Below, piece after piece: positions 1-64,000 of a DNA stretch of 64,000 bases. The first letter of the stretch is position 1; every line of letters begins with the position of its first letter. Both the position numbers and the translations under genes were made by a program. The DNA is taken from the NCBI RefSeq assembly GCF_025950095.1, contig NZ_JAPDDR010000007.1, forward strand, positions 124,001 through 188,000, given 5' to 3'. The DNA comes from Luteolibacter rhizosphaerae (lineage in GTDB: Bacteria; Verrucomicrobiota; Verrucomicrobiia; Verrucomicrobiales; Akkermansiaceae). The notes below the pieces were generated by a model. That model made no database searches. It saw only the letters and a program-made list of their open reading frames with translations, and was not told the DNA's origin.

Positions 1-3000
1 GCGACTCCAGCATCGATTGGACTTCTTTCGGTATCCAGATGGATCCGGGTGAGATCCTGGTGCGGGCGCGCGATGGCAGCACGGATATCGAGCGCTTCAG
101 CTCATGGTCCGACCTGGATCCGCAAGCGACGCGGTGCTTACCGCTCTTCGCCTCCGACACGGAGAATGCGGCGGCGACGGAGGCCACGCTTTCATCTTCC
201 TCGGCGCGGGAGTTTCCGCCGATCGCGCAGTTTGCGGCGTTGATCTACCGGATCCTGGCCGGCACGGCGGTGCGGTATGCGGCCTTCTTCACGTCGAACG
301 GCTATGTGATGGCCTCCGGACTTTCGGAGGATGGCAACGTGCTGCTGGCGGATACGATCTGTGCGCCATCGACGCAGCCATCGGCGTGTCGCTTCCTGCA
401 ACTGCTGGCGAGCTTGGAATCGCTGCCGATGTCGGAGCTGAGTCCGATCACGCAAGCGCCGAGCGCCGAGGAGATCGAGATCGGGAAGATGACTCCGACG
501 AGCTCGCCGGGATCGATCGACGAGATCCTGACGCGAGGGCCTCTGCTGCAAGCGGCTGCGGTAGTGCCCGCCAAGTTCGACAGCTCGGTATCCGTTCACG
601 ACAAGGTGGCCGAACTGGAGCGCGAGTTGGCGCTCGCACGACAGGCGGCCGAGGCGGAGACCTTGAGGCTGGAAGAGGCGAGACGTGAACAGGAGCGGGA
701 GGCTCAACGCTTGATCGAAGAAGCGAAGCGCCAGGCTGAAGAGAAGGCCCGGGAAGAAGCGGAGGCGAGACAACGGGCGGAGGAGAACCGCTTGGCGGCG
801 GAGGCACGCCGGATTCAGGACGAGAAGCGTCGCGTGGCAGAGGAAGCCGCAGCCCGGCAGGCCGAGATGGCTGCGGAGGCACGCCGCGCTGCGCAAGCCG
901 CTGCACAGGCGGCGGCAGAGGCCAGCCGGCTCGAAGCCGAAGCCAAGCGCAAGGCCGCCGAGGCGGAAGAAGCACGCAAGAAAGCGGAGGCCGAAGCTGC
1001 TGAGAAAGCCGCTGCCGAGGAGGCGCGCCGGAAGGAGGAAGAAGCCAAGAGGGCTGCTGCCGAAGAGGCCAAGAAGATTGCCGAGGAGGAGGCCCGCAAG
1101 AAGGAGGAGGAAGCCAAGAAGGCCGCTGCGGAGGAGGCGCGTCTCAGGGAAGAAGAGTTGAAGAAGGCAGCCGAGGAATCTCGTCTCAAGGCCGAAGAAG
1201 CACAAAGGGCCGCTCAGGAGGAAGCCCGTCGGGCGATCGAGGAAGCGAGGCAGGCAGCCGAAGAACGCAAGCGATTGGATGCCGAACGGAAGGCGGCTGA
1301 ATCCGCCGCGGTAGCACGTCGGAAGGAAGAGGAAGCGAAGCGCAAGGCGGAGGAGCAGGAAGCGAAACGGCAGGCGGAGCAGAAGAAGCGCGAGGAAGAA
1401 GCGGCTCGAAAAGCCGCTGAAGCGGATGCGAAGCGGAAGGCTGCGGAGGCTGACAAGCGTCGCCTAGAAGAGGAAAAGCTGGCCGCGAAAGCGAAAGCCG
1501 CAGCCGAGAAAGAGGAAGCCATCCGACAACAAAAAGAGGCCGAGCAAAAACGAGCTCAGGTCGAACCACGTTTGTCCGCGGCCGTCCTCCGGCGCAAGGA
1601 AGAGGAAGAGAGACGGAAAAGCGAAGAGCGGGACTTGGCTGCATCTACGCTCGCACCTGCCCCCGTGCCTGCGGTGCCGCCGAAGGTGGAAAGTTCTCCG
1701 GTTCCTCCTGAGCCGCTTGCCCCGCTTTCGAGCAGCTACCGGGCAGACAAGCCGCCGCAAGGTTCAGCGAAGAAAAACGTGGCCATCGCTGCATGTTTGC
1801 TGCTTCTGCTAGGAGGCGGTTTCGCCGCTTTCAAGCGGAGTGCCGGAAAAGATGGATCAACACCGCAAGCTCCACCTGCGCCTGAGACCGCGACGAACAA
1901 GCCTGCGGTTCCTGATCCCGCGCCCTCACCCGCGGCTCCTGCCGAAAGTCCGAAGCCCAAGCCCGCTCCGATACCGGCCAAGGCGACTCACTTTAATGTC
2001 TCCGTCACCAAGGAGGCCGATGACAAGGCAGGAGGCTATTCCTACTCCGATCTCACGATCGAAGAGGTTGGAAAGCCTTCTAACAAGAAGAAGCCGGAAG
2101 AGCTGATCGAAGCGGCACCCGGATCGCGGTGGAAGATCACGTTCGTAGGAGATCTGGACGACAAGAAGGATGCGCTTTTGGCATCGGTCGTCCTCGCCCT
2201 GCCTTCCACGCTCACCCAATCCGAGCCGCCTGAACTGAAAGTCACCGTTCCCTCGTCCCTTCCGGTAGCGCGGTTTGAGAACACCTCCCCACAGCGCGAC
2301 TACACGGGGATCCAATTCAAGGGACCCGATGCCGGATCCATCGACGAGGCCGAGATTGGCCTTTCGGACAACTCTTCGACCAGGAACATCAAATCGAACG
2401 AACTGGCGCCTTCAAGCGAGCTGATCAAAGCCCGCACGCGGCCATTCCCAACTCCTGACAATCCGGCTCTTTTCCCGCTTGTGGGTAGCGGAGGGTGGTC
2501 CGCCATTTACACGGGGAGCTTGCTGGGAAATAGCGAGACGCTTGAGCTGCATGCCTCGAATACGACGGGCCTAGTAGGAGCAGTCAAGGTGCCCCGCCCC
2601 TTCAGCGGCCGCTATTCTTTGTTCGCGCCGATGCTGAAGTTCGTGGGTTCGGAACTATCGGACGATACGCCCGTGAAGATCGCGGGAAACCGTCTCGCGG
2701 AGGCCGACTACTTCAATTCGGTGATCTATCCCCAAGACCTTGGCGAAGGATTCCGTGCCCACATCGCTGCAAAGTTCTCGGACAGTGGCCAGCCTGACAG
2801 GATTGCCCTGGTCATGGAAATCGATGCTTCAGAAGAGGGAGCGGAAGGAAAGCCCGCGGCGATCCTGAGTTTCCTATCGCACGGGGTCTTCCTGTATCAG
2901 ACCGGGAAGGCGGCGGTGCTCTCGAAGACCGCGGAGGGAATCAAGCTACAGTTCACGCCCTCGGCTGTTAGACTTCTCGATCATACCGAAGCGACCCTTG

Positions 3001-3359
3001 GACCTTTCTTCGAAAGCTACCGGGCAGCGATCGATAGAAGACAAGTCGATGTGGATAATTTACTCTCGTCCACTTTTACCGACTGGATTGCATTCCGCCA
3101 GAGCGGAAAAGTTGCCGACGGCTCCAAGATAGACTTCTCGAAGTGGGACTCCATCGCGGCAAACTCACCGCTGAACCCGTATTATGTCGATGTCGTTCCC
3201 TCCGGGGCACGCTTGCGGGTGACACGGATTGCAGAACGGATTCCGAAGAACCAACTTCATCCTAAATACCAATCCAGCCCGGATGCCGCGGAGGAACTGG
3301 AGGCCGTCTACCTCAGGAGGAGAGAAGACGCGACCACATTGCTCCAGTCATCTCCCTGA
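1..3359 (+). CDS. Large coiled-coil protein with one membrane segment (5'-partial or edge start)
   Basis: The frame is open from base 3 to the stop at 3357-3359, so the gene may begin left of the window; an ATG at base 39 is an alternative start (1106 residues). Numbering from that Met, residues about 1-185 have no recognised fold. Residues about 187-535 are an almost uninterrupted Ala/Glu/Lys/Arg coiled coil, recalling the rod of TolA. Residues about 579-598 form one hydrophobic segment flanked by basic residues. A Pro/Ala-rich linker follows, then about 430 residues of ordinary globular sequence with no Cys cluster or enzyme motif that I recognise. The likely arrangement is a cytoplasmic rod, a single inner-membrane span and a periplasmic C-terminal domain, but orientation is inferred. 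Function unknown. No terminator-like hairpin was noticed in the 131 bases before the next gene. Confidence 0.75.
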   Translation, partial: DSSIDWTSFGIQMDPGEILVRARDGSTDIERFSSWSDLDPQATRCLPLFASDTENAAATEATLSSSSAREFPPIAQFAALIYRILAGTAVRYAAFFTSNGYVMASGLSEDGNVLLADTICAPSTQPSACRFLQLLASLESLPMSELSPITQAPSAEEIEIGKMTPTSSPGSIDEILTRGPLLQAAAVVPAKFDSSVSVHDKVAELERELALARQAAEAETLRLEEARREQEREAQRLIEEAKRQAEEKAREEAEARQRAEENRLAAEARRIQDEKRRVAEEAAARQAEMAAEARRAAQAAAQAAAEASRLEAEAKRKAAEAEEARKKAEAEAAEKAAAEEARRKEEEAKRAAAEEAKKIAEEEARKKEEEAKKAAAEEARLREEELKKAAEESRLKAEEAQRAAQEEARRAIEEARQAAEERKRLDAERKAAESAAVARRKEEEAKRKAEEQEAKRQAEQKKREEEAARKAAEADAKRKAAEADKRRLEEEKLAAKAKAAAEKEEAIRQQKEAEQKRAQVEPRLSAAVLRRKEEEERRKSEERDLAASTLAPAPVPAVPPKVESSPVPPEPLAPLSSSYRADKPPQGSAKKNVAIAACLLLLLGGGFAAFKRSAGKDGSTPQAPPAPETATNKPAVPDPAPSPAAPAESPKPKPAPIPAKATHFNVSVTKEADDKAGGYSYSDLTIEEVGKPSNKKKPEELIEAAPGSRWKITFVGDLDDKKDALLASVVLALPSTLTQSEPPELKVTVPSSLPVARFENTSPQRDYTGIQFKGPDAGSIDEAEIGLSDNSSTRNIKSNELAPSSELIKARTRPFPTPDNPALFPLVGSGGWSAIYTGSLLGNSETLELHASNTTGLVGAVKVPRPFSGRYSLFAPMLKFVGSELSDDTPVKIAGNRLAEADYFNSVIYPQDLGEGFRAHIAAKFSDSGQPDRIALVMEIDASEEGAEGKPAAILSFLSHGVFLYQTGKAAVLSKTAEGIKLQFTPSAVRLLDHTEATLGPFFESYRAAIDRRQVDVDNLLSSTFTDWIAFRQSGKVADGSKIDFSKWDSIAANSPLNPYYVDVVPSGARLRVTRIAERIPKNQLHPKYQSSPDAAEELEAVYLRRREDATTLLQSSP

Positions 3360-3490
3360 GCAATATACAAGCCGACAACTTGGCTTTCCCGGCGAGAATC
3401 AACTGAATTAAACGGGCCTTATCCTTAGGACCTCGAGCTAATTGTTAGGAATTGACTCTCGTCAAAAAATAAGTCAAAACATTCAGCACC

Positions 3491-4798
3491 ATGCACTTGC
3501 TAGCAAAATGCTCCCTCCCAGTCGGTCTAGGTCTTTGTGCGCTATATTCGTCCGCTACAGCAACAACTGTAGTTGTCAGAATGGCGGCAGTGGGCGGTCA
3601 GTCTCTTACCGCCCCCACTCTCCAGATTTCCACGGGCGCTGTCCGTGGCTCTGGAAAAGCGTTGCCGGTTAATGCACCTGTCCAAGGCACGATCAGCACT
3701 TCCAGTGCACCCGACGCACCTCGCCAAGCAGCCAACGATGCGCCCTCGCGTCCGCGCACGAGCAACCGCCGCCAGCGCCACTCGGAGCCGGCGGCCGCTC
3801 CCGAAACCTACTCGGCCAAGGATGCTCCCGTAGCGGCCCCGGAGATCGTCTATGATGATCCGGGCAAGTTTCAGCTGACCCTGGACGCCGGCTGGGCCAA
3901 CAAGCACCTTTGGCGGGGAATCGACCTCGCCCAGTTCACGTCTTTCAACCATCTCGTCCAAGGGCGCCCCTTCGACAACACGCCGTTCGATGGCAATCCT
4001 CCACCTCCCGGAGCTCCGATCCTGCCGAAGCCGGACAGCGACGTGGTGTTCGCAGGGGTCACGACGACCTACAAGGGTTTCGCTTTCGGGATGAAGTACA
4101 TCACGACTCTCTCGGACGAGTTCAACCCGTTCTTCGCTCCTTCCATCCTGACACGGGATAATTACAGCGAGCTGGTGGCGACCCTGAACTACACCCGGAT
4201 GCTGGTGGGTGACGACCTGCTGGAGGCGACGGCCGGTTTCGACTTCTACTACTATCCGAACGGCGAATTCTGGGGTGTCGATCACCAAGGCATGGTCTAC
4301 GCACGTTTCTCCAGCCCTCACTACAAGTGGGCTCAACCGTTCGTTGAACTGTTCTACAACGTGGCCACCGATTCGGATGGCAACGGGATCGCCAAGGACG
4401 GTGTTCCGGGCGGTGCATCCTTCCGCGGTGCCGCAGGATCCGACCTGGTTGAAGGCGGCGGCTTCGAGCTGGGCGTTGAAGGCGGTGATCGGATCTTTGG
4501 CAACGACAAGGTTTCCGTCGCCTTCACCTACTCGCTCTCCACCTTCTACAAGAGCGGCTATGCGTTTGAAGACGACGGCTTCTCCCACGTCTCAGCGACG
4601 GTGGCGACGCCTGTCACGATCGGCTCTCACTTCACGATCACGCCGGCAGTGACTTACGTCGAAGCGGTGGGCGACATCTCCCCCAAGGCGGCAGCCACGG
4701 CGACCGGCTTCGCGCAGTTCCCCGGCGGTGGCAGCATCTCCAGCGCTTGGAATGAGCCGGGTTGGGTGGCTTCCGTGAAGGCTTCCTGGGCTTTCTAA
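3491..4798 (+). CDS. Outer-membrane beta-barrel protein
   Basis: This 435-residue protein begins with a signal peptide (positive start, hydrophobic core, ATA before the mature part). A Pro/Ala/Arg-rich linker covers about residues 60-115. The rest is alternating aromatic and polar strands typical of a barrel, including WANKHLWRGIDLAQ, which resembles the first strand of small porin-like families. The last residue is Phe (KASWAF), the usual signal for outer-membrane insertion by the BAM machinery. It is probably transcribed alone: it has 131 bases of leader and is followed at once by a strong terminator. A TTGACT hexamer at 3452-3457 could be a -35 box, but no good -10 was found. Substrate unknown. 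Confidence 0.75.
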   Translation: MHLLAKCSLPVGLGLCALYSSATATTVVVRMAAVGGQSLTAPTLQISTGAVRGSGKALPVNAPVQGTISTSSAPDAPRQAANDAPSRPRTSNRRQRHSEPAAAPETYSAKDAPVAAPEIVYDDPGKFQLTLDAGWANKHLWRGIDLAQFTSFNHLVQGRPFDNTPFDGNPPPPGAPILPKPDSDVVFAGVTTTYKGFAFGMKYITTLSDEFNPFFAPSILTRDNYSELVATLNYTRMLVGDDLLEATAGFDFYYYPNGEFWGVDHQGMVYARFSSPHYKWAQPFVELFYNVATDSDGNGIAKDGVPGGASFRGAAGSDLVEGGGFELGVEGGDRIFGNDKVSVAFTYSLSTFYKSGYAFEDDGFSHVSATVATPVTIGSHFTITPAVTYVEAVGDISPKAAATATGFAQFPGGGSISSAWNEPGWVASVKASWAF

Positions 4799-4824
4799 AG
4801 CCAGCCTGATCCAATCATTTGTCC

Positions 4825-4860
4825 AAAATGCCGGGGGGCTTCCTCCCGGCATTTTGTTTT
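4825..4860 (+). terminator. Rho-independent terminator
   Basis: A perfect 11-bp stem (AAAATGCCGGG at 4825-4835 with CCCGGCATTTT at 4845-4855) extends inward by further pairs and is followed by GTTTT. It lies 26 bases after the stop of the barrel gene. The A/T ends of the stem could let it work in both directions. Confidence 0.85.
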
Positions 4861-5140
4861 GAGGGGCTGCCGGAATCGGGAGCTGCCCGGGATTGGCAGG
4901 GGGATCCTGGGAGGCTGAATCATTTGTTAACTAACATTAACTAATGGAGTGCATTCACAACTTGGATTGCGTGATGCACGACAGCACCCGAATTTACCTA
5001 ACCGGCAATTGCTAACAGCTCCTGATGCTTGTCAATGGAGCTTTCGATTACTTGGTAATCTCTTGACCTGACAGCCTTGGAGTGATTGAAAAGTTAGAGT
5101 GCAAACTACGTTTGCTTCCTCCCCTAGACCTAACAAAAAG
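4861..5140 (+). promoter_or_regulatory. AT-richer leader with repeated TTAACTAA and shared 10-mers
   Basis: No gene is seen here. The stretch is more AT-rich than its surroundings and carries a near-direct repeat (TTAACTAACATTAACTAA, around 4927-4944). It also has CCTAACCGGC at 4997-5006 and TTGCTAACAG at 5009-5018; both 10-mers recur on the minus strand at 31711-31749, upstream of another secreted-protein gene. A TTGACC hexamer at 5063-5068 is a possible -35 box for the gene at 5141, without a convincing -10. Confidence 0.35.
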
Positions 5141-5698
5141 ATGAAACTCAATCACAAGCTCGCAACATGTCTCGTGATGGCGGGATGCCTTGGAGCTGTC
5201 GCCCAAGCCAGCCCTGCCGGCGCGGAGAACGACGCTTACGAGATGGCAGTCCGTCAGACACAAGCCGGCTTCACCATCTACCCCGGCGCTTCAGGCAACC
5301 TGCAACCCGGCGAGAAGACGATGCCCTTGATGATGCCTGTTACCGCGGGCGTTACCTACACCTTCCTCATCGGCGTGGACGAGCGGGTCGCGGACGTGGA
5401 CCTCTACGTCTTCGACGAGCAAGGCAATGAGATCCTTGTCGACGACCGCACCGACCGTCGCGCGGGAACCAAGTTTGTCGCTCCTTACACGGGCACGGCT
5501 CTGGTCACCGTCCTGATGAACAGCACCCGCCTGAATCGCGAGACCGGCAAGTATCACGGCCTGGCCAGCTGGGCGCTGCTCGTCGGCACTCGTGGCGGTC
5601 CGCAACAGGAGCGTTACAAGCCAACGAACCTGCCGGGCGACAACAATGAGAAGGCCCGCGACACGGAGCCGAAGACCGAACAAGGAATCACCGACTGA
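5141..5698 (+). CDS. Secreted protein with a PPC-like beta-sandwich domain
   Basis: The ATG at 5141 was chosen over an upstream GTG at 5099 because it directly begins a typical signal peptide (MKLNHKLA, hydrophobic core, then AQASPAGA). The product is 185 residues. The mature part has a beta-rich domain (about residues 45-150) with segments such as YTFLIGVD and ADVDLYVFDEQG. These recall pre-peptidase C-terminal (PPC) domains that sit next to or fold with secreted enzymes; this is only a resemblance. The tail is hydrophilic and charged. Two small secreted genes follow with gaps of 41 and 18 bases, so the three probably form one transcript ending at the 6279 terminator. Exported, role unknown. 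Confidence 0.7.
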   Translation: MKLNHKLATCLVMAGCLGAVAQASPAGAENDAYEMAVRQTQAGFTIYPGASGNLQPGEKTMPLMMPVTAGVTYTFLIGVDERVADVDLYVFDEQGNEILVDDRTDRRAGTKFVAPYTGTALVTVLMNSTRLNRETGKYHGLASWALLVGTRGGPQQERYKPTNLPGDNNEKARDTEPKTEQGITD

Positions 5699-5739
5699 GT
5701 CAGGTTCCATTTCCCCACCCCACTACAGAAAACAATCCG

Positions 5740-5925
5740 ATGAAATCCATCTGCAAACTCCTCGTGATCGCCGGCCTGCCGGTCCTCTTCGCTTCCTGCG
5801 GACCGGACACGGAGTATCACACCGTGCGCGTCTACGAATACAGCAAGCCCACACCGTCCAAGCCCAAGCCCAAGCCGGTGAAGTCCGACGATCCGCGCGA
5901 CTTCGTGCCGAAAGAGCGCTTCTAA
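5740..5925 (+). CDS. Small lipoprotein
   Basis: This 61-residue protein has a signal sequence ending in the lipobox LFASC, so Cys20 should be the lipidated N-terminus after signal peptidase II cleavage. The mature part is about 42 residues with a Lys-Pro-rich stretch (KPTPSKPKPKPKPVK-like) and no domain. The Pro/Lys spacer suggests a short tether that may reach toward peptidoglycan, which is inference. It is the second gene of the 5141-6246 cluster. Confidence 0.7.
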   Translation: MKSICKLLVIAGLPVLFASCGPDTEYHTVRVYEYSKPTPSKPKPKPVKSDDPRDFVPKERF

Positions 5926-5943
5926 CCCCCGCCACGTAATCCG

Positions 5944-6246
5944 ATGAAAGCTTACAAGCTCGGACTCCTCGCGTCCCTGGCTCTCGCCGGCTCTTCGCTG
6001 GCGGGCGGCATTCAAGGCCGGATTCTGGACGACAACGGCAACCCGCGCTCCGGCGTCACCGTTTCGGTGAAGGGTTACCGCCAGACGACCACGACGGACT
6101 CCAACGGTTACTACACGCTCCAACTGCCCGCACAGGCGGATGGCACGCGCGTGAACTTCTACGTGAAAGGCACCTTCGCCGTGAACGTCCTCGTTCCGGT
6201 TGGAAGCGCCAATTCCACGGTGGATGTGACCTTGGTCCGCCGCTAA
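5944..6246 (+). CDS. Small secreted carboxypeptidase-regulatory-like protein
   Basis: This 100-residue protein has a signal peptide (MKAYKLGLLASLALAGSSLAG) followed by a single beta-sandwich of the carboxypeptidase regulatory-like (CarboxypepD_reg) type. The signature is visible as GGIQGRILDDNGNP, then SGVTVSVKG, then TTDSNGYYTLQLP. Such domains normally sit at the start of TonB receptors or large adhesins; here one stands alone. It is the last gene of the three-gene cluster and is followed 32 bases later by a strong terminator. Likely a periplasmic or surface scaffold module. Confidence 0.75.
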   Translation: MKAYKLGLLASLALAGSSLAGGIQGRILDDNGNPRSGVTVSVKGYRQTTTTDSNGYYTLQLPAQADGTRVNFYVKGTFAVNVLVPVGSANSTVDVTLVRR

Positions 6247-6278
6247 AGGATTCTGCGGCCCCTCGAGGCCGTCACTTC

Positions 6279-6312
6279 AAAGGGCATGCACTCCGGTGCA
6301 TGCCCTTTCTAT
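6279..6312 (+). terminator. Rho-independent terminator
   Basis: A 12-bp perfect stem (AAAGGGCATGCA at 6279-6290 with TGCATGCCCTTT at 6297-6308) around a CTCCGG loop, followed by CTATTTC. It ends the 5141-6246 cluster. Confidence 0.8.
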
Positions 6313-6437
6313 TTCGGATGGGGCGTGATCGGCAGATCGGGCGGGAAGCAGGACGCCAAGGGCGCTCGGTTGGACTTGAGAGATGCTTGAGGCCTTGGCG
6401 TTCGTCCAATAAGCAAAAGGGACCGCGAGCTTCGCGA

Positions 6438-6653
6438 TCAGGCGGCGGCGATGCCAAGCTTGGCGATCAGTTCGCAGATAACGGTGCGGGAGATTCCGAG
6501 CTCGTTCGCGGCGGCGGTGATGCTCCCGCCATTCCGGGCAAGCGAGTCGCTGACCATCTGGCGCTCCAAGTGTTCGCGGGCTTCCTTGAGCCTGATCAGG
6601 CCCCGCCCATCCAGAGGAGGGGCAGCGGAGACATGGGGCAAAGGGGAGTTCAT
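6438..6653 (-). CDS. Stand-alone Fis-type helix-turn-helix protein
   Basis: The 71-residue product is a disordered N-terminus of about 18 residues followed by a Fis-family DNA-binding domain: an acidic/basic helix (LKEAREHLERQMV), then GGSITAAANELGISR as the helix-turn-helix, and a closing helix ending KLGI. This closely resembles the extreme C-terminus of NtrC-type activators, especially regulators of exopolysaccharide loci such as PrsR. The receiver and the AAA+ sigma-54 domains are absent and no open frame upstream supplies them. It is therefore either a small nucleoid/regulatory protein or a remnant. It lies at the edge of the polysaccharide locus and is divergent from the Fn3/Ig gene at 6917. 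Confidence 0.65.
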   Translation of the reverse strand: MNSPLPHVSAAPPLDGRGLIRLKEAREHLERQMVSDSLARNGGSITAAANELGISRTVICELIAKLGIAAA

Positions 6654-6916
6654 GGGTTAGGGAATGGGTTTACGGCAGAGAAAAACTAACTGATAGGCGG
6701 CCAAGCTTAGAGCCACCAACGCTTTCCGGGTTCCCTCGTAGATGCCCGCATTGTGGGAGAGCTGGAGAGTTCGTTTAGATCCCCGAGCATTCCTTCCTCG
6801 CGGGATTTTCGCATTTCTTTCAATGGAGATAGCGAAAAATCAACGATTTGCGGCAATATGATTCTAACAAGGAATTTTAATCTTTATTTCTAATCTTGAA
6901 AAATTTACCTTCTGCA
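6654..6916. promoter_or_regulatory. Divergent intergenic region
   Basis: This 263-base region separates two divergent genes, so it should hold both promoters. The right half is AT-rich. It contains GATTTGCGGCA at 6845-6855, an 11-base match to one arm of the inverted repeat at 51368-51395 in front of another secreted-protein gene. No clear sigma-70 pair was identified. Confidence 0.35.
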
Positions 6917-8221
6917 ATGCTCTATTTTCGAGAATCGGAAACTTTACTCCGGAGGGTCGTGCGTTATGCATTCTTGCTGCTCGCCCTAGGGAATAGTGCG
7001 TTTGCGACGACTTCGGGGAGTGTCGAAGTGGCTTGGAACCCGAATCGGGAGCCCGATGTGACCGGCTATAAAATTTATTGGGGAGAGAGCAGCCGCCAAT
7101 ACACCAGCGTTCAAGACGTAGGGAATAACGTTTCCGGACGGGTTAGTAACCTGACTAGCGGACAGACCTATTATTGTGCGGTGAAGGCATACAATTCGGC
7201 CCAGCAGGAAAGCGGCTTTTCCTCGGAGGTGATCCTTACCTACGTGCCGGACACGCCCCCCGCCGATAACAGCTCGCGCATCGTGCTGCTGGAAGCCGAG
7301 AGCGGCACGCTGACTTCTCCCGCGGCGATTCTGGGAGGCGGGACGGATGTCTATGTGGACAGCACCAACTTCGCGACGGCCTCCAACGGGTCGACCACCC
7401 TGAGCTTCAATGTCGACACCGCGGCGAACTACCATGTCTGGTGCCGGGTGAAAGCGCCGGCGGCCAGTTCGGATTCGTTCAACGTGAGCCTGAACAACGG
7501 GACCGAGCAGGTCTTCCACGTCTACGGTGTGGCGGAACCGACGGAGCCGCGGAGCAGCGGCTGGATCTGGAAGAGGATTCATGTGGCGGGGGGGGATCCA
7601 CGGGATTATCCGCTCACGGCGGGAGCTCATACGCTCAAGTTCCGGGTGAGGGAACAAGGGGCCTGTCTCGACCGGATTGTCGTGAGCTCCAATCCGGACT
7701 TCGTGCCGACCGATTCCTTGGCGCGATCGGGCGATGTCCTGGCCCTCACCAGCAGCCCGGTGAGCATGAGCCGGACAGTAGGGCAGACGGCGTTCTTCGA
7801 GGTCACGGCTGCCGCCACCGGTCCGGTCTCATACCAGTGGAAGAAGGGCAATGTGGCGATCTCCGGGGCCACCGGCTCGATGCTGATCCTGGACCAGCTC
7901 GAGACGGGTGACGCGGGAAGCTACACCGTGACCCTGACGCGCGGGACGGCGAGCGTGACCACCGTGCCGGCAGTGCTGACCGTGAGCAGCTCTGCGGCGC
8001 TGCCGGATTTCAAGGTCGCGAAGATGACCATGAATCCCGACCTGACCGTGAATTTCGACCTGAGCGGCGGACTGAACTCGACCGTGCTGGTGTATGCTTC
8101 CGCAAACCTCCAGTCTTGGTCGCTGATCTCGACCCAGGTGAACTCGACGGGAACGATCCGGGTTTCCGATCCCGGGGCGGAAGGTCAGACCAAGCGATTC
8201 TACAAGATCGTGACCCAATAA
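6917..8221 (+). CDS. Secreted Fn3 / carbohydrate-binding-like / Ig-like protein
   Basis: The ATG at 6917 was preferred to a TTG at 6896; it gives 434 residues with a signal peptide ending near NSAFATT. Domains in order: a fibronectin type III module (about residues 30-110; VEVAWNPNREPDVTGYKIYWG), a galactose-binding/CBM-like beta-sandwich (about 120-260; begins VLLEAESGTL), an Ig-like module (about 275-360; FFEVTAAATGPVSYQWKKG), and a C-terminal beta module ending KRFYKIVTQ. The last resembles the closing strand of the other large secreted proteins in this window. It probably binds polysaccharide at the cell surface; no catalytic motif is seen. It converges on the wza-like gene. Confidence 0.7.
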   Translation: MLYFRESETLLRRVVRYAFLLLALGNSAFATTSGSVEVAWNPNREPDVTGYKIYWGESSRQYTSVQDVGNNVSGRVSNLTSGQTYYCAVKAYNSAQQESGFSSEVILTYVPDTPPADNSSRIVLLEAESGTLTSPAAILGGGTDVYVDSTNFATASNGSTTLSFNVDTAANYHVWCRVKAPAASSDSFNVSLNNGTEQVFHVYGVAEPTEPRSSGWIWKRIHVAGGDPRDYPLTAGAHTLKFRVREQGACLDRIVVSSNPDFVPTDSLARSGDVLALTSSPVSMSRTVGQTAFFEVTAAATGPVSYQWKKGNVAISGATGSMLILDQLETGDAGSYTVTLTRGTASVTTVPAVLTVSSSAALPDFKVAKMTMNPDLTVNFDLSGGLNSTVLVYASANLQSWSLISTQVNSTGTIRVSDPGAEGQTKRFYKIVTQ

Positions 8222-8225
8222 GCGC

Positions 8226-8240
8226 CCCGGGTGACCCGGG
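8226..8240. terminator. Small hairpin between convergent genes
   Basis: CCCGGGTGACCCGGG can form a 6-bp stem, 4 bases after the stop of the upstream gene and 12 bases before the stop of the minus-strand gene. There is no T-tract, so it would be a weak terminator at best. Confidence 0.3.
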
Positions 8241-8252
8241 AATGGGAACGGC

Positions 8253-8915
8253 TTACCAGCGGCTCTGCTTCACGTAGACCGTGTCGTAGGGCCGGAGGTA
8301 GAAGGCGTTGTGGTTCGCGCCGGAGAGGGTGTCGTCCAGATTCAGGGCATAGCGCTGATGCTTGCCGCCTTGATTACGGACGACCACGACCTGCTTGCGA
8401 TTCGCGAACTTCGAGAAACCACCGGCTTCCATGACGGCTTCAAAGGCGGTCATCGGGCGATCGAGCGGGATCTTGCCCGGCTTGTTCACCTCACCGGAGA
8501 TATAGACACCCGCGGCTGCGGTCTCCACGGCGACGAGCACGGTGGGGTTCTGAAGGTGGCTGGTGTACATCCCGCTCAGCTGGGACTGGAGCGAGGCCAC
8601 GCTCTTGCCGGAGGCGCTGACGTCACCCACCTTCGGCAGGCTCACGCGGCCGTTCGCCTGGATGCGCTGGGTGGTATTGAGCTCGGGGGCACCGGGGTAG
8701 CTCACTTGGATCACATCGCCGGCGGACAGCGTGCCGGTCGGGCGAGCCGACATCACGTCGGCGGGGATCTCGGTGTAGGGCTCGGGCCCCTCACAAGCGC
8801 TGAAGAAGCCGGCCATGGCGATGGCGGAGAGCGCCATCAGGGAGGAAGCCAGACCGCGGCGAACGCGTTGCCACACGGAAGCGGCCTGAGGAGGGTTTGC
8901 TGGGGTTGTCGTCAT
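8253..8915 (-). CDS. Wza-like polysaccharide export lipoprotein (short form)
   Basis: The start at 8915 was chosen because the upstream part of the frame is not protein-like. The 220-residue product has a basic N-terminus, a hydrophobic segment and a lipobox (GFFSAC, Cys41). A Poly_export domain follows (about 57-130; LSAGDVIQVSYPG), then one SLBB domain (about 135-195; AGVYISGEVNKPGKIPL). E. coli Wza (379 residues) has more domains and a C-terminal amphipathic helix that crosses the outer membrane; both are missing here. It likely forms the periplasmic ring that guides polymer out, and would need another protein for the outer-membrane pore, possibly the barrel at 43401-44624. It is the most downstream gene of the minus-strand locus. 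Confidence 0.85.
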   Translation of the reverse strand: MTTTPANPPQAASVWQRVRRGLASSLMALSAIAMAGFFSACEGPEPYTEIPADVMSARPTGTLSAGDVIQVSYPGAPELNTTQRIQANGRVSLPKVGDVSASGKSVASLQSQLSGMYTSHLQNPTVLVAVETAAAGVYISGEVNKPGKIPLDRPMTAFEAVMEAGGFSKFANRKQVVVVRNQGGKHQRYALNLDDTLSGANHNAFYLRPYDTVYVKQSRW

Positions 8916-8989
8916 CGGATTGTTGGTTGGGTGGGAGTGAACAGTTTCTAGCAGATTCTTGAACGGGAGGGCAGTGTCTTTTGAGGGGC

Positions 8990-9736
8990 CTAAGCCGGCC
9001 CGGCGAGGTAGCGATCCCAATCGGGCGGCAGCGGGCATTTCTCCACATCGCCGGCGATGCGGCCTTCCCACTCCGGATTGAAGACCGTGCTGGTGCCGTA
9101 GACCATGATCAGGTCCTCATTGCCGACATTCCGCAGGGCGTGGGCGACGCCGGAGGGAATGACCACGGCGGCATTGTCCGGACCCGAGCGGCTATCGCCG
9201 GGGATCACGAAACGCATCACGCGGCGGGGCATGCCAGCACGCTCGTCCACCAGCAGCATTTCACAGATGCCGGTGAGGAAGAACATGACATCCCACTGCT
9301 CGCGGTCATAGGGACGGAGCGAGTAGTCCCCGGGCGAGTCGAGGTAGAGCTTCTTGAACCATGCGGCCGGATCCTCCCCTGCGGGGATGTAGGGTGGATG
9401 GATGTGGAAGCCCTTCGCACTGTCCCGATGCATGAGCGCGGAGGCCCACTGACGCGGGGCGATGCCAATGCGATCCAAGGTGCCCTCGGTGAGCCGCGTG
9501 AGTTCGCCAAAGTATCCCCTGCCCTTCTGCTGATAGACGCGGCGGGAGAAGAGCTCCACGCCGGGGATCCATGCCTCGGACAAGGAATCCCTGCCGGCGA
9601 TGGCCTCGGAGGCATTCACGCCGGTGGTGCCGAGCCGGGTGGCCAGATCACCGCTGGAGTAATCGCGGGTCTCGAGACGAGCGCGGGCATCCGGATTCAG
9701 GCCGGCCCAGGTATCGGTGCTGCGAGAAGCGGACAT
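8990..9736 (-). CDS. Divergent dTDP-4-dehydrorhamnose 3,5-epimerase-like cupin
   Basis: The start at 9736 lies 4 bases after the rmlA stop. The product is 248 residues, longer than classical RmlC (about 180). The C-terminal two thirds is a cupin with ALMHRDSAKGFHIHPP, which aligns in character with the His-containing active-site strand of RmlC, and with VVIPSGVAHALRN and YGTSTVFNPEWEGR, typical of the RmlC ending. The N-terminal 60 residues are extra. Position between rmlA and the export gene fits the 3,5-epimerisation step of dTDP-L-rhamnose synthesis, which would otherwise be missing here. The sequence is divergent enough that another sugar epimerase or isomerase remains possible. Confidence 0.65.
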   Translation of the reverse strand: MSASRSTDTWAGLNPDARARLETRDYSSGDLATRLGTTGVNASEAIAGRDSLSEAWIPGVELFSRRVYQQKGRGYFGELTRLTEGTLDRIGIAPRQWASALMHRDSAKGFHIHPPYIPAGEDPAAWFKKLYLDSPGDYSLRPYDREQWDVMFFLTGICEMLLVDERAGMPRRVMRFVIPGDSRSGPDNAAVVIPSGVAHALRNVGNEDLIMVYGTSTVFNPEWEGRIAGDVEKCPLPPDWDRYLAGPA

Positions 9737-9740
9737 GGAA

Positions 9741-10652
9741 TCAGAGGGTGGCGAGGTATTCCCCATACGGGGTCTTGGCGTATTTCTTGATCGACTCGTT
9801 CAGCTTCTCGCGATCGATGCGGCCCTGAAGGAATGCGACCTCCTCCGGGCAGGCGATCTTGAGACCCTGACGCTGCTGGATGACCTGAACGAACTGGGTG
9901 GCATCCGCCAGCGAATCCGGGGTGCCGGTATCCAGCCAAGTGGTGCCGCGGCCGAGCAGTTCGACGCGGAGGTTACCCTGCTCCAGATACACGCGGTTGA
10001 GATCGGTGATCTCCAGTTCGCCGCGCGGGGAGGGCTTGAGCGCCTTCGCGATCTCCGCGACCTTGCTGTCGTAGAAGTAGATGCCGGGAACGGCGTAGTT
10101 CGACTTGGGCTTGGCGGGCTTCTCCTCCAGAGAGACCACGTTGCCCTCGGCATCGAACTCGACGACACCATACTGCTCCGGCTCCTTGGTGTGATAGCCG
10201 AAGACGGTGGCGCCTTGCTTTCGGCGGGATGCCGCGAGGAGGGACTTCGCGAGGTCGTGACCGTAGAAGAGGTTATCCCCCAGGACGAGGCAGGCGGGCT
10301 CACCGGCGAGGAACTCCTCCCCGATGATGAATGCTTGGGCGAGGCCCTCCGGCTTCGGCTGCGGGGCGTAAGAGATCTCCAGGCCCCACTGCGAGCCATC
10401 CCCTAACAGGTGCTCGAAAGCCGGCAGATCGCGCGGGGTGGAGATCAGCAGGATCTCCTTCACGCCCGCGAGCATCAGCACGGTGAGCGGGTAGTAGATC
10501 ATCGGCTTGTCATAGACCGGGATCAGCTGCTTGCTGACCGAGTGGGTCATGGGGAACAAGCGGCTGCCGGTGCCGCCGGCGAGGATGATGCCTTTCCGCA
10601 GCGCGAGATCGTCCGCGGTAGGGGCGAGGTAGCTATTGTCTGGACCGAGCAT
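9741..10652 (-). CDS. rmlA: Glucose-1-phosphate thymidylyltransferase
   Basis: RmlA joins dTTP and glucose-1-phosphate to make dTDP-glucose, the first step of dTDP-L-rhamnose synthesis in the cytoplasm. The 303-residue product shows the nucleotidyltransferase signature [14 protein letters not shown] (residues 21-34), then [17 protein letters not shown], the metal-binding [10 protein letters not shown], and the C-terminal [11 protein letters not shown]. It has an N-terminal extension of about 18 residues over typical RmlA; no internal Met near the core offers a shorter start. It sits between rmlB (20 bases upstream) and the RmlC-like gene (4 bases downstream), so the pathway is one transcript. 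Confidence 0.95.
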
Positions 10653-10672
10653 GAGGAGAGCGGTGAGAGGGT

Positions 10673-11782
10673 TCAGGCAAGGGTGCCGAGGCGTTCGCCG
10701 CGATAGCTACCGTTCTCGATCGCGTTGATCCATTCCTGGTTATCGAGGTACCACTGCACCGTCTTGCGCAGGCCGGTCTCGAAATTCTCGCGGGGCGACC
10801 AGCCGAGCTCGTTCTCGATGCGGGCGGGGTCGATGGCGTAGCGCTGATCATGACCGGGGCGGTCCTTCACATAGGTGATGAGCTCGTCCGCGCTCTTGGT
10901 GGCGCTTTCCGGCGCAAGCTCGTGCACGGTTTTGATCAAGGCACGGACCACGTCGATGTTGCGGATCTCATTCTTGCCGCCGATCACGTAGGTCTCACCC
11001 ATGGTGCCACGGACTAGGGCCGTGGCGAGGCCGCGGCAGTGATCCTCCACGTAGAGCCAGTCACGGATATTCGTGCCATCGCCATAGACCGGCAGCGACT
11101 CGCCGCGGAGAGTCTTCTGGATCATGAGGGGCAGGAGCTTCTCCGGGAACTGGAAGGGGCCGTAGTTGTTCGAGCAATTGGTGGTGAGCACCGGCATGCC
11201 GTAGGTATGGTGATAGGCACGGGCGAGGTGATCGCTCCCCGCCTTCGAGGCGCTGTACGGGCTATTCGGCGCATAGGGCGTGGTCTCGCAGAACATGGGA
11301 TCCTCCGCTCCGAGCGAGCCGAAGACCTCATCGGTGGAGACGTGGAGGAAAGCGGACTCGCCGCCATCGGCGATGGACTTGCCGTAGTTCGGCAGCTTGG
11401 TGCGACCGGATTCGACGAGGTACTTCCGGAAGGCATCGAGTAGCTTGAAGGTGCCGACCACATTGGTCATGATGAAGGCCTCCGGGCCATCGATCGAGCG
11501 GTCCACGTGGGACTCCGCGGCGAGGTGCATGACGGCATCGATCTTGTGCTCGCGGAGCAGGCCGCCCACGAACTTCTCGTCGCAGATATCGCCTTGGGCG
11601 AAGATGTGACGGGGATCGGAATCGAGGTCGTCCAGGCTCGAGCGGTTGCCCGCATAGGTGAGCTTGTCGAGGTTGACCACCTTGTCGACGGGCACGCCGA
11701 GCTCGGCAGACGCGTCGCGTAGCAAGTAGTGGACAAGGTTCGAGCCGATGAAGCCGGCGCCGCCGGTGACGAGTATGTTCAT
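10673..11782 (-). CDS. rmlB: dTDP-glucose 4,6-dehydratase
   Basis: RmlB converts dTDP-glucose to dTDP-4-keto-6-deoxyglucose using bound NAD. The 369-residue protein is an extended short-chain dehydrogenase: Rossmann motif GGAGFIGSN (residues 7-15), the catalytic [20 protein letters not shown] with the Tyr/Lys pair, and [14 protein letters not shown] in the sugar-binding part. Length is near the family norm. A C-run on the coding strand (CCCACCCC, plus-strand 11784-11791) ends one base before the ATG, a weaker form of the signal seen at other starts of the locus. Confidence 0.95.
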
Positions 11783-11838
11783 TGGGGTGGGAAGAAGAGG
11801 GTGAAAGGCAAGCTAGCGATCCAAGAATAAGGGAGGCG

Positions 11839-12756
11839 TCAACCGCAGGCAGCGGCCAGGTATTTCCGGAAGGTGGGAGAGGTGGCGAAGTGCTCGCGGA
11901 GGGCCTCCTGCCATGGACGCGGAGAGCGGCCGGTGAAGGCGGTATACTTGGCAGTGCTCATCACGCTATTGGGCGGGCGCTTGGCGACGAAAGCACGGAC
12001 ATCGGCGAGCGAGTTGCCGAGAATCTCCCGGGTTCTGAGCGGGATCCCGAGCTCCACGGCCAGATCGAGGCAGGCTTGGCCCCAGACTTGGTGGCTGCAG
12101 GAGCCGGAACTGCAGAGGTGGAAGATGCCACTGGCGGGCTCCCCACCGGGACCGAAGAGGAGCGGATCAAGGAGCTCCGCGACATCCGTGCTTGAAACCG
12201 GGGAGCCGGTCTTATCGGCAGGCAGGGCGAGCTCGGGATGCTGGCAGGCCTGATCCACGATCCACTCGGGGAAGGCGGGCTTGCCCGGGCCATACAGCCA
12301 CGAGACGCGGGCGACGAGATGGAGGGGGCTGGCGGCGAGCACCGCATGCTCACCCTGTAGCTTTGAATCGCCGTAGATACCAAGCGGGTTCACCGCATCC
12401 TCCTCGGAATACTCACCCTGCTTCGCGCCATCAAAAACGAAGTCGGTGCTGAAATGGGTCATTTGCGCCTTCTTCTCCGCGCAGATTTCCGCAATGAGGC
12501 CCGGCGCCGCGGTATTGATCGCGTAGGCCTGATCGGGATTCGTCTCGCAGGCGTCCACCGCGGTCATCGCGGCGGGGAGCATGAGATGATCGAAGCGGAG
12601 AGGCTCCAAAGCCGCGCGGATGGACTGCGACGAGGAGAGATCGATCTGCGGCCGGGCGAGGCCGAGAACGGTGGCATCCCGCGAGAAGCGGGCTTCGAGT
12701 GCCTGGCCGAGACGGCCTGCGGCACCAACAATGACGATCCGGGGGGGACGTTTCAT
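11839..12756 (-). CDS. rmlD: dTDP-4-dehydrorhamnose reductase
   Basis: RmlD reduces dTDP-4-keto-L-rhamnose to dTDP-L-rhamnose with NAD(P)H, the last step of the pathway. The 305-residue protein shows GAAGRLGQ near the N-terminus, MTHFSTDFVFDG, the catalytic YGDSKLQGE, and VSWLYGPG. The order on the minus strand is rmlD, rmlB, rmlA, rmlC-like. Upstream of the ATG is a run of six C (plus-strand 12762-12767, inside GGGGGGTGGG) with 5 bases between, and no Shine-Dalgarno. Confidence 0.92.
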   Translation of the reverse strand: MKRPPRIVIVGAAGRLGQALEARFSRDATVLGLARPQIDLSSSQSIRAALEPLRFDHLMLPAAMTAVDACETNPDQAYAINTAAPGLIAEICAEKKAQMTHFSTDFVFDGAKQGEYSEEDAVNPLGIYGDSKLQGEHAVLAASPLHLVARVSWLYGPGKPAFPEWIVDQACQHPELALPADKTGSPVSSTDVAELLDPLLFGPGGEPASGIFHLCSSGSCSHQVWGQACLDLAVELGIPLRTREILGNSLADVRAFVAKRPPNSVMSTAKYTAFTGRSPRPWQEALREHFATSPTFRKYLAAACG

Positions 12757-12853
12757 CTTGCGGGGGGTGGGAGAACAGAGCGGCTCCGCGGCAAGCCGGA
12801 GAGCGGCGGTGATAACAACCGGGCGGGCGGGTGAACCCGATCCGGAAGGGGTG

Positions 12854-12879
12854 GCCCGGGAGAGCGAACTCTCCCGGGC
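12854..12879 (-). terminator. Stable UUCG hairpin after the giant gene
   Basis: An 11-bp perfect stem (GCCCGGGAGAG with CTCTCCCGGGC) closes on a loop that reads UUCG in the minus-strand RNA, a very stable tetraloop. It lies 18 bases after the stop of the giant gene. No U-tract follows, so it may work as a 3'-end stabiliser or Rho-assisted terminator rather than a classic intrinsic one. Confidence 0.6.
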
Positions 12880-12897
12880 ATATGTGAACTTAATCAG

Positions 12898-15800
12898 TTA
12901 CTCTGCGACGGGCTCGAAGATCAGCTGATAGAAGGAGCGGGCGCCACCGGCATTGTCCTGGACGGTGTAGCTGGCGCGCTGCGCCGGGGTCATCACTTCG
13001 ATTTCGGCCTTGGTGATGGTGTCGATCCGGTTCGCGACATTGGCGATGCCGCTGAGGTCGTTGTCACGATGGACGTAGTAGTTACCGATCGGCTTGAGAA
13101 CCGGCAGCGTGATGACCGCTTGACCGGCCTGGCGCTGGACGGAGAGCGAGAAGCTCAGGTCGTCATTCGGATCGTTCGGGTCGAGCTGGAGCTCGAACTC
13201 CGCGAGGTTGTCGAGGCCGCCGCCATCGGAATCGGCAGCGGTCTGACCGGTGAGGCCGTGACTGGTCAGCCACTGCTCGAAGGTGGGAACGGCTGCTCCC
13301 TGAATGGCGAGGATCTCGAGGGCGCAGACCTTCGGATTCTGGATACCGCGCAGGAATTCCAGATCGAGCGTGCCATCCGCGACCGTGACCGGGAAGGTCA
13401 CGACCAAGGCGCGGTTCGCACCGACGCGGGCGAAGATGTCCAGATCGTCGATCGCGATATTACCCTCCGCGGTGACATCGAAGACGCGCTGACCGGGGGC
13501 GGTGATGAGGTTGTAAGTCTCCGCGAAGTGGAGTCGCACCTCATACGCACCGTTGGTGATCGGGAAGGCGTATTCGAGATTCGCACCTTCCGCACTGCCG
13601 TCGTAGCGCTCGCTCTTGTAGAGCGCATCGTCCTCGGTTCCAACGATCGCGTTGTTGGTGGTGAAGGAGCTTCCCGAGTTATAGCCGACATCGGCCAACC
13701 AGGTGTTCCCGCTGCCATCGACGAAGTCCTCGGTGGAGCCGGCATCGACGCGGAGCGCGTAGGTGCCGAGCGCGCGGGGCTTGGCGGAATCCGTGGCGGC
13801 GGCCGAGGCATTGCCCACGGCATCCAGCGCCCTCACCTCGTAGAGGTAGAGGGTGCCATTCACGAGGCCAGTGTCCGAGTAGCCCGGAGTCGGCACGGTG
13901 GCGATGACCACGCTATTACGACGGATCTGGTAGGAGACGACGCCGACATTGTCGGTGGAGTTATTCCATGCCAGGGAGACGCTGCCATTGCCCGGGGTAG
14001 CATCGAAGCCGACGGGGACCGTGGGGGCCTGGGTATCAGCCAAGGTGGCGGTATCCACCGTGGCGGCGTTGGAGGCATTGTTGGCGGAGTCGATCGCACG
14101 CACCTCGTAGTGATAGGAGGTGCCCGGGGTGAGTCCGGTGTCCTCGTAGCCGGGGACAGGAACCGTGGCCAGCAGGGTGGCTCCGCGGTAGACGCGGTAG
14201 CCGATGACACCGGCATTGTCGGTGGAGGCATTCCAGCTCAGCACCACGGAGGTGAAGGAAGGAGTGGCGGCCAGCGAACCGGGAACGGTGGGAACCTGGG
14301 TATCCGTGAGCGTGGAGGTAGTCAGGGTCGCAGCAGCAGACGTATTCCCCGCGGCGTCGATCGCGATCACTTCGTAGTCGAACTCGGTGGCGCTGCTCAG
14401 GCCGGTATCCGTGTAGCCCGGGGTGGGCACGGTGGTGATGAGGTTGCCATCGCGATAGACGCGGTAGCCGGTGACACCGACGTTATCCGTTGAGGCCGTC
14501 CAGGTCAGGGCCACTTGGCTGAGTCCCGGAGTGCCCGCCAGCGAGGTCGGGATGCTGGGTGCCTCCAGATCGGGCGAGAGCGTGGTGGCGCTGATAGTAG
14601 CGGGCAAGGACACGTTCCCGGCGGCGTCGTAGGCGACGACCGAGTAGTTGTAGAGCGTGCCGGAGCTGAGGCCGCCATTCGTGAAGGTCAGGCCGGTGAC
14701 GGTATTCACCAGAACGGAGTTCCGGTAGATGCGGTAACCGGTGACGCCAACGTTGTCCGTGGAAGCGGTCCAGCTCAAGGTCACGCTGTTGCTCGTGATG
14801 TTCGAGGTAGCGAGGCTGCCCGGAGCGGACGGAGGATCCGATTCACCGGCTCCACCCGAGAGAATCGGGAAGACCTCGATGGCGGAGACGGAGGGATTCT
14901 GCGCGACGACGGTGAAGTCGAGCGTGAGGCTGCCATCCGCGACATTGACCGGGATGGTCTGCACGACGGCTGCATCCTTGCCACCGGTGGCGTAGATGTC
15001 GAAGTTCGCAAGGGCGGTGGTGCCTTCGGCGAGGACATTGAAGACGCGGTAGCCGACAGCAACCGGAGGCTGGGTGTGGAACTCGCTGAAGTGGAGACGG
15101 ACCTCATACTGGCCGTTCGTGACGGGGAAGTTGTACTTCAGCACGCGGCTGCTATTCCGGTTCTTCATCCGGCTGGTCTTGTAGATCGTCTGCTTGTCGG
15201 TGCCGGTGATCGAGTTCGTGGTGGAGTTGGTCGGCGTGTAGCCGAAGTCCGGAGCACCGAAGAAGCCGAAGTCCGCCGACCATGTGTTCCCCTGCGGGTC
15301 CACGAAGTCGGTGTTGCTGCCGCAGTCCACGCGGACGACGGCCGGGCCGAGCGCGCGCGGGGTGATGCTCACCTGCGAAGGCGCAGACTCGTTACCGACG
15401 GCATCGATGGCAGTGACCTTGAAGACGTAGGTGGTCTCGTTCGTGAGACCGACCGAGGTGTAACCGAGGGTGTTCACCGTCTCGATCAGGACATTGTCGC
15501 GATAGACGCGGTAGCCGGTGACGCCGACATCATCGGTCGAGGCATTCCATGCGAGGGTGGCCATGGCATTCCCGGAGTTGCCGGTGAGGCCGCCGGGCGC
15601 GGAGGGAGGGACGGTATCGGACAAGGTCGTGCCCTGGATCGTGGATGCGGTCGAAGCGTTGTCCGCGGCATCCACGGCAACAACCGAGTAGTTGTAGAGC
15701 GTGCCGGGGGCGAGGCCGGTATCGGTGAAGGACAGGCCGGTGACCGTGGTGGGAGCGCCACCATTGCGGCTCACGCGATAAGCGGTGACGCCCACGTTAT

Positions 15801-18800
15801 CGATGGAGGCGGTCCAGGAGAGCGAGACGCTTCCCGCGGTGACGCCGGTGACCGCGAGGCTGCCGGGCGCCGTGGGGGCGAGGGTGTCCGCCGGTGGCGG
15901 CTCAAGCGCGTAGAGCTCGATGCCAGCGATGGTGGGGTTGTTCTTGTTCGCAATGTGGAGGAACTCGATCACCACGTTGCCATTCGTCACGGTGACCGGG
16001 ATCGGGGTGACCAATGCGGTGGCGTAGCCAGCGGTGGCGAAGATATCGAGATCATCCAAGGCGAGTTGGTTCTGGACCTTCACGTCGAAGACACGGGCAC
16101 CGGCGGTCTGGAAGGTGCTGGTGGTTTCGACGAAGTGCAGGCGCAGCTCGTAGTCGCCATTGGGGACAGGCAGGGTGTACTTCAACTCGGCTCCGCTGGG
16201 GCCATCGTAGCGACGGGTGCGGTAGATGACATCGTCGTTGGTGTTGGCAATTGCGAGGCTGCTGCTGTCCAGCAGGCCCGCGTTGTAGCCGAAGTCGGCG
16301 ACCCAGGTGTTGCCGAGGGAATCCACGGTATCGACGGTGCTGCCGGCATCCATGCGCAGGGTGACACCGGCGATGGCGCGGGGCCGGACGATGGCGGAGG
16401 CGGGTGCCGAAGTCTTGCCGGTGGCATCGATGGCAATGACCTCGTAGAGGTAGTTGGTGCCATTCGTCAGGCCGCTTTCCGAGTAGGTCAGCGAGGTGAC
16501 AGTGGCGAGCAAGACGCCATCGCGATAGACACGGTAGCCAGTCACGGCCGCGTCGTCGGAGGAAGCCAGCCATGAGAGCGAGGCACTGCCGTTCCCGGCA
16601 AAGGCGCGGAAGTTGACGGGAGTGGTCGGGTTCTCGCTGTCCGCGGGCGTCGTGACGCTGAGGGTGGCGCGCGGGGAGAGATTCCCGGCGGCATCGTAAG
16701 CTTCCACCTCGTAGTCGTATTCGGTCTGCGGGGTGAGGCCGGTCTGCGGGATCGCGAGGTTGGCGGTGGTGGCGATCTCCACGCCATCGCGGAAGATGCG
16801 GTAGCCGGTCACGGCGGTGTCGTCCGTGGCAGCGGTCCAATTCAGGGTCAGGCTGCCGGCCTTCAGGTTGGTGGTTGCAAGCGAACCCGGTGCCGAGGGC
16901 GGCGTGGTGTCGTTGCCCGGGCCACCGCCGAGGGAGAAGACCTCTATGGCGCAGATGAAGGGGTTCTGGATGACGTTGCGGAGGCCGATGGTAAGCTGGC
17001 CATCGCTCACGGTGGTCTGGAAGGCTTCGACGCGGGCGTTGTTCGGCCCTGCGACGGCGAAGACATCGTAGTCGTTCAGCACGATCTGGTTCTCCAAGAG
17101 AACGTCGAAGACGCGCTGCCCGGCGGCGGTGATCCCGTTCCAAGTCTCGGCGAAGTGGAGCTTCACCTCGTAGTTCCCGTTCGGCACGGCGAAGGAGTAG
17201 TCGAGCGGAGTCGAGGGGCTATTGTCGAAGCGGAAGGACTGATAAAGCGTGTCGTCGTCCGTGCCCGAGATCTCGTTCGCGTAGGTCTGGGTGCTGCCGG
17301 AAGTGAATCCGGTATCAGCAGCCCAGCTGTTGTTCGCGGTGTCCACATAAGAGGCTCCACCCGCATTCACCCGCAGCAGGGCATTGCCGCTGCCGGAAGC
17401 CGGATCGTAGTCAATAACGAGGATGTTCGAGGAGGAGCTGCGCTTGACGCCATCGATGAGGAGCGCGGAGACGTAGTTGATCCCGCCGTTTTCCGAGCTG
17501 AGGGTCACGGCCACGTCCACGTAGCCCGCGGCGCCGATCACGGCGTCTTCCACATCGAACACGATCACGTTGTTCGCTTCAAAAGGATCGATGTCATAAG
17601 CCGGGATGACCGGATCGGAGTAAAGGCCGGTCTGGAAAGTCCAGACCTGCACGTTCTTGCCCGGGGCGCCCACGACGCGGACGGTCGGCTGGGAGTTAGT
17701 GATGAAGGGAGAGGATTTGCCGGGGACGGAGACCGTCGGCGTCGGCAGGTTGTCCTGATGCAACACGCCCACCGAGCGCTTGTTGGTGTGACCGTCACCC
17801 GCGGTGAGGCCGGCATTGCGGACCTTCCGCACGGTGCCGTCGTCGAAGGTGACCGTGACGGTGGTGCCGGTGAGTTCCAAGCCAGAGACGCTGGCGGCAT
17901 GGTTCGGGCCGGGGCCTACCACGCCCTTCACGCTGGTCGGATCGACGTCCGAGGAGAAGGTCAGGAGATTGCCGGGACCAAAGCCCGTCGTCGGGCTACA
18001 GGAGATCCGCAGGGAGTTGAAGCCCTCGATGGAATCGACGCCGTTATGGAAGTCCTCGAAGGACCCGGTGGGTACGGGACCGCTTCCGTTGAAGGAATCC
18101 AGCTGGAAGCCCTTGCCATCGAGGTCACCCGCGGTGCCGAAGGGATCGAAAACGACATCCGGAAGCAGCGCGGTGCTGAGGTCGATCTTCACGTCGACGA
18201 TCTTCTGGCCGCCGGTGGAGGTGTTCTCGAGCTGGAAGGAACCGCTGGTGTTCGTGCTGGAGCTGAGGATGCTGCCGCTGCCGCTGTTCACGGTGAGCTT
18301 GGCCGAAGCAGTGCTCGCGATCGGCAGAACCTTGAAGTAGTCCCAGGTGGCATTAAAGACCGGGCCGGTGCCGGTGCTACCGAGCAGACCCACGGCGAGC
18401 GCGGTCTTGCCGCGCAAGCAATCGAGGATCTTGCCGGAGACGCTCAACGGGCTGCCAACGTTGATGAAGGAGCCGGTGCCGATGGCATAGCCCGGCTGCA
18501 CCGTGCCCGCGATGGGATCGACAAGGAAGCTGAGCTGCACCACATCGCTGAAGAGACCCGGCTGCGGGGTCATCGATTGCGAGAGGATCACGCCGTCCTC
18601 TTCATGGACGATCTCGATGGCACCAGGGCCACCGTTCGCATTGACCGCAACCTGCACGTAGTTGTCCTGATCACCGTTGCCGATGAAGATGCCATGCGAC
18701 TGCGTACCGGTGGGAGTGCCATTGAAGAGCAGACCACCGAGCCCGGAGATCACGCGGAAGGGACCTGTGACTTCATCCACGCTCACGCCGAATTGGAAGG

Positions 18801-20898
18801 CGTTCATCTGCGTGTTCGCGGAGCCGTGCGGCGTGCCGGGTCCCATCGAGGGATCGGTGTAGAGACCGGCGGTGCCGCCCGCGATGATGTCCGCCGTATT
18901 CATGCGGGCCGTGTAGTCGAGGCCGGGCTCGAGCATCGCGCCGGTGAAACCGATCGCGAAGAAGCCGTGCATGGTATTGAAGAGATTGTACTCCAGCGGC
19001 GGGGTCACATTCTTGCCGTTCAGGGCATCGATCGGGAACACGTCCTGCGAATCTGCGATGCCATCGTTGTCGTCGTCCGTATCCAAGAGGTCGGAGAGGA
19101 AATCGCCATCGAAGTCGGAGGGGCGGATCGCGGGCGAGCAAGGATCGGAGAGATTGTCGATCTCGTCGGCATTGCTGTAGCCGTCTGCATCTTCATCCAG
19201 CGTGAAGCTGTCGAGGCCGGTGCAGACGCCGCCACCGCTCTCGAAGTCGGTGGGCTCGAGAACGGTGATGCCAGGATCGCTGGTCAGGTAGTGGCCGACG
19301 AAGATCGTCCCGGCGAGTGCCGGCGCGGTATCGGGACCGGGGATGGCAATATCGAGCGGGCTGCCGTAGTCGGAAACTTCGAAGATGATGCTCTTGCTGA
19401 GCACCTGCGTGCCGTCCTGATTCAGGACGATGCGCTGCACTGCGCCTTTCGGCTGCGGGGCCACGCCACCGTTGAACTGGGCGCAGATGATATTACCGAT
19501 CATCTGGCCTCCGAAGTTACCGGCGGTGTATTCGGCGAGACCGGTGGTGGAAGCGGTATTGGTGGTAAGGTCCGGATTCGCCGCCGAGTCCGGCATCAGG
19601 AAGCTTGCCTGCTGCGGATCTGCCATCCCGACCGGCACGGGCGGCCAGTCCACGGTCGGTGTGGAGGAGAACACGAGGCCTGCTCCACCCGTGCCGCCAT
19701 CGTAGCGGGTCCAGCCAGCGCTGGCGGGATTCGCGCGGAGCGGGTGCGGGTGACCGCCATAGTAGCCGGTGCCCGTGATCCGGTGCAGACCGTCCTTGTT
19801 GTTCACGGTGCCGGGCTCGCCGGAGACCCATTCATTGGTCACGCCCGGCGTGCCGTGGTTCTTCGGATAACCGCCCCAACCGGAGTTCGCGGCGTTATCG
19901 ATCGTGTACATCTTGCCCGCCTTGTGAGGCGTTTTGGCAATCATCACGTCGTAAGGATTTCGGAAACCGGAAGCGTGGATCTGGACCGGCCCGCCTTGAA
20001 CGATGCGGGCTTGGTTCAAGCCGTCGTTGCCACCGAAGGGATCGTTCGCATCGGCGTAGTTCAGATCGCCCGGGAGCACGTCGGTGCGCGCCGGGTTCGG
20101 ATCATTCACCGTGGGCAGGTTGTAGAGATACTTCTGACCATGGCTGTCGGTCTGCACCGGCATGGCATTGATCACGCTCAAGTCGATCGAGAGCACCGCG
20201 GCCGCAAGCGCCTGCTCGCAGGCGAAAGCGAAGTTGTTCGAGGGCGCACCCGCATTCGTGCTGCCGCCTTGGGCAACATAGAGGGTATTGCCGTCGTCGC
20301 TGATCGTAAGGCCGTTGGTGGCGTGATTCTCCTCCGAGCGGGGCAGGCCGCGGACGATATCCACCTTTTCCCAGACACCGCTGCCGTTCTTGGCGAGGCG
20401 CGAGATCGTCCCGGAGTTCGTATCGAGATTCAGGTCGGTGGCTCCCGAGCCGGCCCCTTCCCGCGGGTCGCTCGAGGTCACATAGATCACGGGGTTCGCG
20501 GCGGTACCGGTGACGAGAATCCCCGTCGCCTGGCGCGTGGTCAGGGAAGGGTTGAAAGTACCATCGTCATCGTAGTTCGGAATGTTCTTCACCAAGTCGA
20601 TCGTCTGCAGATCGGTCGCCTGATAATTGTCCTTGGCCACGCGGGTCACGATGCAGTGACCCACCACCCCGTTCACCTGCACGTAATAGAGACGGTTGTC
20701 CGGGCCGAACTGGAGCGAGGTCACCTTGCTCGCCTTGTTGTTGTTGCCAACCTTCAGCCCGTTCACGCGGCTATAGGAGAAGGCGGGCGACTGGGCGCTG
20801 GCGACCGGTGCCAGCGCGGCCACCGCAAGCAAGGAGGCGACGGAGCATAGCAGGCGCGCTCGGCTAGGCGCCCGGTAAGACGAAGGGACGGATTTCAT
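12898..20898 (-). CDS. Giant secreted protein: sorbosone-dehydrogenase-like propeller, 4 malectin and 8 Fn3 domains
   Basis: Start at 20898 (2666 residues) gives a clean signal peptide (basic start, LLAVAALAPVASAQ); a run of six C ends 2 bases before this ATG. Order of domains: a soluble beta-propeller resembling glucose/sorbosone dehydrogenases (to about residue 560), a calcium-type Asp-rich segment (about 566-626; DEDADGYSNADE, DTDDDNDGIADSQD), a LamG-like region, then malectin modules starting near residues 1176, 1513, 1853 and 2379. Fn3 pairs follow the first two malectins and four Fn3 follow the third. The C-terminus (FEQWLTSHGLTG to SFYQLIFEPVAE) is homologous to that of the 51723 protein. 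Malectin-like and Fn3 modules bind or space carbohydrates. It is likely a surface protein working on or anchored in the exopolysaccharide. No heme motif is present. Confidence 0.8.
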   Translation of the reverse strand: MKSVPSSYRAPSRARLLCSVASLLAVAALAPVASAQSPAFSYSRVNGLKVGNNNKASKVTSLQFGPDNRLYYVQVNGVVGHCIVTRVAKDNYQATDLQTIDLVKNIPNYDDDGTFNPSLTTRQATGILVTGTAANPVIYVTSSDPREGAGSGATDLNLDTNSGTISRLAKNGSGVWEKVDIVRGLPRSEENHATNGLTISDDGNTLYVAQGGSTNAGAPSNNFAFACEQALAAAVLSIDLSVINAMPVQTDSHGQKYLYNLPTVNDPNPARTDVLPGDLNYADANDPFGGNDGLNQARIVQGGPVQIHASGFRNPYDVMIAKTPHKAGKMYTIDNAANSGWGGYPKNHGTPGVTNEWVSGEPGTVNNKDGLHRITGTGYYGGHPHPLRANPASAGWTRYDGGTGGAGLVFSSTPTVDWPPVPVGMADPQQASFLMPDSAANPDLTTNTASTTGLAEYTAGNFGGQMIGNIICAQFNGGVAPQPKGAVQRIVLNQDGTQVLSKSIIFEVSDYGSPLDIAIPGPDTAPALAGTIFVGHYLTSDPGITVLEPTDFESGGGVCTGLDSFTLDEDADGYSNADEIDNLSDPCSPAIRPSDFDGDFLSDLLDTDDDNDGIADSQDVFPIDALNGKNVTPPLEYNLFNTMHGFFAIGFTGAMLEPGLDYTARMNTADIIAGGTAGLYTDPSMGPGTPHGSANTQMNAFQFGVSVDEVTGPFRVISGLGGLLFNGTPTGTQSHGIFIGNGDQDNYVQVAVNANGGPGAIEIVHEEDGVILSQSMTPQPGLFSDVVQLSFLVDPIAGTVQPGYAIGTGSFINVGSPLSVSGKILDCLRGKTALAVGLLGSTGTGPVFNATWDYFKVLPIASTASAKLTVNSGSGSILSSSTNTSGSFQLENTSTGGQKIVDVKIDLSTALLPDVVFDPFGTAGDLDGKGFQLDSFNGSGPVPTGSFEDFHNGVDSIEGFNSLRISCSPTTGFGPGNLLTFSSDVDPTSVKGVVGPGPNHAASVSGLELTGTTVTVTFDDGTVRKVRNAGLTAGDGHTNKRSVGVLHQDNLPTPTVSVPGKSSPFITNSQPTVRVVGAPGKNVQVWTFQTGLYSDPVIPAYDIDPFEANNVIVFDVEDAVIGAAGYVDVAVTLSSENGGINYVSALLIDGVKRSSSSNILVIDYDPASGSGNALLRVNAGGASYVDTANNSWAADTGFTSGSTQTYANEISGTDDDTLYQSFRFDNSPSTPLDYSFAVPNGNYEVKLHFAETWNGITAAGQRVFDVLLENQIVLNDYDVFAVAGPNNARVEAFQTTVSDGQLTIGLRNVIQNPFICAIEVFSLGGGPGNDTTPPSAPGSLATTNLKAGSLTLNWTAATDDTAVTGYRIFRDGVEIATTANLAIPQTGLTPQTEYDYEVEAYDAAGNLSPRATLSVTTPADSENPTTPVNFRAFAGNGSASLSWLASSDDAAVTGYRVYRDGVLLATVTSLTYSESGLTNGTNYLYEVIAIDATGKTSAPASAIVRPRAIAGVTLRMDAGSTVDTVDSLGNTWVADFGYNAGLLDSSSLAIANTNDDVIYRTRRYDGPSGAELKYTLPVPNGDYELRLHFVETTSTFQTAGARVFDVKVQNQLALDDLDIFATAGYATALVTPIPVTVTNGNVVIEFLHIANKNNPTIAGIELYALEPPPADTLAPTAPGSLAVTGVTAGSVSLSWTASIDNVGVTAYRVSRNGGAPTTVTGLSFTDTGLAPGTLYNYSVVAVDAADNASTASTIQGTTLSDTVPPSAPGGLTGNSGNAMATLAWNASTDDVGVTGYRVYRDNVLIETVNTLGYTSVGLTNETTYVFKVTAIDAVGNESAPSQVSITPRALGPAVVRVDCGSNTDFVDPQGNTWSADFGFFGAPDFGYTPTNSTTNSITGTDKQTIYKTSRMKNRNSSRVLKYNFPVTNGQYEVRLHFSEFHTQPPVAVGYRVFNVLAEGTTALANFDIYATGGKDAAVVQTIPVNVADGSLTLDFTVVAQNPSVSAIEVFPILSGGAGESDPPSAPGSLATSNITSNSVTLSWTASTDNVGVTGYRIYRNSVLVNTVTGLTFTNGGLSSGTLYNYSVVAYDAAGNVSLPATISATTLSPDLEAPSIPTSLAGTPGLSQVALTWTASTDNVGVTGYRVYRDGNLITTVPTPGYTDTGLSSATEFDYEVIAIDAAGNTSAAATLTTSTLTDTQVPTVPGSLAATPSFTSVVLSWNASTDNAGVIGYRVYRGATLLATVPVPGYEDTGLTPGTSYHYEVRAIDSANNASNAATVDTATLADTQAPTVPVGFDATPGNGSVSLAWNNSTDNVGVVSYQIRRNSVVIATVPTPGYSDTGLVNGTLYLYEVRALDAVGNASAAATDSAKPRALGTYALRVDAGSTEDFVDGSGNTWLADVGYNSGSSFTTNNAIVGTEDDALYKSERYDGSAEGANLEYAFPITNGAYEVRLHFAETYNLITAPGQRVFDVTAEGNIAIDDLDIFARVGANRALVVTFPVTVADGTLDLEFLRGIQNPKVCALEILAIQGAAVPTFEQWLTSHGLTGQTAADSDGGGLDNLAEFELQLDPNDPNDDLSFSLSVQRQAGQAVITLPVLKPIGNYYVHRDNDLSGIANVANRIDTITKAEIEVMTPAQRASYTVQDNAGGARSFYQLIFEPVAE

Positions 20899-21343
20899 CT
20901 GGGGGGTGGGAAGTGGGGGGAAGAGGAACAGCTCGAGACGGGAGGGAGGGGTGCGATCCACTATGGGTGGACAGGACGGTTATCCGCACGATGCCGACGC
21001 CTGAAATCGCAGGGGCGCATCGTCAAAGCCGCTTCATGGCAGGCAACGGACATGGGGGGAGAGAGGGGGAAAGCCCGATCACGGCACCGCCATCGCGGAT
21101 GCCCTTTTCAGGCGCTTCAAGGGGGGTGGGGGTGGAGCGAAAGCAAAGCAAACTATCAACTCATCAGGGGGGCTACCAGCAAAATGTAATCTCCCAGATG
21201 TTATTGATGATTAATCTTTATGAACAAGATCGCGGGAATCGTTGAAACTGCGGATCTGCGGGAATTTACTAACAAGAGAGGGGATGGGCCACCACTACGG
21301 GATCACGTATGCCGAGACTTCCGCAGAATGTGCACAGTCGGGC
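20899..21343 (-). promoter_or_regulatory. Long C-run-rich leader of the giant gene
   Basis: This 445-base stretch holds no convincing gene. On the minus strand it contains several C-runs: plus-strand G-runs at 20901-20906, 20915-20920, 21054-21059, about 21119-21134 and about 21166. One of them (21054-21059) directly precedes an ATG at 21053 that opens a 30-codon frame ending at 20961 (begins MSVACHEAA); this could be a leader peptide or chance. An AT-rich block at about 21185-21225 is the most likely promoter zone. Confidence 0.4.
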
Positions 21344-22246
21344 TTAAGTTCCGGACGCGGAGACCTGCTGACCTTCCCACACCCCCATGTTCCAGTAGCG
21401 GCGCTGTTGGTAATGGAAGTGTTTCGTCTCGCTCAGGAAGGCCTTGCCGAGCCTCGTGAGAAGGCCGAAGCCCACCACCTTGCCGAGCGCCACAGCCGCT
21501 TTCGGCAGGCGTTGGGAAACCGGTGCGGACGCCAGTTTGAAGCCCACCACCTTGCCCATTCGGCGATTGCGCTCGAGAGTCCAATCCGGAGAACAGCGAT
21601 CCGCCGGCACATGATGCCAGACCGTGCCCTCCGGCAGGTAGATGCCTTTGACCCCTTGGGAGAACATGATGAGCTGAAGTTCGGTCTCGTCGCCCACGGA
21701 GATCACCCGGCCGGGCCCGATGTTGATGTCGAAGTTCCCGGCGCGCTTCAGATCGTCGGAGAAAGCAGCCCAATTGAAGCCCAGCGCCAGCGGCTTGGTA
21801 ATCTCGCAAATCTCCTCCCCATAGCTCCAGCCCTTGGCCGAGTAGGGAAGATAGTGCTTCAGCCAATCCGGAGGGGGCGAATCGTAATCCACCAAGCACT
21901 TCCCGGCATAGAATTCACCACCGGTCTTGCCCGCGGCGGCATTCGCATAGGCACGCAGGGCTCCCGGGTGAATGCGCACATCGTCATCGTAGAAGACCAC
22001 GAACTCGCCGGAGAGTTCATCGAGCACCAGATTGAGCGCCGCACATTTGCTACCCGTGGGCGTGTAGCGGTACTCCATCGGCAGGCGGTCGCGGAACTTG
22101 TCCACTTTCGCTTCTGCACCTTCCTTCTTGCCGTTCTCGACGACGAAAACGCGCTTCAGCGTGTCGGGCCGGTCGGCATCCACCAAGCATTGGAGGGTGC
22201 GTTCCAACAACTCGCCACGCTGGCAGGTGGGGATGATGATGATCAT
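21344..22246 (-). CDS. Family 2 glycosyltransferase
   Basis: This 300-residue GT-A enzyme begins directly with the nucleotide-sugar fold (MIIIIPTCQRGELLERTL). The metal-binding acidic motif is FYDDDVRIHPGA, and GDETELQL lies where the catalytic base is expected. It should transfer one sugar from a nucleotide donor to the lipid-linked repeat unit on the cytoplasmic face. The C-terminal 60 residues are basic with a hydrophobic patch (ALGKVVGFGLLTRLG), which may bind the membrane. A CCCCCTCCC sequence touches the ATG. It lies 27 bases downstream of the flippase gene. Sugar specificity cannot be read. Confidence 0.85.
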   Translation of the reverse strand: MIIIIPTCQRGELLERTLQCLVDADRPDTLKRVFVVENGKKEGAEAKVDKFRDRLPMEYRYTPTGSKCAALNLVLDELSGEFVVFYDDDVRIHPGALRAYANAAAGKTGGEFYAGKCLVDYDSPPPDWLKHYLPYSAKGWSYGEEICEITKPLALGFNWAAFSDDLKRAGNFDINIGPGRVISVGDETELQLIMFSQGVKGIYLPEGTVWHHVPADRCSPDWTLERNRRMGKVVGFKLASAPVSQRLPKAAVALGKVVGFGLLTRLGKAFLSETKHFHYQQRRYWNMGVWEGQQVSASGT

Positions 22247-22273
22247 GGGAGGGGGACGGATGAAGAAAAGGGA

Positions 22274-23881
22274 CTAGCGCTTACTCCGGAATTCGCCCGC
22301 GATATTACGGAAGAACGCTAGCTTCTTGAAGACGAGCAGCAGCATCACGGCATAGATCAATCCGAAGGCGAGACCGGCGCCCACGACAGGCAACCAAGCA
22401 TAAAGCGTTCCTCCGGCGAGCGTATCCACATCGCTATTCGAGAAGTGGAGGATGGCCCAGGCGGCGAGCGAGGCCGGCACGCAAGAAACGGAGGGGACCA
22501 TCATCGTCCGCATCACCTGGCCCAGCTTCACCGGGGTGCCCTTGAGCGACCATGCCCAGTAGGGAATGAAATTGAGCAGCATCGCCAGGGAATAGGCCCA
22601 AGCCACTCCCTTCACGGACCCCTCCATCCCCGCTTCCTTCGGACCGAGGAAGACACCGAGAACGAAAGCGAGCACGATAACAGCGGAATTCACCACACCC
22701 ATGGTGCGGTAGCGCTTGGTCTGGCCGAGGGCGATCAAGAGCCAGCCTGCGGGATTCGAAATGCCGCCGATCAGGGTAGCGAGGGCGAGCAGGCGGAAGA
22801 TCTCCGCCGTCTCCATCCACTCGCGGCCCAGCCAGAGCAGCACCACTTGGTCGGCGAAGAGCGTGAGCCCCATGATCACCGGAATACTCAGCGAGCAGAT
22901 CAGCAGGATCGCATTGAGATAGTAGCGCCCGAAACGATCCGGCTCGTTCTGAAGGCGGGAGAGGGCCGGCACCGAGACCGAGCCGAGCGGTCCATTGATC
23001 TGGCCCAGCGGCATGAGCAGCAGGCTGTAGGCGCGGTCATACGCGGCGAGCGGAGCGGTCCCGCAGTAGCGGCCAATCAACATGCTACCTGCCTGACGGG
23101 AGAAGTAGTTCACCACGTTGAAGCCGAGCACATCACCGCCGAACTTGAGCATGCTACGGACACCGGTCCCGCGCGCCGGAGCACTGGGCATCCAACGCAG
23201 AGCCATCCAGAGGAAGGCGGTTTTCACGACCGCGGGAGCCAAGGCCAAGCCGACGAGCGACCAGTACCCCATGCCCCACTTGGCCATCACCACCGCGACC
23301 AGCACCCCCGCCGCGCTGGAGATGATCTCCGACCAGGCAAGCAGGCCGTAGCGCATGTTCCGCGTGAGCAAGGCCGAGTGCTGGAGCCCCAGACCGCCGA
23401 AGATGTAGCTAAGCGCGAGAACCGGGATGATGGAAACCAGCACCGGCGTCTTGTAGAACCCGGCGATCAGTGGGGCGGAAACCGCGAAGACCAAGGCGAT
23501 CACGACCGAGAGCGCCACATTGATCCAGAACAAGGTGGAGATCTGGCGGTGGCTGATCTCTTGGCGCTGGATGGTGGCCTGCGAGAGCCCCACATCCATG
23601 AAGATGGCAAGGAAGTTCGAGAAAACCGCGGTCATCCCGAAAACACCGAAGTCCTCTTTGGCCAAGAGGCGCGCGAGGATGGCGGTGGAGCCGAGGCGCA
23701 GCACCAGCCCGGAGATGCGGGCGAAGGACATGAACGAGGCCCCGCGAACGGAGCTCTGGCGCAGGTTCTTCGAGACGTCCAGCGGCGCAAAGGGGTCGAG
23801 CCGGGCACGCTTACCGCTCTCGGAGGAGGGGTCGGGCTCGGGTACCGGCGCTGGTTTCTCGATCACGCTTTCGGCCTGCAT
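22274..23881 (-). CDS. Wzx-type polysaccharide flippase
   Basis: This 535-residue multi-pass membrane protein (about 12-14 hydrophobic segments) belongs to the MOP/PST exporters that flip undecaprenyl-linked repeat units. The N-terminal core LRQSSVRGASFMSFARISG and ILARLLAKEDFGVFGM are typical of the WzxC-like subfamily. A cytoplasmic tail of about 50 residues precedes it. The ATG at 23881 is preferred to an upstream TTG at 23905, because a six-C run (plus-strand 23888-23893) sits 6 bases before that ATG as at other starts of the locus. The downstream neighbour is a glycosyltransferase. Confidence 0.88.
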   Translation of the reverse strand: MQAESVIEKPAPVPEPDPSSESGKRARLDPFAPLDVSKNLRQSSVRGASFMSFARISGLVLRLGSTAILARLLAKEDFGVFGMTAVFSNFLAIFMDVGLSQATIQRQEISHRQISTLFWINVALSVVIALVFAVSAPLIAGFYKTPVLVSIIPVLALSYIFGGLGLQHSALLTRNMRYGLLAWSEIISSAAGVLVAVVMAKWGMGYWSLVGLALAPAVVKTAFLWMALRWMPSAPARGTGVRSMLKFGGDVLGFNVVNYFSRQAGSMLIGRYCGTAPLAAYDRAYSLLLMPLGQINGPLGSVSVPALSRLQNEPDRFGRYYLNAILLICSLSIPVIMGLTLFADQVVLLWLGREWMETAEIFRLLALATLIGGISNPAGWLLIALGQTKRYRTMGVVNSAVIVLAFVLGVFLGPKEAGMEGSVKGVAWAYSLAMLLNFIPYWAWSLKGTPVKLGQVMRTMMVPSVSCVPASLAAWAILHFSNSDVDTLAGGTLYAWLPVVGAGLAFGLIYAVMLLLVFKKLAFFRNIAGEFRSKR

Positions 23882-23920
23882 TCCAGTGGGGGGAGGATTT
23901 GTCAATCGCCGCGGTGCCGT

Positions 23921-25321
23921 TCAGCGGATATCGCGGAGAAAGGATGCAAGTTTCATGGTCAGGTTCTTGCGCTCGAACTGGCGCACGAAATCCTCGTTCC
24001 AATCGGGGCGGGCGGCCCCGGATTTCCATTTTTTGTACTGATCCTTGAGAGCGGCCAGCATGCCAGCCACATCCCCGGGTTCGCAGAGCACACCGGTGCC
24101 AGCTTGCGAGACGAAGTCGCGCGCGTCGCTGGCGGGCAGGGTGGCCAGGATCGGCCTGCCGGAGGCCATGTACTCGTAGGCCTTGCCCGGCACGATTCCC
24201 GCCTTCATGCCCGCGGGCATCTTGTGCAGCGGCAGGAAAAGCAGATCGGCCGCGCGGACGTAGCGCAGGCATTCGGTATGGTTGAGATAGCCCGCGCAAT
24301 CGAAGAGCGGCTTGGCGGGCGAGGCATCGATCAGGGCCTGATCGGATTTCGACAGCACCCCGACACAACGCATGCGCACGTCGTTCACAATGGCCGGGTC
24401 ATCCTTGATCCACTGCTCCAGCGCTTGGAGAAGATAGTAGTGAGAGCGGGGCAAGCGCTCGACCCCGGCCACCGTGCGGCCCAGTAGCTTGTATTGGGTG
24501 CGGCGCTTCTGCTCCACCAGCCCGGACTCGGCATGGAAATAGCCGGAGTGCACGATCGAGAACTTGCCGCCGGGGATGGCTTCCACCTCACCGGTGAAGT
24601 CGCTGGCATCGTAGCCGTTCGTGAGACTCACGATCGTGTTCGCCTTCAGGCGTGGAAAGGTCTTCCCGAGACGCCGTGCCGATTCCGGCGTGTTCATGAT
24701 GATGAGCGATGCGCTGCGGAGCGAGCGCTCCATCTGCATCTTCTCAAGGCTGCGGTGAAAGCCGGTGCGATGAAGCTGGAACTCATCGAGCGCCCACGGA
24801 TCACGCAGGTCCGCCACCCAGGGAATGCCGGTGCGGCGTGAGATCTCCGCGGCGGCATCCGCACCCTCGAAGGGCGAGAGCGTGACGAAGATCATCTCGG
24901 GCTTCTCCCGCTGTGCGATCTTCGTGCCTTCCTCGATGACGAGATCCATCCAAGTGCGGCCGAAGCGGCTGCGCATGCCGAGCAACTCACGGGCAGCGCG
25001 CTCGAGCTTGCCTGGTACGTGCACTTCCTCCGGCAACTCGACCTGATGCACCTTGACCGAGGCCGGAACTTCATCCGCGAGCGCCTGATCGGTCGGGGTC
25101 CAGCGGTGCTCCTTGTTCGGCTTCGCCGTCAGGACGATGGGATCGAAGCCGCACTCCGGCAGATACTTCACGAATTTCAGGGAGCGCTGGACACCACCTC
25201 CACCGGCGGGCGGGAAGTGGTAAGCGATGAAGAGAACTTTTTTCACCGGGGTAGGAGTAGGCACCGTGGCGGGTATCGCACGGCTGGCCTGAGGATCGGA
25301 CGCGAGGGGGGAGGCGTTCAT
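23921..25321 (-). CDS. Family 4-like glycosyltransferase
   Basis: This 466-residue GT-B enzyme starts at the ATG overlapping the previous stop as ATGA (25318-25321), so it is translationally coupled to the acyltransferase. After about 25 unstructured residues comes KKVLFIAYHFPPAGGGGVQR, the glycine-rich loop of GT4 enzymes. DLRDPWALDEF and a C-terminal donor site KAGIVPGKAYEYMASGRPIL also fit the family. It should add a sugar to the repeat unit at the inner membrane. Because of the ATGA overlap it has no C-run of its own. Confidence 0.87.
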   Translation of the reverse strand: MNASPLASDPQASRAIPATVPTPTPVKKVLFIAYHFPPAGGGGVQRSLKFVKYLPECGFDPIVLTAKPNKEHRWTPTDQALADEVPASVKVHQVELPEEVHVPGKLERAARELLGMRSRFGRTWMDLVIEEGTKIAQREKPEMIFVTLSPFEGADAAAEISRRTGIPWVADLRDPWALDEFQLHRTGFHRSLEKMQMERSLRSASLIIMNTPESARRLGKTFPRLKANTIVSLTNGYDASDFTGEVEAIPGGKFSIVHSGYFHAESGLVEQKRRTQYKLLGRTVAGVERLPRSHYYLLQALEQWIKDDPAIVNDVRMRCVGVLSKSDQALIDASPAKPLFDCAGYLNHTECLRYVRAADLLFLPLHKMPAGMKAGIVPGKAYEYMASGRPILATLPASDARDFVSQAGTGVLCEPGDVAGMLAALKDQYKKWKSGAARPDWNEDFVRQFERKNLTMKLASFLRDIR

Positions 25322-26511
25322 GGCGCGCGTTTGAGGGGCTTGCCGTTGAAGAGGAAGGCCAGCACGGGAACGCGCCGGATAACGAAAGCGTGAAGCAGGA
25401 TCAGGGCCCCGAAAGTGGATGCGGCGACCAGGACAAGCATCAGGTCCACCTGCGAGTGGAGGGGTCTGAAGAGGAAGGCGAAGAGGTAGATGGCGAGGAA
25501 GTGGAAGAGATAGACGGAGTAGGCCGCATCCGAAAGGAAGCGCACCGCGGTGCTCTCCCGCTTCACCAATTTCCCCGCGATCCAGAAGAGCAGGCTGGAG
25601 AGGGTCAGGGCGAGATAGGTCTGGCTCGCGAGGATGGACACTTCTTCCAAGCGCCCCGGGTTCGCGCCGGCCTGCTGGTGGGCCAGGAAGAGCAGGCCGC
25701 AGGAGAGCGCGATCTGAATCCAGTGAGCCTTCGAGAAGATCGCGCGGAGATTCGTGGAGGCGAAGAGCACCATGCCCAGGGTGTAGAAGGGCAGGAAGTT
25801 CCCGATCGAGCGGATCACGTAGCGGGCATCCTCCGGCAGGAGGGGCTTCACCGCCTCGAAACAGACGCGCGAGCCGAGGCAGGCGGCCGTCACCACCAGG
25901 CAAATCGCGAGGAACTTGAACTCGCCGCTGAAGAAGTGGGTGCGGCGCGTATTGCGGGAACCATTGCCGGCCATGACCGCATCCACCATCCGGCCGAGTA
26001 AAGGCGCGAGCAGCGAATAGACGAAGAGCGCCACGAGGAACCAGAGATGGAGGTGCCAGTTCATTGGCCCTGCGCCTCCCGCGGTCCCCTTCCCTGCCAG
26101 GTAATCGGCAAAGGGCAGCGGATGGTTGTGGTAGACGAAGACTAGGTAGTTGGTGACCGGATTCAGCAGCACGAGGGCTGCGATGAAGGGCACGCCGATC
26201 GCCACGAGGCGCTTCTTCACGGTAGCGGCACCACCGTACTTCTGGAGCAGCATGTAGGCGAGGAAGCCAGAGATGATGAAGAAGGCCTCCATCCGCACCA
26301 GGCCGGAAACCTCGGCACAGCCACGGAAGAACTTCGAATGCTCCACGGTGCTGGTGTGCACGAGGATGCCCCAGAACATGAGGCAAGCCCGGAGGGCATC
26401 CAGATGAAAGAAGCGCTGCGACTTCTTCGCGACAGGACCGGCCACGACCGTTGCTGCCCCGACTTCGGAAGAAGGGGATGCAAGGCTTTCAACGGATTTG
26501 GCAGAGATCAT
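25318..26511 (-). CDS. Acyltransferase 3 family membrane protein
   Basis: This 397-residue integral membrane protein has about 10 hydrophobic segments. After a short cytoplasmic tail comes FFHLDALRACLMFWGILVHT, the family signature with its conserved region before the first membrane segment, and then MEAFFIISGFLAY. Members move acetyl or other acyl groups from the cytoplasm to sugars of surface polysaccharides such as O-antigen. Here the target is probably the repeat unit. An eight-C run (plus-strand 26517-26524) lies 5 bases before the ATG. Confidence 0.85.
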   Translation of the reverse strand: MISAKSVESLASPSSEVGAATVVAGPVAKKSQRFFHLDALRACLMFWGILVHTSTVEHSKFFRGCAEVSGLVRMEAFFIISGFLAYMLLQKYGGAATVKKRLVAIGVPFIAALVLLNPVTNYLVFVYHNHPLPFADYLAGKGTAGGAGPMNWHLHLWFLVALFVYSLLAPLLGRMVDAVMAGNGSRNTRRTHFFSGEFKFLAICLVVTAACLGSRVCFEAVKPLLPEDARYVIRSIGNFLPFYTLGMVLFASTNLRAIFSKAHWIQIALSCGLLFLAHQQAGANPGRLEEVSILASQTYLALTLSSLLFWIAGKLVKRESTAVRFLSDAAYSVYLFHFLAIYLFAFLFRPLHSQVDLMLVLVAASTFGALILLHAFVIRRVPVLAFLFNGKPLKRAP

Positions 26512-26549
26512 CGACAGGGGGGGGACGAGGATGCCGGATTATCGGGCCG

Positions 26550-27881
26550 CTAGAAGCGCGACCACTGCATTCGGGATGCCGGGTCGTCGGGTTCGGGCGG
26601 TACTTCCAGGAGATCTTCCGCGTGATTCAGGCGGCTCATGTAGATGGAGCTGATCGTGGCGATCGAGAACCAGTAGAAGAACACCGACTGGTCGTAGTAG
26701 GCAACCGAGATGCTGGTGGCGACGTGCGAGAACAAGCTCGCACCCATGCACCAGATCATGAAGCGGTCGCCGTTTTCGTCGTCTTCCGGGATGGTGTCGA
26801 TTGCATTGCCGACCCACTTGAAGCCGACCCAGACGATGGCGATCATGAGCAGCACGGCCATGATCCCGCCCATCACACCGTAGGCCAGGAAGTAGTTCGT
26901 GATATCGGTGTGCTCCTCGCTGAAGGTCACGCCGGTAGGCATCCACGAGCGGGTGTGGTCGGTGCCGAAGGCCCACCAATCGCCGAAATAGTTGATCGCG
27001 GAATCGATCAGCTTGGAGCGGTGCCAGCCGGTGCTACCGCCCATGGAGAGTTCGCCGATGATGTAGTACACCGGGCGGTTCATGATCATCGCCAGCACCA
27101 TGTAGCCGATCGGGATGCTCCAGCGGATCATCCCCATCCAGTGGCGGAACTTCCACAGGAAGACGCCCATCATGCCGAAGCCGAGGCTGAGGATCGGGCC
27201 GCTCGACGCGCAGGAGGCGACCATGGTAAGGCAGGCGATCATCCCGATTTTGGCCGCACCGGGATTGCGGCGCCAGAGACCGATCATGATCGGGATCAAG
27301 GAGGCGCCCACGGTGCCTGCAAGAATGGCGTGGCGGAAAGGTCCACGCGCACGGAGGGCGTCGTCGCGTACGACCACCTCCTCGCGAACGCCGCCGAAGA
27401 GCTTCGAGAACAGATTGATCCCCGTGAACTTCTCCTGGATCATCTCCAGCGCGATCGGCACCAGCATGATCGCGATCAAGCCCATGATGGACGCGAAGTC
27501 GTCCATATCCTGGCAGAAGGAGCGGACGAGGAAGTAGCAGAGCGAGATCTCCCCCACCTTGCCGATGATGAAGGTCGGACCCGCCGCCATCGCTCCCGGC
27601 TCATGGAAGAAGCTGGCGAAGAACAGCCAGCCGCCGAGCAGCAGCATCAGCTTGTCGATGCGGTTGAAGCCACCGCCCAAGCCCTCGCCCCTCAGGATGA
27701 TCCGGACCAGGCCGACACCGAGCAGAAGGCGGAAGACCGGCTGCTTGCCGCCGATGTCCATCGCCTGCCCGTGGGTGATGAAGATCACCCCCGCGAGAAG
27801 CGGAATGATCGCATAGCGGCGCGGCACGCTCAGCAGGGCGATGGCGCTGACCAGGAAAACCAGGAAACCGATTGGATTCAC
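26550..27881 (-). CDS. Wzy/O-antigen-ligase-like polymerase
   Basis: This 443-residue membrane protein has about 11-12 hydrophobic segments and one larger periplasmic loop holding STGWHRSKLIDSAINYFGDW and TDITNYFLAYGVMGG, the arrangement expected for Wzy polymerases and WaaL ligases. In this locus, with Wzx and a Wzc-like protein, polymerisation of repeat units in the periplasm is the likelier role. The start is GTG at 27881 with a six-C run (plus-strand 27887-27892) 5 bases upstream. Wzy sequences vary widely, so the name rests on topology and context. Confidence 0.75.
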   Translation of the reverse strand: MNPIGFLVFLVSAIALLSVPRRYAIIPLLAGVIFITHGQAMDIGGKQPVFRLLLGVGLVRIILRGEGLGGGFNRIDKLMLLLGGWLFFASFFHEPGAMAAGPTFIIGKVGEISLCYFLVRSFCQDMDDFASIMGLIAIMLVPIALEMIQEKFTGINLFSKLFGGVREEVVVRDDALRARGPFRHAILAGTVGASLIPIMIGLWRRNPGAAKIGMIACLTMVASCASSGPILSLGFGMMGVFLWKFRHWMGMIRWSIPIGYMVLAMIMNRPVYYIIGELSMGGSTGWHRSKLIDSAINYFGDWWAFGTDHTRSWMPTGVTFSEEHTDITNYFLAYGVMGGIMAVLLMIAIVWVGFKWVGNAIDTIPEDDENGDRFMIWCMGASLFSHVATSISVAYYDQSVFFYWFSIATISSIYMSRLNHAEDLLEVPPEPDDPASRMQWSRF

Positions 27882-27908
27882 GCGGAGGGGGGAATTCGGA
27901 GTGAATGA

Positions 27909-29084
27909 TCAGGCGACTCGCTTGCGGACCTCGCGATAGACGTCGGCAAGTTTGCGGCCCGCTTCGTCCCAGGTCAGCTTGTCGAGATCCGAGAGGGAGG
28001 CGGAGCGCAGCTTGCGAAGCAGTTGCCGGTCCGCATCGAGCAAACGGATGTGTTCGGTGAGCGATTCCACATCGCGTGACGGGTGGATCAGGCCGTTCTG
28101 CATGTGCTCGCAGACCGCGCCGGAAGCATCGGACACCAGCAGCACGCAGCCGGAGCCGCGGGCCTCGTAGGTGACCAAGGCGCTGCCCTCTTCCACGGAG
28201 GAGAGGACGAAGAGATCGCTCTGGCGCATGAGATCCGGCAAGTCGCGGCGATGGCCCATGACCTTCACGCTCGGGTGCGAAAGCATCGGCTGCAGGAGGT
28301 CCGCATAGCCGGGAATGAACTCGCCGCAGACCATGAAGGTGCCCTTCTCCTGGGCGCCTGAGGCCAACCAGGCCTTCAGCGCATGGTGCAGTCCCTTGCG
28401 GGGCTCCACGACGCCGGCGTAGATCATCACCAGGCCGTCATGAGCTTCCGGCTCGGATCCGGGGACGGCGAAGCGGGCACCATCGAAGCCGTATTGATGG
28501 CGCACCAGCTTGGCTTCATCGAAGCCGCGCTCGCGGAAGGTGCGGGCGACGAATTCGGAGGGGCAGAGCAGGTAGTCGGCCTCGGCGTACTCGGTTTCCT
28601 CCAGCTTCAGGCGCTCGCCGTCGAACTTGTGGTCGTGATCACCGGGAAGCTCGATGCCCACGTTCTTGTTCTCCTTGGCGACTTCCTCGTAGGCGAAGCC
28701 GGTGTGAGCGTTCGGGCGTTCCAGGACCACCGGGATGCCATGCTTCTTGGCCACGCGGATGGTGCGCAGGGAAGAGAGCGGCCAGCCATGCACGACGTCG
28801 ATCTCGCGGTGGTTCGCGTTGAGCCACATCGCGGTGACGGCGTCGTGCCAGTTGCAGGCCATATCGCGGCCGATGAGCTTGTAGGGCACGCGCAATTTGC
28901 CGACGGAGAGCGTCTTGCGCACCTTGACCGCCGGGTCGAGCGGCTTGACCTGCGAGCCGGCGAAGAGTGTGACCTGGGCCCCGGCGCGTGCCGCACCATC
29001 GACTTGGTGCCACGCGGTGCTGCAAATGCGCCCGGCACCGAACTTGTGCGGGAAACTGTAGAGAACTCGGACGGGGGAGGACAT
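27909..29084 (-). CDS. Family 4 glycosyltransferase
   Basis: This 391-residue GT-B enzyme has an N-terminal acceptor half (VLYSFPHKFGAGRI; VVHGWPLSSLRT), a linker (YLLCPSEFVARTF) and a donor half with GVVEPRKGLHHALKAW and EEGSALVTYEARGSG, the E-x7-E type motif of GT4. It should act on the lipid-linked repeat unit in the cytoplasm. The ATG is immediately preceded by six C (plus-strand 29085-29090) with no spacer, the clearest case of the C-run start. It is followed after 27 bases by the polymerase-like gene. Confidence 0.87.
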   Translation of the reverse strand: MSSPVRVLYSFPHKFGAGRICSTAWHQVDGAARAGAQVTLFAGSQVKPLDPAVKVRKTLSVGKLRVPYKLIGRDMACNWHDAVTAMWLNANHREIDVVHGWPLSSLRTIRVAKKHGIPVVLERPNAHTGFAYEEVAKENKNVGIELPGDHDHKFDGERLKLEETEYAEADYLLCPSEFVARTFRERGFDEAKLVRHQYGFDGARFAVPGSEPEAHDGLVMIYAGVVEPRKGLHHALKAWLASGAQEKGTFMVCGEFIPGYADLLQPMLSHPSVKVMGHRRDLPDLMRQSDLFVLSSVEEGSALVTYEARGSGCVLLVSDASGAVCEHMQNGLIHPSRDVESLTEHIRLLDADRQLLRKLRSASLSDLDKLTWDEAGRKLADVYREVRKRVA

Positions 29085-29219
29085 GGGGGGAAATCCTGAA
29101 GCGGACGCCTAGGGGGCAAGCGCCTGCGGGGGGAGAGTAAGGGGGAACGGACCATCTCACAATGCGGGAGAAGGGCCGGAGGGGGGATTACGCGAAGGCG
29201 TAGGGAGGGGGCAAAAGGA

Positions 29220-29247
29220 ACGGCACCCCGCTGGAACGGGGTGCCGT
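29220..29247 (-). terminator. Rho-independent terminator
   Basis: An 11-bp perfect stem (ACGGCACCCCG with CGGGGTGCCGT, six-base loop) is followed on the minus strand by TCCTTTTG. It lies 41 bases after the stop of the beta-helix gene and separates it from the glycosyltransferase at 29084. Confidence 0.75.
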
Positions 29248-29288
29248 GATGAATGGGAGCGGCGGTCTGCCGCGAAAGCCTGACGAAT

Positions 29289-31460
29289 TCAGGGATTCGA
29301 GGTGACCCGCAGGCCGGTCGGAGCGGTCGGCGGCGGCGTGTTGCCGAGCGTTACGTCAGAGACGATGTGGGAACCCTTCAGGGATACCAAGGCCAGGTGA
29401 TTGATAAAGGTCGCGCCAGCCTGCTCGCTGCGGAAGGCGTAGTTGGTGGCGATCGTCACCGGGCTCTGGCCCGCCGGCGTGACGGTGACCGAGTAGCGTT
29501 TTGTGGCGACATTGATGTTCATCTCGAAGCGGTAGTTCACGCCGGCCGTGTAGGCCAAGGGGGTGACCGCTTGATAGGAGCTGCCGTTCCGGGCCTCGAT
29601 GAAGCCGGTGGTCCAGAACCGGACGATGCAGGCAAGGTCCTCGAAGCCATCGACCGAGATCGGCCCGACGCCGGTGACGCCGTCGATGTTGTTGCCATCC
29701 GGAATCGAGTTCCAACTGATGGTGAAGGTGCCGGTCTGGTTGGGCAGGGTGACATTCGCCCATGCCTCGGAGCCCACGTAGGAGTCACCGATGGCGAAGC
29801 TGGCGGATGCCACCGGGCTGTTCTCCGCTCCCGCCTTGATGCCGATGGCCTTCAGCGTCGCGGAGGACGAGATCGTCAGGCTGCCGGTGTAGAGGGTGGA
29901 GCCGGTATTCGGCGTGCTGCCATCCAAGGTGAAGTAGATCGAGGCGCCTGGAGTCGGGCAGGTCAGGGTGACTGGAGTGGCGCTGCTGAAGAGGCCGCCA
30001 TCCGGAGCGATGACCGGCGTGCTGACTTGGTTCACGATGCGGTATTCCGACACCTGCACTCCCGAGGGGTCCAAGCCGCTGCCGCTCGCGGTGGCGAAGG
30101 CGCGGATCGTGGTGTTGGAGGAGACCGGGACCGGCGCGGTGTAGCGGGTGGACGAGGTCGTGGGCGTGCTGCCGTCGAGCGTGTAGTAGATCGTGGCGTT
30201 GGCCGTGGAGCAGGTCATGGTCACCTGTTGGGCCGCATTGTAGGTGCCGCCGGGCGGGATCATCACCGGACGGGAAACGCTGGTCGTTGCACCCGGGTTT
30301 CTCCAGATCTCCTCAAGGCGCGAATTCGTCGGGTAAGGCGGCATCGCGGACATGAAGATCGAGTTTCCCTCGTTGACGGTCCAAGTTCCGGCCTGCGGCT
30401 TGTTGAGATCACCGTAATACTTGTTCACGGTGGTATTCGAGACCTGCACCCAGGGAGCGGAGGAGTCGCGGTCGTTCAGGGCCATGCCGCCGTAAAACAT
30501 GGATCCGCCCAGGGCGCGGAAGTTCTTGCCGGAGCCATTGAAGGCATTCTTGGTGCCCTCCGTGGCTCCGCCGGGAAGGTGAGGATATCGCGACTTCGAG
30601 ATCTCGTCGGAGACGATGTAGCTGTGGTCGAGGATCAGGCCGTCGATATTGCCGGTCTGGATCGAGCAGTTGTTGGCGGAGAAAACCGCGGTGTCGCGAA
30701 GGGTGACATTCGAGTAATTGCCGCCGCCGGTGGAGGCGAACTGGACGGTATCGGTGTGCGGCTTGCCGCCGGTGTAGGGATACTCGAAGAAGCGCGGGGC
30801 GTGATAGCAGCCGTCGAGCGTGAAGTCGGTGTAGCCGCCGCCGCCGGTGTAGAAGTTCGCCGAGTCGTCGCTGACCACGTAGTGATCGGGCTGGACGACT
30901 TCCGCCAGTTCGATGCCTTCGGTAACGAATCCATCGGTGCCGTAGACGCCGAGGTGGCCGGTGCACTTGATCCAGGCGAGCGCCGAGCGGCGGCAGCCTT
31001 GCATCTTCACACCGCTGGTGCCGATCGACTCGAAGCCGGCGAAGCAGACGCCATAGACCTTCAGGAAGCGGACGCCATTCTTCCATTTCACCGAGCCGTA
31101 GCCGTCGCGCGGGGCCACGGTGACCCGCTGGCCCCAGGCCACCGAACCGATGCTTTCCAGAGCCGGCACGGAGCCGCTTGAACTGCCGTTCCCTGCGAGC
31201 TCGCCGGGAGCCACCAGGATCAGCGTGCCACTGTTCGCCTGAGCGTTGGTGACGGCTTGGATCGCATTGCGGATCGCGGTCCAATTGCAGGGGACTTCCA
31301 CGATGTTCGCCACCGTGTTGTCATACATGAAGGGGGTCGGGATCTTCTCCGGCCAGTGGGTGCCATTGGGGCCGTAGGAGGCGATGCGCTCCGGCTTGGC
31401 CAAGCCCGTGAAAGGCAGCGCCAGAAGTGTGAGTAGGGATAGGCAGGCTTTGATTCTCAT
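29289..31460 (-). CDS. Secreted right-handed beta-helix protein with two chitobiase-type C-terminal modules
   Basis: The 723-residue protein starts with a signal peptide (MRIKACLSLLTLLALPFTGLA). Residues about 30-360 have the short repeating strands and Asn/Gly turns of a parallel beta-helix (VKMQGCRRSALAWIKC; VTLRDTAVFSANNCSI), the fold of pectate lyases and other polysaccharide-degrading enzymes. Two CHB_HEX_C modules follow (TIYYTLDGSTPTTSST and SIYFTLDGSTPNTGST), then a C-terminal LamG/beta-sandwich domain. No catalytic set can be named from sequence alone. Inside a polysaccharide locus, a lyase or binding role on the polymer is plausible. It has its own leader and terminator, and no C-run touches its ATG. 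Confidence 0.7.
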   Translation of the reverse strand: MRIKACLSLLTLLALPFTGLAKPERIASYGPNGTHWPEKIPTPFMYDNTVANIVEVPCNWTAIRNAIQAVTNAQANSGTLILVAPGELAGNGSSSGSVPALESIGSVAWGQRVTVAPRDGYGSVKWKNGVRFLKVYGVCFAGFESIGTSGVKMQGCRRSALAWIKCTGHLGVYGTDGFVTEGIELAEVVQPDHYVVSDDSANFYTGGGGYTDFTLDGCYHAPRFFEYPYTGGKPHTDTVQFASTGGGNYSNVTLRDTAVFSANNCSIQTGNIDGLILDHSYIVSDEISKSRYPHLPGGATEGTKNAFNGSGKNFRALGGSMFYGGMALNDRDSSAPWVQVSNTTVNKYYGDLNKPQAGTWTVNEGNSIFMSAMPPYPTNSRLEEIWRNPGATTSVSRPVMIPPGGTYNAAQQVTMTCSTANATIYYTLDGSTPTTSSTRYTAPVPVSSNTTIRAFATASGSGLDPSGVQVSEYRIVNQVSTPVIAPDGGLFSSATPVTLTCPTPGASIYFTLDGSTPNTGSTLYTGSLTISSSATLKAIGIKAGAENSPVASASFAIGDSYVGSEAWANVTLPNQTGTFTISWNSIPDGNNIDGVTGVGPISVDGFEDLACIVRFWTTGFIEARNGSSYQAVTPLAYTAGVNYRFEMNINVATKRYSVTVTPAGQSPVTIATNYAFRSEQAGATFINHLALVSLKGSHIVSDVTLGNTPPPTAPTGLRVTSNP

Positions 31461-31854
31461 GAACGGGTCGGTTTTTCGGTTTCCGAGGGTTCTCTAGGCT
31501 GAGGTTGGAAGAGACACGGGAAGCGGGAGGTTCCACCTGCAGTCGGGGGGCTCGAAGTCACTCCTGCAATCAGGAGCGTGACCCCGGGCTTTCTGCTCAC
31601 CGGCAAATTTCCGGTGCTTTTCCGGCAAATTTTCTAGATTCGATTTTTAAGAGATCTGAAACTTACGTTAATTTTTTCAATTTGAGAAGCCTAGAGTCCA
31701 TTCGAGCGGTCTGTTAGCAAGGTGTAAGTGCCTGATCCAGCCGGTTAGGCGTAGATTCCCTAGGCTTTCCCCCGCGCAAAACCGCGTTCCGTCATTCCGT
31801 GCCTGCGAGCGGTTTTCACGCCACGGCCGGGGCTATTTGTGAGTGCTTGTCTCT
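31461..31854 (-). promoter_or_regulatory. Leader region of the beta-helix gene
   Basis: These 394 bases hold no gene that I can support. They contain two copies of CCGGCAAATTT (about 31602-31612 and 31621-31634), the first inside a CACCGG/CCGGTG hairpin, and an AT-rich block at about 31625-31685. CTGTTAGCAA (31711-31720) and GCCGGTTAGG (31740-31749) are the reverse complements of two 10-mers upstream of the secreted-protein gene at 5141. A six-C run on the minus strand (near 31545) is not next to a start codon. Confidence 0.4.
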
Positions 31855-32742
31855 TCACGGTGCGAGCCCGTGCTTCATTGCCACGATTCGCTGTAAGGTT
31901 TCGTATTTCAATGGCTTGCGGCTCCGCATCAAGGTCGGAAGAAGGGTTCGTGCAGATCGCATCGCGCGGAAGAAGTCCTTCACGTGTCCACCCCTGCAGG
32001 CCTTCACAAATTGATACACCACCCGCGGAGCCGCGTACTGGACCGCCGCAAAGCCGGGCAGACATGCGGCAGCCAGCAAAATTTGATTCCGAGGCTTGTA
32101 GAAAACGGTCACTTCGCTGCGCCGGGAGACCTCGTTGGCGTGGTGGAGCGCCACCAGATCCGGGCAGTGGAGGATCTCCCCTCCCCCGTCGAGGATACGG
32201 TAAGCGAGCTCTACCTCCTCGTAGTGCATGTAGAGGATCTCCGGGTACATGCCGGCCTCGACCAACGCCTCGCGACGGAAGGCATAGGCCGTACCGCTGA
32301 AGTAGGAGGTGTAGAACTGCTTGTCGGCATACTTGTCGATCGGGACCGGATGCCACCAGCGGGGGGAGTCCTCCGACTTGCCATCCGGCTTGAGAAGGCG
32401 GAAGGCGAGACCATCCACCTGCGGATGCTCGTTGAAGCGGTTCGCCACTTTCAGCAGGAGCCGCACGTCGGGGATGGTCACGTCGCTGTCGAAGCCGACG
32501 ATGATATCGCCCTTCGCCTCGCGGATCCCGCGGTTGCGGGTCACGGCGGGGCCGCCGTTCTTTTCATTCACGAAAATTCGCGCGCGCGGGAACTCGCGGC
32601 GGAAAGCCTCGACGCTGTCGTCCGGCGAGCAGTCGTCGACGACGATGACTTCGAAGTCCACGGCCTGCTGGGCGAAGACATCGCGCAGCAAGGCCACAAC
32701 GCAGTCCCGGCGATTGTAGCTGGGAATAACGACGCTGATCAT
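31855..32742 (-). CDS. Family 2 glycosyltransferase
   Basis: This 295-residue GT-A enzyme opens with ISVVIPSYNRRDCV, then VIVVDDCSPDDSVEAF, VTRNRGIREAKGDIIVGFDSDV (the DxD site is FDSDV) and a late MHYEEVELAYRI where the catalytic base is expected. It resembles rhamnosyl- and glucosyltransferases of O-antigen loci. The C-terminal 70 residues are basic and probably membrane-associated. Seven C (plus-strand 32746-32752) lie 3 bases before the ATG. It is the last gene of a minus-strand series running from 42720. Confidence 0.87.
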   Translation of the reverse strand: MISVVIPSYNRRDCVVALLRDVFAQQAVDFEVIVVDDCSPDDSVEAFRREFPRARIFVNEKNGGPAVTRNRGIREAKGDIIVGFDSDVTIPDVRLLLKVANRFNEHPQVDGLAFRLLKPDGKSEDSPRWWHPVPIDKYADKQFYTSYFSGTAYAFRREALVEAGMYPEILYMHYEEVELAYRILDGGGEILHCPDLVALHHANEVSRRSEVTVFYKPRNQILLAAACLPGFAAVQYAAPRVVYQFVKACRGGHVKDFFRAMRSARTLLPTLMRSRKPLKYETLQRIVAMKHGLAP

Positions 32743-32781
32743 GATGGGGGGGTGGGGAGGTGAACAGAAACGGGTGTGGGA

Positions 32782-33726
32782 TCAGGCGGCGTTGCCGGTG
32801 CCGTAGCCTTGGAGCCAGTCCTCACGCTCCTTCCAGAGCGTCTGCCAGCGGCCGGCGCTATCGTTGCGCCCGGGGCTTGAGCGAACCTTGCTCACCGCGG
32901 CGCGCAGGCCGGTGCCGGTGGCGAGGAAGAAGAGGCCGAGCGAGCGGGACAAGCCGGTCCAGTGGAAGCGGACCAAGCTGGCCTTGCCACGATACAGCAG
33001 CATGGTCTTGTGCACCGGCGTGTCCGAGCAGCCGCCCACCTCGTGGACGAGCTTGGCATCCGGACAGATCACGGGCCGGTAGCCGGCGTGGTGAGCGCGC
33101 ATCGCCAGATCCGCATCCTCGCCATACATGAAGTAGCGTTCGTCCAGACCGCCCAGCTTGTTCCAAACCTCGACCGGGCTGAGCAGGAAGCACCCGGTGA
33201 TCACGCCCACTTCGCGCACGGTATCGCGCTGCCAGCTGCCGAGCGACTCGGGATCGAGGAAGCGGTTCCGCGGCGCGATGGTGGTGAGGCCGAAGGAGAA
33301 GAGCGCCATGCTCCAAAGGCTCGGTAACCCCCAGCAGGAAGACGGCTCGAGGCTGCCATCCGGACGCAAGGTGCGGCCGCCATAGAGGCCGTGACCCGGA
33401 TTCTTGCGCGCGAACTCCACGATGGTGTCCACGGCGTGATCCAGGATCTCCGTATCCGGGTTGAGCAAAAGCACGAACTCGGCGTCCGCATGCTTCACCC
33501 CGAGGTTCACGCCCTTGGCGAAACCGAGGTTCTCGCCCGGCAGCACGAGCTGCACCTGCGGATAGTTCTTGCGGATGAACTCGACGGTGCCATCGCGGGA
33601 ATTGTTATCCACGACGATGACCTGCTGGTTAACGGCCTTCCTCTGCGCGAACACGCTATCGAGGCAGGATCCGATGTGGTCCTCCGAATTGTAGGACACG
33701 ATGACAATGGCTACGTCAGCTTTCAT
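32782..33726 (-). CDS. Family 2 glycosyltransferase, rhamnosyltransferase-like
   Basis: The 314-residue product has VAIVIVSYNSEDHIGSCLDS, VIVVDNNSRDGTVEFI, LGFAKGVNLGVKHADAEFVLLLNPDTEI and YFMYGEDADLAMRAHHAGY. This set is typical of WbbL-type rhamnosyltransferases, which fits the dTDP-rhamnose genes at 8990-12756; the donor is inferred, not shown. The C-terminus carries hydrophobic stretches suited to membrane contact. Seven C (plus-strand 33729-33735) lie 2 bases before the ATG. Confidence 0.87.
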   Translation of the reverse strand: MKADVAIVIVSYNSEDHIGSCLDSVFAQRKAVNQQVIVVDNNSRDGTVEFIRKNYPQVQLVLPGENLGFAKGVNLGVKHADAEFVLLLNPDTEILDHAVDTIVEFARKNPGHGLYGGRTLRPDGSLEPSSCWGLPSLWSMALFSFGLTTIAPRNRFLDPESLGSWQRDTVREVGVITGCFLLSPVEVWNKLGGLDERYFMYGEDADLAMRAHHAGYRPVICPDAKLVHEVGGCSDTPVHKTMLLYRGKASLVRFHWTGLSRSLGLFFLATGTGLRAAVSKVRSSPGRNDSAGRWQTLWKEREDWLQGYGTGNAA

Positions 33727-33737
33727 GTGGGGGGGAC

Positions 33738-34280
33738 TTAAGCTAGAGCGGGTTCACGAGTGCCGATAACCCGGGCGGGGACTCCGCCGGCAATCGAGCC
33801 GGCGGGAAGATCTTTGGTAACGACGGCACCGGCACCGACAATACAGCCGTCACCGATGGTCACGCCGGCGGTGACCACCACTTGGGCACCGAGCCAGACA
33901 TCATTGCCGATGCGGATGTCGCGCTCGTTCTTCGGCTGCTGCCGGAAGGGCTTACCCGCCTCGAACTTGTAGTCGGAGGCGGTAATGAAAACGTCCGGAG
34001 CGAGCGACACGTAATTGCCGATGATAATCCGGCCGGTGGAATCTCCGGCCCAGAGGCGGCAGCGCTCACCGATGTGGCAATCATGTCCCATCTGTATCCG
34101 CTCGCCATTGCGGAAGGACACGTTCGGGGAAATGCCGGTCCCCTTCCCTGCCACCAGCTTGCGGCGCGGCGCGACGTGGCTGTATCCATAGAAATGGATC
34201 AGCCGCAGGGCGTGCAGGTAGTTCCGCGGATCGAGCACCGAGCACGCCGCGGAGATCGCCTTGGAGAGCGAAGAACTCAT
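33738..34280 (-). CDS. Left-handed beta-helix acetyltransferase
   Basis: The 180-residue protein carries hexapeptide repeats ([LIV]-G-x4), for example [28 protein letters not shown], and the usual end [10 protein letters not shown]. It should transfer acetyl from acetyl-CoA to a sugar hydroxyl, decorating the repeat unit in the cytoplasm, as WbbJ- or NodL-like enzymes do. The start overlaps the stop of the PssE-like gene as ATGA (34277-34280), so translation is coupled, and no C-run is present. Confidence 0.85.
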
Positions 34281-34771
34281 GCGCGTTTGCCCTTTCCGGT
34301 GAAGATGAAGTCGCGGATGCCTTCCACCAGCGGGCCGGAAGCATACGCCCCGATGGGTCCGCGGGCCTGGAGGCTATCGACCAAGGAGAGCTTGGCGCGC
34401 ATCTCGTCCTCGTCGAAGGCCACGTTCACATTGCCCAGCTCCATCATCCGCTTGGCGGTGGCGGTCTGGTGCTCGTTGCGATGCTCGCCGAGGCGGGCCA
34501 GCTTCGGCATCACCAGGATCGGCTTGCCGTGCAGGAGCGCCGAGAGAATCGTGCCCATGCCAGCATGCCCGATGATCAACCGGGCCTCGGCAAAGTGCTG
34601 CTTGAACTCGGCGGGGTCGAAGAAATTGACGAAGGGGATATGGCGGGGTTCCCAGCCGCCCTCGCCGATCTGGGCGAAGACATCCTTGCGCCCGCTCTCG
34701 CCAGCCCACTCGTCCACGACCTTCATCATGCGGTCGAAGGGCATGTCGGTGCCTACGGTTACTAGGATCAT
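34277..34771 (-). CDS. PssE/Alg13-like glycosyltransferase subunit (donor-binding half)
   Basis: The 164-residue protein corresponds to the C-terminal half of a GT-B enzyme: [16 protein letters not shown], then [40 protein letters not shown], the nucleotide-sugar binding region of Alg13/MurG-like proteins. With its partner encoded just upstream (34768-35226) it should form one split glycosyltransferase, as PssD/PssE of rhizobia and Alg14/Alg13 of eukaryotes do. Starts and stops overlap on both sides (ATGA at 34768-34771 and 34277-34280), which should give equal amounts of the two halves. Confidence 0.87.
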
Positions 34772-35226
34772 AGTACGTTACCGATGAAGGTTGGACCTCC
34801 CTCGCGGGCGAGATGCGGCCATTGGGTGAGCCAGAGATCGGCACAGGAGCCCGCCTTGGCCCCTGACATCGAGAGTTCTTCCGCGTTCGCCACGCTATCC
34901 ACCCAGATGGTGCGGATGCCGACCAAGCGACCGATCTTCAGCGCAAAGAAGCCGGGCGCCGCACCCGTCGAGATGATCACATCCGGACGCTCGCTGCGGA
35001 TCAGCCGGAAGATGCTCCAGGCGGACTTCAGCAGGCCGATCTTGTTGGACCGGTTCGCATCCACGATCACGCGGAAGTCGGCACCGCCCACGTCCGAGCG
35101 GTAGCCCTCCTTGGCGGTGGCGAAGATGACATCGCACCCCTCGAAGGCAGGCCGCAGGCGCAGGAGCTGCACCCAGTGGCCGCCACCCGAGGCGATCGCG
35201 AGGACTTTCGGTTTGCTACGGGACAT
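34768..35226 (-). CDS. PssD/Alg14-like glycosyltransferase subunit (membrane/acceptor half)
   Basis: The 152-residue protein begins [20 protein letters not shown], the glycine-rich start of Alg14 and PssD. It contains [33 protein letters not shown], matching the acceptor-side half of MurG-type enzymes. It is expected to sit at the membrane and recruit the donor-binding subunit encoded by the overlapping downstream gene. It starts 12 bases after the stop of the initiating sugar transferase gene, without a C-run. Confidence 0.87.
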
Positions 35227-35238
35227 GGCCTTGGAGGA

Positions 35239-36684
35239 TCAGGCGGCACCGCGGCCGAGAAGCACGGCGGGAATGGTTTTGAAGAGGATCTTGATATCGA
35301 GCCAGATCGACCAGTTCTCGATGTATTCGTTGTCCATCTCCATCCAGCGCTCGAAGGTGATGTTGCTCCGGCCGCTGATCTGCCAGACGCAGGTGATACC
35401 CGGCTTCACCGAGAGACGCTTGCGGAAGAGCCACTCGTATTTCTTCACCTCCTCCGGCAGCGGCGGGCGCGGGCCCACTAGGCTCATCTCGCCGTGCAGC
35501 ACGTTGAAGAGCTGCGGCAGCTCGTCGATGCTGGTCTTACGGATGAAGCGGCCGATCTTCGTGATGCGCGGATCGTTCTTCATCTTGAAGGCCGGCCCGT
35601 CCGCAATCTCGTTGAGATGGGCCAGATCCTTCTTCCTTGCCTCCGCATCGACGCACATCGAGCGGAACTTGTAGATCCGGAAGCGGCGCTGGTTCATGCC
35701 CACGCGGTCTTGGGCGAAGAACACCGGACCGGGGCTCGTCACCTTGATCAAGATCGCCACCGTGATCATCAGCGGCGCCAGCACGATCAGCGCGGCAGCG
35801 GACACCACCGTATCCACCGCACGCTTCGCGAGAAGCTGTAGCAGCATCTGCTCGCGGAAGAGCGTGACGACGTGTTCGCCCTCGAACTCTTCCAGGTGCA
35901 GACTCTTGAAGAGCGAGCCGTCTTCCAAATCCGGCATCAAGCGCACCACCACGCCCAGGTCCCGCGCATGCTGCACCACTTTCACGATATCGCTGAAGCG
36001 CGAATCAACCGGCAGGCAGACGATCATCTCGTCCACTCGCTCGCGCTTGAGAACCGACTGGAGATCCGGCAACAGGCCGAGCACCTCGCCGCGGTTCCCC
36101 GGCGTCTCCGCCCACGAATCGCGGGCCGCTTCGTTCTCGGCCACGAAGCCGACGATCTTGTAGCCGAGCTCCGGACGGGCATCGATGCGGGAGACCACCT
36201 GGTTCGCCCGCGCATTCGCTCCGATGACCAGCAGGAAGCGGTAATTGTATCCCGAGCGCCGGGCGCTCATCAGCATCATGCGCAGCGCCAGGCGGCTGAC
36301 CACGCCAGCCGCACTCACCGCCGCGAAGAACAGGAAGACATTCTCCGTGGTGATGCTGCGGACCTTGAAGATGCCGCAGACCATGGCCAGCCAGAAGGAC
36401 GCGAGGCTCGTCGCCTTCAGCAAGTCCTTGAGCTGGGTCTTCAGCGCGACGAAGCGGTCGGCCTTGTACCGGATGCAGTAGGCGAAGATGCCGACCCAGC
36501 CGAGGGCCAGGAGCAGCATGCCGATCGTATCCGCAAAGCGGTAGGTCGCCGTGGTGGCGAGTGTCCCGCCGCGCAAGGCGATCTCGGGACGGAAGTAGAT
36601 AATGAGGGCAGCCGCGGCGACGAGTATCAACTGATCCAGTACGCGGAAACTATGGATCAGCACCTTATGACGGAGGCGAATCAT
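35239..36684 (-). CDS. WcaJ/WbaP-type undecaprenyl-phosphate sugar-1-phosphate transferase
   Basis: This 481-residue enzyme starts repeat-unit synthesis by moving a hexose-1-phosphate to undecaprenyl phosphate. It has four N-terminal membrane segments, a CoA-binding-like cytoplasmic domain (about 140-270; [15 protein letters not shown]), a fifth membrane segment ([20 protein letters not shown]) and the catalytic Bac_transf domain with [42 protein letters not shown] and [16 protein letters not shown]. Length and order match WcaJ-like proteins. The ATG is directly preceded by eight C, part of an extreme C-run cluster (36685-36725). A second, shorter initiating transferase is encoded at 41836-42720. 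Confidence 0.93.
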
Positions 36685-36725
36685 GGGGGGGGACGGGGGG
36701 GGGGGGACAGCAGGGGGGTGGGGGG
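36685..36725 (-). promoter_or_regulatory. Extreme C-run cluster at a start codon (G-quadruplex-capable template)
   Basis: On the plus strand this holds G-runs of 8 (36685-36692), 12 (36695-36706), 6 (36713-36718) and 6 (36720-36725), separated by AC, ACAGCA and T. The minus-strand RNA would read as C-runs ending at the ATG. Four G-runs on the template strand could fold into a quadruplex. A 12-base homopolymer is also prone to slippage, in the cell or in sequencing. Confidence 0.6.
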
Positions 36726-36734
36726 AAAGCCTGA

Positions 36735-37721
36735 TCAGGTCGGGGGACCGTCACAGACCGGGGATATCATCTCTCGGCGGTACCAAACGGCAAGTTCCTT
36801 TGCGAGGGGGTTCCAGTACTTTCCCTTATACTTTCGGACCATATACTCGAGAAACTCTTTTAGGAACGAGGAAGGATAAGAAGACGAAGTCCTCTTGCCG
36901 GAGAAATCGATATAGTCCGGGTGGATGTTCACCAGGGCAAGGCCGCCTCGGGCGGCAATCCAGTCGAGCTTGCGCTTCCAGATTTCCGGACTCTCCTCGC
37001 CGAGGATGAGGAAGAGCGTGGAATCCTGCGGCAGGGTATAGGGCAGCTCTACATAGCCGGAGCCCGCTCCTTCCTCCTCCGGTTTCACCTCGAAGGGGAA
37101 GATCGTGTGCGAGCCTTCCGGCTGCGGCTCGAAGGGATCGGTGTCGAAGGTCGAAGCATCGTACACCACGTTCAGATCGTGAATCCAGCCGAGCTCCCGG
37201 AGCATGAAGCCGGAGCGGAAACCAACCGCACCCCATGCTTCCAGATAGTGGTTGATACGCTTGGCCTTCTCCCGGAATCCATCCCGGGAACCATAGAGCC
37301 GGCCATCGTGGTTCAAGTCGTGGACCCCTACCTCGAAGCCCTTCGTCGCAAGCCAGGACCGCAGCTCCACCGGATCCTCATAGGTTCCTTCCGGGATGAA
37401 ATTGAAGGAAGAGCGGAACCCAAGAGCGATCTCGAGCTGGGCCAGATCCTTCACGCGTTCAAGCCCCACTCCGGACTCCACATCGTGCGTGAGGACCACG
37501 GCAAACTGCTTGCCATCCTTCCAGCCCGACCAACCTTGCGGTGGCTTGCCGGCCGACTCACTGATCGGCCAGACGCCATCACACTGCTTGATGATGCCAC
37601 GGGCATGCCCTCTCCGCACGGCGAGCCGGAGCCGCCGCGGGATGAAGGGTTTGATCCTGAAATAGGCTCTCGCGAACAGCCCGGGGGAGCTGGACGCCAT
37701 CGCCTCGTGGGAGGAAGCCAT
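36735..37721 (-). CDS. Polysaccharide deacetylase-like protein
   Basis: The 328-residue protein has a NodB-like layout: FAVVLTHDVESG with the metal-binding Asp, GVHDLNHDGRLYG with the His residues of the second motif, VGFRSGFM, and LVNIHPDY near the end. No signal peptide is evident; the N-terminus is basic and amphipathic, so the protein may be cytoplasmic or membrane-associated. It could remove N-acetyl groups from repeat-unit sugars, though members of this subfamily with altered motifs may do other hydrolyses. Six C (plus-strand 37727-37732) lie 5 bases before the ATG. Confidence 0.75.
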   Translation of the reverse strand: MASSHEAMASSSPGLFARAYFRIKPFIPRRLRLAVRRGHARGIIKQCDGVWPISESAGKPPQGWSGWKDGKQFAVVLTHDVESGVGLERVKDLAQLEIALGFRSSFNFIPEGTYEDPVELRSWLATKGFEVGVHDLNHDGRLYGSRDGFREKAKRINHYLEAWGAVGFRSGFMLRELGWIHDLNVVYDASTFDTDPFEPQPEGSHTIFPFEVKPEEEGAGSGYVELPYTLPQDSTLFLILGEESPEIWKRKLDWIAARGGLALVNIHPDYIDFSGKRTSSSYPSSFLKEFLEYMVRKYKGKYWNPLAKELAVWYRREMISPVCDGPPT

Positions 37722-37778
37722 GGGTCGGGGGGTATCCCTCGGAGCGGGTGCGGCTCCGAGGAGATGAAGGCAGGGCGA

Positions 37779-40058
37779 TCACACTTCGCCAAGGACCCAA
37801 CCCGGGGCGTGGGTGCGGGCCTTGTTGTAGATGCAAGAAACATCGGCGCGACCCTTCACCAGTTCCGAGTATCCCCACTTGAGGGTTTCGCGGTTGGTGT
37901 CCTCGCCGTCGACCACCAGCAGCACCTTGTCCATAAGCCCCGCCATGGCGAGCGTGGGGCTGGTCTGTGCCAGCGCCGGCATGTCGAAGATGATGTAGTC
38001 AAACTCGCTGGCGCGGAAGTGCGGCAGCAGCTCGTAGAGGTGCATCGGCCCGAAGGCGGTGCTGTTCGGGTCGCTCTTCCGGGAGGCCGCGCTGGCCAGG
38101 TAGAGGTTCTGCGACCCTTCCTTGAAGCGGGTGTTCCGCGCGGCCTGCAGCGCGCCGACCAGGGAGTGTAGCGGCTTGTTGCCGAACATCGGATTATCAT
38201 CCGGATATTCCGAAGTGAGATCCACAAGCAGCACCTTCGCGCCGTTCACTTCGGAGAATGCCTTCGCGAGACCCGCGGCGATCGTCGATGTACCGGCTCC
38301 GGCGGAAAGCCCCGTCACGGCCATCAGCTTCGGCTTGTGGGTCATGTTGTTGACCTGGAAGTTGAAGACGATGCGGTCGCGGATGGCTTCCGAGTAGGGG
38401 TGGATGAAGTGATCGGTCTTTGGCGGGTAGGCGTGGAAGCCGTTGTTACCGCGCACGGCGGGCAAGGCGGCACCCTCCCCTTCCGTCTTCTCGGCCGGAC
38501 GATCGTTTCCGATCAGCAGCGCACCGCGATTCTTCGGCCGCACGAAGGGGATCGACAGCATCAGCGGCAGTTGCAGGCGGGACTCGATCTCGTTCGGGCG
38601 CTTGATGCGGCGATCGATGACCAGCTCCAAAAGGAAAGCGAGACCGACACCCACCGCGACACCGGCACCGGCGAGTCCGAGGATGATCTTCTTGGTCAGG
38701 TCGCTGAAGGTTTGGATCGGCACCGAAGGCTTGTCCACCACGCGGATCTCGCGCATCTGGGTGGGATCGAGCGTGCGGTCCACGCGCGCCTTCTTGAGGT
38801 TGGTCTCCAGCATGCGATACTCGCCGTCTTCCATCTCGCGGCGGCGCTCGAGTTCTACGAGCTTCGGCTTGAGGATGGCGAGTTCGTTGATGCGGACATT
38901 CAGGCTGCTCAGGTCCGCCTCGTAAGAAGCTTCGCGGGCTTCCAGTTCCTTCAGACGGGACTTCTCCACTTCCAGTTCGGCGGCGGGGTTTGCTACCACC
39001 GCGGTACCGGGGGTCGCCGTTGCCTGGCCGACCAGTCCGGGAAGACGTTCGAGCATCTCCGCCTTCTCGCGACGAACGCGCTCCATCTCCTGACGGTTGC
39101 GCACCACTTGGATCTCACCGGCCGCATACTTCGACTGGAGTTCGAAATCGCGCTTCTGGTGGAAGTCCAGGCGCGCGACCAGAGCTTGATAGGCCTCGAC
39201 CTGCGCGGCCGTCGGAGCGGCGATCACGGGGGCCGCCGGCTTCTTCACCACCGCCTGCGATCCGATCGGGCTAACACCCTCCACCGGGGTGGACTCGGCC
39301 AGGCGGCGTTCAAGGCGCTCGACACGGGTGGACTGTTGGGCGATCTCCGCCTTCACGGAGTTCAGATCCTGCTTGGTACGCTCGCGCTGGGAGGAAAGCG
39401 ACAGGTCCTCATCATTCAGAGAGATGATGCCGGACGAAGACTTCGTCTTGTTCAGCTCCGCTTCGGTCGTGGCCAAGCGCTCCTTCACTTCCTTCACCTG
39501 CGCCTCCACGGATTCAAAGGCGCTGGTGGAGCGGTGGATCTCCAGGTGCTTCGCATAGTAGCGCTTCACCACTTCTTCCAGCACATCGAGTGTGAGCTGC
39601 TTGTCGGGATTCCGGTAGATCACGCTGATCACGTTGCTCCCCTTCCCTGCCGGCTTCACTTCCAGGCCGTACTGCACCACCTTCGCGGCATCGTCCAGAG
39701 AGGCCGTATCGGGAGCCTGAGGAATCAAGCGGTCCACTCCGATCGCACCGGCCACTTCCGCAGCAAGATCGCCGCTGCGGAGGATCAACATTTCGGTGTT
39801 CACCACCTGCTCGCCACCACGGCCACCGGCGGACATCTCGGTTTCGTGCCCGTCGAGGGCACCACGCTGCACGACCGAGTTGATGACCAGTTCGGCCTCC
39901 GACTCGTAGAATGGCGTGCGCGTCACATACAGACATGCCGCAGCGCCCAGACCGAGGGCACTTGAGATCAGGATCTTCCACTTGTGCTTGAACAGCACGT
40001 AGAGAATGTCCTGGAGGCCAAAGGATGCTTTGGCACCGCGTGGATCAGACTTTTGCAT
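37779..40058 (-). CDS. Wzc-like polysaccharide co-polymerase with degenerate kinase domain
   Basis: The ATG at 40058 was chosen because the frame upstream is not protein-like and six C (plus-strand 40059-40064) touch it; the product is 759 residues. Two membrane segments (about 23-45 and 470-495) flank a long periplasmic coiled-coil part, as in Wzc. A GNVR-like end (RTLDPTQMREIRVVDKPSVP) precedes the second segment. The cytoplasmic C-terminus has the BY-kinase fold, but the P-loop reads SAGAGTST where GxGKS/T is expected, so the Walker A lysine is missing. The A' motif is VLLVDLTSE instead of an acidic DADLR-type strand. No C-terminal tyrosine cluster is present. It likely controls chain length and links to export without autophosphorylation. 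A G-rich purine stretch lies at about 40132-40164 upstream. Confidence 0.88.
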   Translation of the reverse strand: MQKSDPRGAKASFGLQDILYVLFKHKWKILISSALGLGAAACLYVTRTPFYESEAELVINSVVQRGALDGHETEMSAGGRGGEQVVNTEMLILRSGDLAAEVAGAIGVDRLIPQAPDTASLDDAAKVVQYGLEVKPAGKGSNVISVIYRNPDKQLTLDVLEEVVKRYYAKHLEIHRSTSAFESVEAQVKEVKERLATTEAELNKTKSSSGIISLNDEDLSLSSQRERTKQDLNSVKAEIAQQSTRVERLERRLAESTPVEGVSPIGSQAVVKKPAAPVIAAPTAAQVEAYQALVARLDFHQKRDFELQSKYAAGEIQVVRNRQEMERVRREKAEMLERLPGLVGQATATPGTAVVANPAAELEVEKSRLKELEAREASYEADLSSLNVRINELAILKPKLVELERRREMEDGEYRMLETNLKKARVDRTLDPTQMREIRVVDKPSVPIQTFSDLTKKIILGLAGAGVAVGVGLAFLLELVIDRRIKRPNEIESRLQLPLMLSIPFVRPKNRGALLIGNDRPAEKTEGEGAALPAVRGNNGFHAYPPKTDHFIHPYSEAIRDRIVFNFQVNNMTHKPKLMAVTGLSAGAGTSTIAAGLAKAFSEVNGAKVLLVDLTSEYPDDNPMFGNKPLHSLVGALQAARNTRFKEGSQNLYLASAASRKSDPNSTAFGPMHLYELLPHFRASEFDYIIFDMPALAQTSPTLAMAGLMDKVLLVVDGEDTNRETLKWGYSELVKGRADVSCIYNKARTHAPGWVLGEV

Positions 40059-40259
40059 GGGGGGTGGGGGTGTTCGCTTTCTTAGTCCAAATGGGTGAGA
40101 AATCCAAGAACCAATCGTCCGCATCAGCACGCGGGAGGAGGGGAGGCGGGGAGGCGGAGGGACCGTGCTGAAGGTCGAGCGACCGTGATTACCGCACAAT
40201 CCATTCCAACTTTCTACACGTGTTCGCGTAGGTTCAGGCGGATTTCTGCGGAGTCCGCT

Positions 40260-40760
40260 TCATGAATTGGTAAAGCCGTCGGAAGGCAGGAGCCGGGCGG
40301 GATTGCCGGCAACCACCGCCCCGGGCGGCACGTCGCGGGTGACCACGCTGCCGGCACCCACCATGGCTCCGGCACCGATCGTGATCCCGCTGAGGATGGT
40401 GGATCCCGAGCCGATCGAAGCTCCGTCTTCGACGAAGGTCCGCTGGCAGACCCAATCGGCAGCGGTCTTCAAGCTGCCGTCGGCATTCACGGCGCGGGGA
40501 TAATGGTCGTTGGTGAAACTGACATTGTGTCCGATGAAGACGCCATCGCCGAGACGCACGCCTTCGCAGATGAAACTGTGGCTGGAGATCTTGCAGCGGG
40601 CTCCGACCCGGACGCCCTTCTGGATCTCCACGAAGGTTCCGATGCTAGTTTCATCCCCGATGTAGCACCCGTAGAGGTTCACGAAGGCATGCATCGTCAC
40701 GCCTTTGCCGAGCTTCACATCGGCAGCAATACGCAGGGTGTCGGGGAAGATTTCGGTCAT
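40260..40760 (-). CDS. WbpD-like sugar N-acetyltransferase (left-handed beta-helix)
   Basis: Start at 40760, overlapping the oxidoreductase stop as ATGA; 166 residues. Hexapeptide repeats run through most of the chain (TSIGTFVEIQKGVRVGARCKI), with the family mark VSFTNDHYPRA and a C-terminal VAGNPARLL. WbpD/WlbB enzymes acetylate the 3-amino group of UDP-2-acetamido-3-amino-glucuronate, and the neighbour encodes the matching dehydrogenase type. The aminotransferase needed between these two steps (WbpE type) is not in this window. Confidence 0.85.
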   Translation of the reverse strand: MTEIFPDTLRIAADVKLGKGVTMHAFVNLYGCYIGDETSIGTFVEIQKGVRVGARCKISSHSFICEGVRLGDGVFIGHNVSFTNDHYPRAVNADGSLKTAADWVCQRTFVEDGASIGSGSTILSGITIGAGAMVGAGSVVTRDVPPGAVVAGNPARLLPSDGFTNS

Positions 40761-41839
40761 CGCCCGCTGAAGGTGGGGAGTGCGGAAACGGGGAGCGGCT
40801 GGCGCGGCTCCGGCCGGGCGCTGTGGAAGGGCACCGGCCCGCCGTTCGCGCGCAGCGATTCGGTACTGGCTTCGAGGATGCGGACCATCTCCAGCCCGCG
40901 CGCGCCACAGCTCATGGGAATGCTGCCATCCCGCACGCAATCGACGAAATGGGCGCACATGTTCTTCAAGGGCTCGCTCTGCTCGACGCGGGGCAGGTAG
41001 CAATCGCCGTAGTGGTAGGAGTACTGGAACTCCGCGAAGTTGTCGTAGTGCGGCGGGCATTCCACGCGCACGTCGTAGATCCGGATCTTCTCCAGCGGCT
41101 GGAGGTCGTCGTAAACGATCATCTTGCGGGTACCGACGAAAGTCATCTGGCGGACCTTGCGCGGCTCGAGCCAACTGCTCTGGACAGTGGCGAAGCGTTC
41201 CTTGCGGAAGCCGAGCGAAAGGTTCGTGACGTCTTCGATGCCCGGATGGATGTGGGCGTTTCCCTGGCAATTGATCAGCCGGGGGCACTCGCCCATCAGG
41301 TGCAGGATGATCGAGATATCGTGCGGCGCGAGATCCCAGGCCACATTGATGTCCTTCTGGAAGAGGCCTAGATTGAGGCGCTGGCAGTTGATGTACTTCA
41401 GCTCGCCGATGCCGCCTTCCCGGATGATTTCCGTGATGCGGCGGACCGGCTCGGAGTAGAGGTAGGTGTGGCCCACCATCAGGGTCAGCCCTCGCTCGGC
41501 GGCAAGTTGGATCAGCTCTTCACATTCCTCGGAAGAGGACGCCATGGGCTTCTCGACCAGCACGTGCTTGCCCGCCAGCAGGGCGGCCTTGGCAAGGGCG
41601 AAGTGAGTGCGGACCGGAGTGGCCACGACCACCGCATCAAGCGGCGTGCCGGTGAGCATCTCGGTAATTCCCTCGAAGAGGAGCGCCTGCGGATAGCGCT
41701 CGCGCATGTGCCTCAAGCGGTCCGGATCCGGATCGCAGAGGGCGCGGAGTTCCGCGTCCGGATGGGAGTCGAAGTTGCGGGCGAGGTTCGGTCCCCAGTA
41801 ACCGCAGCCGACGACCCCCACGGCGAGGGGCTTTTTCAT
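40757..41839 (-). CDS. Gfo/Idh/MocA-family sugar dehydrogenase, WbpB/WlbA-like
   Basis: Start at 41839, overlapping the upstream stop (ATGA 41836-41839); 360 residues. The Rossmann motif is VGVVGCGYWGPNLARNF, the catalytic Lys is in HVLVEKPMASS, and DLAPHDISIILHLMG holds the conserved His. This matches NAD-dependent 3-dehydrogenases of UDP-N-acetylglucosaminuronic acid. Coupling to a WbpD-like acetyltransferase supports synthesis of a 3-acetamido sugar acid for the polymer. Substrate assignment is inference from neighbours. Confidence 0.87.
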   Translation of the reverse strand: MKKPLAVGVVGCGYWGPNLARNFDSHPDAELRALCDPDPDRLRHMRERYPQALLFEGITEMLTGTPLDAVVVATPVRTHFALAKAALLAGKHVLVEKPMASSSEECEELIQLAAERGLTLMVGHTYLYSEPVRRITEIIREGGIGELKYINCQRLNLGLFQKDINVAWDLAPHDISIILHLMGECPRLINCQGNAHIHPGIEDVTNLSLGFRKERFATVQSSWLEPRKVRQMTFVGTRKMIVYDDLQPLEKIRIYDVRVECPPHYDNFAEFQYSYHYGDCYLPRVEQSEPLKNMCAHFVDCVRDGSIPMSCGARGLEMVRILEASTESLRANGGPVPFHSARPEPRQPLPVSALPTFSGR

Positions 41840-42720
41840 ACCCTGTCGGTCATTCCCTGCACGCCGTAGCCAAGCACCGGCGCATCGCTTGCCGGGGGGG
41901 AGAGGCGGCGGCGGCGGGCCAGGCAATCGGCCATCTGGCCGACCAAGGTGAGCGGCGTGAGCAGGACGATTCCCAGATCGAGCACCGGCGAGCAGCGGCG
42001 GGCATAGTGGACGTCCATCGCGTTCATCTCGCGGAAGGTCGTGCGGTTCTTGCCATTGACCTGCCAGAAACCGGTGAGGCCCGGCAGCACGGTGAAGCGC
42101 TCGCGCTGGCTGAGCGTGAAGAATCCGTATTCCTCGAGCAGGCAGGGACGCGGACCGACCAAGCTCATCTCCCCGAGCATCACGTTCAGGAGCTGGGGGA
42201 GTTCGTCCAAGCCGGCGCTGCGCAGGAAGGAGCCGCCCGTGATCAGCCGGGAATCGCCAAGCAGGTCGAGCTTGATCATCGGACTGTCCGACTCGACCAG
42301 ACGACCGACGTGGGCCTCATGGTCGCGGGTCGGTGCACCGGGGTGCATGGACCGGAATTTGTAGAGAGTGAAACGCTTGCCGCCGAAGCCGATGCGCTCT
42401 TGGCGGAACAAGGCGGGGCCGCGGGACACGAGCTTGATCCAGCAGGCGATGGCCAGCATCAAAGGGATGGCCAGAGGCAGGCTGAGGATCACGCAAAGCA
42501 GATCCGAGAACCGCTTCCATGCAGGCACCGGCAGGGTGCTTACGGGATTCTCACGGCTTCCGGAAAAAGGAAATCCGAGGCCCGCTCGAGGCCCGGTCCG
42601 GGAAGACCGCGGGAGTTGCGAGGCCCTGTTTCGCGGGCGCTCCGGGCGGAGGCTGGACTGCCGCGCTTTCGCTGCGGGCACTGCTGTCCGGCTTCGCCGT
42701 TCCTTGGTTGTTGGTGTCAT
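41836..42720 (-). CDS. Short initiating sugar-1-phosphate transferase (PglC-like)
   Basis: This 294-residue enzyme has about 60 residues of basic/proline tail, one membrane hairpin (LCVILSLPLAIPLMLAIACW), and the Bac_transf domain: [59 protein letters not shown]. It lacks the four N-terminal spans of the WcaJ-like enzyme at 35239, so this locus carries two different initiators. Seven C (plus-strand 42724-42730) lie 3 bases before the ATG. It starts a set of three ATGA-overlapping genes ending at 40260. Confidence 0.9.
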   Translation of the reverse strand: MTPTTKERRSRTAVPAAKARQSSLRPERPRNRASQLPRSSRTGPRAGLGFPFSGSRENPVSTLPVPAWKRFSDLLCVILSLPLAIPLMLAIACWIKLVSRGPALFRQERIGFGGKRFTLYKFRSMHPGAPTRDHEAHVGRLVESDSPMIKLDLLGDSRLITGGSFLRSAGLDELPQLLNVMLGEMSLVGPRPCLLEEYGFFTLSQRERFTVLPGLTGFWQVNGKNRTTFREMNAMDVHYARRCSPVLDLGIVLLTPLTLVGQMADCLARRRRLSPPASDAPVLGYGVQGMTDRV

Positions 42721-43400
42721 CCTGGGGGGGTGGGGATGGAAGTGACAGAAATTCAGGGATTGCTCAGGCTCGTGGGATGCTTCGTTGGGTTTCTGTTGGG
42801 TTTCCTTACACCTTTGGATTCTTCATCCATGCTGCCGCCCTTGGTCACTTGGCACTTCTCAGCGCCAAAACCGACGAGGGGACAGTCAGGGTATGACCTC
42901 CTCGCACGTGAGTCCCGGTTGGGGCCGCGAGATCGCCTTTGTCCATTCAGGGACGCGGGTGGGCGACGTCGGGAGGCTCGTCGATAACTCAGATGGGGGG
43001 AGATTGCTGGGGGGTGGGAACGAACAGCGGCTCCGTTTTATCAGGAACGCAATGAACCACAAGTAATTATTGGAAGATTTACGTATATCGGGGGTGACGT
43101 TTTTGTGAATCTGCCTGTGTATTGGGAGGCGATGCTTCGATCTTACGGCATCCGGGGAGAAACTCGCAAAATGCGTCTCTTCCCCGGCTCCATAAGCTCA
43201 AGTTCGGCTAAACTCGAAGCTTCGTGATTCAAAATGCTTACCTGAAGGTAGCATCGTACGTGCCCGGGATGATTCCTCCCGAAGTTCTTTGGATTCTTGA
43301 ATTCAAGACATCCGATAGAACACGCAAGTCCCGCTCATGGGAGCGCTCATGGGAGGGAGCTTACCCCTCCCATGACATACCAACTCCCCCGTCGGCTTCC
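42721..43400 (-). promoter_or_regulatory. Long intergenic region upstream of the 42720 gene
   Basis: These 680 bases contain no gene that I can support. Next to the 42720 start lies GGGGGGGTGGGG (42724-42735). A further C-run pair on the minus strand occurs near 42992-43018 without a start codon after it. A more AT-rich block at about 43050-43120 is the probable promoter zone. The direct repeat GCTCATGGGAG occurs at 43333-43343 and 43345-43355. Confidence 0.35.
43347..43375 (-). terminator. Hairpin after the outer-membrane barrel gene
   Basis: An 11-bp perfect stem (TCATGGGAGGG with CCCTCCCATGA, 7-base loop) lies 26 bases after the stop of the barrel gene. No T-tract follows on the minus strand, so termination would need Rho or it acts as an RNA-end stabiliser. 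Confidence 0.5.
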
Positions 43401-44624
43401 TCAATATTGGAAGCCGATCCCCGTGGAGATCTGCCACTGGGACCATTCCTTCTGGCCATCATTCACGGCGGCACGCAGGGAGGTCTCCCAGGTCATGCGA
43501 TCCGAATAGAGCCTGCGCCGATAGGTCAGGTAGGCATTCAGAAACTCGTCATCCTCACGCGCGGTGGCAGTGAGGCCGACGGCCTGATACTCCGAGAAGC
43601 TGATGCCCACGCCTCCCTCCAGCGAGCCGCGCTCGAAGAAGCGGGTGAGCGAGGTGCTGAAGGACAGGTCGTCCACCAAATAGTTCAAGTTGGTGGGAGA
43701 CGGCACATTCGCATAGCGCACCGCGGCCTTCCAGGTCCAGCGCTCGCTGATGACGTACTGGGCCTCCAGCCCGCCCGTGAATCCGGCGTCGCGACCGCCG
43801 CCAAGACGGGAGTTCTTGGCGAACTCCACACCGCCGGACGCATCGAAGAAGAAACGCTCGCCCCACTGGTAGCGGGTTCTGACCAAGGCCGCGATCGCAT
43901 CGCGCTCGCCGGTCTGGTCGGACTCGGTGAGCGTGTGGCGGATAGCCGGGCCGATGCGAATGCGCTCGGTGGCGTCCCACAGGCCTGAGATCTGGGTCGT
44001 GTAGACGTCCGCTCCCGCCCGCGCTCCGGAATCATACTCGGACTTGGACGCGGTCCATGCCCCGAGCAGCGAGGTGCGGGGCGCCAACTGATAGGAACCC
44101 TTGATCCCGTAGTTCAGGATCGAGCCTTGGATGAAGCCGCCGGCAAGACGGTCGGCCGAGGAAACCTCATCGTAGCTGGCGAAGGCCGTGATATCCGTGC
44201 GCGCTCCCTTGAAGCGGAAAAAGATATCGCCGGTGTGATCGACACCGTTCAAATGCGAGTTGTTCCAGTAGGTATGGATGACCGGTGAGTAGCGCGCCTC
44301 GAAGGAGAACCGGGCACCGCCCTCCGGATCCGACCGGTAGGTGATCCATGGCGCGATATCGACGCTGAACTCGCTCTCCGGATAGTCCTGGAGAATGAAG
44401 AAATTCGAATCGTAGGTGGCAGTGGCATCGAGACCGAGATAGAAGCCGCCTTTGAAACCGCCCAGCGCTTCGGCCGGGGGAAGGAAGCTATCGACCAGCG
44501 CGCGGTCGCCATCGGCAACACGCAATGCGAAATCCTGGGCGCTTGCGGGAACGGAGAGCGCGAGCAGGGCCAGAGCGCTGCCGGCAAAAAGTCGCTCCAC
44601 GGGGTGAAGTGGGAGGGTGGACAT
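43401..44624 (-). CDS. Outer-membrane beta-barrel porin of the exopolysaccharide locus (Wzp/BBP2-like)
   Basis: Start at 44624 because seven C (plus-strand 44625-44631) touch this ATG and a signal peptide follows (LFAGSALALLALSVPASAQ); 407 residues. After a short plug (DSFLPPAEALGGFKGGFY) the chain is made of alternating strands such as GLDATATYDSNFFI, IAPWITYRSD and TWKAAVRYANV, ending in GIGFQY, an outer-membrane insertion signal. The onset recalls the BBP2_2 barrels found beside exopolysaccharide genes. Because the Wza-like protein of this locus lacks an outer-membrane helix, this barrel is a good candidate for the exit pore, as proposed for Wzp proteins of Myxococcus. Confidence 0.75.
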   Translation of the reverse strand: MSTLPLHPVERLFAGSALALLALSVPASAQDFALRVADGDRALVDSFLPPAEALGGFKGGFYLGLDATATYDSNFFILQDYPESEFSVDIAPWITYRSDPEGGARFSFEARYSPVIHTYWNNSHLNGVDHTGDIFFRFKGARTDITAFASYDEVSSADRLAGGFIQGSILNYGIKGSYQLAPRTSLLGAWTASKSEYDSGARAGADVYTTQISGLWDATERIRIGPAIRHTLTESDQTGERDAIAALVRTRYQWGERFFFDASGGVEFAKNSRLGGGRDAGFTGGLEAQYVISERWTWKAAVRYANVPSPTNLNYLVDDLSFSTSLTRFFERGSLEGGVGISFSEYQAVGLTATAREDDEFLNAYLTYRRRLYSDRMTWETSLRAAVNDGQKEWSQWQISTGIGFQY

Positions 44625-44822
44625 GGGGGGGAAGTCTGGGTGGACTAGCAGATGATCTTGAGATTTTGATAGGAAAGTCAATTCGAATCCAGACCAACGG
44701 GGCAGCGGCGGGATACGCGGAGAATCGTTCGCGAGCACAACTGTTGGAACTCACGATCAAGGGCTCAGACAACAGGATCGGTAATTTGCTCACCGAATCT
44801 TGCGCTGCCGTTCGTCAGCATC

Positions 44823-47800
44823 TCAGCGCGGCTCCAAACGGAAGAAGGCCTTGGGGTCCGGTGAGCTGAAGTTGAACTCGATCGCTCCCTGACCGTTGAT
44901 GAAGGCGCTGTTGGAACTCATCGGCAGTAGTTGGAAGTTGCCCAGATCGATCGCTTTCTTGACCGCGACGGTGAGCTTGAACGTGCCGGTGCCGGGATTC
45001 ACCGCCGCGAGCGGCATGCCGGGATGCATTGCCTGAAGTTGGTCCAACGAGTACGCCCCGGTGGCATTCGCGCCGTGGAGAAGCACCGCGGCGAGTTCGC
45101 TGTCATCGACCTGCCAATCGAATCCGAGGGCCTCGAGCTGGAGTTCGAGCACGTCATTCAGGCCGTCGCCGTCGGTATCATGATCTGCGGCGAGGGACTG
45201 ACCGGTGAGAGTGATGTCGAAGGGGCTGTTGCTGCTCGAATTGCTGGTGATGCGAAGCGAGGCGATGCGGATCCCGGCCACAACCGGCGTGAAGCCGACC
45301 TGGAAGGTGGCCGTCTGGTCAACGGCCAAAGTCACCGGCAGTGCGGGCGGCGAGACCTGGAAGTCCGCCGTATGCCCGGACATCAGCGCGATCCCCGTGA
45401 CCTGGAGCGAAGCGGTGCCGACATTCCGGATCACCACGAGTTGGGTTCCGCCATCGGTGCCTACCGGCGCATTGCCGAAATGAATGCTGGCGGACCCGCC
45501 GATGAGGCCGGTGCCCGGGGGTTGCTCGACCTGCATCTGCGGAAGCGGTGGGTCCGGCGCGAAGAGATGCGCGGCACCGCGGTCGAAGGTGTTGCCATCG
45601 GCAAGAGGTGCGCCGACCACGATGTCCACACCATCGATCGCCACCGAGAAGCCAAAGTGATCTCCTGCCCCGTAGCTGCCGCAATCAAGCGAATCCACCG
45701 CCACTTGAGGGGGGGCCGAGGTCATCTCATAGACGTAGGCGGCACCACCATCCGGAACATGGATATCCATCTCGGAAGCCCCCACGACGACGCGGGAACC
45801 GGAAATTGCCACTGCGATGCCGAAGTAATCTTCCGGCTCGGGCGAAGGGTTGACCAGACTCACCCAGGGTTGGGTAGAAGGGAGATCCCCCAAAGAATAC
45901 ACATAGGCGGCGCCAGCATCGCGGTCAGCCGTATCGTCCTGGTGGGCGCCTATGACCACTCCGAGTTCCGATATCGCCACGGCGGCCCCGAAGGAATCGT
46001 CCGCCGCCGCTTGCGGATTGTCGAACACCGCCACCGGGCCGTACGGGGCGGGCAAGGAAACGTCGTAAAGATAGGCCGACCCCGCGTTGGCCGCTCCGGT
46101 GTCATTGCCAGGAGCACCTACGATGACCATCGTACCTGCGATCGATACCGATGACCCGAACAGGTCGTCGGCCGCTGGTGCGGGATTGTCGAGCGTGGCC
46201 ACAGGCACCGTAGGGGTACCGGACAGGAGATCGTAAACATAGGCGCTACCGGTATCGAGCGTGGCGCCCGAGTCGTTCTTCGCGCAGCCGACCACGAGCC
46301 GGGATCCGGACATGGCCAGCGAGTTGCCGAACTGATCCTGGGTATTTGCGGCGGGATTGAGGATCGTCAGCACCGGCACCGTCGGTGTGTTCGAGGTCCG
46401 GTCGTAGATATAAACGATGCCGCTATTGTTGACCGGGTTGTCGTCCTGATAAGCAGCCACCGCGACCTTGTTCCCCTCGATCGCCACGGCGGCACCGAAG
46501 TAGTCGTTCAGCGTGGGCGCAGGATTCTCAAGGATGAGCACCGGCACCTCCGGAGTCTGGGATTCCCTGTCGTAAATGAAAACCGTTCCGGTGTTCTGAT
46601 TGCTCCCCTTGTCATCGTGATGCGCACCCGTGACGATGATCGAACCAGACATGTCCACCGCCGTCCCGAACTCCTCCGCGGACGAGGTGCTGGGCGTGTT
46701 GATCGTGAAGACCGGCGCGGGCGGCGGTGAACCGGAGAAATCGTAGACGTAGGCCGAGCCCACATCGCTACCGCCGGTATTGTCGCCATGCGCTCCGGTG
46801 AGCAGCCGCGTGCCGGAGAAGGAAACCGAGCGGCCGAACTGGTCGCCGCTCTGAGGCCCGGGATTCTCGATCGTGACGAAAAGCACCGGCCCACCTGCTG
46901 TCAGGTCGTAGGCATAGACACGACCCGCTTCGGTGAAACCCTGATCGTCGAGTGCATTGCCAATCGCCAGACGGGACGCCGAAAGGGAAACCGATGCCGC
47001 GAACTCATCGCCGATCGCCGGCGCCGGATTCACAATCGTCGCCCACGGCGCGGAGGGCGTCCCCGCGGAGAAGTCGTAGAGGTAGCAGAGACCGCTGTTG
47101 TCGGCACCGCTGTCATCCTGCGGCGCGCCCGCCGCCACCTTGTCACCCGAAACGGAAACAGCCCACCCGAAGCGCTCGTTGCTCAGCGGACTCGCATCGG
47201 AGAAACTCGCCACGGGAGTTTGTGGAGTGCCCGAGGAAACATCGTAAACATGCACCCGGCTCAAATCCCCGGCACCGCTCTCCTGGGGAGCCGCCACCAC
47301 CACGCGCGATCCCGAGATCGCCACCGCATGCCCGAAATTCTGCCCGGACGCCAACGGATTCGGCAAGCTCAGCACCGGCTCCGAAGGGACGCTGGTGAAC
47401 AGATCATAGACATAGGCCATGCCTGCATCCGCTGCCCCGGAGTCGCCATGCCGGCACCCCACCACCACACGATTGCCCGAGATCGCCACCGAATAACCGA
47501 AGGAGTCGTTCTCGCTCGGGTCCGGATTCACAAACGTGAAAACCGGCACCCCCGGAGTGGCCGAACCCATGTCATAAACATAAACGATACCACTATCCCC
47601 CGCCCCGCTGTCGTCATCCTTCGCGCCGACCACGATCCGGTCCCCCTCCACCGCCACGGCCCAACCGAAGTGAGCCTGCGCCGACGGTTCCGGATTCAGC
47701 AAAGTCCTCACCAAAGCCCCGCTGCCCGCCTGATAGATCCCCACAATCCCGCAATCCTCACCACCGGTGTCATCGTAAGGAGAAGACACGGCCAGATAAG

Positions 47801-47966
47801 TGCCGCCTGCCGCCACCGAGTAACCGAGCTGCGTCGCGATCTGCCGCGCCACCGCCGGTGAAGCATACGACTGCTGCGGCGAATATGGAATCGGCGCAGC
47901 CTGAACCCACGCACAGGCGAGCCCGGCAGGAACGAGGCGGAGACAGCGTTGGATGAAGGAGCGCAT
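44823..47966 (-). CDS. Secreted 14-repeat FG-GAP propeller protein with ASPM/choice-of-anchor-D-like domain
   Basis: This 1047-residue protein has a signal peptide (VPAGLACAWVQAA) and 14 repeats of about 53 residues, each with FGxAVAISGxxVVVGA, an Asp-rich loop (DDSGA, DNTGG) and AYVYDL. This fits two seven-bladed FG-GAP propellers, where the Asp loops usually bind calcium. A beta-sandwich of the choice-of-anchor D type follows (SIHFGNAPVGTDGG; VVAGIRIASLRI), then a calcium-type DHDTDGDGLND segment and a tail ending KAFFRLEPR. It lies 14 bases downstream of a paralogue of the same build. Probably a surface adhesin or matrix protein. Confidence 0.8.
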   Translation of the reverse strand: MRSFIQRCLRLVPAGLACAWVQAAPIPYSPQQSYASPAVARQIATQLGYSVAAGGTYLAVSSPYDDTGGEDCGIVGIYQAGSGALVRTLLNPEPSAQAHFGWAVAVEGDRIVVGAKDDDSGAGDSGIVYVYDMGSATPGVPVFTFVNPDPSENDSFGYSVAISGNRVVVGCRHGDSGAADAGMAYVYDLFTSVPSEPVLSLPNPLASGQNFGHAVAISGSRVVVAAPQESGAGDLSRVHVYDVSSGTPQTPVASFSDASPLSNERFGWAVSVSGDKVAAGAPQDDSGADNSGLCYLYDFSAGTPSAPWATIVNPAPAIGDEFAASVSLSASRLAIGNALDDQGFTEAGRVYAYDLTAGGPVLFVTIENPGPQSGDQFGRSVSFSGTRLLTGAHGDNTGGSDVGSAYVYDFSGSPPPAPVFTINTPSTSSAEEFGTAVDMSGSIIVTGAHHDDKGSNQNTGTVFIYDRESQTPEVPVLILENPAPTLNDYFGAAVAIEGNKVAVAAYQDDNPVNNSGIVYIYDRTSNTPTVPVLTILNPAANTQDQFGNSLAMSGSRLVVGCAKNDSGATLDTGSAYVYDLLSGTPTVPVATLDNPAPAADDLFGSSVSIAGTMVIVGAPGNDTGAANAGSAYLYDVSLPAPYGPVAVFDNPQAAADDSFGAAVAISELGVVIGAHQDDTADRDAGAAYVYSLGDLPSTQPWVSLVNPSPEPEDYFGIAVAISGSRVVVGASEMDIHVPDGGAAYVYEMTSAPPQVAVDSLDCGSYGAGDHFGFSVAIDGVDIVVGAPLADGNTFDRGAAHLFAPDPPLPQMQVEQPPGTGLIGGSASIHFGNAPVGTDGGTQLVVIRNVGTASLQVTGIALMSGHTADFQVSPPALPVTLAVDQTATFQVGFTPVVAGIRIASLRITSNSSSNSPFDITLTGQSLAADHDTDGDGLNDVLELQLEALGFDWQVDDSELAAVLLHGANATGAYSLDQLQAMHPGMPLAAVNPGTGTFKLTVAVKKAIDLGNFQLLPMSSNSAFINGQGAIEFNFSSPDPKAFFRLEPR

Positions 47967-47980
47967 TTCCCGTCTCGAGG

Positions 47981-50900
47981 CTATCGGGTTTCCAAGCGGT
48001 AAAACTTGGCATCGTCGGGCACCGCGAACTCGAACTCGAGTTCACCCCCCGGATTCAGTGTGGCGGCCGGAGCCGTGAAAGGTAGCGGCACATAGCTCTG
48101 GAAGTCGGTCGACTTGAAGAGCGCGAAAGTCAGCTTCGTCTCCCCGCCACCGCCACGCGTCATCACCGGGGCCTTCACGCGAAGCGCTTGGACCTTTGAA
48201 GGATCATGAAACGACGTATTCTGGAAGTACTGCTGGAAGGCACCCACCAGTTCGGCATCGGGCGATTCCCAATCAAAACCGAGCGCCGCCATCCGCAGTT
48301 CGGACACATCGTTCAACCCGTCTCCATCGGTGTCCTGGTTGGCGGAGAGACCCCGACCCGATAGCACGATCTCGAAAACCCCTTCGTCCGAATCGCTGTT
48401 CGTGATCCGCAGCGTCGCCGTGCGAATGCCAGCCGCGGAAGGAGCGAAACGCACCACGAAAGAAGTGTCGTCGTCGGCGGAAACGTTGAAGGGCCCGCCG
48501 CCGTTCACGAAGCTGAAGTCCGACGCGTGCGCCCCGATAAGGCTGAGACCGCTCACCGACAAAGTGGTGATCCCGGTATTCAGCACCGAGATGCTCAGTT
48601 CCCCCGGGCTCCCCCCGATCGCCACCGGCCCGAAGCTCGCCGGGTCACCGCTGCCCAGATCCGCGCCGCCCACCTCCACCGCGATTTCCGGAGCCGCAGG
48701 ACCGAAGATGTAGGCCGCGCCCTTGTCCGTCGCAGTGCGGTTATCCGATGGCGTGCCCACCACCACGATGATTCCGGACACCGCCACCGAAGCCCCGAAC
48801 TGATCGCCGGAGGTCGAGGTGCTCTTCTTCTGCGTCGCGGACGGAATCGTCGGCGTCGCCGAACTCATATTGAAGGAATAGCTCCGGCCGGAATCCGTCG
48901 GGCTGTTGTCCAGATAGCATCCCACCACGATCCGCGGCGCAGAGACCGCGACCGCATTACCGAAGCGATCATCCCCGGATGGATCGGGATTCGGCAGCGT
49001 ATGCAACGGCACCGTGGGCGTACCACCACTCAGCTCGTAGGCATAGGCCGCACCCGCATTCACCGCACCCGTATCCTTCCCGCTGGCACCGATCCCGACC
49101 AGCGTGCCGGAGATACCGACGGCATTGCCGAAGCCATCATCCACCTGCGGCGCGGGATTCTGGACCACGTGCAGGGGCACCGTCGGCGTGCCGCTGGAGA
49201 GCTGATAAACATACGCCACCCCGGCATCGGTCGCTCCGGCATCATCCTTCGGTGCACCGATCACCACCCGGTTCCCGGACACCCCGACCGAGGCCCCGAA
49301 ATGATCACCCGCTGCCGGACTCGGATTGTTCAGCACATGGATCGGAACCGTCGGCGTGGGAGAAGCCAGATTGTAGACATAGGCAATCCCGCTGTCCGCC
49401 CCGCTGGCATCGTCCATTTCCACCCCCACCACCACGATGTTACCCGAGATCCCCACCGCGCTTCCAAAACGGTCGCCAATGCCGGGTGCCGGATTGGCAA
49501 GAATCCATGCCGGAGTTTTGGAGGGCAGGTTCTCCAGATTGTAGACATACACGCGCCCCGCATCGGCAGCCGCATCGGCAGCCGCATCGTCGTCACCCGG
49601 ACCACCCACCACCACCAGACTGCCGGACACCGCCACCGCCGCGCCGAAGTTCTCATCCACTTCGGGCGCCGGATCCTCCAGCGTCGCCAGCACCGCCGTC
49701 GGCTTCGATGCCGAGAGATCAAGGATGGCCACCTTCCCTGCGGCGGAAGCTCCGGCATCCGAACCGGGAGAGCCGATCGCAACGATATTGCCGTCGATCG
49801 CCACCGCACTGCCGAAGCGATCCAATGAGCCGCTCACCGGGTTATCCAAGGCGAAGGTGAAGCTGTCCGGAGTGGGCGAGCTCAGATTGTAAACATAGGT
49901 GCAGCCGGACTCGATATCGCCGCGGTCATCATGAAGCGCCGCCACCAGCACCGTGTTCCCGGAGATGCTCACCGCGCTGCCGAAGTAATCCGCCACCGCG
50001 GGCACCGGCTTGTCCGGCGTTCCGATCAAAGTCCCGGGCGCGCCACCGGAGAGCTGATAGACATAGCAGGTCCCCGCATTCTCCGCCGCCGCATCATCGC
50101 GATAGGCACCCACCACCAGATGATCCCCGGTCAGCGCCACCGAACTACCAAAGTAACCGTTCGGCTGCGCCAGCGGCTGCGCCAGCGTCAGCCACGGCTG
50201 GGTCGGTTGGGGCCCGGCCAGGTTGAAGACTAGCACCCGGCCGGCATTGGTGGCCGTGGTGTCGTCCGACTCCGCCGCCACGGCCAGATAGTCCCCCGCC
50301 ATGGCCAAGGCGTTGCCAAAGCAGTCGTTCTCCTCCGCTGCAGCCATCGTCAGCGAATGCAAGGGATTGGTTGGCGTGCCGGACTGCAGGTCGTAGACGA
50401 AAACGCGGCCGGCATTCGGCGCGCCCATGTTATCGCGGTAGGCGGATACCGCCACCCGCGAGCCCGCCACCGCGACCGCCGCCCCGAAGTTGTCGTCGGG
50501 CGCAGGATAAGGATTCTCCAGAACGAGCTCCGCCTGAGTCGGGTTCGCGGAGGAAAGATCATACACGTACGCCCTCCCCGCGTTGGCTGATACGCCATCC
50601 GCCATCCACGCGCCGATCACCAGCGTCGTCCCGTCGATCGCCACCGCCTGGGCGAACTGATCCTGCTCCACCGGGGCTGGGTTCGCTATCACATGCACGG
50701 GAACCGTCGGTTGAGCGGAAGAGAGATCATAGATATAGGCACAGCCCGCCTGCAGCACTCCGCCCGCCGAATTGCAGGCCCCCACCACCACTCGGCTACC
50801 GGAGATCGCCACGCTCTGGCCGAAGTATCCGCATGCTTCTCCCGCCGGATTCAGCAGACGGTGCAGCAGCTTGCCGGTGCCCGCATCGTAGATCTTCACC

Positions 50901-51145
50901 GCACCGCTATCTCCGCCACTCAGAGGGTCGCTATCATAGTGTGGCGAACCGACGACCGCCACGTTTCCGGAGATCGCGATACTGGATCCCTGTTGCTCAT
51001 AGGGCTGCGGGAGCGTCTTCGGCGCGTAGATCGAATAGCGCAGCGTGTCCGGCACTTGTCCGGATACAACTCCGCAGCCGACGGCCATGCCTAATAGGAT
51101 GCCGACAGCGCGAAAGGGAATGAAACGGGGGGGAAACAGGGACAT
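47981..51145 (-). CDS. Secreted 14-repeat FG-GAP propeller protein, paralogue of the neighbour
   Basis: At 1054 residues it has the same architecture as the 44823 protein: signal peptide (FRAVGILLGMAVGCGVVSG), 14 propeller repeats (FGQSVAISGSRVVVGA to FGASVAVSGIIVVVGT), one choice-of-anchor-D-like sandwich (ASFGPVAIGGSPGELSI), a DQDTDGDGLNDVSEL-like segment and a tail ending KFYRLETR. The pair is a tandem duplication that has diverged substantially. A small in-frame 12-base duplication lies in one Asp loop (49560-49583). Codons 5-6 are a C-run (FPP), and another run of six C lies 14 bases before the ATG (51160-51165). Confidence 0.8.
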   Translation of the reverse strand: MSLFPPRFIPFRAVGILLGMAVGCGVVSGQVPDTLRYSIYAPKTLPQPYEQQGSSIAISGNVAVVGSPHYDSDPLSGGDSGAVKIYDAGTGKLLHRLLNPAGEACGYFGQSVAISGSRVVVGACNSAGGVLQAGCAYIYDLSSAQPTVPVHVIANPAPVEQDQFAQAVAIDGTTLVIGAWMADGVSANAGRAYVYDLSSANPTQAELVLENPYPAPDDNFGAAVAVAGSRVAVSAYRDNMGAPNAGRVFVYDLQSGTPTNPLHSLTMAAAEENDCFGNALAMAGDYLAVAAESDDTTATNAGRVLVFNLAGPQPTQPWLTLAQPLAQPNGYFGSSVALTGDHLVVGAYRDDAAAENAGTCYVYQLSGGAPGTLIGTPDKPVPAVADYFGSAVSISGNTVLVAALHDDRGDIESGCTYVYNLSSPTPDSFTFALDNPVSGSLDRFGSAVAIDGNIVAIGSPGSDAGASAAGKVAILDLSASKPTAVLATLEDPAPEVDENFGAAVAVSGSLVVVGGPGDDDAAADAAADAGRVYVYNLENLPSKTPAWILANPAPGIGDRFGSAVGISGNIVVVGVEMDDASGADSGIAYVYNLASPTPTVPIHVLNNPSPAAGDHFGASVGVSGNRVVIGAPKDDAGATDAGVAYVYQLSSGTPTVPLHVVQNPAPQVDDGFGNAVGISGTLVGIGASGKDTGAVNAGAAYAYELSGGTPTVPLHTLPNPDPSGDDRFGNAVAVSAPRIVVGCYLDNSPTDSGRSYSFNMSSATPTIPSATQKKSTSTSGDQFGASVAVSGIIVVVGTPSDNRTATDKGAAYIFGPAAPEIAVEVGGADLGSGDPASFGPVAIGGSPGELSISVLNTGITTLSVSGLSLIGAHASDFSFVNGGGPFNVSADDDTSFVVRFAPSAAGIRTATLRITNSDSDEGVFEIVLSGRGLSANQDTDGDGLNDVSELRMAALGFDWESPDAELVGAFQQYFQNTSFHDPSKVQALRVKAPVMTRGGGGETKLTFALFKSTDFQSYVPLPFTAPAATLNPGGELEFEFAVPDDAKFYRLETR
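49560..49583 (-). repeat. Tandem 12-base repeat inside an Asp-rich propeller loop
   Basis: GCATCGGCAGCC occurs twice in tandem with a partial third copy after it, encoding an extra Ala-Ala-Asp-Ala stretch. It keeps the frame and lengthens one blade loop, a likely slippage product. Confidence 0.8.
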
Positions 51146-51722
51146 GCGGGACTCGGTCTGGGGGGCAGGCGAACCTTCAAGCCAAGATCAATACGAGCAT
51201 TTCTCACGCCAGATCTCTTATCCGGGGGGATTGGATCACGGACGGTAAGACGGGAGGGAGGGTGGACATGGGGAGGCAGGGTGATTGGCCGGATTTCGCC
51301 AGCGGACCGGGCAAGCTTCGCGTGTCATGACGCGTCGATAGCGCGGATACAGCAGTCTCTTTTCTCACCGCAAATCTCCCCCGAAGGATTTGCGGCAGGC
51401 ACCGGGGTGCCCGGCGCTTTTAAAAAACCCGACCCTCCCGGGCCAGCCTTTTTTACGGCAATCCACGTATTCCCAACCTTGGATTGCATCCTGCATCAAA
51501 CTGTAAGGAAAAACCCTACAGCCCCCGTAATAGATGGGACTACATGCTAAATATCAGCATTTTACGTACGCTTATGCCTACGCGATAAAGTAGGAATAGC
51601 ACTTGATCCGGGCACGGATGTTGCATGATAAAAGCCCGTCCAGTTTGAGGACCTATCCCCTCCACCCGGTCCCCCCGATCGGCGGATAGCCCCTCCTGCT
51701 TGGTAACTCCAAAAATACTGCC
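51146..51722. promoter_or_regulatory. Divergent region between the propeller operon and the 51723 gene
   Basis: These 577 bases should hold promoters for both directions. They contain a C-run on the minus strand at 51160-51165, another near 51224, and a minus-strand ATG at 51269 preceded by CCTCCCC. That ATG opens a 21-codon frame beginning MSTLPP, nearly identical at the DNA level to the start of the barrel gene at 44624. A 9-bp inverted repeat lies at 51368-51395, GGCACCGGGGTGCC at 51398-51411, and an AT-rich stretch at about 51535-51600. Confidence 0.4.
51368..51395. promoter_or_regulatory. Inverted repeat CCGCAAATC / GATTTGCGG (operator candidate)
   Basis: Two perfect 9-base arms (51368-51376 and 51387-51395) are separated by 10 bases. 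The right arm with two more bases (GATTTGCGGCA) is repeated at 6845-6855, upstream of the other plus-strand Fn3 protein. A related CCGGCAAATTT occurs twice upstream of the beta-helix gene. Confidence 0.45.
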
Positions 51723-54700
51723 GTGCGCCCCCCCAGACTGCTGCACTCCCTCGGGCTATGCCTGTACGGATTCACCCAGCTAACATCCGTCCTCCCGGTA
51801 TCCGCCTCAGCCCTCCCCGGCCTTAATCAGCCCGAGCCCGTCGGCGCATACTTCAATGGCGTTTTCCCCAACTCGCCTCCCGGAGACCCCTCCGGTTGGG
51901 CGGTGACCAACGCCTTCCCGAACCTGACCTTCACCGATCCCATGATGCTCGCGGGCATTCCGGGATCCTCGAATCTTTTGGTCGTGGGCAAGAACGGCCA
52001 GATCTGGCGTTTCCCTAACAATCCCGCGGCAACCGCCGGCCAGAAGGTGCTGGTGGCCGATCTCACCGCTCGCGTGGAGACTTCCGAGGACCAAGGCCTC
52101 TACAGCCTGGCCTTTCATCCGCAGTTCGCCCAAAGCGGCGCTCCGGGTCAGAACAAGGTCTATGTTTGCTACAACCGGCGCGCGGTCACCGGCGTGGATG
52201 ACAATGACCGGACCTACTGGACCGTCTCTCAGTTCACCTGGATTCCCGCTTCCGGCACGCTCGACACGAACAGCGAGAATATCCTGATCTCCCAGTACGA
52301 CCCGCACCGTTTCCACAACGGCGGCTCGATGTTCTTCGGGGACGACACCTTCCTCTACATCACCGTGGGCGATGGCGGCCTGGGCGGCGACGCGCTGGAT
52401 AACTCTCAGGAGCTGCGCACGGGCCTCTTCGGCGGCATCCTGCGGATCGACGTAAATAACGACCCGACCAAGTCCCATCCGATCCGGCGCCAGCCGACGG
52501 AGAATCCGGACTGGTGGTTGGACCATCCGGATACGATCCAGCCGAAGCCTGCCGAATGGCCCGCGAGCCACACTCAGGGCTACGGCATCCCGAACGATAA
52601 CCCCTGGCTGGATACCAATGGACTCGTTCTGGAGGAGTTCTACGCCATCGGCCTGCGCAGTCCGCACTCCGCCCACTTCGACCCGGTCACGGACGAGATC
52701 TGGGTAGGTGACGTGGGCGAAGCCAACCGCGAGGAACTGGTGCGCGTGCCAAAGGGCGGCAACTGCCAATGGGCCTATCTGGAAGGCACCCGACCCACCT
52801 CGAAGACCAAGCCGAATCCTCTCACCGGGACCGACGTCCCGCCGCACTACGAGTATGACCATTCCCAAGGCGCCAGCATCATCGGCGGCCCGCGTTATCG
52901 CGGCACCAAGTGGGCGGAATTCCTGAGCGGTAAGGTGATCTTCGGCGATCACGTGCGCGGCCGCATCTGGAGTGCCACCGTTCCCGCGAGCGGGGCTCCC
53001 GTCATTCAGGAACTCTACTCTTCCTTCGACACCGGCTACAAGAAAGGCCTCTGCGGCTTCTTCACCGATAGCGCCGGAGAAATCTACATCATGAATCTAG
53101 CCGGCTCTAACAACGCCGCCGGCAAGATCATGAAACTGGCGCTGCCCGCGGTCTCCGCCGAGCCGCCCCAGTTCCTCTCGCAGACCGGTGTCTTCTCGAA
53201 TCTCGCTACCCTCGCCACCGCGCCGGGCGTGATCCCCTACGACGTGCCCAACCCGCTCTGGTCGGACGCCGCCGCCAAGAAGCGCTGGGTCATCCTGCCG
53301 AACGATGGCACCTTCAACTCCGCCGCGGAGGACATCGTCTTCAGCCCGGAAGGGAACTGGACCTTCCCGGCCGGCACCGTGTTCGTGAAGCACTTCGAGA
53401 CGAACACCGACGCGAACAATCCGTCAGCGATCAAGCGGCTGGAAACCCGCTTCCTCGTCTGCACCGCAGGCGGCGGGAAGTACGGCTTCACCTACAAGTG
53501 GAACGCGACCGGCACCGATGCCGAACTGCTGGAGCAGGGTGACGAGGACACTTACACCTACACGCAAGCGGGTGGAGGTACCGAGCAACGCACCTGGAGC
53601 TTCCCCTCCCGCGGCGATTGCATGATCTGCCACAACGACGTCTCCGGACAGGCCTTGGGCTTCCGCACCAGCCACCTGAACTCGGACTTCCATTATTCCT
53701 CCACCAACCGCACGGCGAACCAGCTCAACACCTTCAATTCGCTCGGAGCATTCAGCGTGTCCCTGACGGCCGCCCAGTTGGAAAGCTACATCGAGTCGCG
53801 GGCGCTTAACGACGCCACCGCCCCCTTGGAACACCGGGTGCGTTCGTATCTTGATACGAATTGCTCGCACTGCCACCAGCCCGGAGGCTCCGGAGATGGA
53901 TTCGATGCCCGCATCGGCACCCCGCTCGACCTGCAGAACCTGATCAATGGCATCCCGCAGCGCTTCGAGTCGCTGGGGCCGGACGGCCGCTACATCGCCC
54001 CCGGGGACACCGCACACTCCGCGGTCTTCGTGCGCGCTGGCGCGGTGGGCAATGGCGATGCCATGCCGCCCTTGGCTAAGAACCTCGCCCACACCGCGGG
54101 AATCGCAGCACTGCAAAGCTACATCAGCGGCTTGGACCCGGATGAATTCGAGTTCCTCCCGGCACCGAAGGCCCGCTTCATCAAGCTCACCTCCCTCGCG
54201 GGCACGCGGCACTTCGCTTCCGTCCGCGAATTCGAGATCCTCGATGGCGAAGGCGTGAAAATCCCCGTCGGCCAGCTCTCGGTTCACGCTTTCGACAGCG
54301 TCGACGGTGCCTCCACCTCGCCTGACAAAGCGATCGATGGCTTGATCGGTTCCTCCAACCACTGGCAGACCGACAACAAGGTGACCCTGCCCGATGGCTC
54401 CGAAGTCAACGGCCCGAATCACCCGCACTTCATCACCATCGACCTCGGCTCGCTGCGGGAGTTCAGCGGCTACACCTACTACCCGCGCGCGAACTCGACC
54501 CAGGGCCGCATCTCGCAATTCAAGGTGGAGTACAGCAGCGATGGCAGCACCTGGTCGCTCTTCCACCAAGGCACCTGGCCGACCGCCGATCCGGCGAACC
54601 CGATTACCTATTCGCTCCCGTACAACAAGCGCGCCGCCCGTTGCCAGATGGCTGGTCCGGTGGCGCCCGTGGAAGGCAGCTTCGATGCGACCATCGTCTT

Positions 54701-56900
54701 CGACATGGACGTGAACGACTTCACCGCTTCCGACATCACGGTGCAGAACGGCACGGTCACCGGCCTGCGCGGCTCCGGTTACTACTATGTGGCCCGTATC
54801 ACGCCGGACACTTACGCCACCCAGGTGAATGTCTCGGTGGCGCCGAACGTGGTGAGCCCCGAAGGACAAGGCAGCCTCGCCCCCGCACCGCTGGCGGTGG
54901 GAATCCTGCCGGACCAGCAGCCGCCGAGCTCCCCGGGCTCTTTCGCCGCCGTGCCTGCATCCTTCTCCGTCGATCTCTCGTGGAGCCCTTCCAGCGACAA
55001 TCGCGGGGTGACCGAGTATCAGATCCGCCGGAACAACACCCTGATCGCGACGATCGCCGGCACCAGCTACACGGACAACAGCCTGAGCCCGCATACCCAG
55101 TACAACTACTCGGTCGTGGCCCTCGATCAGGCGGGCAATGCCTCGGCTCCGGCCCAGCTCGGCACCACCACGCTGGGCGATGGTGAGCCGCCAAGTGTTC
55201 CCGGTTCCTTGGCCGGCACTCCGGGTCTCTTCTCGATCCAGCTCGCTTGGAATCCATCGAGCGATAACATGGGCGTGACCGACTACCAGGTCTGGCGCGG
55301 CAGCACCCTCATCGCCACCGTGGCGAGCCCGGGTTACACCGATAACAACCTCCAGATCGCCACGCAATACAGCTACCAGGTGATCGCGCTTGATGCCGCG
55401 GGCAATGCCTCCGCACCGGCGAGTGTCACCCTGAGCACGCTGGCCGATACCCAGGGCCCGACCAGTCCCGGCAACTTCGCCGCCACTCCGGCCCTGTCGT
55501 CGATCCAGCTCTCTTGGAGCGCCTCTACGGACAACGTGGACGTGACCGGTTATCAGCTCAGCCGCAACGGCACGCCGATCGCCACCGTGACGGCCCTCTC
55601 CTACACGGACAACGATCTCACCCCCGCCACGGCTTACACCTACGTGATCCGTGCTCTGGACGGCAGCGGCAATGCCTCGGGCCCGGTTCAGCTCTCGACC
55701 TCCACGCTGGCGGACACGCAGAAGCCGACGCTGCCCACCTCGCTGGAAGCCAGCCCCGGACTGCTATCCGTGAGTCTCTCTTGGCAGGCATCCTCGGATA
55801 ACCTTGGGGTGACCGGCTATCAGATCAAACGGAACGGTAGCCTTATCGCCACCGTGCCCAGCACCGGTTATACCGACAATGGCTTGGAGACCGAAACGGC
55901 CTATACCTACCAGGTGCTTGCGATCGATGCCGCTGGCAATGTTTCCGATCCGGCCTCGGTCTCGACCACGACCCTGAGCGATGAGGATCCCCCGGCCACT
56001 CCCGGCGACCTCGACGGCGTTCCGGCCCTGACTTCGATCCAGTTGAGCTGGTCCGCATCGACCGATAACCTCGGCGTCGTCGGCTACCAGATCTTGCGCG
56101 ATGACGAGCCTCTCGTGGCCGTACCGGGCCTGAGCTACACCGACACCGATCTGGAACCGGACACCGGCTACGTCTACAAGGTGATCGCCTTCGACGCCGC
56201 CGGAAATGCCTCCGTCCCGGCCGAACTCTCGATGGCCACCTTGGCGGACGAGGATGCCCCGGATGCCCCGACCGAATTGGCCGGTGCTCCGGACTACGAG
56301 ACCGTGCACCTGACTTGGGCCGCCTCGGACGACAACGTGGGAGTGACCGGCTACCGGATCTTCCGCAACGGCAACCAGATCGCGACCACCGCCGCACTGG
56401 CATTCACCGATACCGGACGCAGCCGTCAGACCTCCTACACGTACGAAGTGAGGGCGATCGACGAAGCCGGGAACGCCTCTCTGCCCGCCACGGTGGCCGT
56501 CACGACGCTGGGCTTCGAGGACTGGCTGGATCAGCACAACCTGGCCGGGGAAACTGGCTCGGACTCCGATCACGGCGGCTTGAGCAACCTCGACGAGTAC
56601 TACCTCGGCATGGACCCGAACAGCTCCACCGATGACCTGAGCTTCTGCCTGAAGACGGAGACGCAGGCGAACAACACCGTGCGGGTGAGCTACCCGGTTC
56701 TGAAACCGGTCGGCAGCTACCACCTCCACTACAGCAGCGATCTCGCGGATCTCTACAATGTCACCAAGCGCGTCGACACCCTGACCACAGCCGAGATCGA
56801 AGCCATGAGCCCGGCACAGCGCGGCAATCACTCGGTCGACCTGCCGATGACCCAAGCCCGCGGCTTCTACCTGCTGATCTTCGAGCCCCCCGCCCCCTGA
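51723..56900 (+). CDS. Secreted quinoprotein-type dehydrogenase fused to heme motifs, F5/8C and six Fn3 domains
   Basis: The 1725-residue protein starts at GTG 51723 (MRPPRLLHSL, signal peptide to about residue 28). Residues about 35-480 are a glucose/sorbosone dehydrogenase-like propeller (LYSLAFHPQF; FHNGGSMFFGDD; DVGEANREELVRVPKGGNCQW). Two c-type heme sites follow, CMICH near residue 633 and CSHCH near 714, then an F5/8 type C (discoidin) domain (about 800-940), a bacterial Ig-like module, and six Fn3 modules (nt about 54910-56510). The C-terminal 125 residues (FEDWLDQHNLAG to GFYLLIFEPPAP) match the giant protein at 12898. It should oxidise a sugar outside the cytoplasm and pass electrons to heme; cofactor and substrate are inferred. 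A seven-C run lies in codons 2-4. Confidence 0.82.
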   Translation: MRPPRLLHSLGLCLYGFTQLTSVLPVSASALPGLNQPEPVGAYFNGVFPNSPPGDPSGWAVTNAFPNLTFTDPMMLAGIPGSSNLLVVGKNGQIWRFPNNPAATAGQKVLVADLTARVETSEDQGLYSLAFHPQFAQSGAPGQNKVYVCYNRRAVTGVDDNDRTYWTVSQFTWIPASGTLDTNSENILISQYDPHRFHNGGSMFFGDDTFLYITVGDGGLGGDALDNSQELRTGLFGGILRIDVNNDPTKSHPIRRQPTENPDWWLDHPDTIQPKPAEWPASHTQGYGIPNDNPWLDTNGLVLEEFYAIGLRSPHSAHFDPVTDEIWVGDVGEANREELVRVPKGGNCQWAYLEGTRPTSKTKPNPLTGTDVPPHYEYDHSQGASIIGGPRYRGTKWAEFLSGKVIFGDHVRGRIWSATVPASGAPVIQELYSSFDTGYKKGLCGFFTDSAGEIYIMNLAGSNNAAGKIMKLALPAVSAEPPQFLSQTGVFSNLATLATAPGVIPYDVPNPLWSDAAAKKRWVILPNDGTFNSAAEDIVFSPEGNWTFPAGTVFVKHFETNTDANNPSAIKRLETRFLVCTAGGGKYGFTYKWNATGTDAELLEQGDEDTYTYTQAGGGTEQRTWSFPSRGDCMICHNDVSGQALGFRTSHLNSDFHYSSTNRTANQLNTFNSLGAFSVSLTAAQLESYIESRALNDATAPLEHRVRSYLDTNCSHCHQPGGSGDGFDARIGTPLDLQNLINGIPQRFESLGPDGRYIAPGDTAHSAVFVRAGAVGNGDAMPPLAKNLAHTAGIAALQSYISGLDPDEFEFLPAPKARFIKLTSLAGTRHFASVREFEILDGEGVKIPVGQLSVHAFDSVDGASTSPDKAIDGLIGSSNHWQTDNKVTLPDGSEVNGPNHPHFITIDLGSLREFSGYTYYPRANSTQGRISQFKVEYSSDGSTWSLFHQGTWPTADPANPITYSLPYNKRAARCQMAGPVAPVEGSFDATIVFDMDVNDFTASDITVQNGTVTGLRGSGYYYVARITPDTYATQVNVSVAPNVVSPEGQGSLAPAPLAVGILPDQQPPSSPGSFAAVPASFSVDLSWSPSSDNRGVTEYQIRRNNTLIATIAGTSYTDNSLSPHTQYNYSVVALDQAGNASAPAQLGTTTLGDGEPPSVPGSLAGTPGLFSIQLAWNPSSDNMGVTDYQVWRGSTLIATVASPGYTDNNLQIATQYSYQVIALDAAGNASAPASVTLSTLADTQGPTSPGNFAATPALSSIQLSWSASTDNVDVTGYQLSRNGTPIATVTALSYTDNDLTPATAYTYVIRALDGSGNASGPVQLSTSTLADTQKPTLPTSLEASPGLLSVSLSWQASSDNLGVTGYQIKRNGSLIATVPSTGYTDNGLETETAYTYQVLAIDAAGNVSDPASVSTTTLSDEDPPATPGDLDGVPALTSIQLSWSASTDNLGVVGYQILRDDEPLVAVPGLSYTDTDLEPDTGYVYKVIAFDAAGNASVPAELSMATLADEDAPDAPTELAGAPDYETVHLTWAASDDNVGVTGYRIFRNGNQIATTAALAFTDTGRSRQTSYTYEVRAIDEAGNASLPATVAVTTLGFEDWLDQHNLAGETGSDSDHGGLSNLDEYYLGMDPNSSTDDLSFCLKTETQANNTVRVSYPVLKPVGSYHLHYSSDLADLYNVTKRVDTLTTAEIEAMSPAQRGNHSVDLPMTQARGFYLLIFEPPAP

Positions 56901-56948
56901 GATAACTTCCAGACACTCCAGAGCTCCAACGGAGCGGCAAGGAGAAAG

Positions 56949-57055
56949 CCCAGGGTAAGCGCAGCGCAACCCTGGGTCAGATGCCACACAAGACCGGCCC
57001 TCTAAAGGAGGGCGGGGATGCCCCGCCTCACCGCCCGACCCCTCACGTCGAGGGG
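56949..57055. repeat. Cluster of four short palindromes between convergent genes
   Basis: In 107 bases there are four hairpins: CCCAGGGT/ACCCTGGG (56949-56956, 56969-56976), GCCCTC/GAGGGC (56997-57002, 57008-57013), GCGGGG/CCCCGC (57012-57017, 57021-57026) and CCCCTC/GAGGGG (57039-57044, 57050-57055). None has a T-tract. The arrangement looks like a REP-type or dispersed intergenic element, possibly serving as a two-way terminator. Confidence 0.6.
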
Positions 57056-57058
57056 CGC

Positions 57059-58324
57059 TCACCGCAGATCCATCATCGAAAGCTCGTACACCTTGTCGAT
57101 CTCCGCGCGGTTCCGGATCTCCTTGTCCGCAGCATCCCGATGGAACCACGTGAAGCCATCGTGATTGAACGCCGTCATCTGGCTCCGCGAACGGTGCCGC
57201 GCGCTCTCCAACACACCGCGAAACCGCTTCTTCCGGTCCGTCTCGCTGAACTTCTGGCCACCGGTCCGCTGCTCCTCGATCCACGTGTCCAGCGCGGTGA
57301 TATCCCGCGAAAGAGGATTCGAAGAAAGCCGTCGAAACACCTCGCTCTTCCACTGGGAAGGCTGGAGCGCCGCCATCATCAGTTCGGATTGATCTTGGAT
57401 CGCCAAGACCGCCCTTCCCTCCTTCAGGAAGGCCTCGATCGGAATCTTCTTCCATTCCCACTCCCGGTCGAGCCGGCACCCGAAACGCCTCACCTCCGAG
57501 AAGCGGGTGTCCTTCGCCCAGCGATCTTCCCGCGCTGCAGTGAGGTGGGTAACCACGCCAAGCGCCCGACCGCTGCGCCCGTCTAGGATCGGGCCACCGC
57601 TATTCCCTTGGATCACCTCGGCATCGATCTCGATGGAGGTAGGTCCTACTCCAAGCACCTTGCCCTTCTCGAATCCCACGGTGCCGGTTCCCGCGGCGTT
57701 CCCGGAGGCCAGCACCTCCTCGCCCACCTTTGCCAAGCCGGTCTCGGGGGCGATGTCCAGAGCCTCGGAAATCTCCTCCTCCACCGGCAGCCGGACCAGA
57801 TCCGCTCCCTCCGCCGCCTCCAGCATCCCGAACTTCCGCACCACGGTACCATTGCGGAGTTTCACCTGCAGGCGGGCGTTTCCGGAAAGCACGTGGGCCG
57901 CCGTGTAAAGATAAGTCCGTCCCTCTGCCCGGCAGAAGAATCCGGTGCCGTTCGAGTGATCTCCCTCGATCACGGCGATCGAACGGGCGGCATGATTGCC
58001 TGCCTGCACCGTGGTCACCGGCTTCGCCGGTTCGCCCGTACCCCCGGAAAAACCGAACAGATCGGCCCACAGCACCGGACACTCGGTGGCTGGCAAGGTG
58101 CTTTCCCCTTCCGTGTGGGTAAAGCGGACCGAAGCGGCCGTGACCTCCTTGATCACCACTTTCCGGTAACTCGTCCCATCCTTGGCAAGGATCTCCGGGA
58201 AGTTCATGCCGGCCGCATGCTGGCGCACCAGCGAGTGCAGGCGCGACTCCGGCTCCGCCGCTTGCGAAGACGGAATCAGCGCGATGGCCAAGGCTGTGAC
58301 GGCGAGGCGGGACATGCCTGTCAT
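57059..58324 (-). CDS. Trypsin-like serine protease (S1 family), exported
   Basis: The start is uncertain: ATG at 58324 or 58315, or GTG at 58339; 58324 (421 residues) gives a good signal peptide (LAVTALAIALIPSSQA). A GGAGGAGA sequence, one of the few Shine-Dalgarno-like sites here, lies just before the GTG. The catalytic triad is visible: His in YLYTAAHVLSG, Asp in EGADLVRLPV, Ser in IQGNSGGPILDG. An N-terminal segment of about 100 residues precedes the protease domain, and about 150 charged residues follow it. No PDZ domain is seen, so it is not a standard DegP. Probably periplasmic; substrate unknown. Confidence 0.82.
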   Translation of the reverse strand: MTGMSRLAVTALAIALIPSSQAAEPESRLHSLVRQHAAGMNFPEILAKDGTSYRKVVIKEVTAASVRFTHTEGESTLPATECPVLWADLFGFSGGTGEPAKPVTTVQAGNHAARSIAVIEGDHSNGTGFFCRAEGRTYLYTAAHVLSGNARLQVKLRNGTVVRKFGMLEAAEGADLVRLPVEEEISEALDIAPETGLAKVGEEVLASGNAAGTGTVGFEKGKVLGVGPTSIEIDAEVIQGNSGGPILDGRSGRALGVVTHLTAAREDRWAKDTRFSEVRRFGCRLDREWEWKKIPIEAFLKEGRAVLAIQDQSELMMAALQPSQWKSEVFRRLSSNPLSRDITALDTWIEEQRTGGQKFSETDRKKRFRGVLESARHRSRSQMTAFNHDGFTWFHRDAADKEIRNRAEIDKVYELSMMDLR

Positions 58325-58383
58325 CCGGCAAAAATGCACTCTCCTCCCGCCGGTTCAATCCGGAAAGGTGAGAGAAGCAGGAT

Positions 58384-59475
58384 CTAGAAGCGAACCCGCA
58401 GCGCGACGGAACCGAAATCCGCACCCTCACCCCGCTGTTCCTCGTATTCCTGCGTCCGCCAGGTGTGGACATAGCTCAACTCCACGTCCCGGTAGCGGAT
58501 GCCACCGCCGCCGAAGACCTCGCCCACGAAGGGTTCACGGTTGTTACCGGTCTTGAAATCATGGAACAGCGGGCCGTCCAAGGTAGCGTCATGCGCAATC
58601 CCCCGGCCGGTGGCACCGAAGAGCAGGTAGACCGACCAATTGCCCGTGTACGGATCATCCGTATCGAAATAGAGGTTCGAGTAGGCGGTCTCCGACAGAC
58701 GCGGGTCCGAGAAATCCGGCGGCAGGTTGAAGCCGAAACGGAAGAATCCACCGAGGTGGGCGGCGGTGCGGAAGGTGCCGAGGCGTGCACCCCATTCCGT
58801 AACCCCGTCCATCCGGAAGGCTCCGTAGTTCCATTTCACGAAGTCCGCCCGGCGCTTCTGAACGAAGCTGAGATCCGCCGTGATTTCGTTCGGGATCTGG
58901 TTGTCCCATCCATTGAACTTCTCGATATCCCGGACACTGTGAATGAAATCCTGGGAGTTCTCCGCCAAGGCGTTTGAACCCGTAGTACCGAGCGTGAACT
59001 CGACCGAATTCAGGATGCGATCGTCTTTGATGTGCAGGGAGTAGCCGAGTCCGAGCCAGCCGGCGTACCGGCGCTCCCCGATCGGCTGGGTGTAGGATGA
59101 AGCCGTCTCCGGAGTGAACATCAACTGCGTGAGCGACAGGCCGTAGTTGTACTGGATGTCCTTCGGATCCTTGAAGCCGGTGATGGTCTTGAAAATGTCG
59201 AAGCTCTCGGAGTCACCCGACAGGCGGCGCAGGATCTGTTGCAGGCTATCGAGATCTTCCGCATCGCGGTTCGAGGAAATCCAGGAAAGCCGGGCACCGT
59301 TGGTGTAATCACGGTCGGTATCGGCGAAGAGATCGTTGTCGAAATAGAAGGTCAGGTAACCCTTGCCCCAATCCGGCAGCGGTTTGTCGTGATCCGAATC
59401 CGACTGGGCTTGCGCCGGGAGCGCCGCCAGAAGCGGCAGAAGGAATAGGGTACGGCTGCGCAATTCGCTCATCAT
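58384..59475 (-). CDS. LpxR-like lipid A 3'-O-deacylase (DUF2219)
   Basis: The 363-residue protein (ATG at 59475 or 59472) has a signal peptide (RTLFLLPLLAALPAQA) and the family signature TFYFDNDLFADTDRDYTNG, whose Asn-Asp and Thr are in the position of active-site residues of Salmonella LpxR. Further conserved pieces are YAGWLGLGYSL, EFTLGTTG, DFIHSVR with a His, and FNGWDNQIPNE. The chain is a 12-strand barrel ending in VALRVRF, with terminal Phe. LpxR removes the 3'-acyloxyacyl group of lipid A in the outer membrane. A terminator-like hairpin with a T-tract lies only 12 bases before the start, suggesting control by attenuation. Confidence 0.85.
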   Translation of the reverse strand: MMSELRSRTLFLLPLLAALPAQAQSDSDHDKPLPDWGKGYLTFYFDNDLFADTDRDYTNGARLSWISSNRDAEDLDSLQQILRRLSGDSESFDIFKTITGFKDPKDIQYNYGLSLTQLMFTPETASSYTQPIGERRYAGWLGLGYSLHIKDDRILNSVEFTLGTTGSNALAENSQDFIHSVRDIEKFNGWDNQIPNEITADLSFVQKRRADFVKWNYGAFRMDGVTEWGARLGTFRTAAHLGGFFRFGFNLPPDFSDPRLSETAYSNLYFDTDDPYTGNWSVYLLFGATGRGIAHDATLDGPLFHDFKTGNNREPFVGEVFGGGGIRYRDVELSYVHTWRTQEYEEQRGEGADFGSVALRVRF

Positions 59476-59487
59476 AACGGGTGTCGT

Positions 59488-59529
59488 AAAAAAAGTTGGG
59501 GCGGGCACCCCTCCCCGAGCGCCCGCCCC
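59488..59529 (-). terminator. Terminator-like hairpin in the leader of the lpxR-like gene
   Basis: On the minus strand a 9-bp GC stem (GGGGCGGGC with GCCCGCCCC, 59498-59506 and 59521-59529, loop 14) is followed by AACTTTTTTT. The T-tract ends 12 bases before the ATG at 59475, leaving no room for a promoter between. TAATAC on the minus strand just upstream (about 59535-59542) may be a -10 box. Confidence 0.65.
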
Positions 59530-59772
59530 GCCACGGTATTACCCGCAGCAAATTTTTGTAATGGAAATCTAGTGAGACTTTTGGCCGACAGCGTCCACCG
59601 CCGCACTAAGAAGATCCTCTATCGTATCAACAACGTCCATAACAGGGATTTCTGCCGGTCTTTTTTTCAGGGGGCCCCTGCTCAAGAGAACAAAGGAAAG
59701 GCCGAAGGGGCTGAGAATCACCTAGTTTTCAAGAGGTCCGCCGACAAAAAATTTTCTGTCATCCGCAAGCAT

Positions 59773-59943
59773 TCAGGGAGCTTTCCCACGAAGCGCGTTC
59801 GACAGGGCGGAGATCACGAGAAGGACTAGGAAAACGAAGAAGAGAATCTTTGCGACACCCACCGCGGCACCCGCGATGCCCGTGAATCCGAGCAGGCCTG
59901 CGATCAGCGCAAGAATGAGAAAGGTGATTGTCCAGTGAAGCAT
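59773..59943 (-). CDS. DUF1328 small membrane protein
   Basis: Start at 59943 (56 residues). Two hydrophobic segments ([16 protein letters not shown] and [15 protein letters not shown]) are joined by [12 protein letters not shown], the conserved core of DUF1328 (YtjA type). The length is normal for the family, whose members are often linked to envelope stress; function is not established. The longer open frame upstream is not protein-like. No Shine-Dalgarno is visible. The 259 bases between this stop and the 59475 start contain no other gene. Confidence 0.85.
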
Positions 59944-60174
59944 GAGCGTAAGGGGTTGTTCTGGCATTGGTATGGCAAGAACCCGGCCAAAATCCTTCAC
60001 CGTTGATTCATCATTGAAAACCAATGGGATGAGATATTTCCACACGGACGATTGCGAACCACCCGTAGTGCAAGCTGCCACCAGTGCAAGTCGCACGGTT
60101 GCAAGCTGCACGATACGCGGCACATCCCGTGCTTGCCAGCGCGCGGGCGCTCACCTTCCTTGCGCCCGCACCTC

Positions 60175-61143
60175 ATGAGCGAAGGCATCGCAATTTTCAC
60201 TTCCGGCGGAGACGCGGCGGGCATGAACCCCGCCATCAAATGTGCTGCGGACTACGCGGCCAGCCGCGGCTATAAGCCCTGGCTCGTATACGACGGCCTG
60301 CGCGGCCTGATCGATGACAAGATCGTGGAGTCGCGTAGCGACCTGATCTCCGGCATCCTCCACCGCGGCGGCACCTTCCTGCGCTCCTCGCGCTCGAAGC
60401 GTTTCTTCGAGATCGAGTTCCGCCGCCAAGCCTTCGAGAACCTCAAGAAGCGCGGCATCAACAAGCTCATCGTGATCGGCGGCGACGGCTCCTTCCGCGC
60501 TCTCAACCAGTTCTACGCGGACTTCGGCATCCCCTTCGCCGGGATCCCCGCCACCATCGACAACGACATCGCCGGCACCGACTACTGCCTCGGCGTGGAC
60601 ACCGCTCTGAACATGATCCGGCAGTCCGTTGACTCGATTCGCGACACCGCAACCTCCTTTTCGCGCGCTTTCGTGATCGAAGTGATGGGTCGCCACTGCG
60701 GCTACCTCGCCATGGTCAGCGCCCTCGCCTGCGGCGCCGAACTCTGCCTGACCACCGAAATCCCCTACGATCTCGAAAAAATCGGCGCCAAGCTGAAACA
60801 CGAAATCAAGCACGAGGGCCGCGACCACATCATCGCGATCGTGGCGGAAGGCACCAAGATGGCCGACTACACCACCCGCTACATCAACGACTCCATCGGG
60901 ATGGAAGCCCGCCTCACCGTGCTCGGCCACGTCCAGCGCGGCGGCTCCCCCACCGTCCACGACCGGATCATGGCCTACAAGTTCGCCGTCGCCGCCGTCG
61001 ATTCCCTCCACGCCGGCGAAACGAACGCGATCATGGTCTACCGCGATGGCACCTTCGGCCACCTGCCGATCCACACCGTGGTGGACTCGAAGTACAAGAT
61101 CGACCCGGCCATCATGAAGCTCTGCTCGTCGCTCTGTAGCTGA
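60175..61143 (+). CDS. pfkA: ATP-type 6-phosphofructokinase
   Basis: Phosphorylates fructose-6-phosphate in glycolysis. Start at ATG 60175 gives 322 residues beginning IAIFTSGGDAAGMNPAI, the nucleotide-binding start of the family. GGDGSFRAL carries the Gly found in ATP-dependent enzymes where pyrophosphate enzymes have Asp. PATIDNDIAGTDYCLG holds the catalytic Asp and lacks the Lys typical of PPi-dependent forms. EVMGRHCGYLA and LGHVQRGGSPTVHDR complete the sugar site. The upstream 231 bases contain a direct repeat TGCAAGCTGC (60069-60078, 60100-60109). It is divergent from the DUF1328 gene. Confidence 0.93.
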   Translation: MSEGIAIFTSGGDAAGMNPAIKCAADYAASRGYKPWLVYDGLRGLIDDKIVESRSDLISGILHRGGTFLRSSRSKRFFEIEFRRQAFENLKKRGINKLIVIGGDGSFRALNQFYADFGIPFAGIPATIDNDIAGTDYCLGVDTALNMIRQSVDSIRDTATSFSRAFVIEVMGRHCGYLAMVSALACGAELCLTTEIPYDLEKIGAKLKHEIKHEGRDHIIAIVAEGTKMADYTTRYINDSIGMEARLTVLGHVQRGGSPTVHDRIMAYKFAVAAVDSLHAGETNAIMVYRDGTFGHLPIHTVVDSKYKIDPAIMKLCSSLCS

Positions 61144-61157
61144 GAAAATTTCTCAGC
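61139..61157. terminator. Palindrome containing both stop codons of convergent genes
   Basis: GCTGAGAAAATTTCTCAGC includes the TGA of pfkA (61141-61143) and the TGA of the acetyltransferase gene (61153-61155, read on the minus strand). It can fold as a 7-bp hairpin in either transcript. Confidence 0.5.
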
Positions 61158-62058
61158 CGCTCTCCGGGAGGAAGGTCGGCATGATGATGCCTCCCGGCGG
61201 TGAGAAGCTGCCGCGGACTTGGGCAAAGTGGATTTCCACATTGCGCGCACCCCACTTGTATAGCTCTGCGATCAAGTAGGACTCGTGGGTGCCGATGAGG
61301 AAAACCGGCGAGCCGCCGCGGGCCTGTGAAAGCTGCATGTGCAGAAGGGCCAACGCGGCATTTTCGTCGCGCATCACGCCGGGCCCGATCATCCGGCAGC
61401 CAGCGTGATCGACGGAGGAGAGCCAGCCATCGATCTTCCCCGAGGGAGCGATGTGGACGAAGGTGGTCCAGTAACCGCCGGGATTGCGGACGAAATGGGC
61501 GAGGTCCTTCGCCCGCCGGATGCCGGAGATCTCTTCCTCCAGATCGGCCATGCCGAAAAGGTGGCTGACATTGGCCATGCGCACGCTGCCCGGGCCGGCG
61601 GGCGGCGGCGGCAACTCGACATCCGGGGGAATCCGCATGTCCTGATAGACCGCCACCGGACCAAACCCCGCCCGGGTATAGAGCGAATAAGAATCGAGGT
61701 TCATGGCGCTGGAGACCAAGCGCAGGGGAAGATCCTCGGCGCGCTTGATCACCTCGTCCAAGAGGGCCTTGCCCACGCCCTTGCCGGTAGCTTCCGGTCG
61801 GACGGCCATGATTCCGACCCCCACATGGGTTTCCCGCGGGTGGTAGAAGCAGGCACCCACAATCTTGCCCTCATCTTCCGCGACCAGACAGCAACCCGGA
61901 TCGAGAAGCTGATAGGTGTCGATGAAGATTTTGCAGTCCTCCGGCTTCCCGGTGAAGATTTCGTGACCGAGCTTCGCCTTATACCAGGCGTTGGTGGATT
62001 CGTGGATAAGGGTGCCGACGGTGCTCGCCTCGTCGGAACTCATGGTCCTGATGGTCAT
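61153..62058 (-). CDS. GNAT-family N-acetyltransferase
   Basis: Start at 62058 (301 residues). The N-terminal half is a GNAT domain: CCLVAEDEGKIVGACFYHP, then VGIMAVRPEATGKGVGKALL with the acetyl-CoA pyrophosphate loop, and SYSLYTRAGFGPV. The C-terminal half (about 165-301) resembles a second, degenerate GNAT-like fold (WLSSVDHAGCRMIGPG; ALLHMQLSQARGGSPVFLIG) without the loop. The substrate is unknown; such two-part proteins are common in soil bacteria. It is divergent from the peptide operon at 62238, with 179 bases between. Confidence 0.8.
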   Translation of the reverse strand: MTIRTMSSDEASTVGTLIHESTNAWYKAKLGHEIFTGKPEDCKIFIDTYQLLDPGCCLVAEDEGKIVGACFYHPRETHVGVGIMAVRPEATGKGVGKALLDEVIKRAEDLPLRLVSSAMNLDSYSLYTRAGFGPVAVYQDMRIPPDVELPPPPAGPGSVRMANVSHLFGMADLEEEISGIRRAKDLAHFVRNPGGYWTTFVHIAPSGKIDGWLSSVDHAGCRMIGPGVMRDENAALALLHMQLSQARGGSPVFLIGTHESYLIAELYKWGARNVEIHFAQVRGSFSPPGGIIMPTFLPESG

Positions 62059-62237
62059 GGCGGCACAAAATTGGCCGACGCCGGGCGAACGGTCCATGAG
62101 TTTTCGCGGGTGCATACCCCCATCTTCACGATGCACCGAAAATCACTGGAATAATCCGAAGGGCAACGAATCTTACTCAAAGCGCCCGAAAGCCGATGCT
62201 GTCCGGGCTCCAACCAAAACCACCAACAAGCAACCCA

Positions 62238-62681
62238 ATGAAAGCCTCGAATGCACTCGTGGCCGCCGCACTCGCCGGCGCACTCGCCGCCGGTTCCACC
62301 GCCTTCGCCGCCAGCTTCGTGCCCGGTAAGGACAAGGACAAGGATGACTGCCCCGGCAAGGACAAAGAGAAGAAGGAAGAAACCGTGATCTCCGGGGACA
62401 AGGAAAAGGACAAGGACGATTGCCCGGACAAGGACAAGGAGAAGGAAAAGAAGGAGCTCGTGATCTCCGGCGAGAAGGACAAGGACAAGGATGACTGCCC
62501 GGACAAGGACAAGGAGAAGGAAAAGAAGGAAGTCCTGATCTCCGGCGAGAAGGACAAGGACAAGGACGACTGCCCGGACAAGGATAAGGACAAGGAGAAG
62601 AAGGAACTCACTTCCCTTTCTGGCGGCGACAAGGAGAAGAAGGAAAAAGTCAAGGAGAAGGAAGAGGAAGAGATCCTCTGA
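62238..62681 (+). CDS. Putative secreted RiPP precursor with four DDCP repeats
   Basis: Start at ATG 62238 (147 residues). Residues 1-24 are a typical Sec signal peptide (hydrophobic core, AFA before the cut). The rest is low-complexity and very rich in Lys, Asp and Glu. It holds four near-identical units of about 25 residues, each with KDKDDCP followed by KDKEK-KE and ISG. The only cysteines are residues 38, 62, 87 and 112, spaced 24, 25 and 25. The next genes encode a DUF692/MNIO enzyme and a DUF2063-like partner, the pair that modifies Cys in secreted peptides such as HvfA and bufferins. The repeats are therefore probably core sites for Cys modification. The DDCP context differs from the EGKCG motif of HvfA. 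Metal binding after modification is an inference. Confidence 0.75.
   Translation: MKASNALVAAALAGALAAGSTAFAASFVPGKDKDKDDCPGKDKEKKEETVISGDKEKDKDDCPDKDKEKEKKELVISGEKDKDKDDCPDKDKEKEKKEVLISGEKDKDKDDCPDKDKDKEKKELTSLSGGDKEKKEKVKEKEEEEIL
62328..62624 (+). repeat. Four direct repeats of about 75 bases encoding the DDCP units
   Basis: Units at 62328-62396, 62397-62471, 62472-62546 and 62547-62624 are very similar at the DNA level (each has GACAAGGACAAGGA followed by TGC CCG). This suggests recent expansion by unequal recombination. Confidence 0.85.
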
Positions 62682-62698
62682 TTTCACCTCAACGGACG

Positions 62699-62729
62699 CC
62701 CCGCGGCCAATCGGTGCCGCGGGGTTTTT
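62699..62729 (+). terminator. Rho-independent terminator between precursor and modifying enzyme
   Basis: A 9-bp perfect GC stem (CCCCGCGGC at 62699-62707, GCCGCGGGG at 62716-62724) is followed by TTTTT. It lies 17 bases after the precursor stop and 26 bases before the enzyme start, so it probably lets most transcripts end after the precursor. Confidence 0.85.
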
Positions 62730-62755
62730 CCGTCTCTAACAAGCGGCTTCAGGTC

Positions 62756-63619
62756 ATGGGCAACTCGCGCTTCACATCCGGCGTGGAACTGGCCACGGGC
62801 ATCGGCCTGCGGGTGCCGCACTACAATCACATCCTGTCGGAAAAGCCGGCAGTGGGATGGTTCGAGATCATCTCGGAGAACTACATGGTGGAGGGAGGAC
62901 GGGCACTTTCGGTGCTCGACCGGATTCTCGACCAATACAAGGTGGTCCAGCATGGCGTGGGCATGTATCCGGGCGATGCCGGTGGCGTGAAATTCGAACA
63001 CCTGCGGCGCCTCAAGCGGCTAGTTCGACGGACAAAAACGCCGTGGATTTCCGATCATCTCTGCTGGGGCAGCGTGGATGGCAGCATGAGCCACGACCTG
63101 CTACCGATCCCCTTCACCTTCGAGGCGGCGAAGAAGACCGCGGAGAACTTGCGGATCGCCCAGGACTTCCTGGAGATCCCGCTGGCGATGGAGAACGTGA
63201 GCAGCTACGGCGAGTTCAAGGACAACCAGATGACCGAGTGGCAATTCCTCGCCGAGGTCTGCGAGCTTGCGGACACGGGAATCCTGCTCGACGTGAACAA
63301 CATCTACGTTTCCTCCATCAACAACGGCTTCGATCCGATGGAGTATGTGAACTTCGTGCCGGCGGAACGCGTGGCACAGATTCACATCGCCGGACACTCG
63401 CGCTACCAGCGTTTCGTCGTGGATACGCACGATCATCCGGTGGTCGATCCGGTGTGGAAGCTTTACGAGCGAGCCATCGAACGCTGCGGTCCGGTGGCCA
63501 CCTTGCTTGAATGGGACGGCCGGATTCCCTCCTTCGAGGAGGTGTGGACGGAGGCCAAGAAATCGGAGACCTGGCGCGATACCGCGCTGGCAAAACGAGA
63601 GGAAAATGCGGCCGCTTGA
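62756..63619 (+). CDS. DUF692/MNIO-family multinuclear iron oxidase (BufB/HvfB-like)
   Basis: Start at ATG 62756 (287 residues); an upstream GTG at 62714 lies inside the terminator and is unlikely. The TIM-barrel family signature is complete: GIGLRVPHYNHIL at the N-terminus, SDHLCWG (about residue 99), MENVSSYGEF (about 144), LLDVNNIYVSSIN (about 177), QIHIAGH (about 208), DTHDHPV (about 223) and LLEWDG. These supply the His, Asp, Glu and Asn ligands of the iron centre. Known members (MbnB, TglH, BufB) use oxygen to convert Cys in peptides into heterocycles or related groups. The likely substrate is the DDCP precursor encoded just before; the partner gene overlaps by 14 bases. Confidence 0.9.
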   Translation: MGNSRFTSGVELATGIGLRVPHYNHILSEKPAVGWFEIISENYMVEGGRALSVLDRILDQYKVVQHGVGMYPGDAGGVKFEHLRRLKRLVRRTKTPWISDHLCWGSVDGSMSHDLLPIPFTFEAAKKTAENLRIAQDFLEIPLAMENVSSYGEFKDNQMTEWQFLAEVCELADTGILLDVNNIYVSSINNGFDPMEYVNFVPAERVAQIHIAGHSRYQRFVVDTHDHPVVDPVWKLYERAIERCGPVATLLEWDGRIPSFEEVWTEAKKSETWRDTALAKREENAAA

Positions 63620-64000
63620 GCAGATCCAGCGCGAGTTTTTCGCAGCGCTGCAGATGCCACTGCGTGGCAGCAGCCGCCGGAGCACGCATCTGCCGCCTAC
63701 GGACGAAGGACATTCGACCGAGTTTCTCACCAAGGCGGAGGAGCTGATGGCGGGGGGGGAGAACTTATCCCCGGCCGAGCGCTTGGAGCTTTATCACCGG
63801 CAGTATTGGTTCCGGGTGCTGGAGTCGGTGGCGGAAGATTTCCCGCATCTGCGACGGATGGCGGGCGAGCAGAAGTTCTGGGAGATGCTGGAGGCCTACC
63901 TGCAGGCGTATCCTTCCGGAAGTTTCACGCTGCGGCATCTCGGCCGTTCGGTGGCGAAATTCATCTCCGGATGGCAGGGACTTGATCCCACGCAGAGACT
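63606..64000 (+). CDS. DUF2063-like RiPP partner protein (BufC/HvfC-like), 3'-partial
   Basis: The frame opens at ATG 63606, overlapping the MNIO gene by 14 bases, and runs off the window after 131 codons. The visible part has an N-terminal helix (PLEQIQREFFAAL) and the family core ERLELYHRQYWFRVLESVAEDFPHLRRMAG, followed by MLEAYLQAYPSGSFTLRHLG. It resembles the helical N-domain of DUF2063 proteins, once called DNA-binding but now known as partners that bind the MNIO enzyme and the precursor. The overlap implies co-translation. The C-terminal part is outside the window. Confidence 0.82.
   Translation, partial: MRPLEQIQREFFAALQMPLRGSSRRSTHLPPTDEGHSTEFLTKAEELMAGGENLSPAERLELYHRQYWFRVLESVAEDFPHLRRMAGEQKFWEMLEAYLQAYPSGSFTLRHLGRSVAKFISGWQGLDPTQR

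Follow-up and report, generated by a model that had tools for sequence, protein, structure and literature searches.

The window analysed here, a stretch of 64,000 nucleotides from Luteolibacter rhizosphaerae (G000:C7:124001-188000 in the 6.2-Mb source genome), has at its end an operon of three + strand genes, in which a precursor gene is followed by an MNIO gene and a partner gene, as in bufferin-type clusters. The features of the locus are as follows:

62147..62176, +: promoter-like element, TGGAATAA-N16-TCTTAC, 91 bp upstream of the precursor ATG
62238..62681, +: precursor (A gene), 147 aa, with a signal-peptide-like N-terminus (by eye) followed by KD/KE-rich repeats, of which four carry a single DDCP
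62328..62609, +: tandem repeat array inside the precursor gene (TRF: period 75 bp, 3.8 copies, 88% matches)
62698..62729, +: GC-rich stem-loop with a T-run, terminator- or attenuator-like, between the precursor and MNIO genes
62756..63619, +: MNIO (DUF692, PF05114) enzyme of BufB type, 287 aa, assigned by Pfam, NCBIfam, PDB match and alignment
63606..64000 (runs past the window), +: DUF2063 (PME-type 1-like) partner, complete at L002:5606-6490, 294 aa

The layout described in the original prediction was real, but the operon end given there, 64000, cuts the partner gene, which is complete in L002.

Genes and expression signals of the operon

The precursor starts with MKASNALVAAALAGALAAGSTAFA, and a further in-frame ATG lies upstream at 62196. 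As had been predicted, the 147-aa product is rich in Lys, Asp and Glu (38 K, 25 D and 21 E), and its four Cys (residues 38, 62, 87 and 112; spacings 24, 25 and 25) all lie within KDKDDCP. At least two DDCP arose in 1 of 100,000 shuffles of the 122 residues beyond residue 25. The Pfam scan of the precursor returned no family, including the DUF2282 domain that defines bufferin 1, no NCBIfam precursor model was reached, which counts against the explanation favoured below, and the EGKCG repeats that define oxazolin captophorins are absent from the sequence; the earlier statement that the Cys context is neither EGKCG nor DUF2282 was therefore borne out. AlphaFold2 returned a model with a pLDDT of 48, a pTM of 0.14 and no strands, and this low-confidence model is consistent with a disordered chain. 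An EGKCG-like beta-helix was rejected on the same model, which is weak ground because the alignment held just 7 rows.

The second gene starts at ATG 62756, with GTG 62714 as a possible alternative. Its product matched PF05114 with 329 bits (cut-off 25) and the MNIO_BufB model NF050167 with 327 bits (cut-off 310), in agreement with the predicted DUF692 enzyme, and reached 229 of the 360 bits needed for the HvfB model. The closest solved structure was 3BWW (E 2.6e-41). Across 76 MNIO rows, 28 H/D/E/N/C positions were invariant, metal-site motifs included, among them H66, H101, E146, N147, D179, N181, N182, H210, H214, D223, H225, D226 and E252. By way of the 3BWW alignment, D223 and H225 presumably lie at or beside D242 and H244 of HvfB. 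Ala variants of these two HvfB residues are described as inactive in PMC13419390. The gene is the one PF05114 gene of the whole source genome, and the enzyme is 74.545% identical to that of Luteolibacter pohnpeiensis KCTC 22041 (L067), the same value being obtained for the enzyme of the family member G105, whose precursor is also identical to that of L067.

The partner gene, whose ATG at 63606 overlaps the MNIO end by 14 bp, directly follows the enzyme gene, and its product matched DUF2063 (PF09836) with 53.6 bits (cut-off 27.2), so that the predicted overlapping DUF2063-like partner was recovered. It stayed below the threshold of the HvfC model (44 of 142 bits) and had no PDB match at E up to 1.

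Around the operon, the genes scanned encode phosphofructokinase and GNAT upstream, DUF5069, EamA and GntR-aminotransferase downstream, and one secreted-looking flanking protein without a family. The GNAT-family acetyltransferase gene (61156-62106, -) is divergent from the operon, and a similar gene occupies this position, by eye, in five loci of the genus (L004-L008). Two findings count against the favoured explanation: no flanking gene scanned appears related to copper, and the operon lacks DoxX, which belongs to the core genes of bufferin clusters and has its four matches in this genome on other contigs.

The promoter-like element, whose second part follows after 15-16 bases (by eye), resembles ECF-sigma promoters. 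TGGAATA was located 91-101 bp before the ATG in 11/16 related loci versus 0/55 bufferin-2 loci, and a looser two-part pattern in 11/16 versus 3/55, frequencies that were counted in the same loci from which the element had been picked. The pattern TGGAATAW-N15/16-TCNTAY occurs once in G000, at the precursor locus, which argues against a wide regulon; given the pattern length, a single occurrence would also fit chance. A sigma-70-type promoter was not found in 62050-62800, and no sigma factor could be tied to the element.

Sigma genes were encountered in sister clusters. At L064:3245-5001 and L066:3189-5001, a CKGKDGCKGKDGCKG-type precursor lies about 1.5 kb upstream of the MNIO gene with an ECF-like sigma gene between them; the L064 sigma gene matched the Pfam sigma-70 regions above cut-off. 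Both clusters also encode a Cys-bearing protein without a Pfam family that may be an anti-sigma factor, and in L037 a DoxX gene precedes the sigma gene. Control of the window operon by such a sigma pair was rejected, the putative anti-sigma being unmatched in 18 genomes of the genus in a search run with no positive control. According to PMC12452194, sigma genes are reported in Buf1 but not Buf2 clusters.

The stem-loop at 62698-62729 had a z of -3.4, and 2 of 200 shuffles folded as well. By a strict rule, a stem was detected in 8/9 DDCP, 3/7 CxGK and 22/55 bufferin-2 loci (L033, L017, L026, L027 and L056 had none by this rule), with at least 5 T in 8 bases beside it in all 8 DDCP loci and at least 4 T in 13 of the 22 bufferin-2 loci. 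Since the stem also occurs in 22/55 bufferin-2 loci, it is typical of DDCP operons but no hallmark of them. It may raise the level of precursor mRNA over that of enzyme mRNA.

Distribution and precursor motifs in related genomes

Within the genus, the precursor was found in 7/18 genomes and PF05114 in the same 7/18, so that all 7 genomes having either have both. In the family, the precursor profile A1 matched 16/260 genomes and PF05114 39/260, 32 of them above cut-off. Precursor matches occurred in 15/386 genomes of the order sample, all within the same family, and in 6/387 of the phylum sample, one of them outside the family (L143) and again with an adjacent MNIO gene. A pattern search gave 587 matches, none of which was upheld by tblastn. 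The original prediction had named precursor homologues occurring mostly without DUF692 genes as evidence against itself; the opposite was found, because in 16/16 family genomes with a precursor match the next gene downstream on that strand, by match coordinates, is an MNIO gene. The distance from the precursor stop to the start of the enzyme match was 55-139 bp in 15 loci, the precursor of G009 being split over two contig ends, and a partner match adjoins the MNIO gene in 16/16 loci (that of L017 being a fragment of 42 aa at the end of a contig). The reverse is not true, as other MNIO genes of the family are preceded by bufferin-2-type or other genes.

Two such other genes were noted. Distant MNIO genes in L042:973-1323, L043:913-1320 and L044:973-1320 (E 8e-34 to 2.5e-36) directly follow a gene for a secreted-looking protein ending in CPGCGLG, possibly another MNIO substrate, again with Cys-Pro; the L042 protein had EF-hand matches below cut-off. 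In L024:776-1465 and L023, a Cys-bearing protein is encoded upstream of the MNIO gene, and that of L024 has a Tat/lipoprotein-like N-terminus and ACIGGNSCANLGACG, which makes it an odd candidate substrate.

The eight intact DDCP-type precursors contain 3-7 repeats and 3-7 Cys, so that binding capacity may be tuned via copy number. In G009, the assembly breaks inside the repeat array (G009:C19:1-408 and G009:C10:1-201; L005 and L010), and repeat numbers of draft genomes may therefore be too low.

Sister loci encode precursors with nearly the same N-terminus (e.g., MKTTNALVAAALAGVFAAG) and a C-terminal IL or II, with other Cys motifs: KDKCNGKDGCPGK and KDKCNGKDGCEGK in L017, CSGKDGCKGK in L029 and L034, and GCPGKDGC[PK]GK in L032 and L056. 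At L069-L143 (Acidobacteriota, Verrucomicrobiota and others), the enzymes are 61-71% identical and mostly accompany bufferin-2 precursors such as CKGKNSCKGKGGC. The residues around Cys were counted in three sets: a DDCP set of 32 Cys from 8 of the 9 loci (G009 left out), a CxGK set of 36 Cys from 7 loci, and a bufferin-2 set of 314 Cys from 55 loci, namely 52 of the 75 loci L069-L143 with a regex-found precursor and 3 of 4 second-cluster loci (L022 missed). The DDCP set had K at -3, D at -1, P at +1 and K at +3, each at 32/32 sites. In the CxGK set, K-3 was found at 34 sites, G+2 at 31 and K+3 at 36, with S12, K11, N4, P4, E3 and D2 at +1; in the bufferin-2 set, K-3 was found at 211, K+1 at 235, G+2 at 204 and K+3 at 154, with K235, A57, S11, G3, N2, Q2, H2, E1 and R1 at +1. 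Pro thus follows Cys at 32/32 DDCP-type sites versus 0/314 bufferin-2 sites.

We read these precursors, from their sequences, as one continuous series from bufferin-2-like CKGK through CSGKDGCKGK and CPGK forms to DDCP; the change would have run from bufferin 2 towards DDCP. The BufA2 model NF050166 (cut-off 60 bits) matched neither the window precursor nor two further DDCP forms; among the CxGK sisters, 18 bits (E 0.0024) were reached by one of three and the other two had no match, and two canonical bufferin-2 relatives reached just 33.5 and 36.4 bits.

The original prediction had proposed a separate new class and had not considered the bufferin-2 (BufA2) type. This part of it was not supported: the enzyme scores above the BufB cut-off, and the intermediates in sister genomes link the family to bufferin 2, for which reason a class without relation to bufferins was rejected. 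A modified, exported and metal-binding product, as it had suggested, is plausible.

The deltaproteobacterial MAG locus L103 encodes, upstream of its MNIO, a precursor with CSGKSGCSGK, a DKKK-repeat linker and DSCSGKNGCGGK; it has no clear signal peptide and may represent another, parallel instance of a charged linker.

Enzyme relationships and the fate of the DDCP cysteines

In an IQ-TREE phylogeny of 41 MNIOs, 20 bufferin-2 enzymes were split (support 100/99) from those of the DDCP, CxGK and sigma-cluster loci, which grouped together. DDCP and CxGK labels are interleaved in this clade. Because G125 and G126 (CxGK) sit among DDCP rows on well-supported branches, the DDCP type takes two changes, whether gains or losses. 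The search for enzyme residues that track DDCP versus CxGK yielded solely position 283 in the ragged C-terminus and no column inside the fold.

The explanation we favour, and consider probable from the comparisons above, is a bufferin/captophorin-type operon with a derived, charged, repeat-expanded precursor, in which the Cys would probably be converted to 5-thiooxazoles ahead of export and serve to bind copper. The MNIO-DUF2063 complex would recognise the precursor N-terminus in the cytosol, each Cys would lose four electrons (-4 H) to become a 5-thiooxazole, and the modified precursor would then be exported by Sec; once in the periplasm and under metal stress, its repeated sites would bind Cu(I) or a different soft metal. 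The DDCP motif would be a drifted CxGK bufferin-2-like motif, in which paired Cys gave way to a single one and Pro was fixed after it, and the sites would be spread along a charged, probably disordered chain of variable repeat number. Gene order, homology, the motif series, co-occurrence, the stem-loop and the common upstream element are observed, whereas the direction of the change and the modification of the DDCP precursor, its chemistry, export, metal and regulation are inferred. According to PMC13097082, all characterised MNIO-PME1 cases install 5-thiooxazole, and the products generally bind Cu. Antoine et al. (PMC12452194) report that bufferins protect against copper and give preliminary evidence that the signal peptide is recognised.

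One point against this explanation concerns the residue after Cys. According to PMC13097082, FonBC, an EGKCG-type enzyme, tolerates Pro at none of the five positions of its repeat and leaves substrates unprocessed in which Cys is followed by a charged residue; the authors suggest that the selectivity for Cys differs between families and is separate from the installation of thiooxazole. Given this result, the present clade accepts Pro, or its product differs, or the Cys stays unmodified. A different product, Pro blocking the usual thiooxazole geometry, is unlikely in our judgement. Besides the FonBC result, the occurrence of Pro at every DDCP site and at no bufferin-2 site speaks for it, as do six residues (G69, P72, G77, L132, L143 and F200) that are fixed in the clade relative to bufferin-2 enzymes. 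However, these residues are fixed with DDCP or CxGK precursors alike, CP is already present at 4/36 sites of CxGK precursors, and the enzymes of L033 (DDCP) and L034 (CxGK), which are 92.3% identical, serve one precursor type each. That near-identical enzymes serve both types favours a clade that accepts Pro.

The last of the three outcomes, a decaying or repurposed charged cation-binding chain with Cys that are no longer modified, appears the least probable of all. Cys density does fall along the motif series, the C-terminal repeat copies of the G004 precursor lack Cys, and so does the last stretch of the window precursor; yet positions -3, -1, +1 and +3 are strictly kept at all 32 DDCP sites, precursor and MNIO remain together in the 7/7 genus genomes having either, and no bufferin-2-type precursor was found in G000. 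It is also quite improbable, in our estimate, that the same machinery and chemistry serve a target other than copper, such as another metal, calcium or oxidative stress. A division of labour is suggested by G001, G009 and G010, in each of which a bufferin-2 cluster (with a DoxX gene in L013) stands apart from the DDCP-family cluster, and PMC8692599 cites links of DUF692/DUF2063 operons with high calcium (Pseudomonas) and with gold and copper (Legionella); against this stands the general binding of Cu by characterised MNIO-PME1 products noted above.

A further reading, to which we give slightly less than an even chance, is that this MNIO lineage forms 5-thiooxazole at Asp-Asp-Cys-Pro, or oxidises the Cys there in another way, on a disordered, length-variable charged chain, yielding a copper-binding repeat protein with a coordination unlike that of EGKCG or DUF2282 products, and that the clade accepts Pro, Lys, Ser, Asn, Glu or Asp after Cys. 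If so, DDCP would give rise to a thiooxazolyl-prolyl unit, in which the ring is not followed by an amide N-H. The enzyme scanned in PMC13097082 rejected Pro. As close relatives, whose enzymes share up to 92% identity, have CK, CS, CN, CE, CD and CP sites, the requirements of an MNIO around its target Cys are testable on native pairs. The series also suggests a route from a compact 6-Cys bufferin to a long, charged repeat protein.

Comparison with known Cys-rich precursors

Our literature search found no paper joining bufferins with Verrucomicrobi or MNIO with Luteolibacter, published occurrences of 'kddcp' were unrelated by title, and the supplementary tables of Antoine et al., which lie outside the search, may list DDCP precursors. 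Among precursors described as secreted Cys proteins encoded beside MNIO and DUF2063, the CxxxxC type (Antoine et al. 2025, PMC12452194) differs from the window precursor in that the latter has a single Cys per unit, and its sister forms have C-x5-C; Lactamase_B_2, a frequent CxxxxC neighbour in that source, was not among the short list of flanking genes scanned. Bufferin 1 has the MNIO-partner operon in common with the window, whose precursor has no DUF2282 match. The EGKCG captophorins (fontiphorin, oxazolin/HvfA and gonophorin) likewise combine a repeat precursor with an MNIO and a PME1-type partner and have one candidate Cys per unit, whereas the window precursor has DDCP instead of EGKCG, a longer unit and Pro after Cys.

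Bufferin 2 (BufA2/Buf2, Buf_6/12Cys) shares with the window operon the signal-peptide-like N-terminus, the A-B-C gene order, an MNIO of the BufB model, the DUF2063 partner, and Lys at -3 and +3 of Cys. Unlike bufferin 2, the window precursor has 4 Cys rather than 6 or 12, spaced 24-25 residues apart, each preceded by Asp-Asp and followed by Pro; it has no BufA2 model match, and its operon lacks DoxX; median K+D+E contents are about 55% for the DDCP type versus 19% for bufferin 2. The DDCP operon appears to be an unusual, highly charged offshoot of the bufferins and not a wholly new system.
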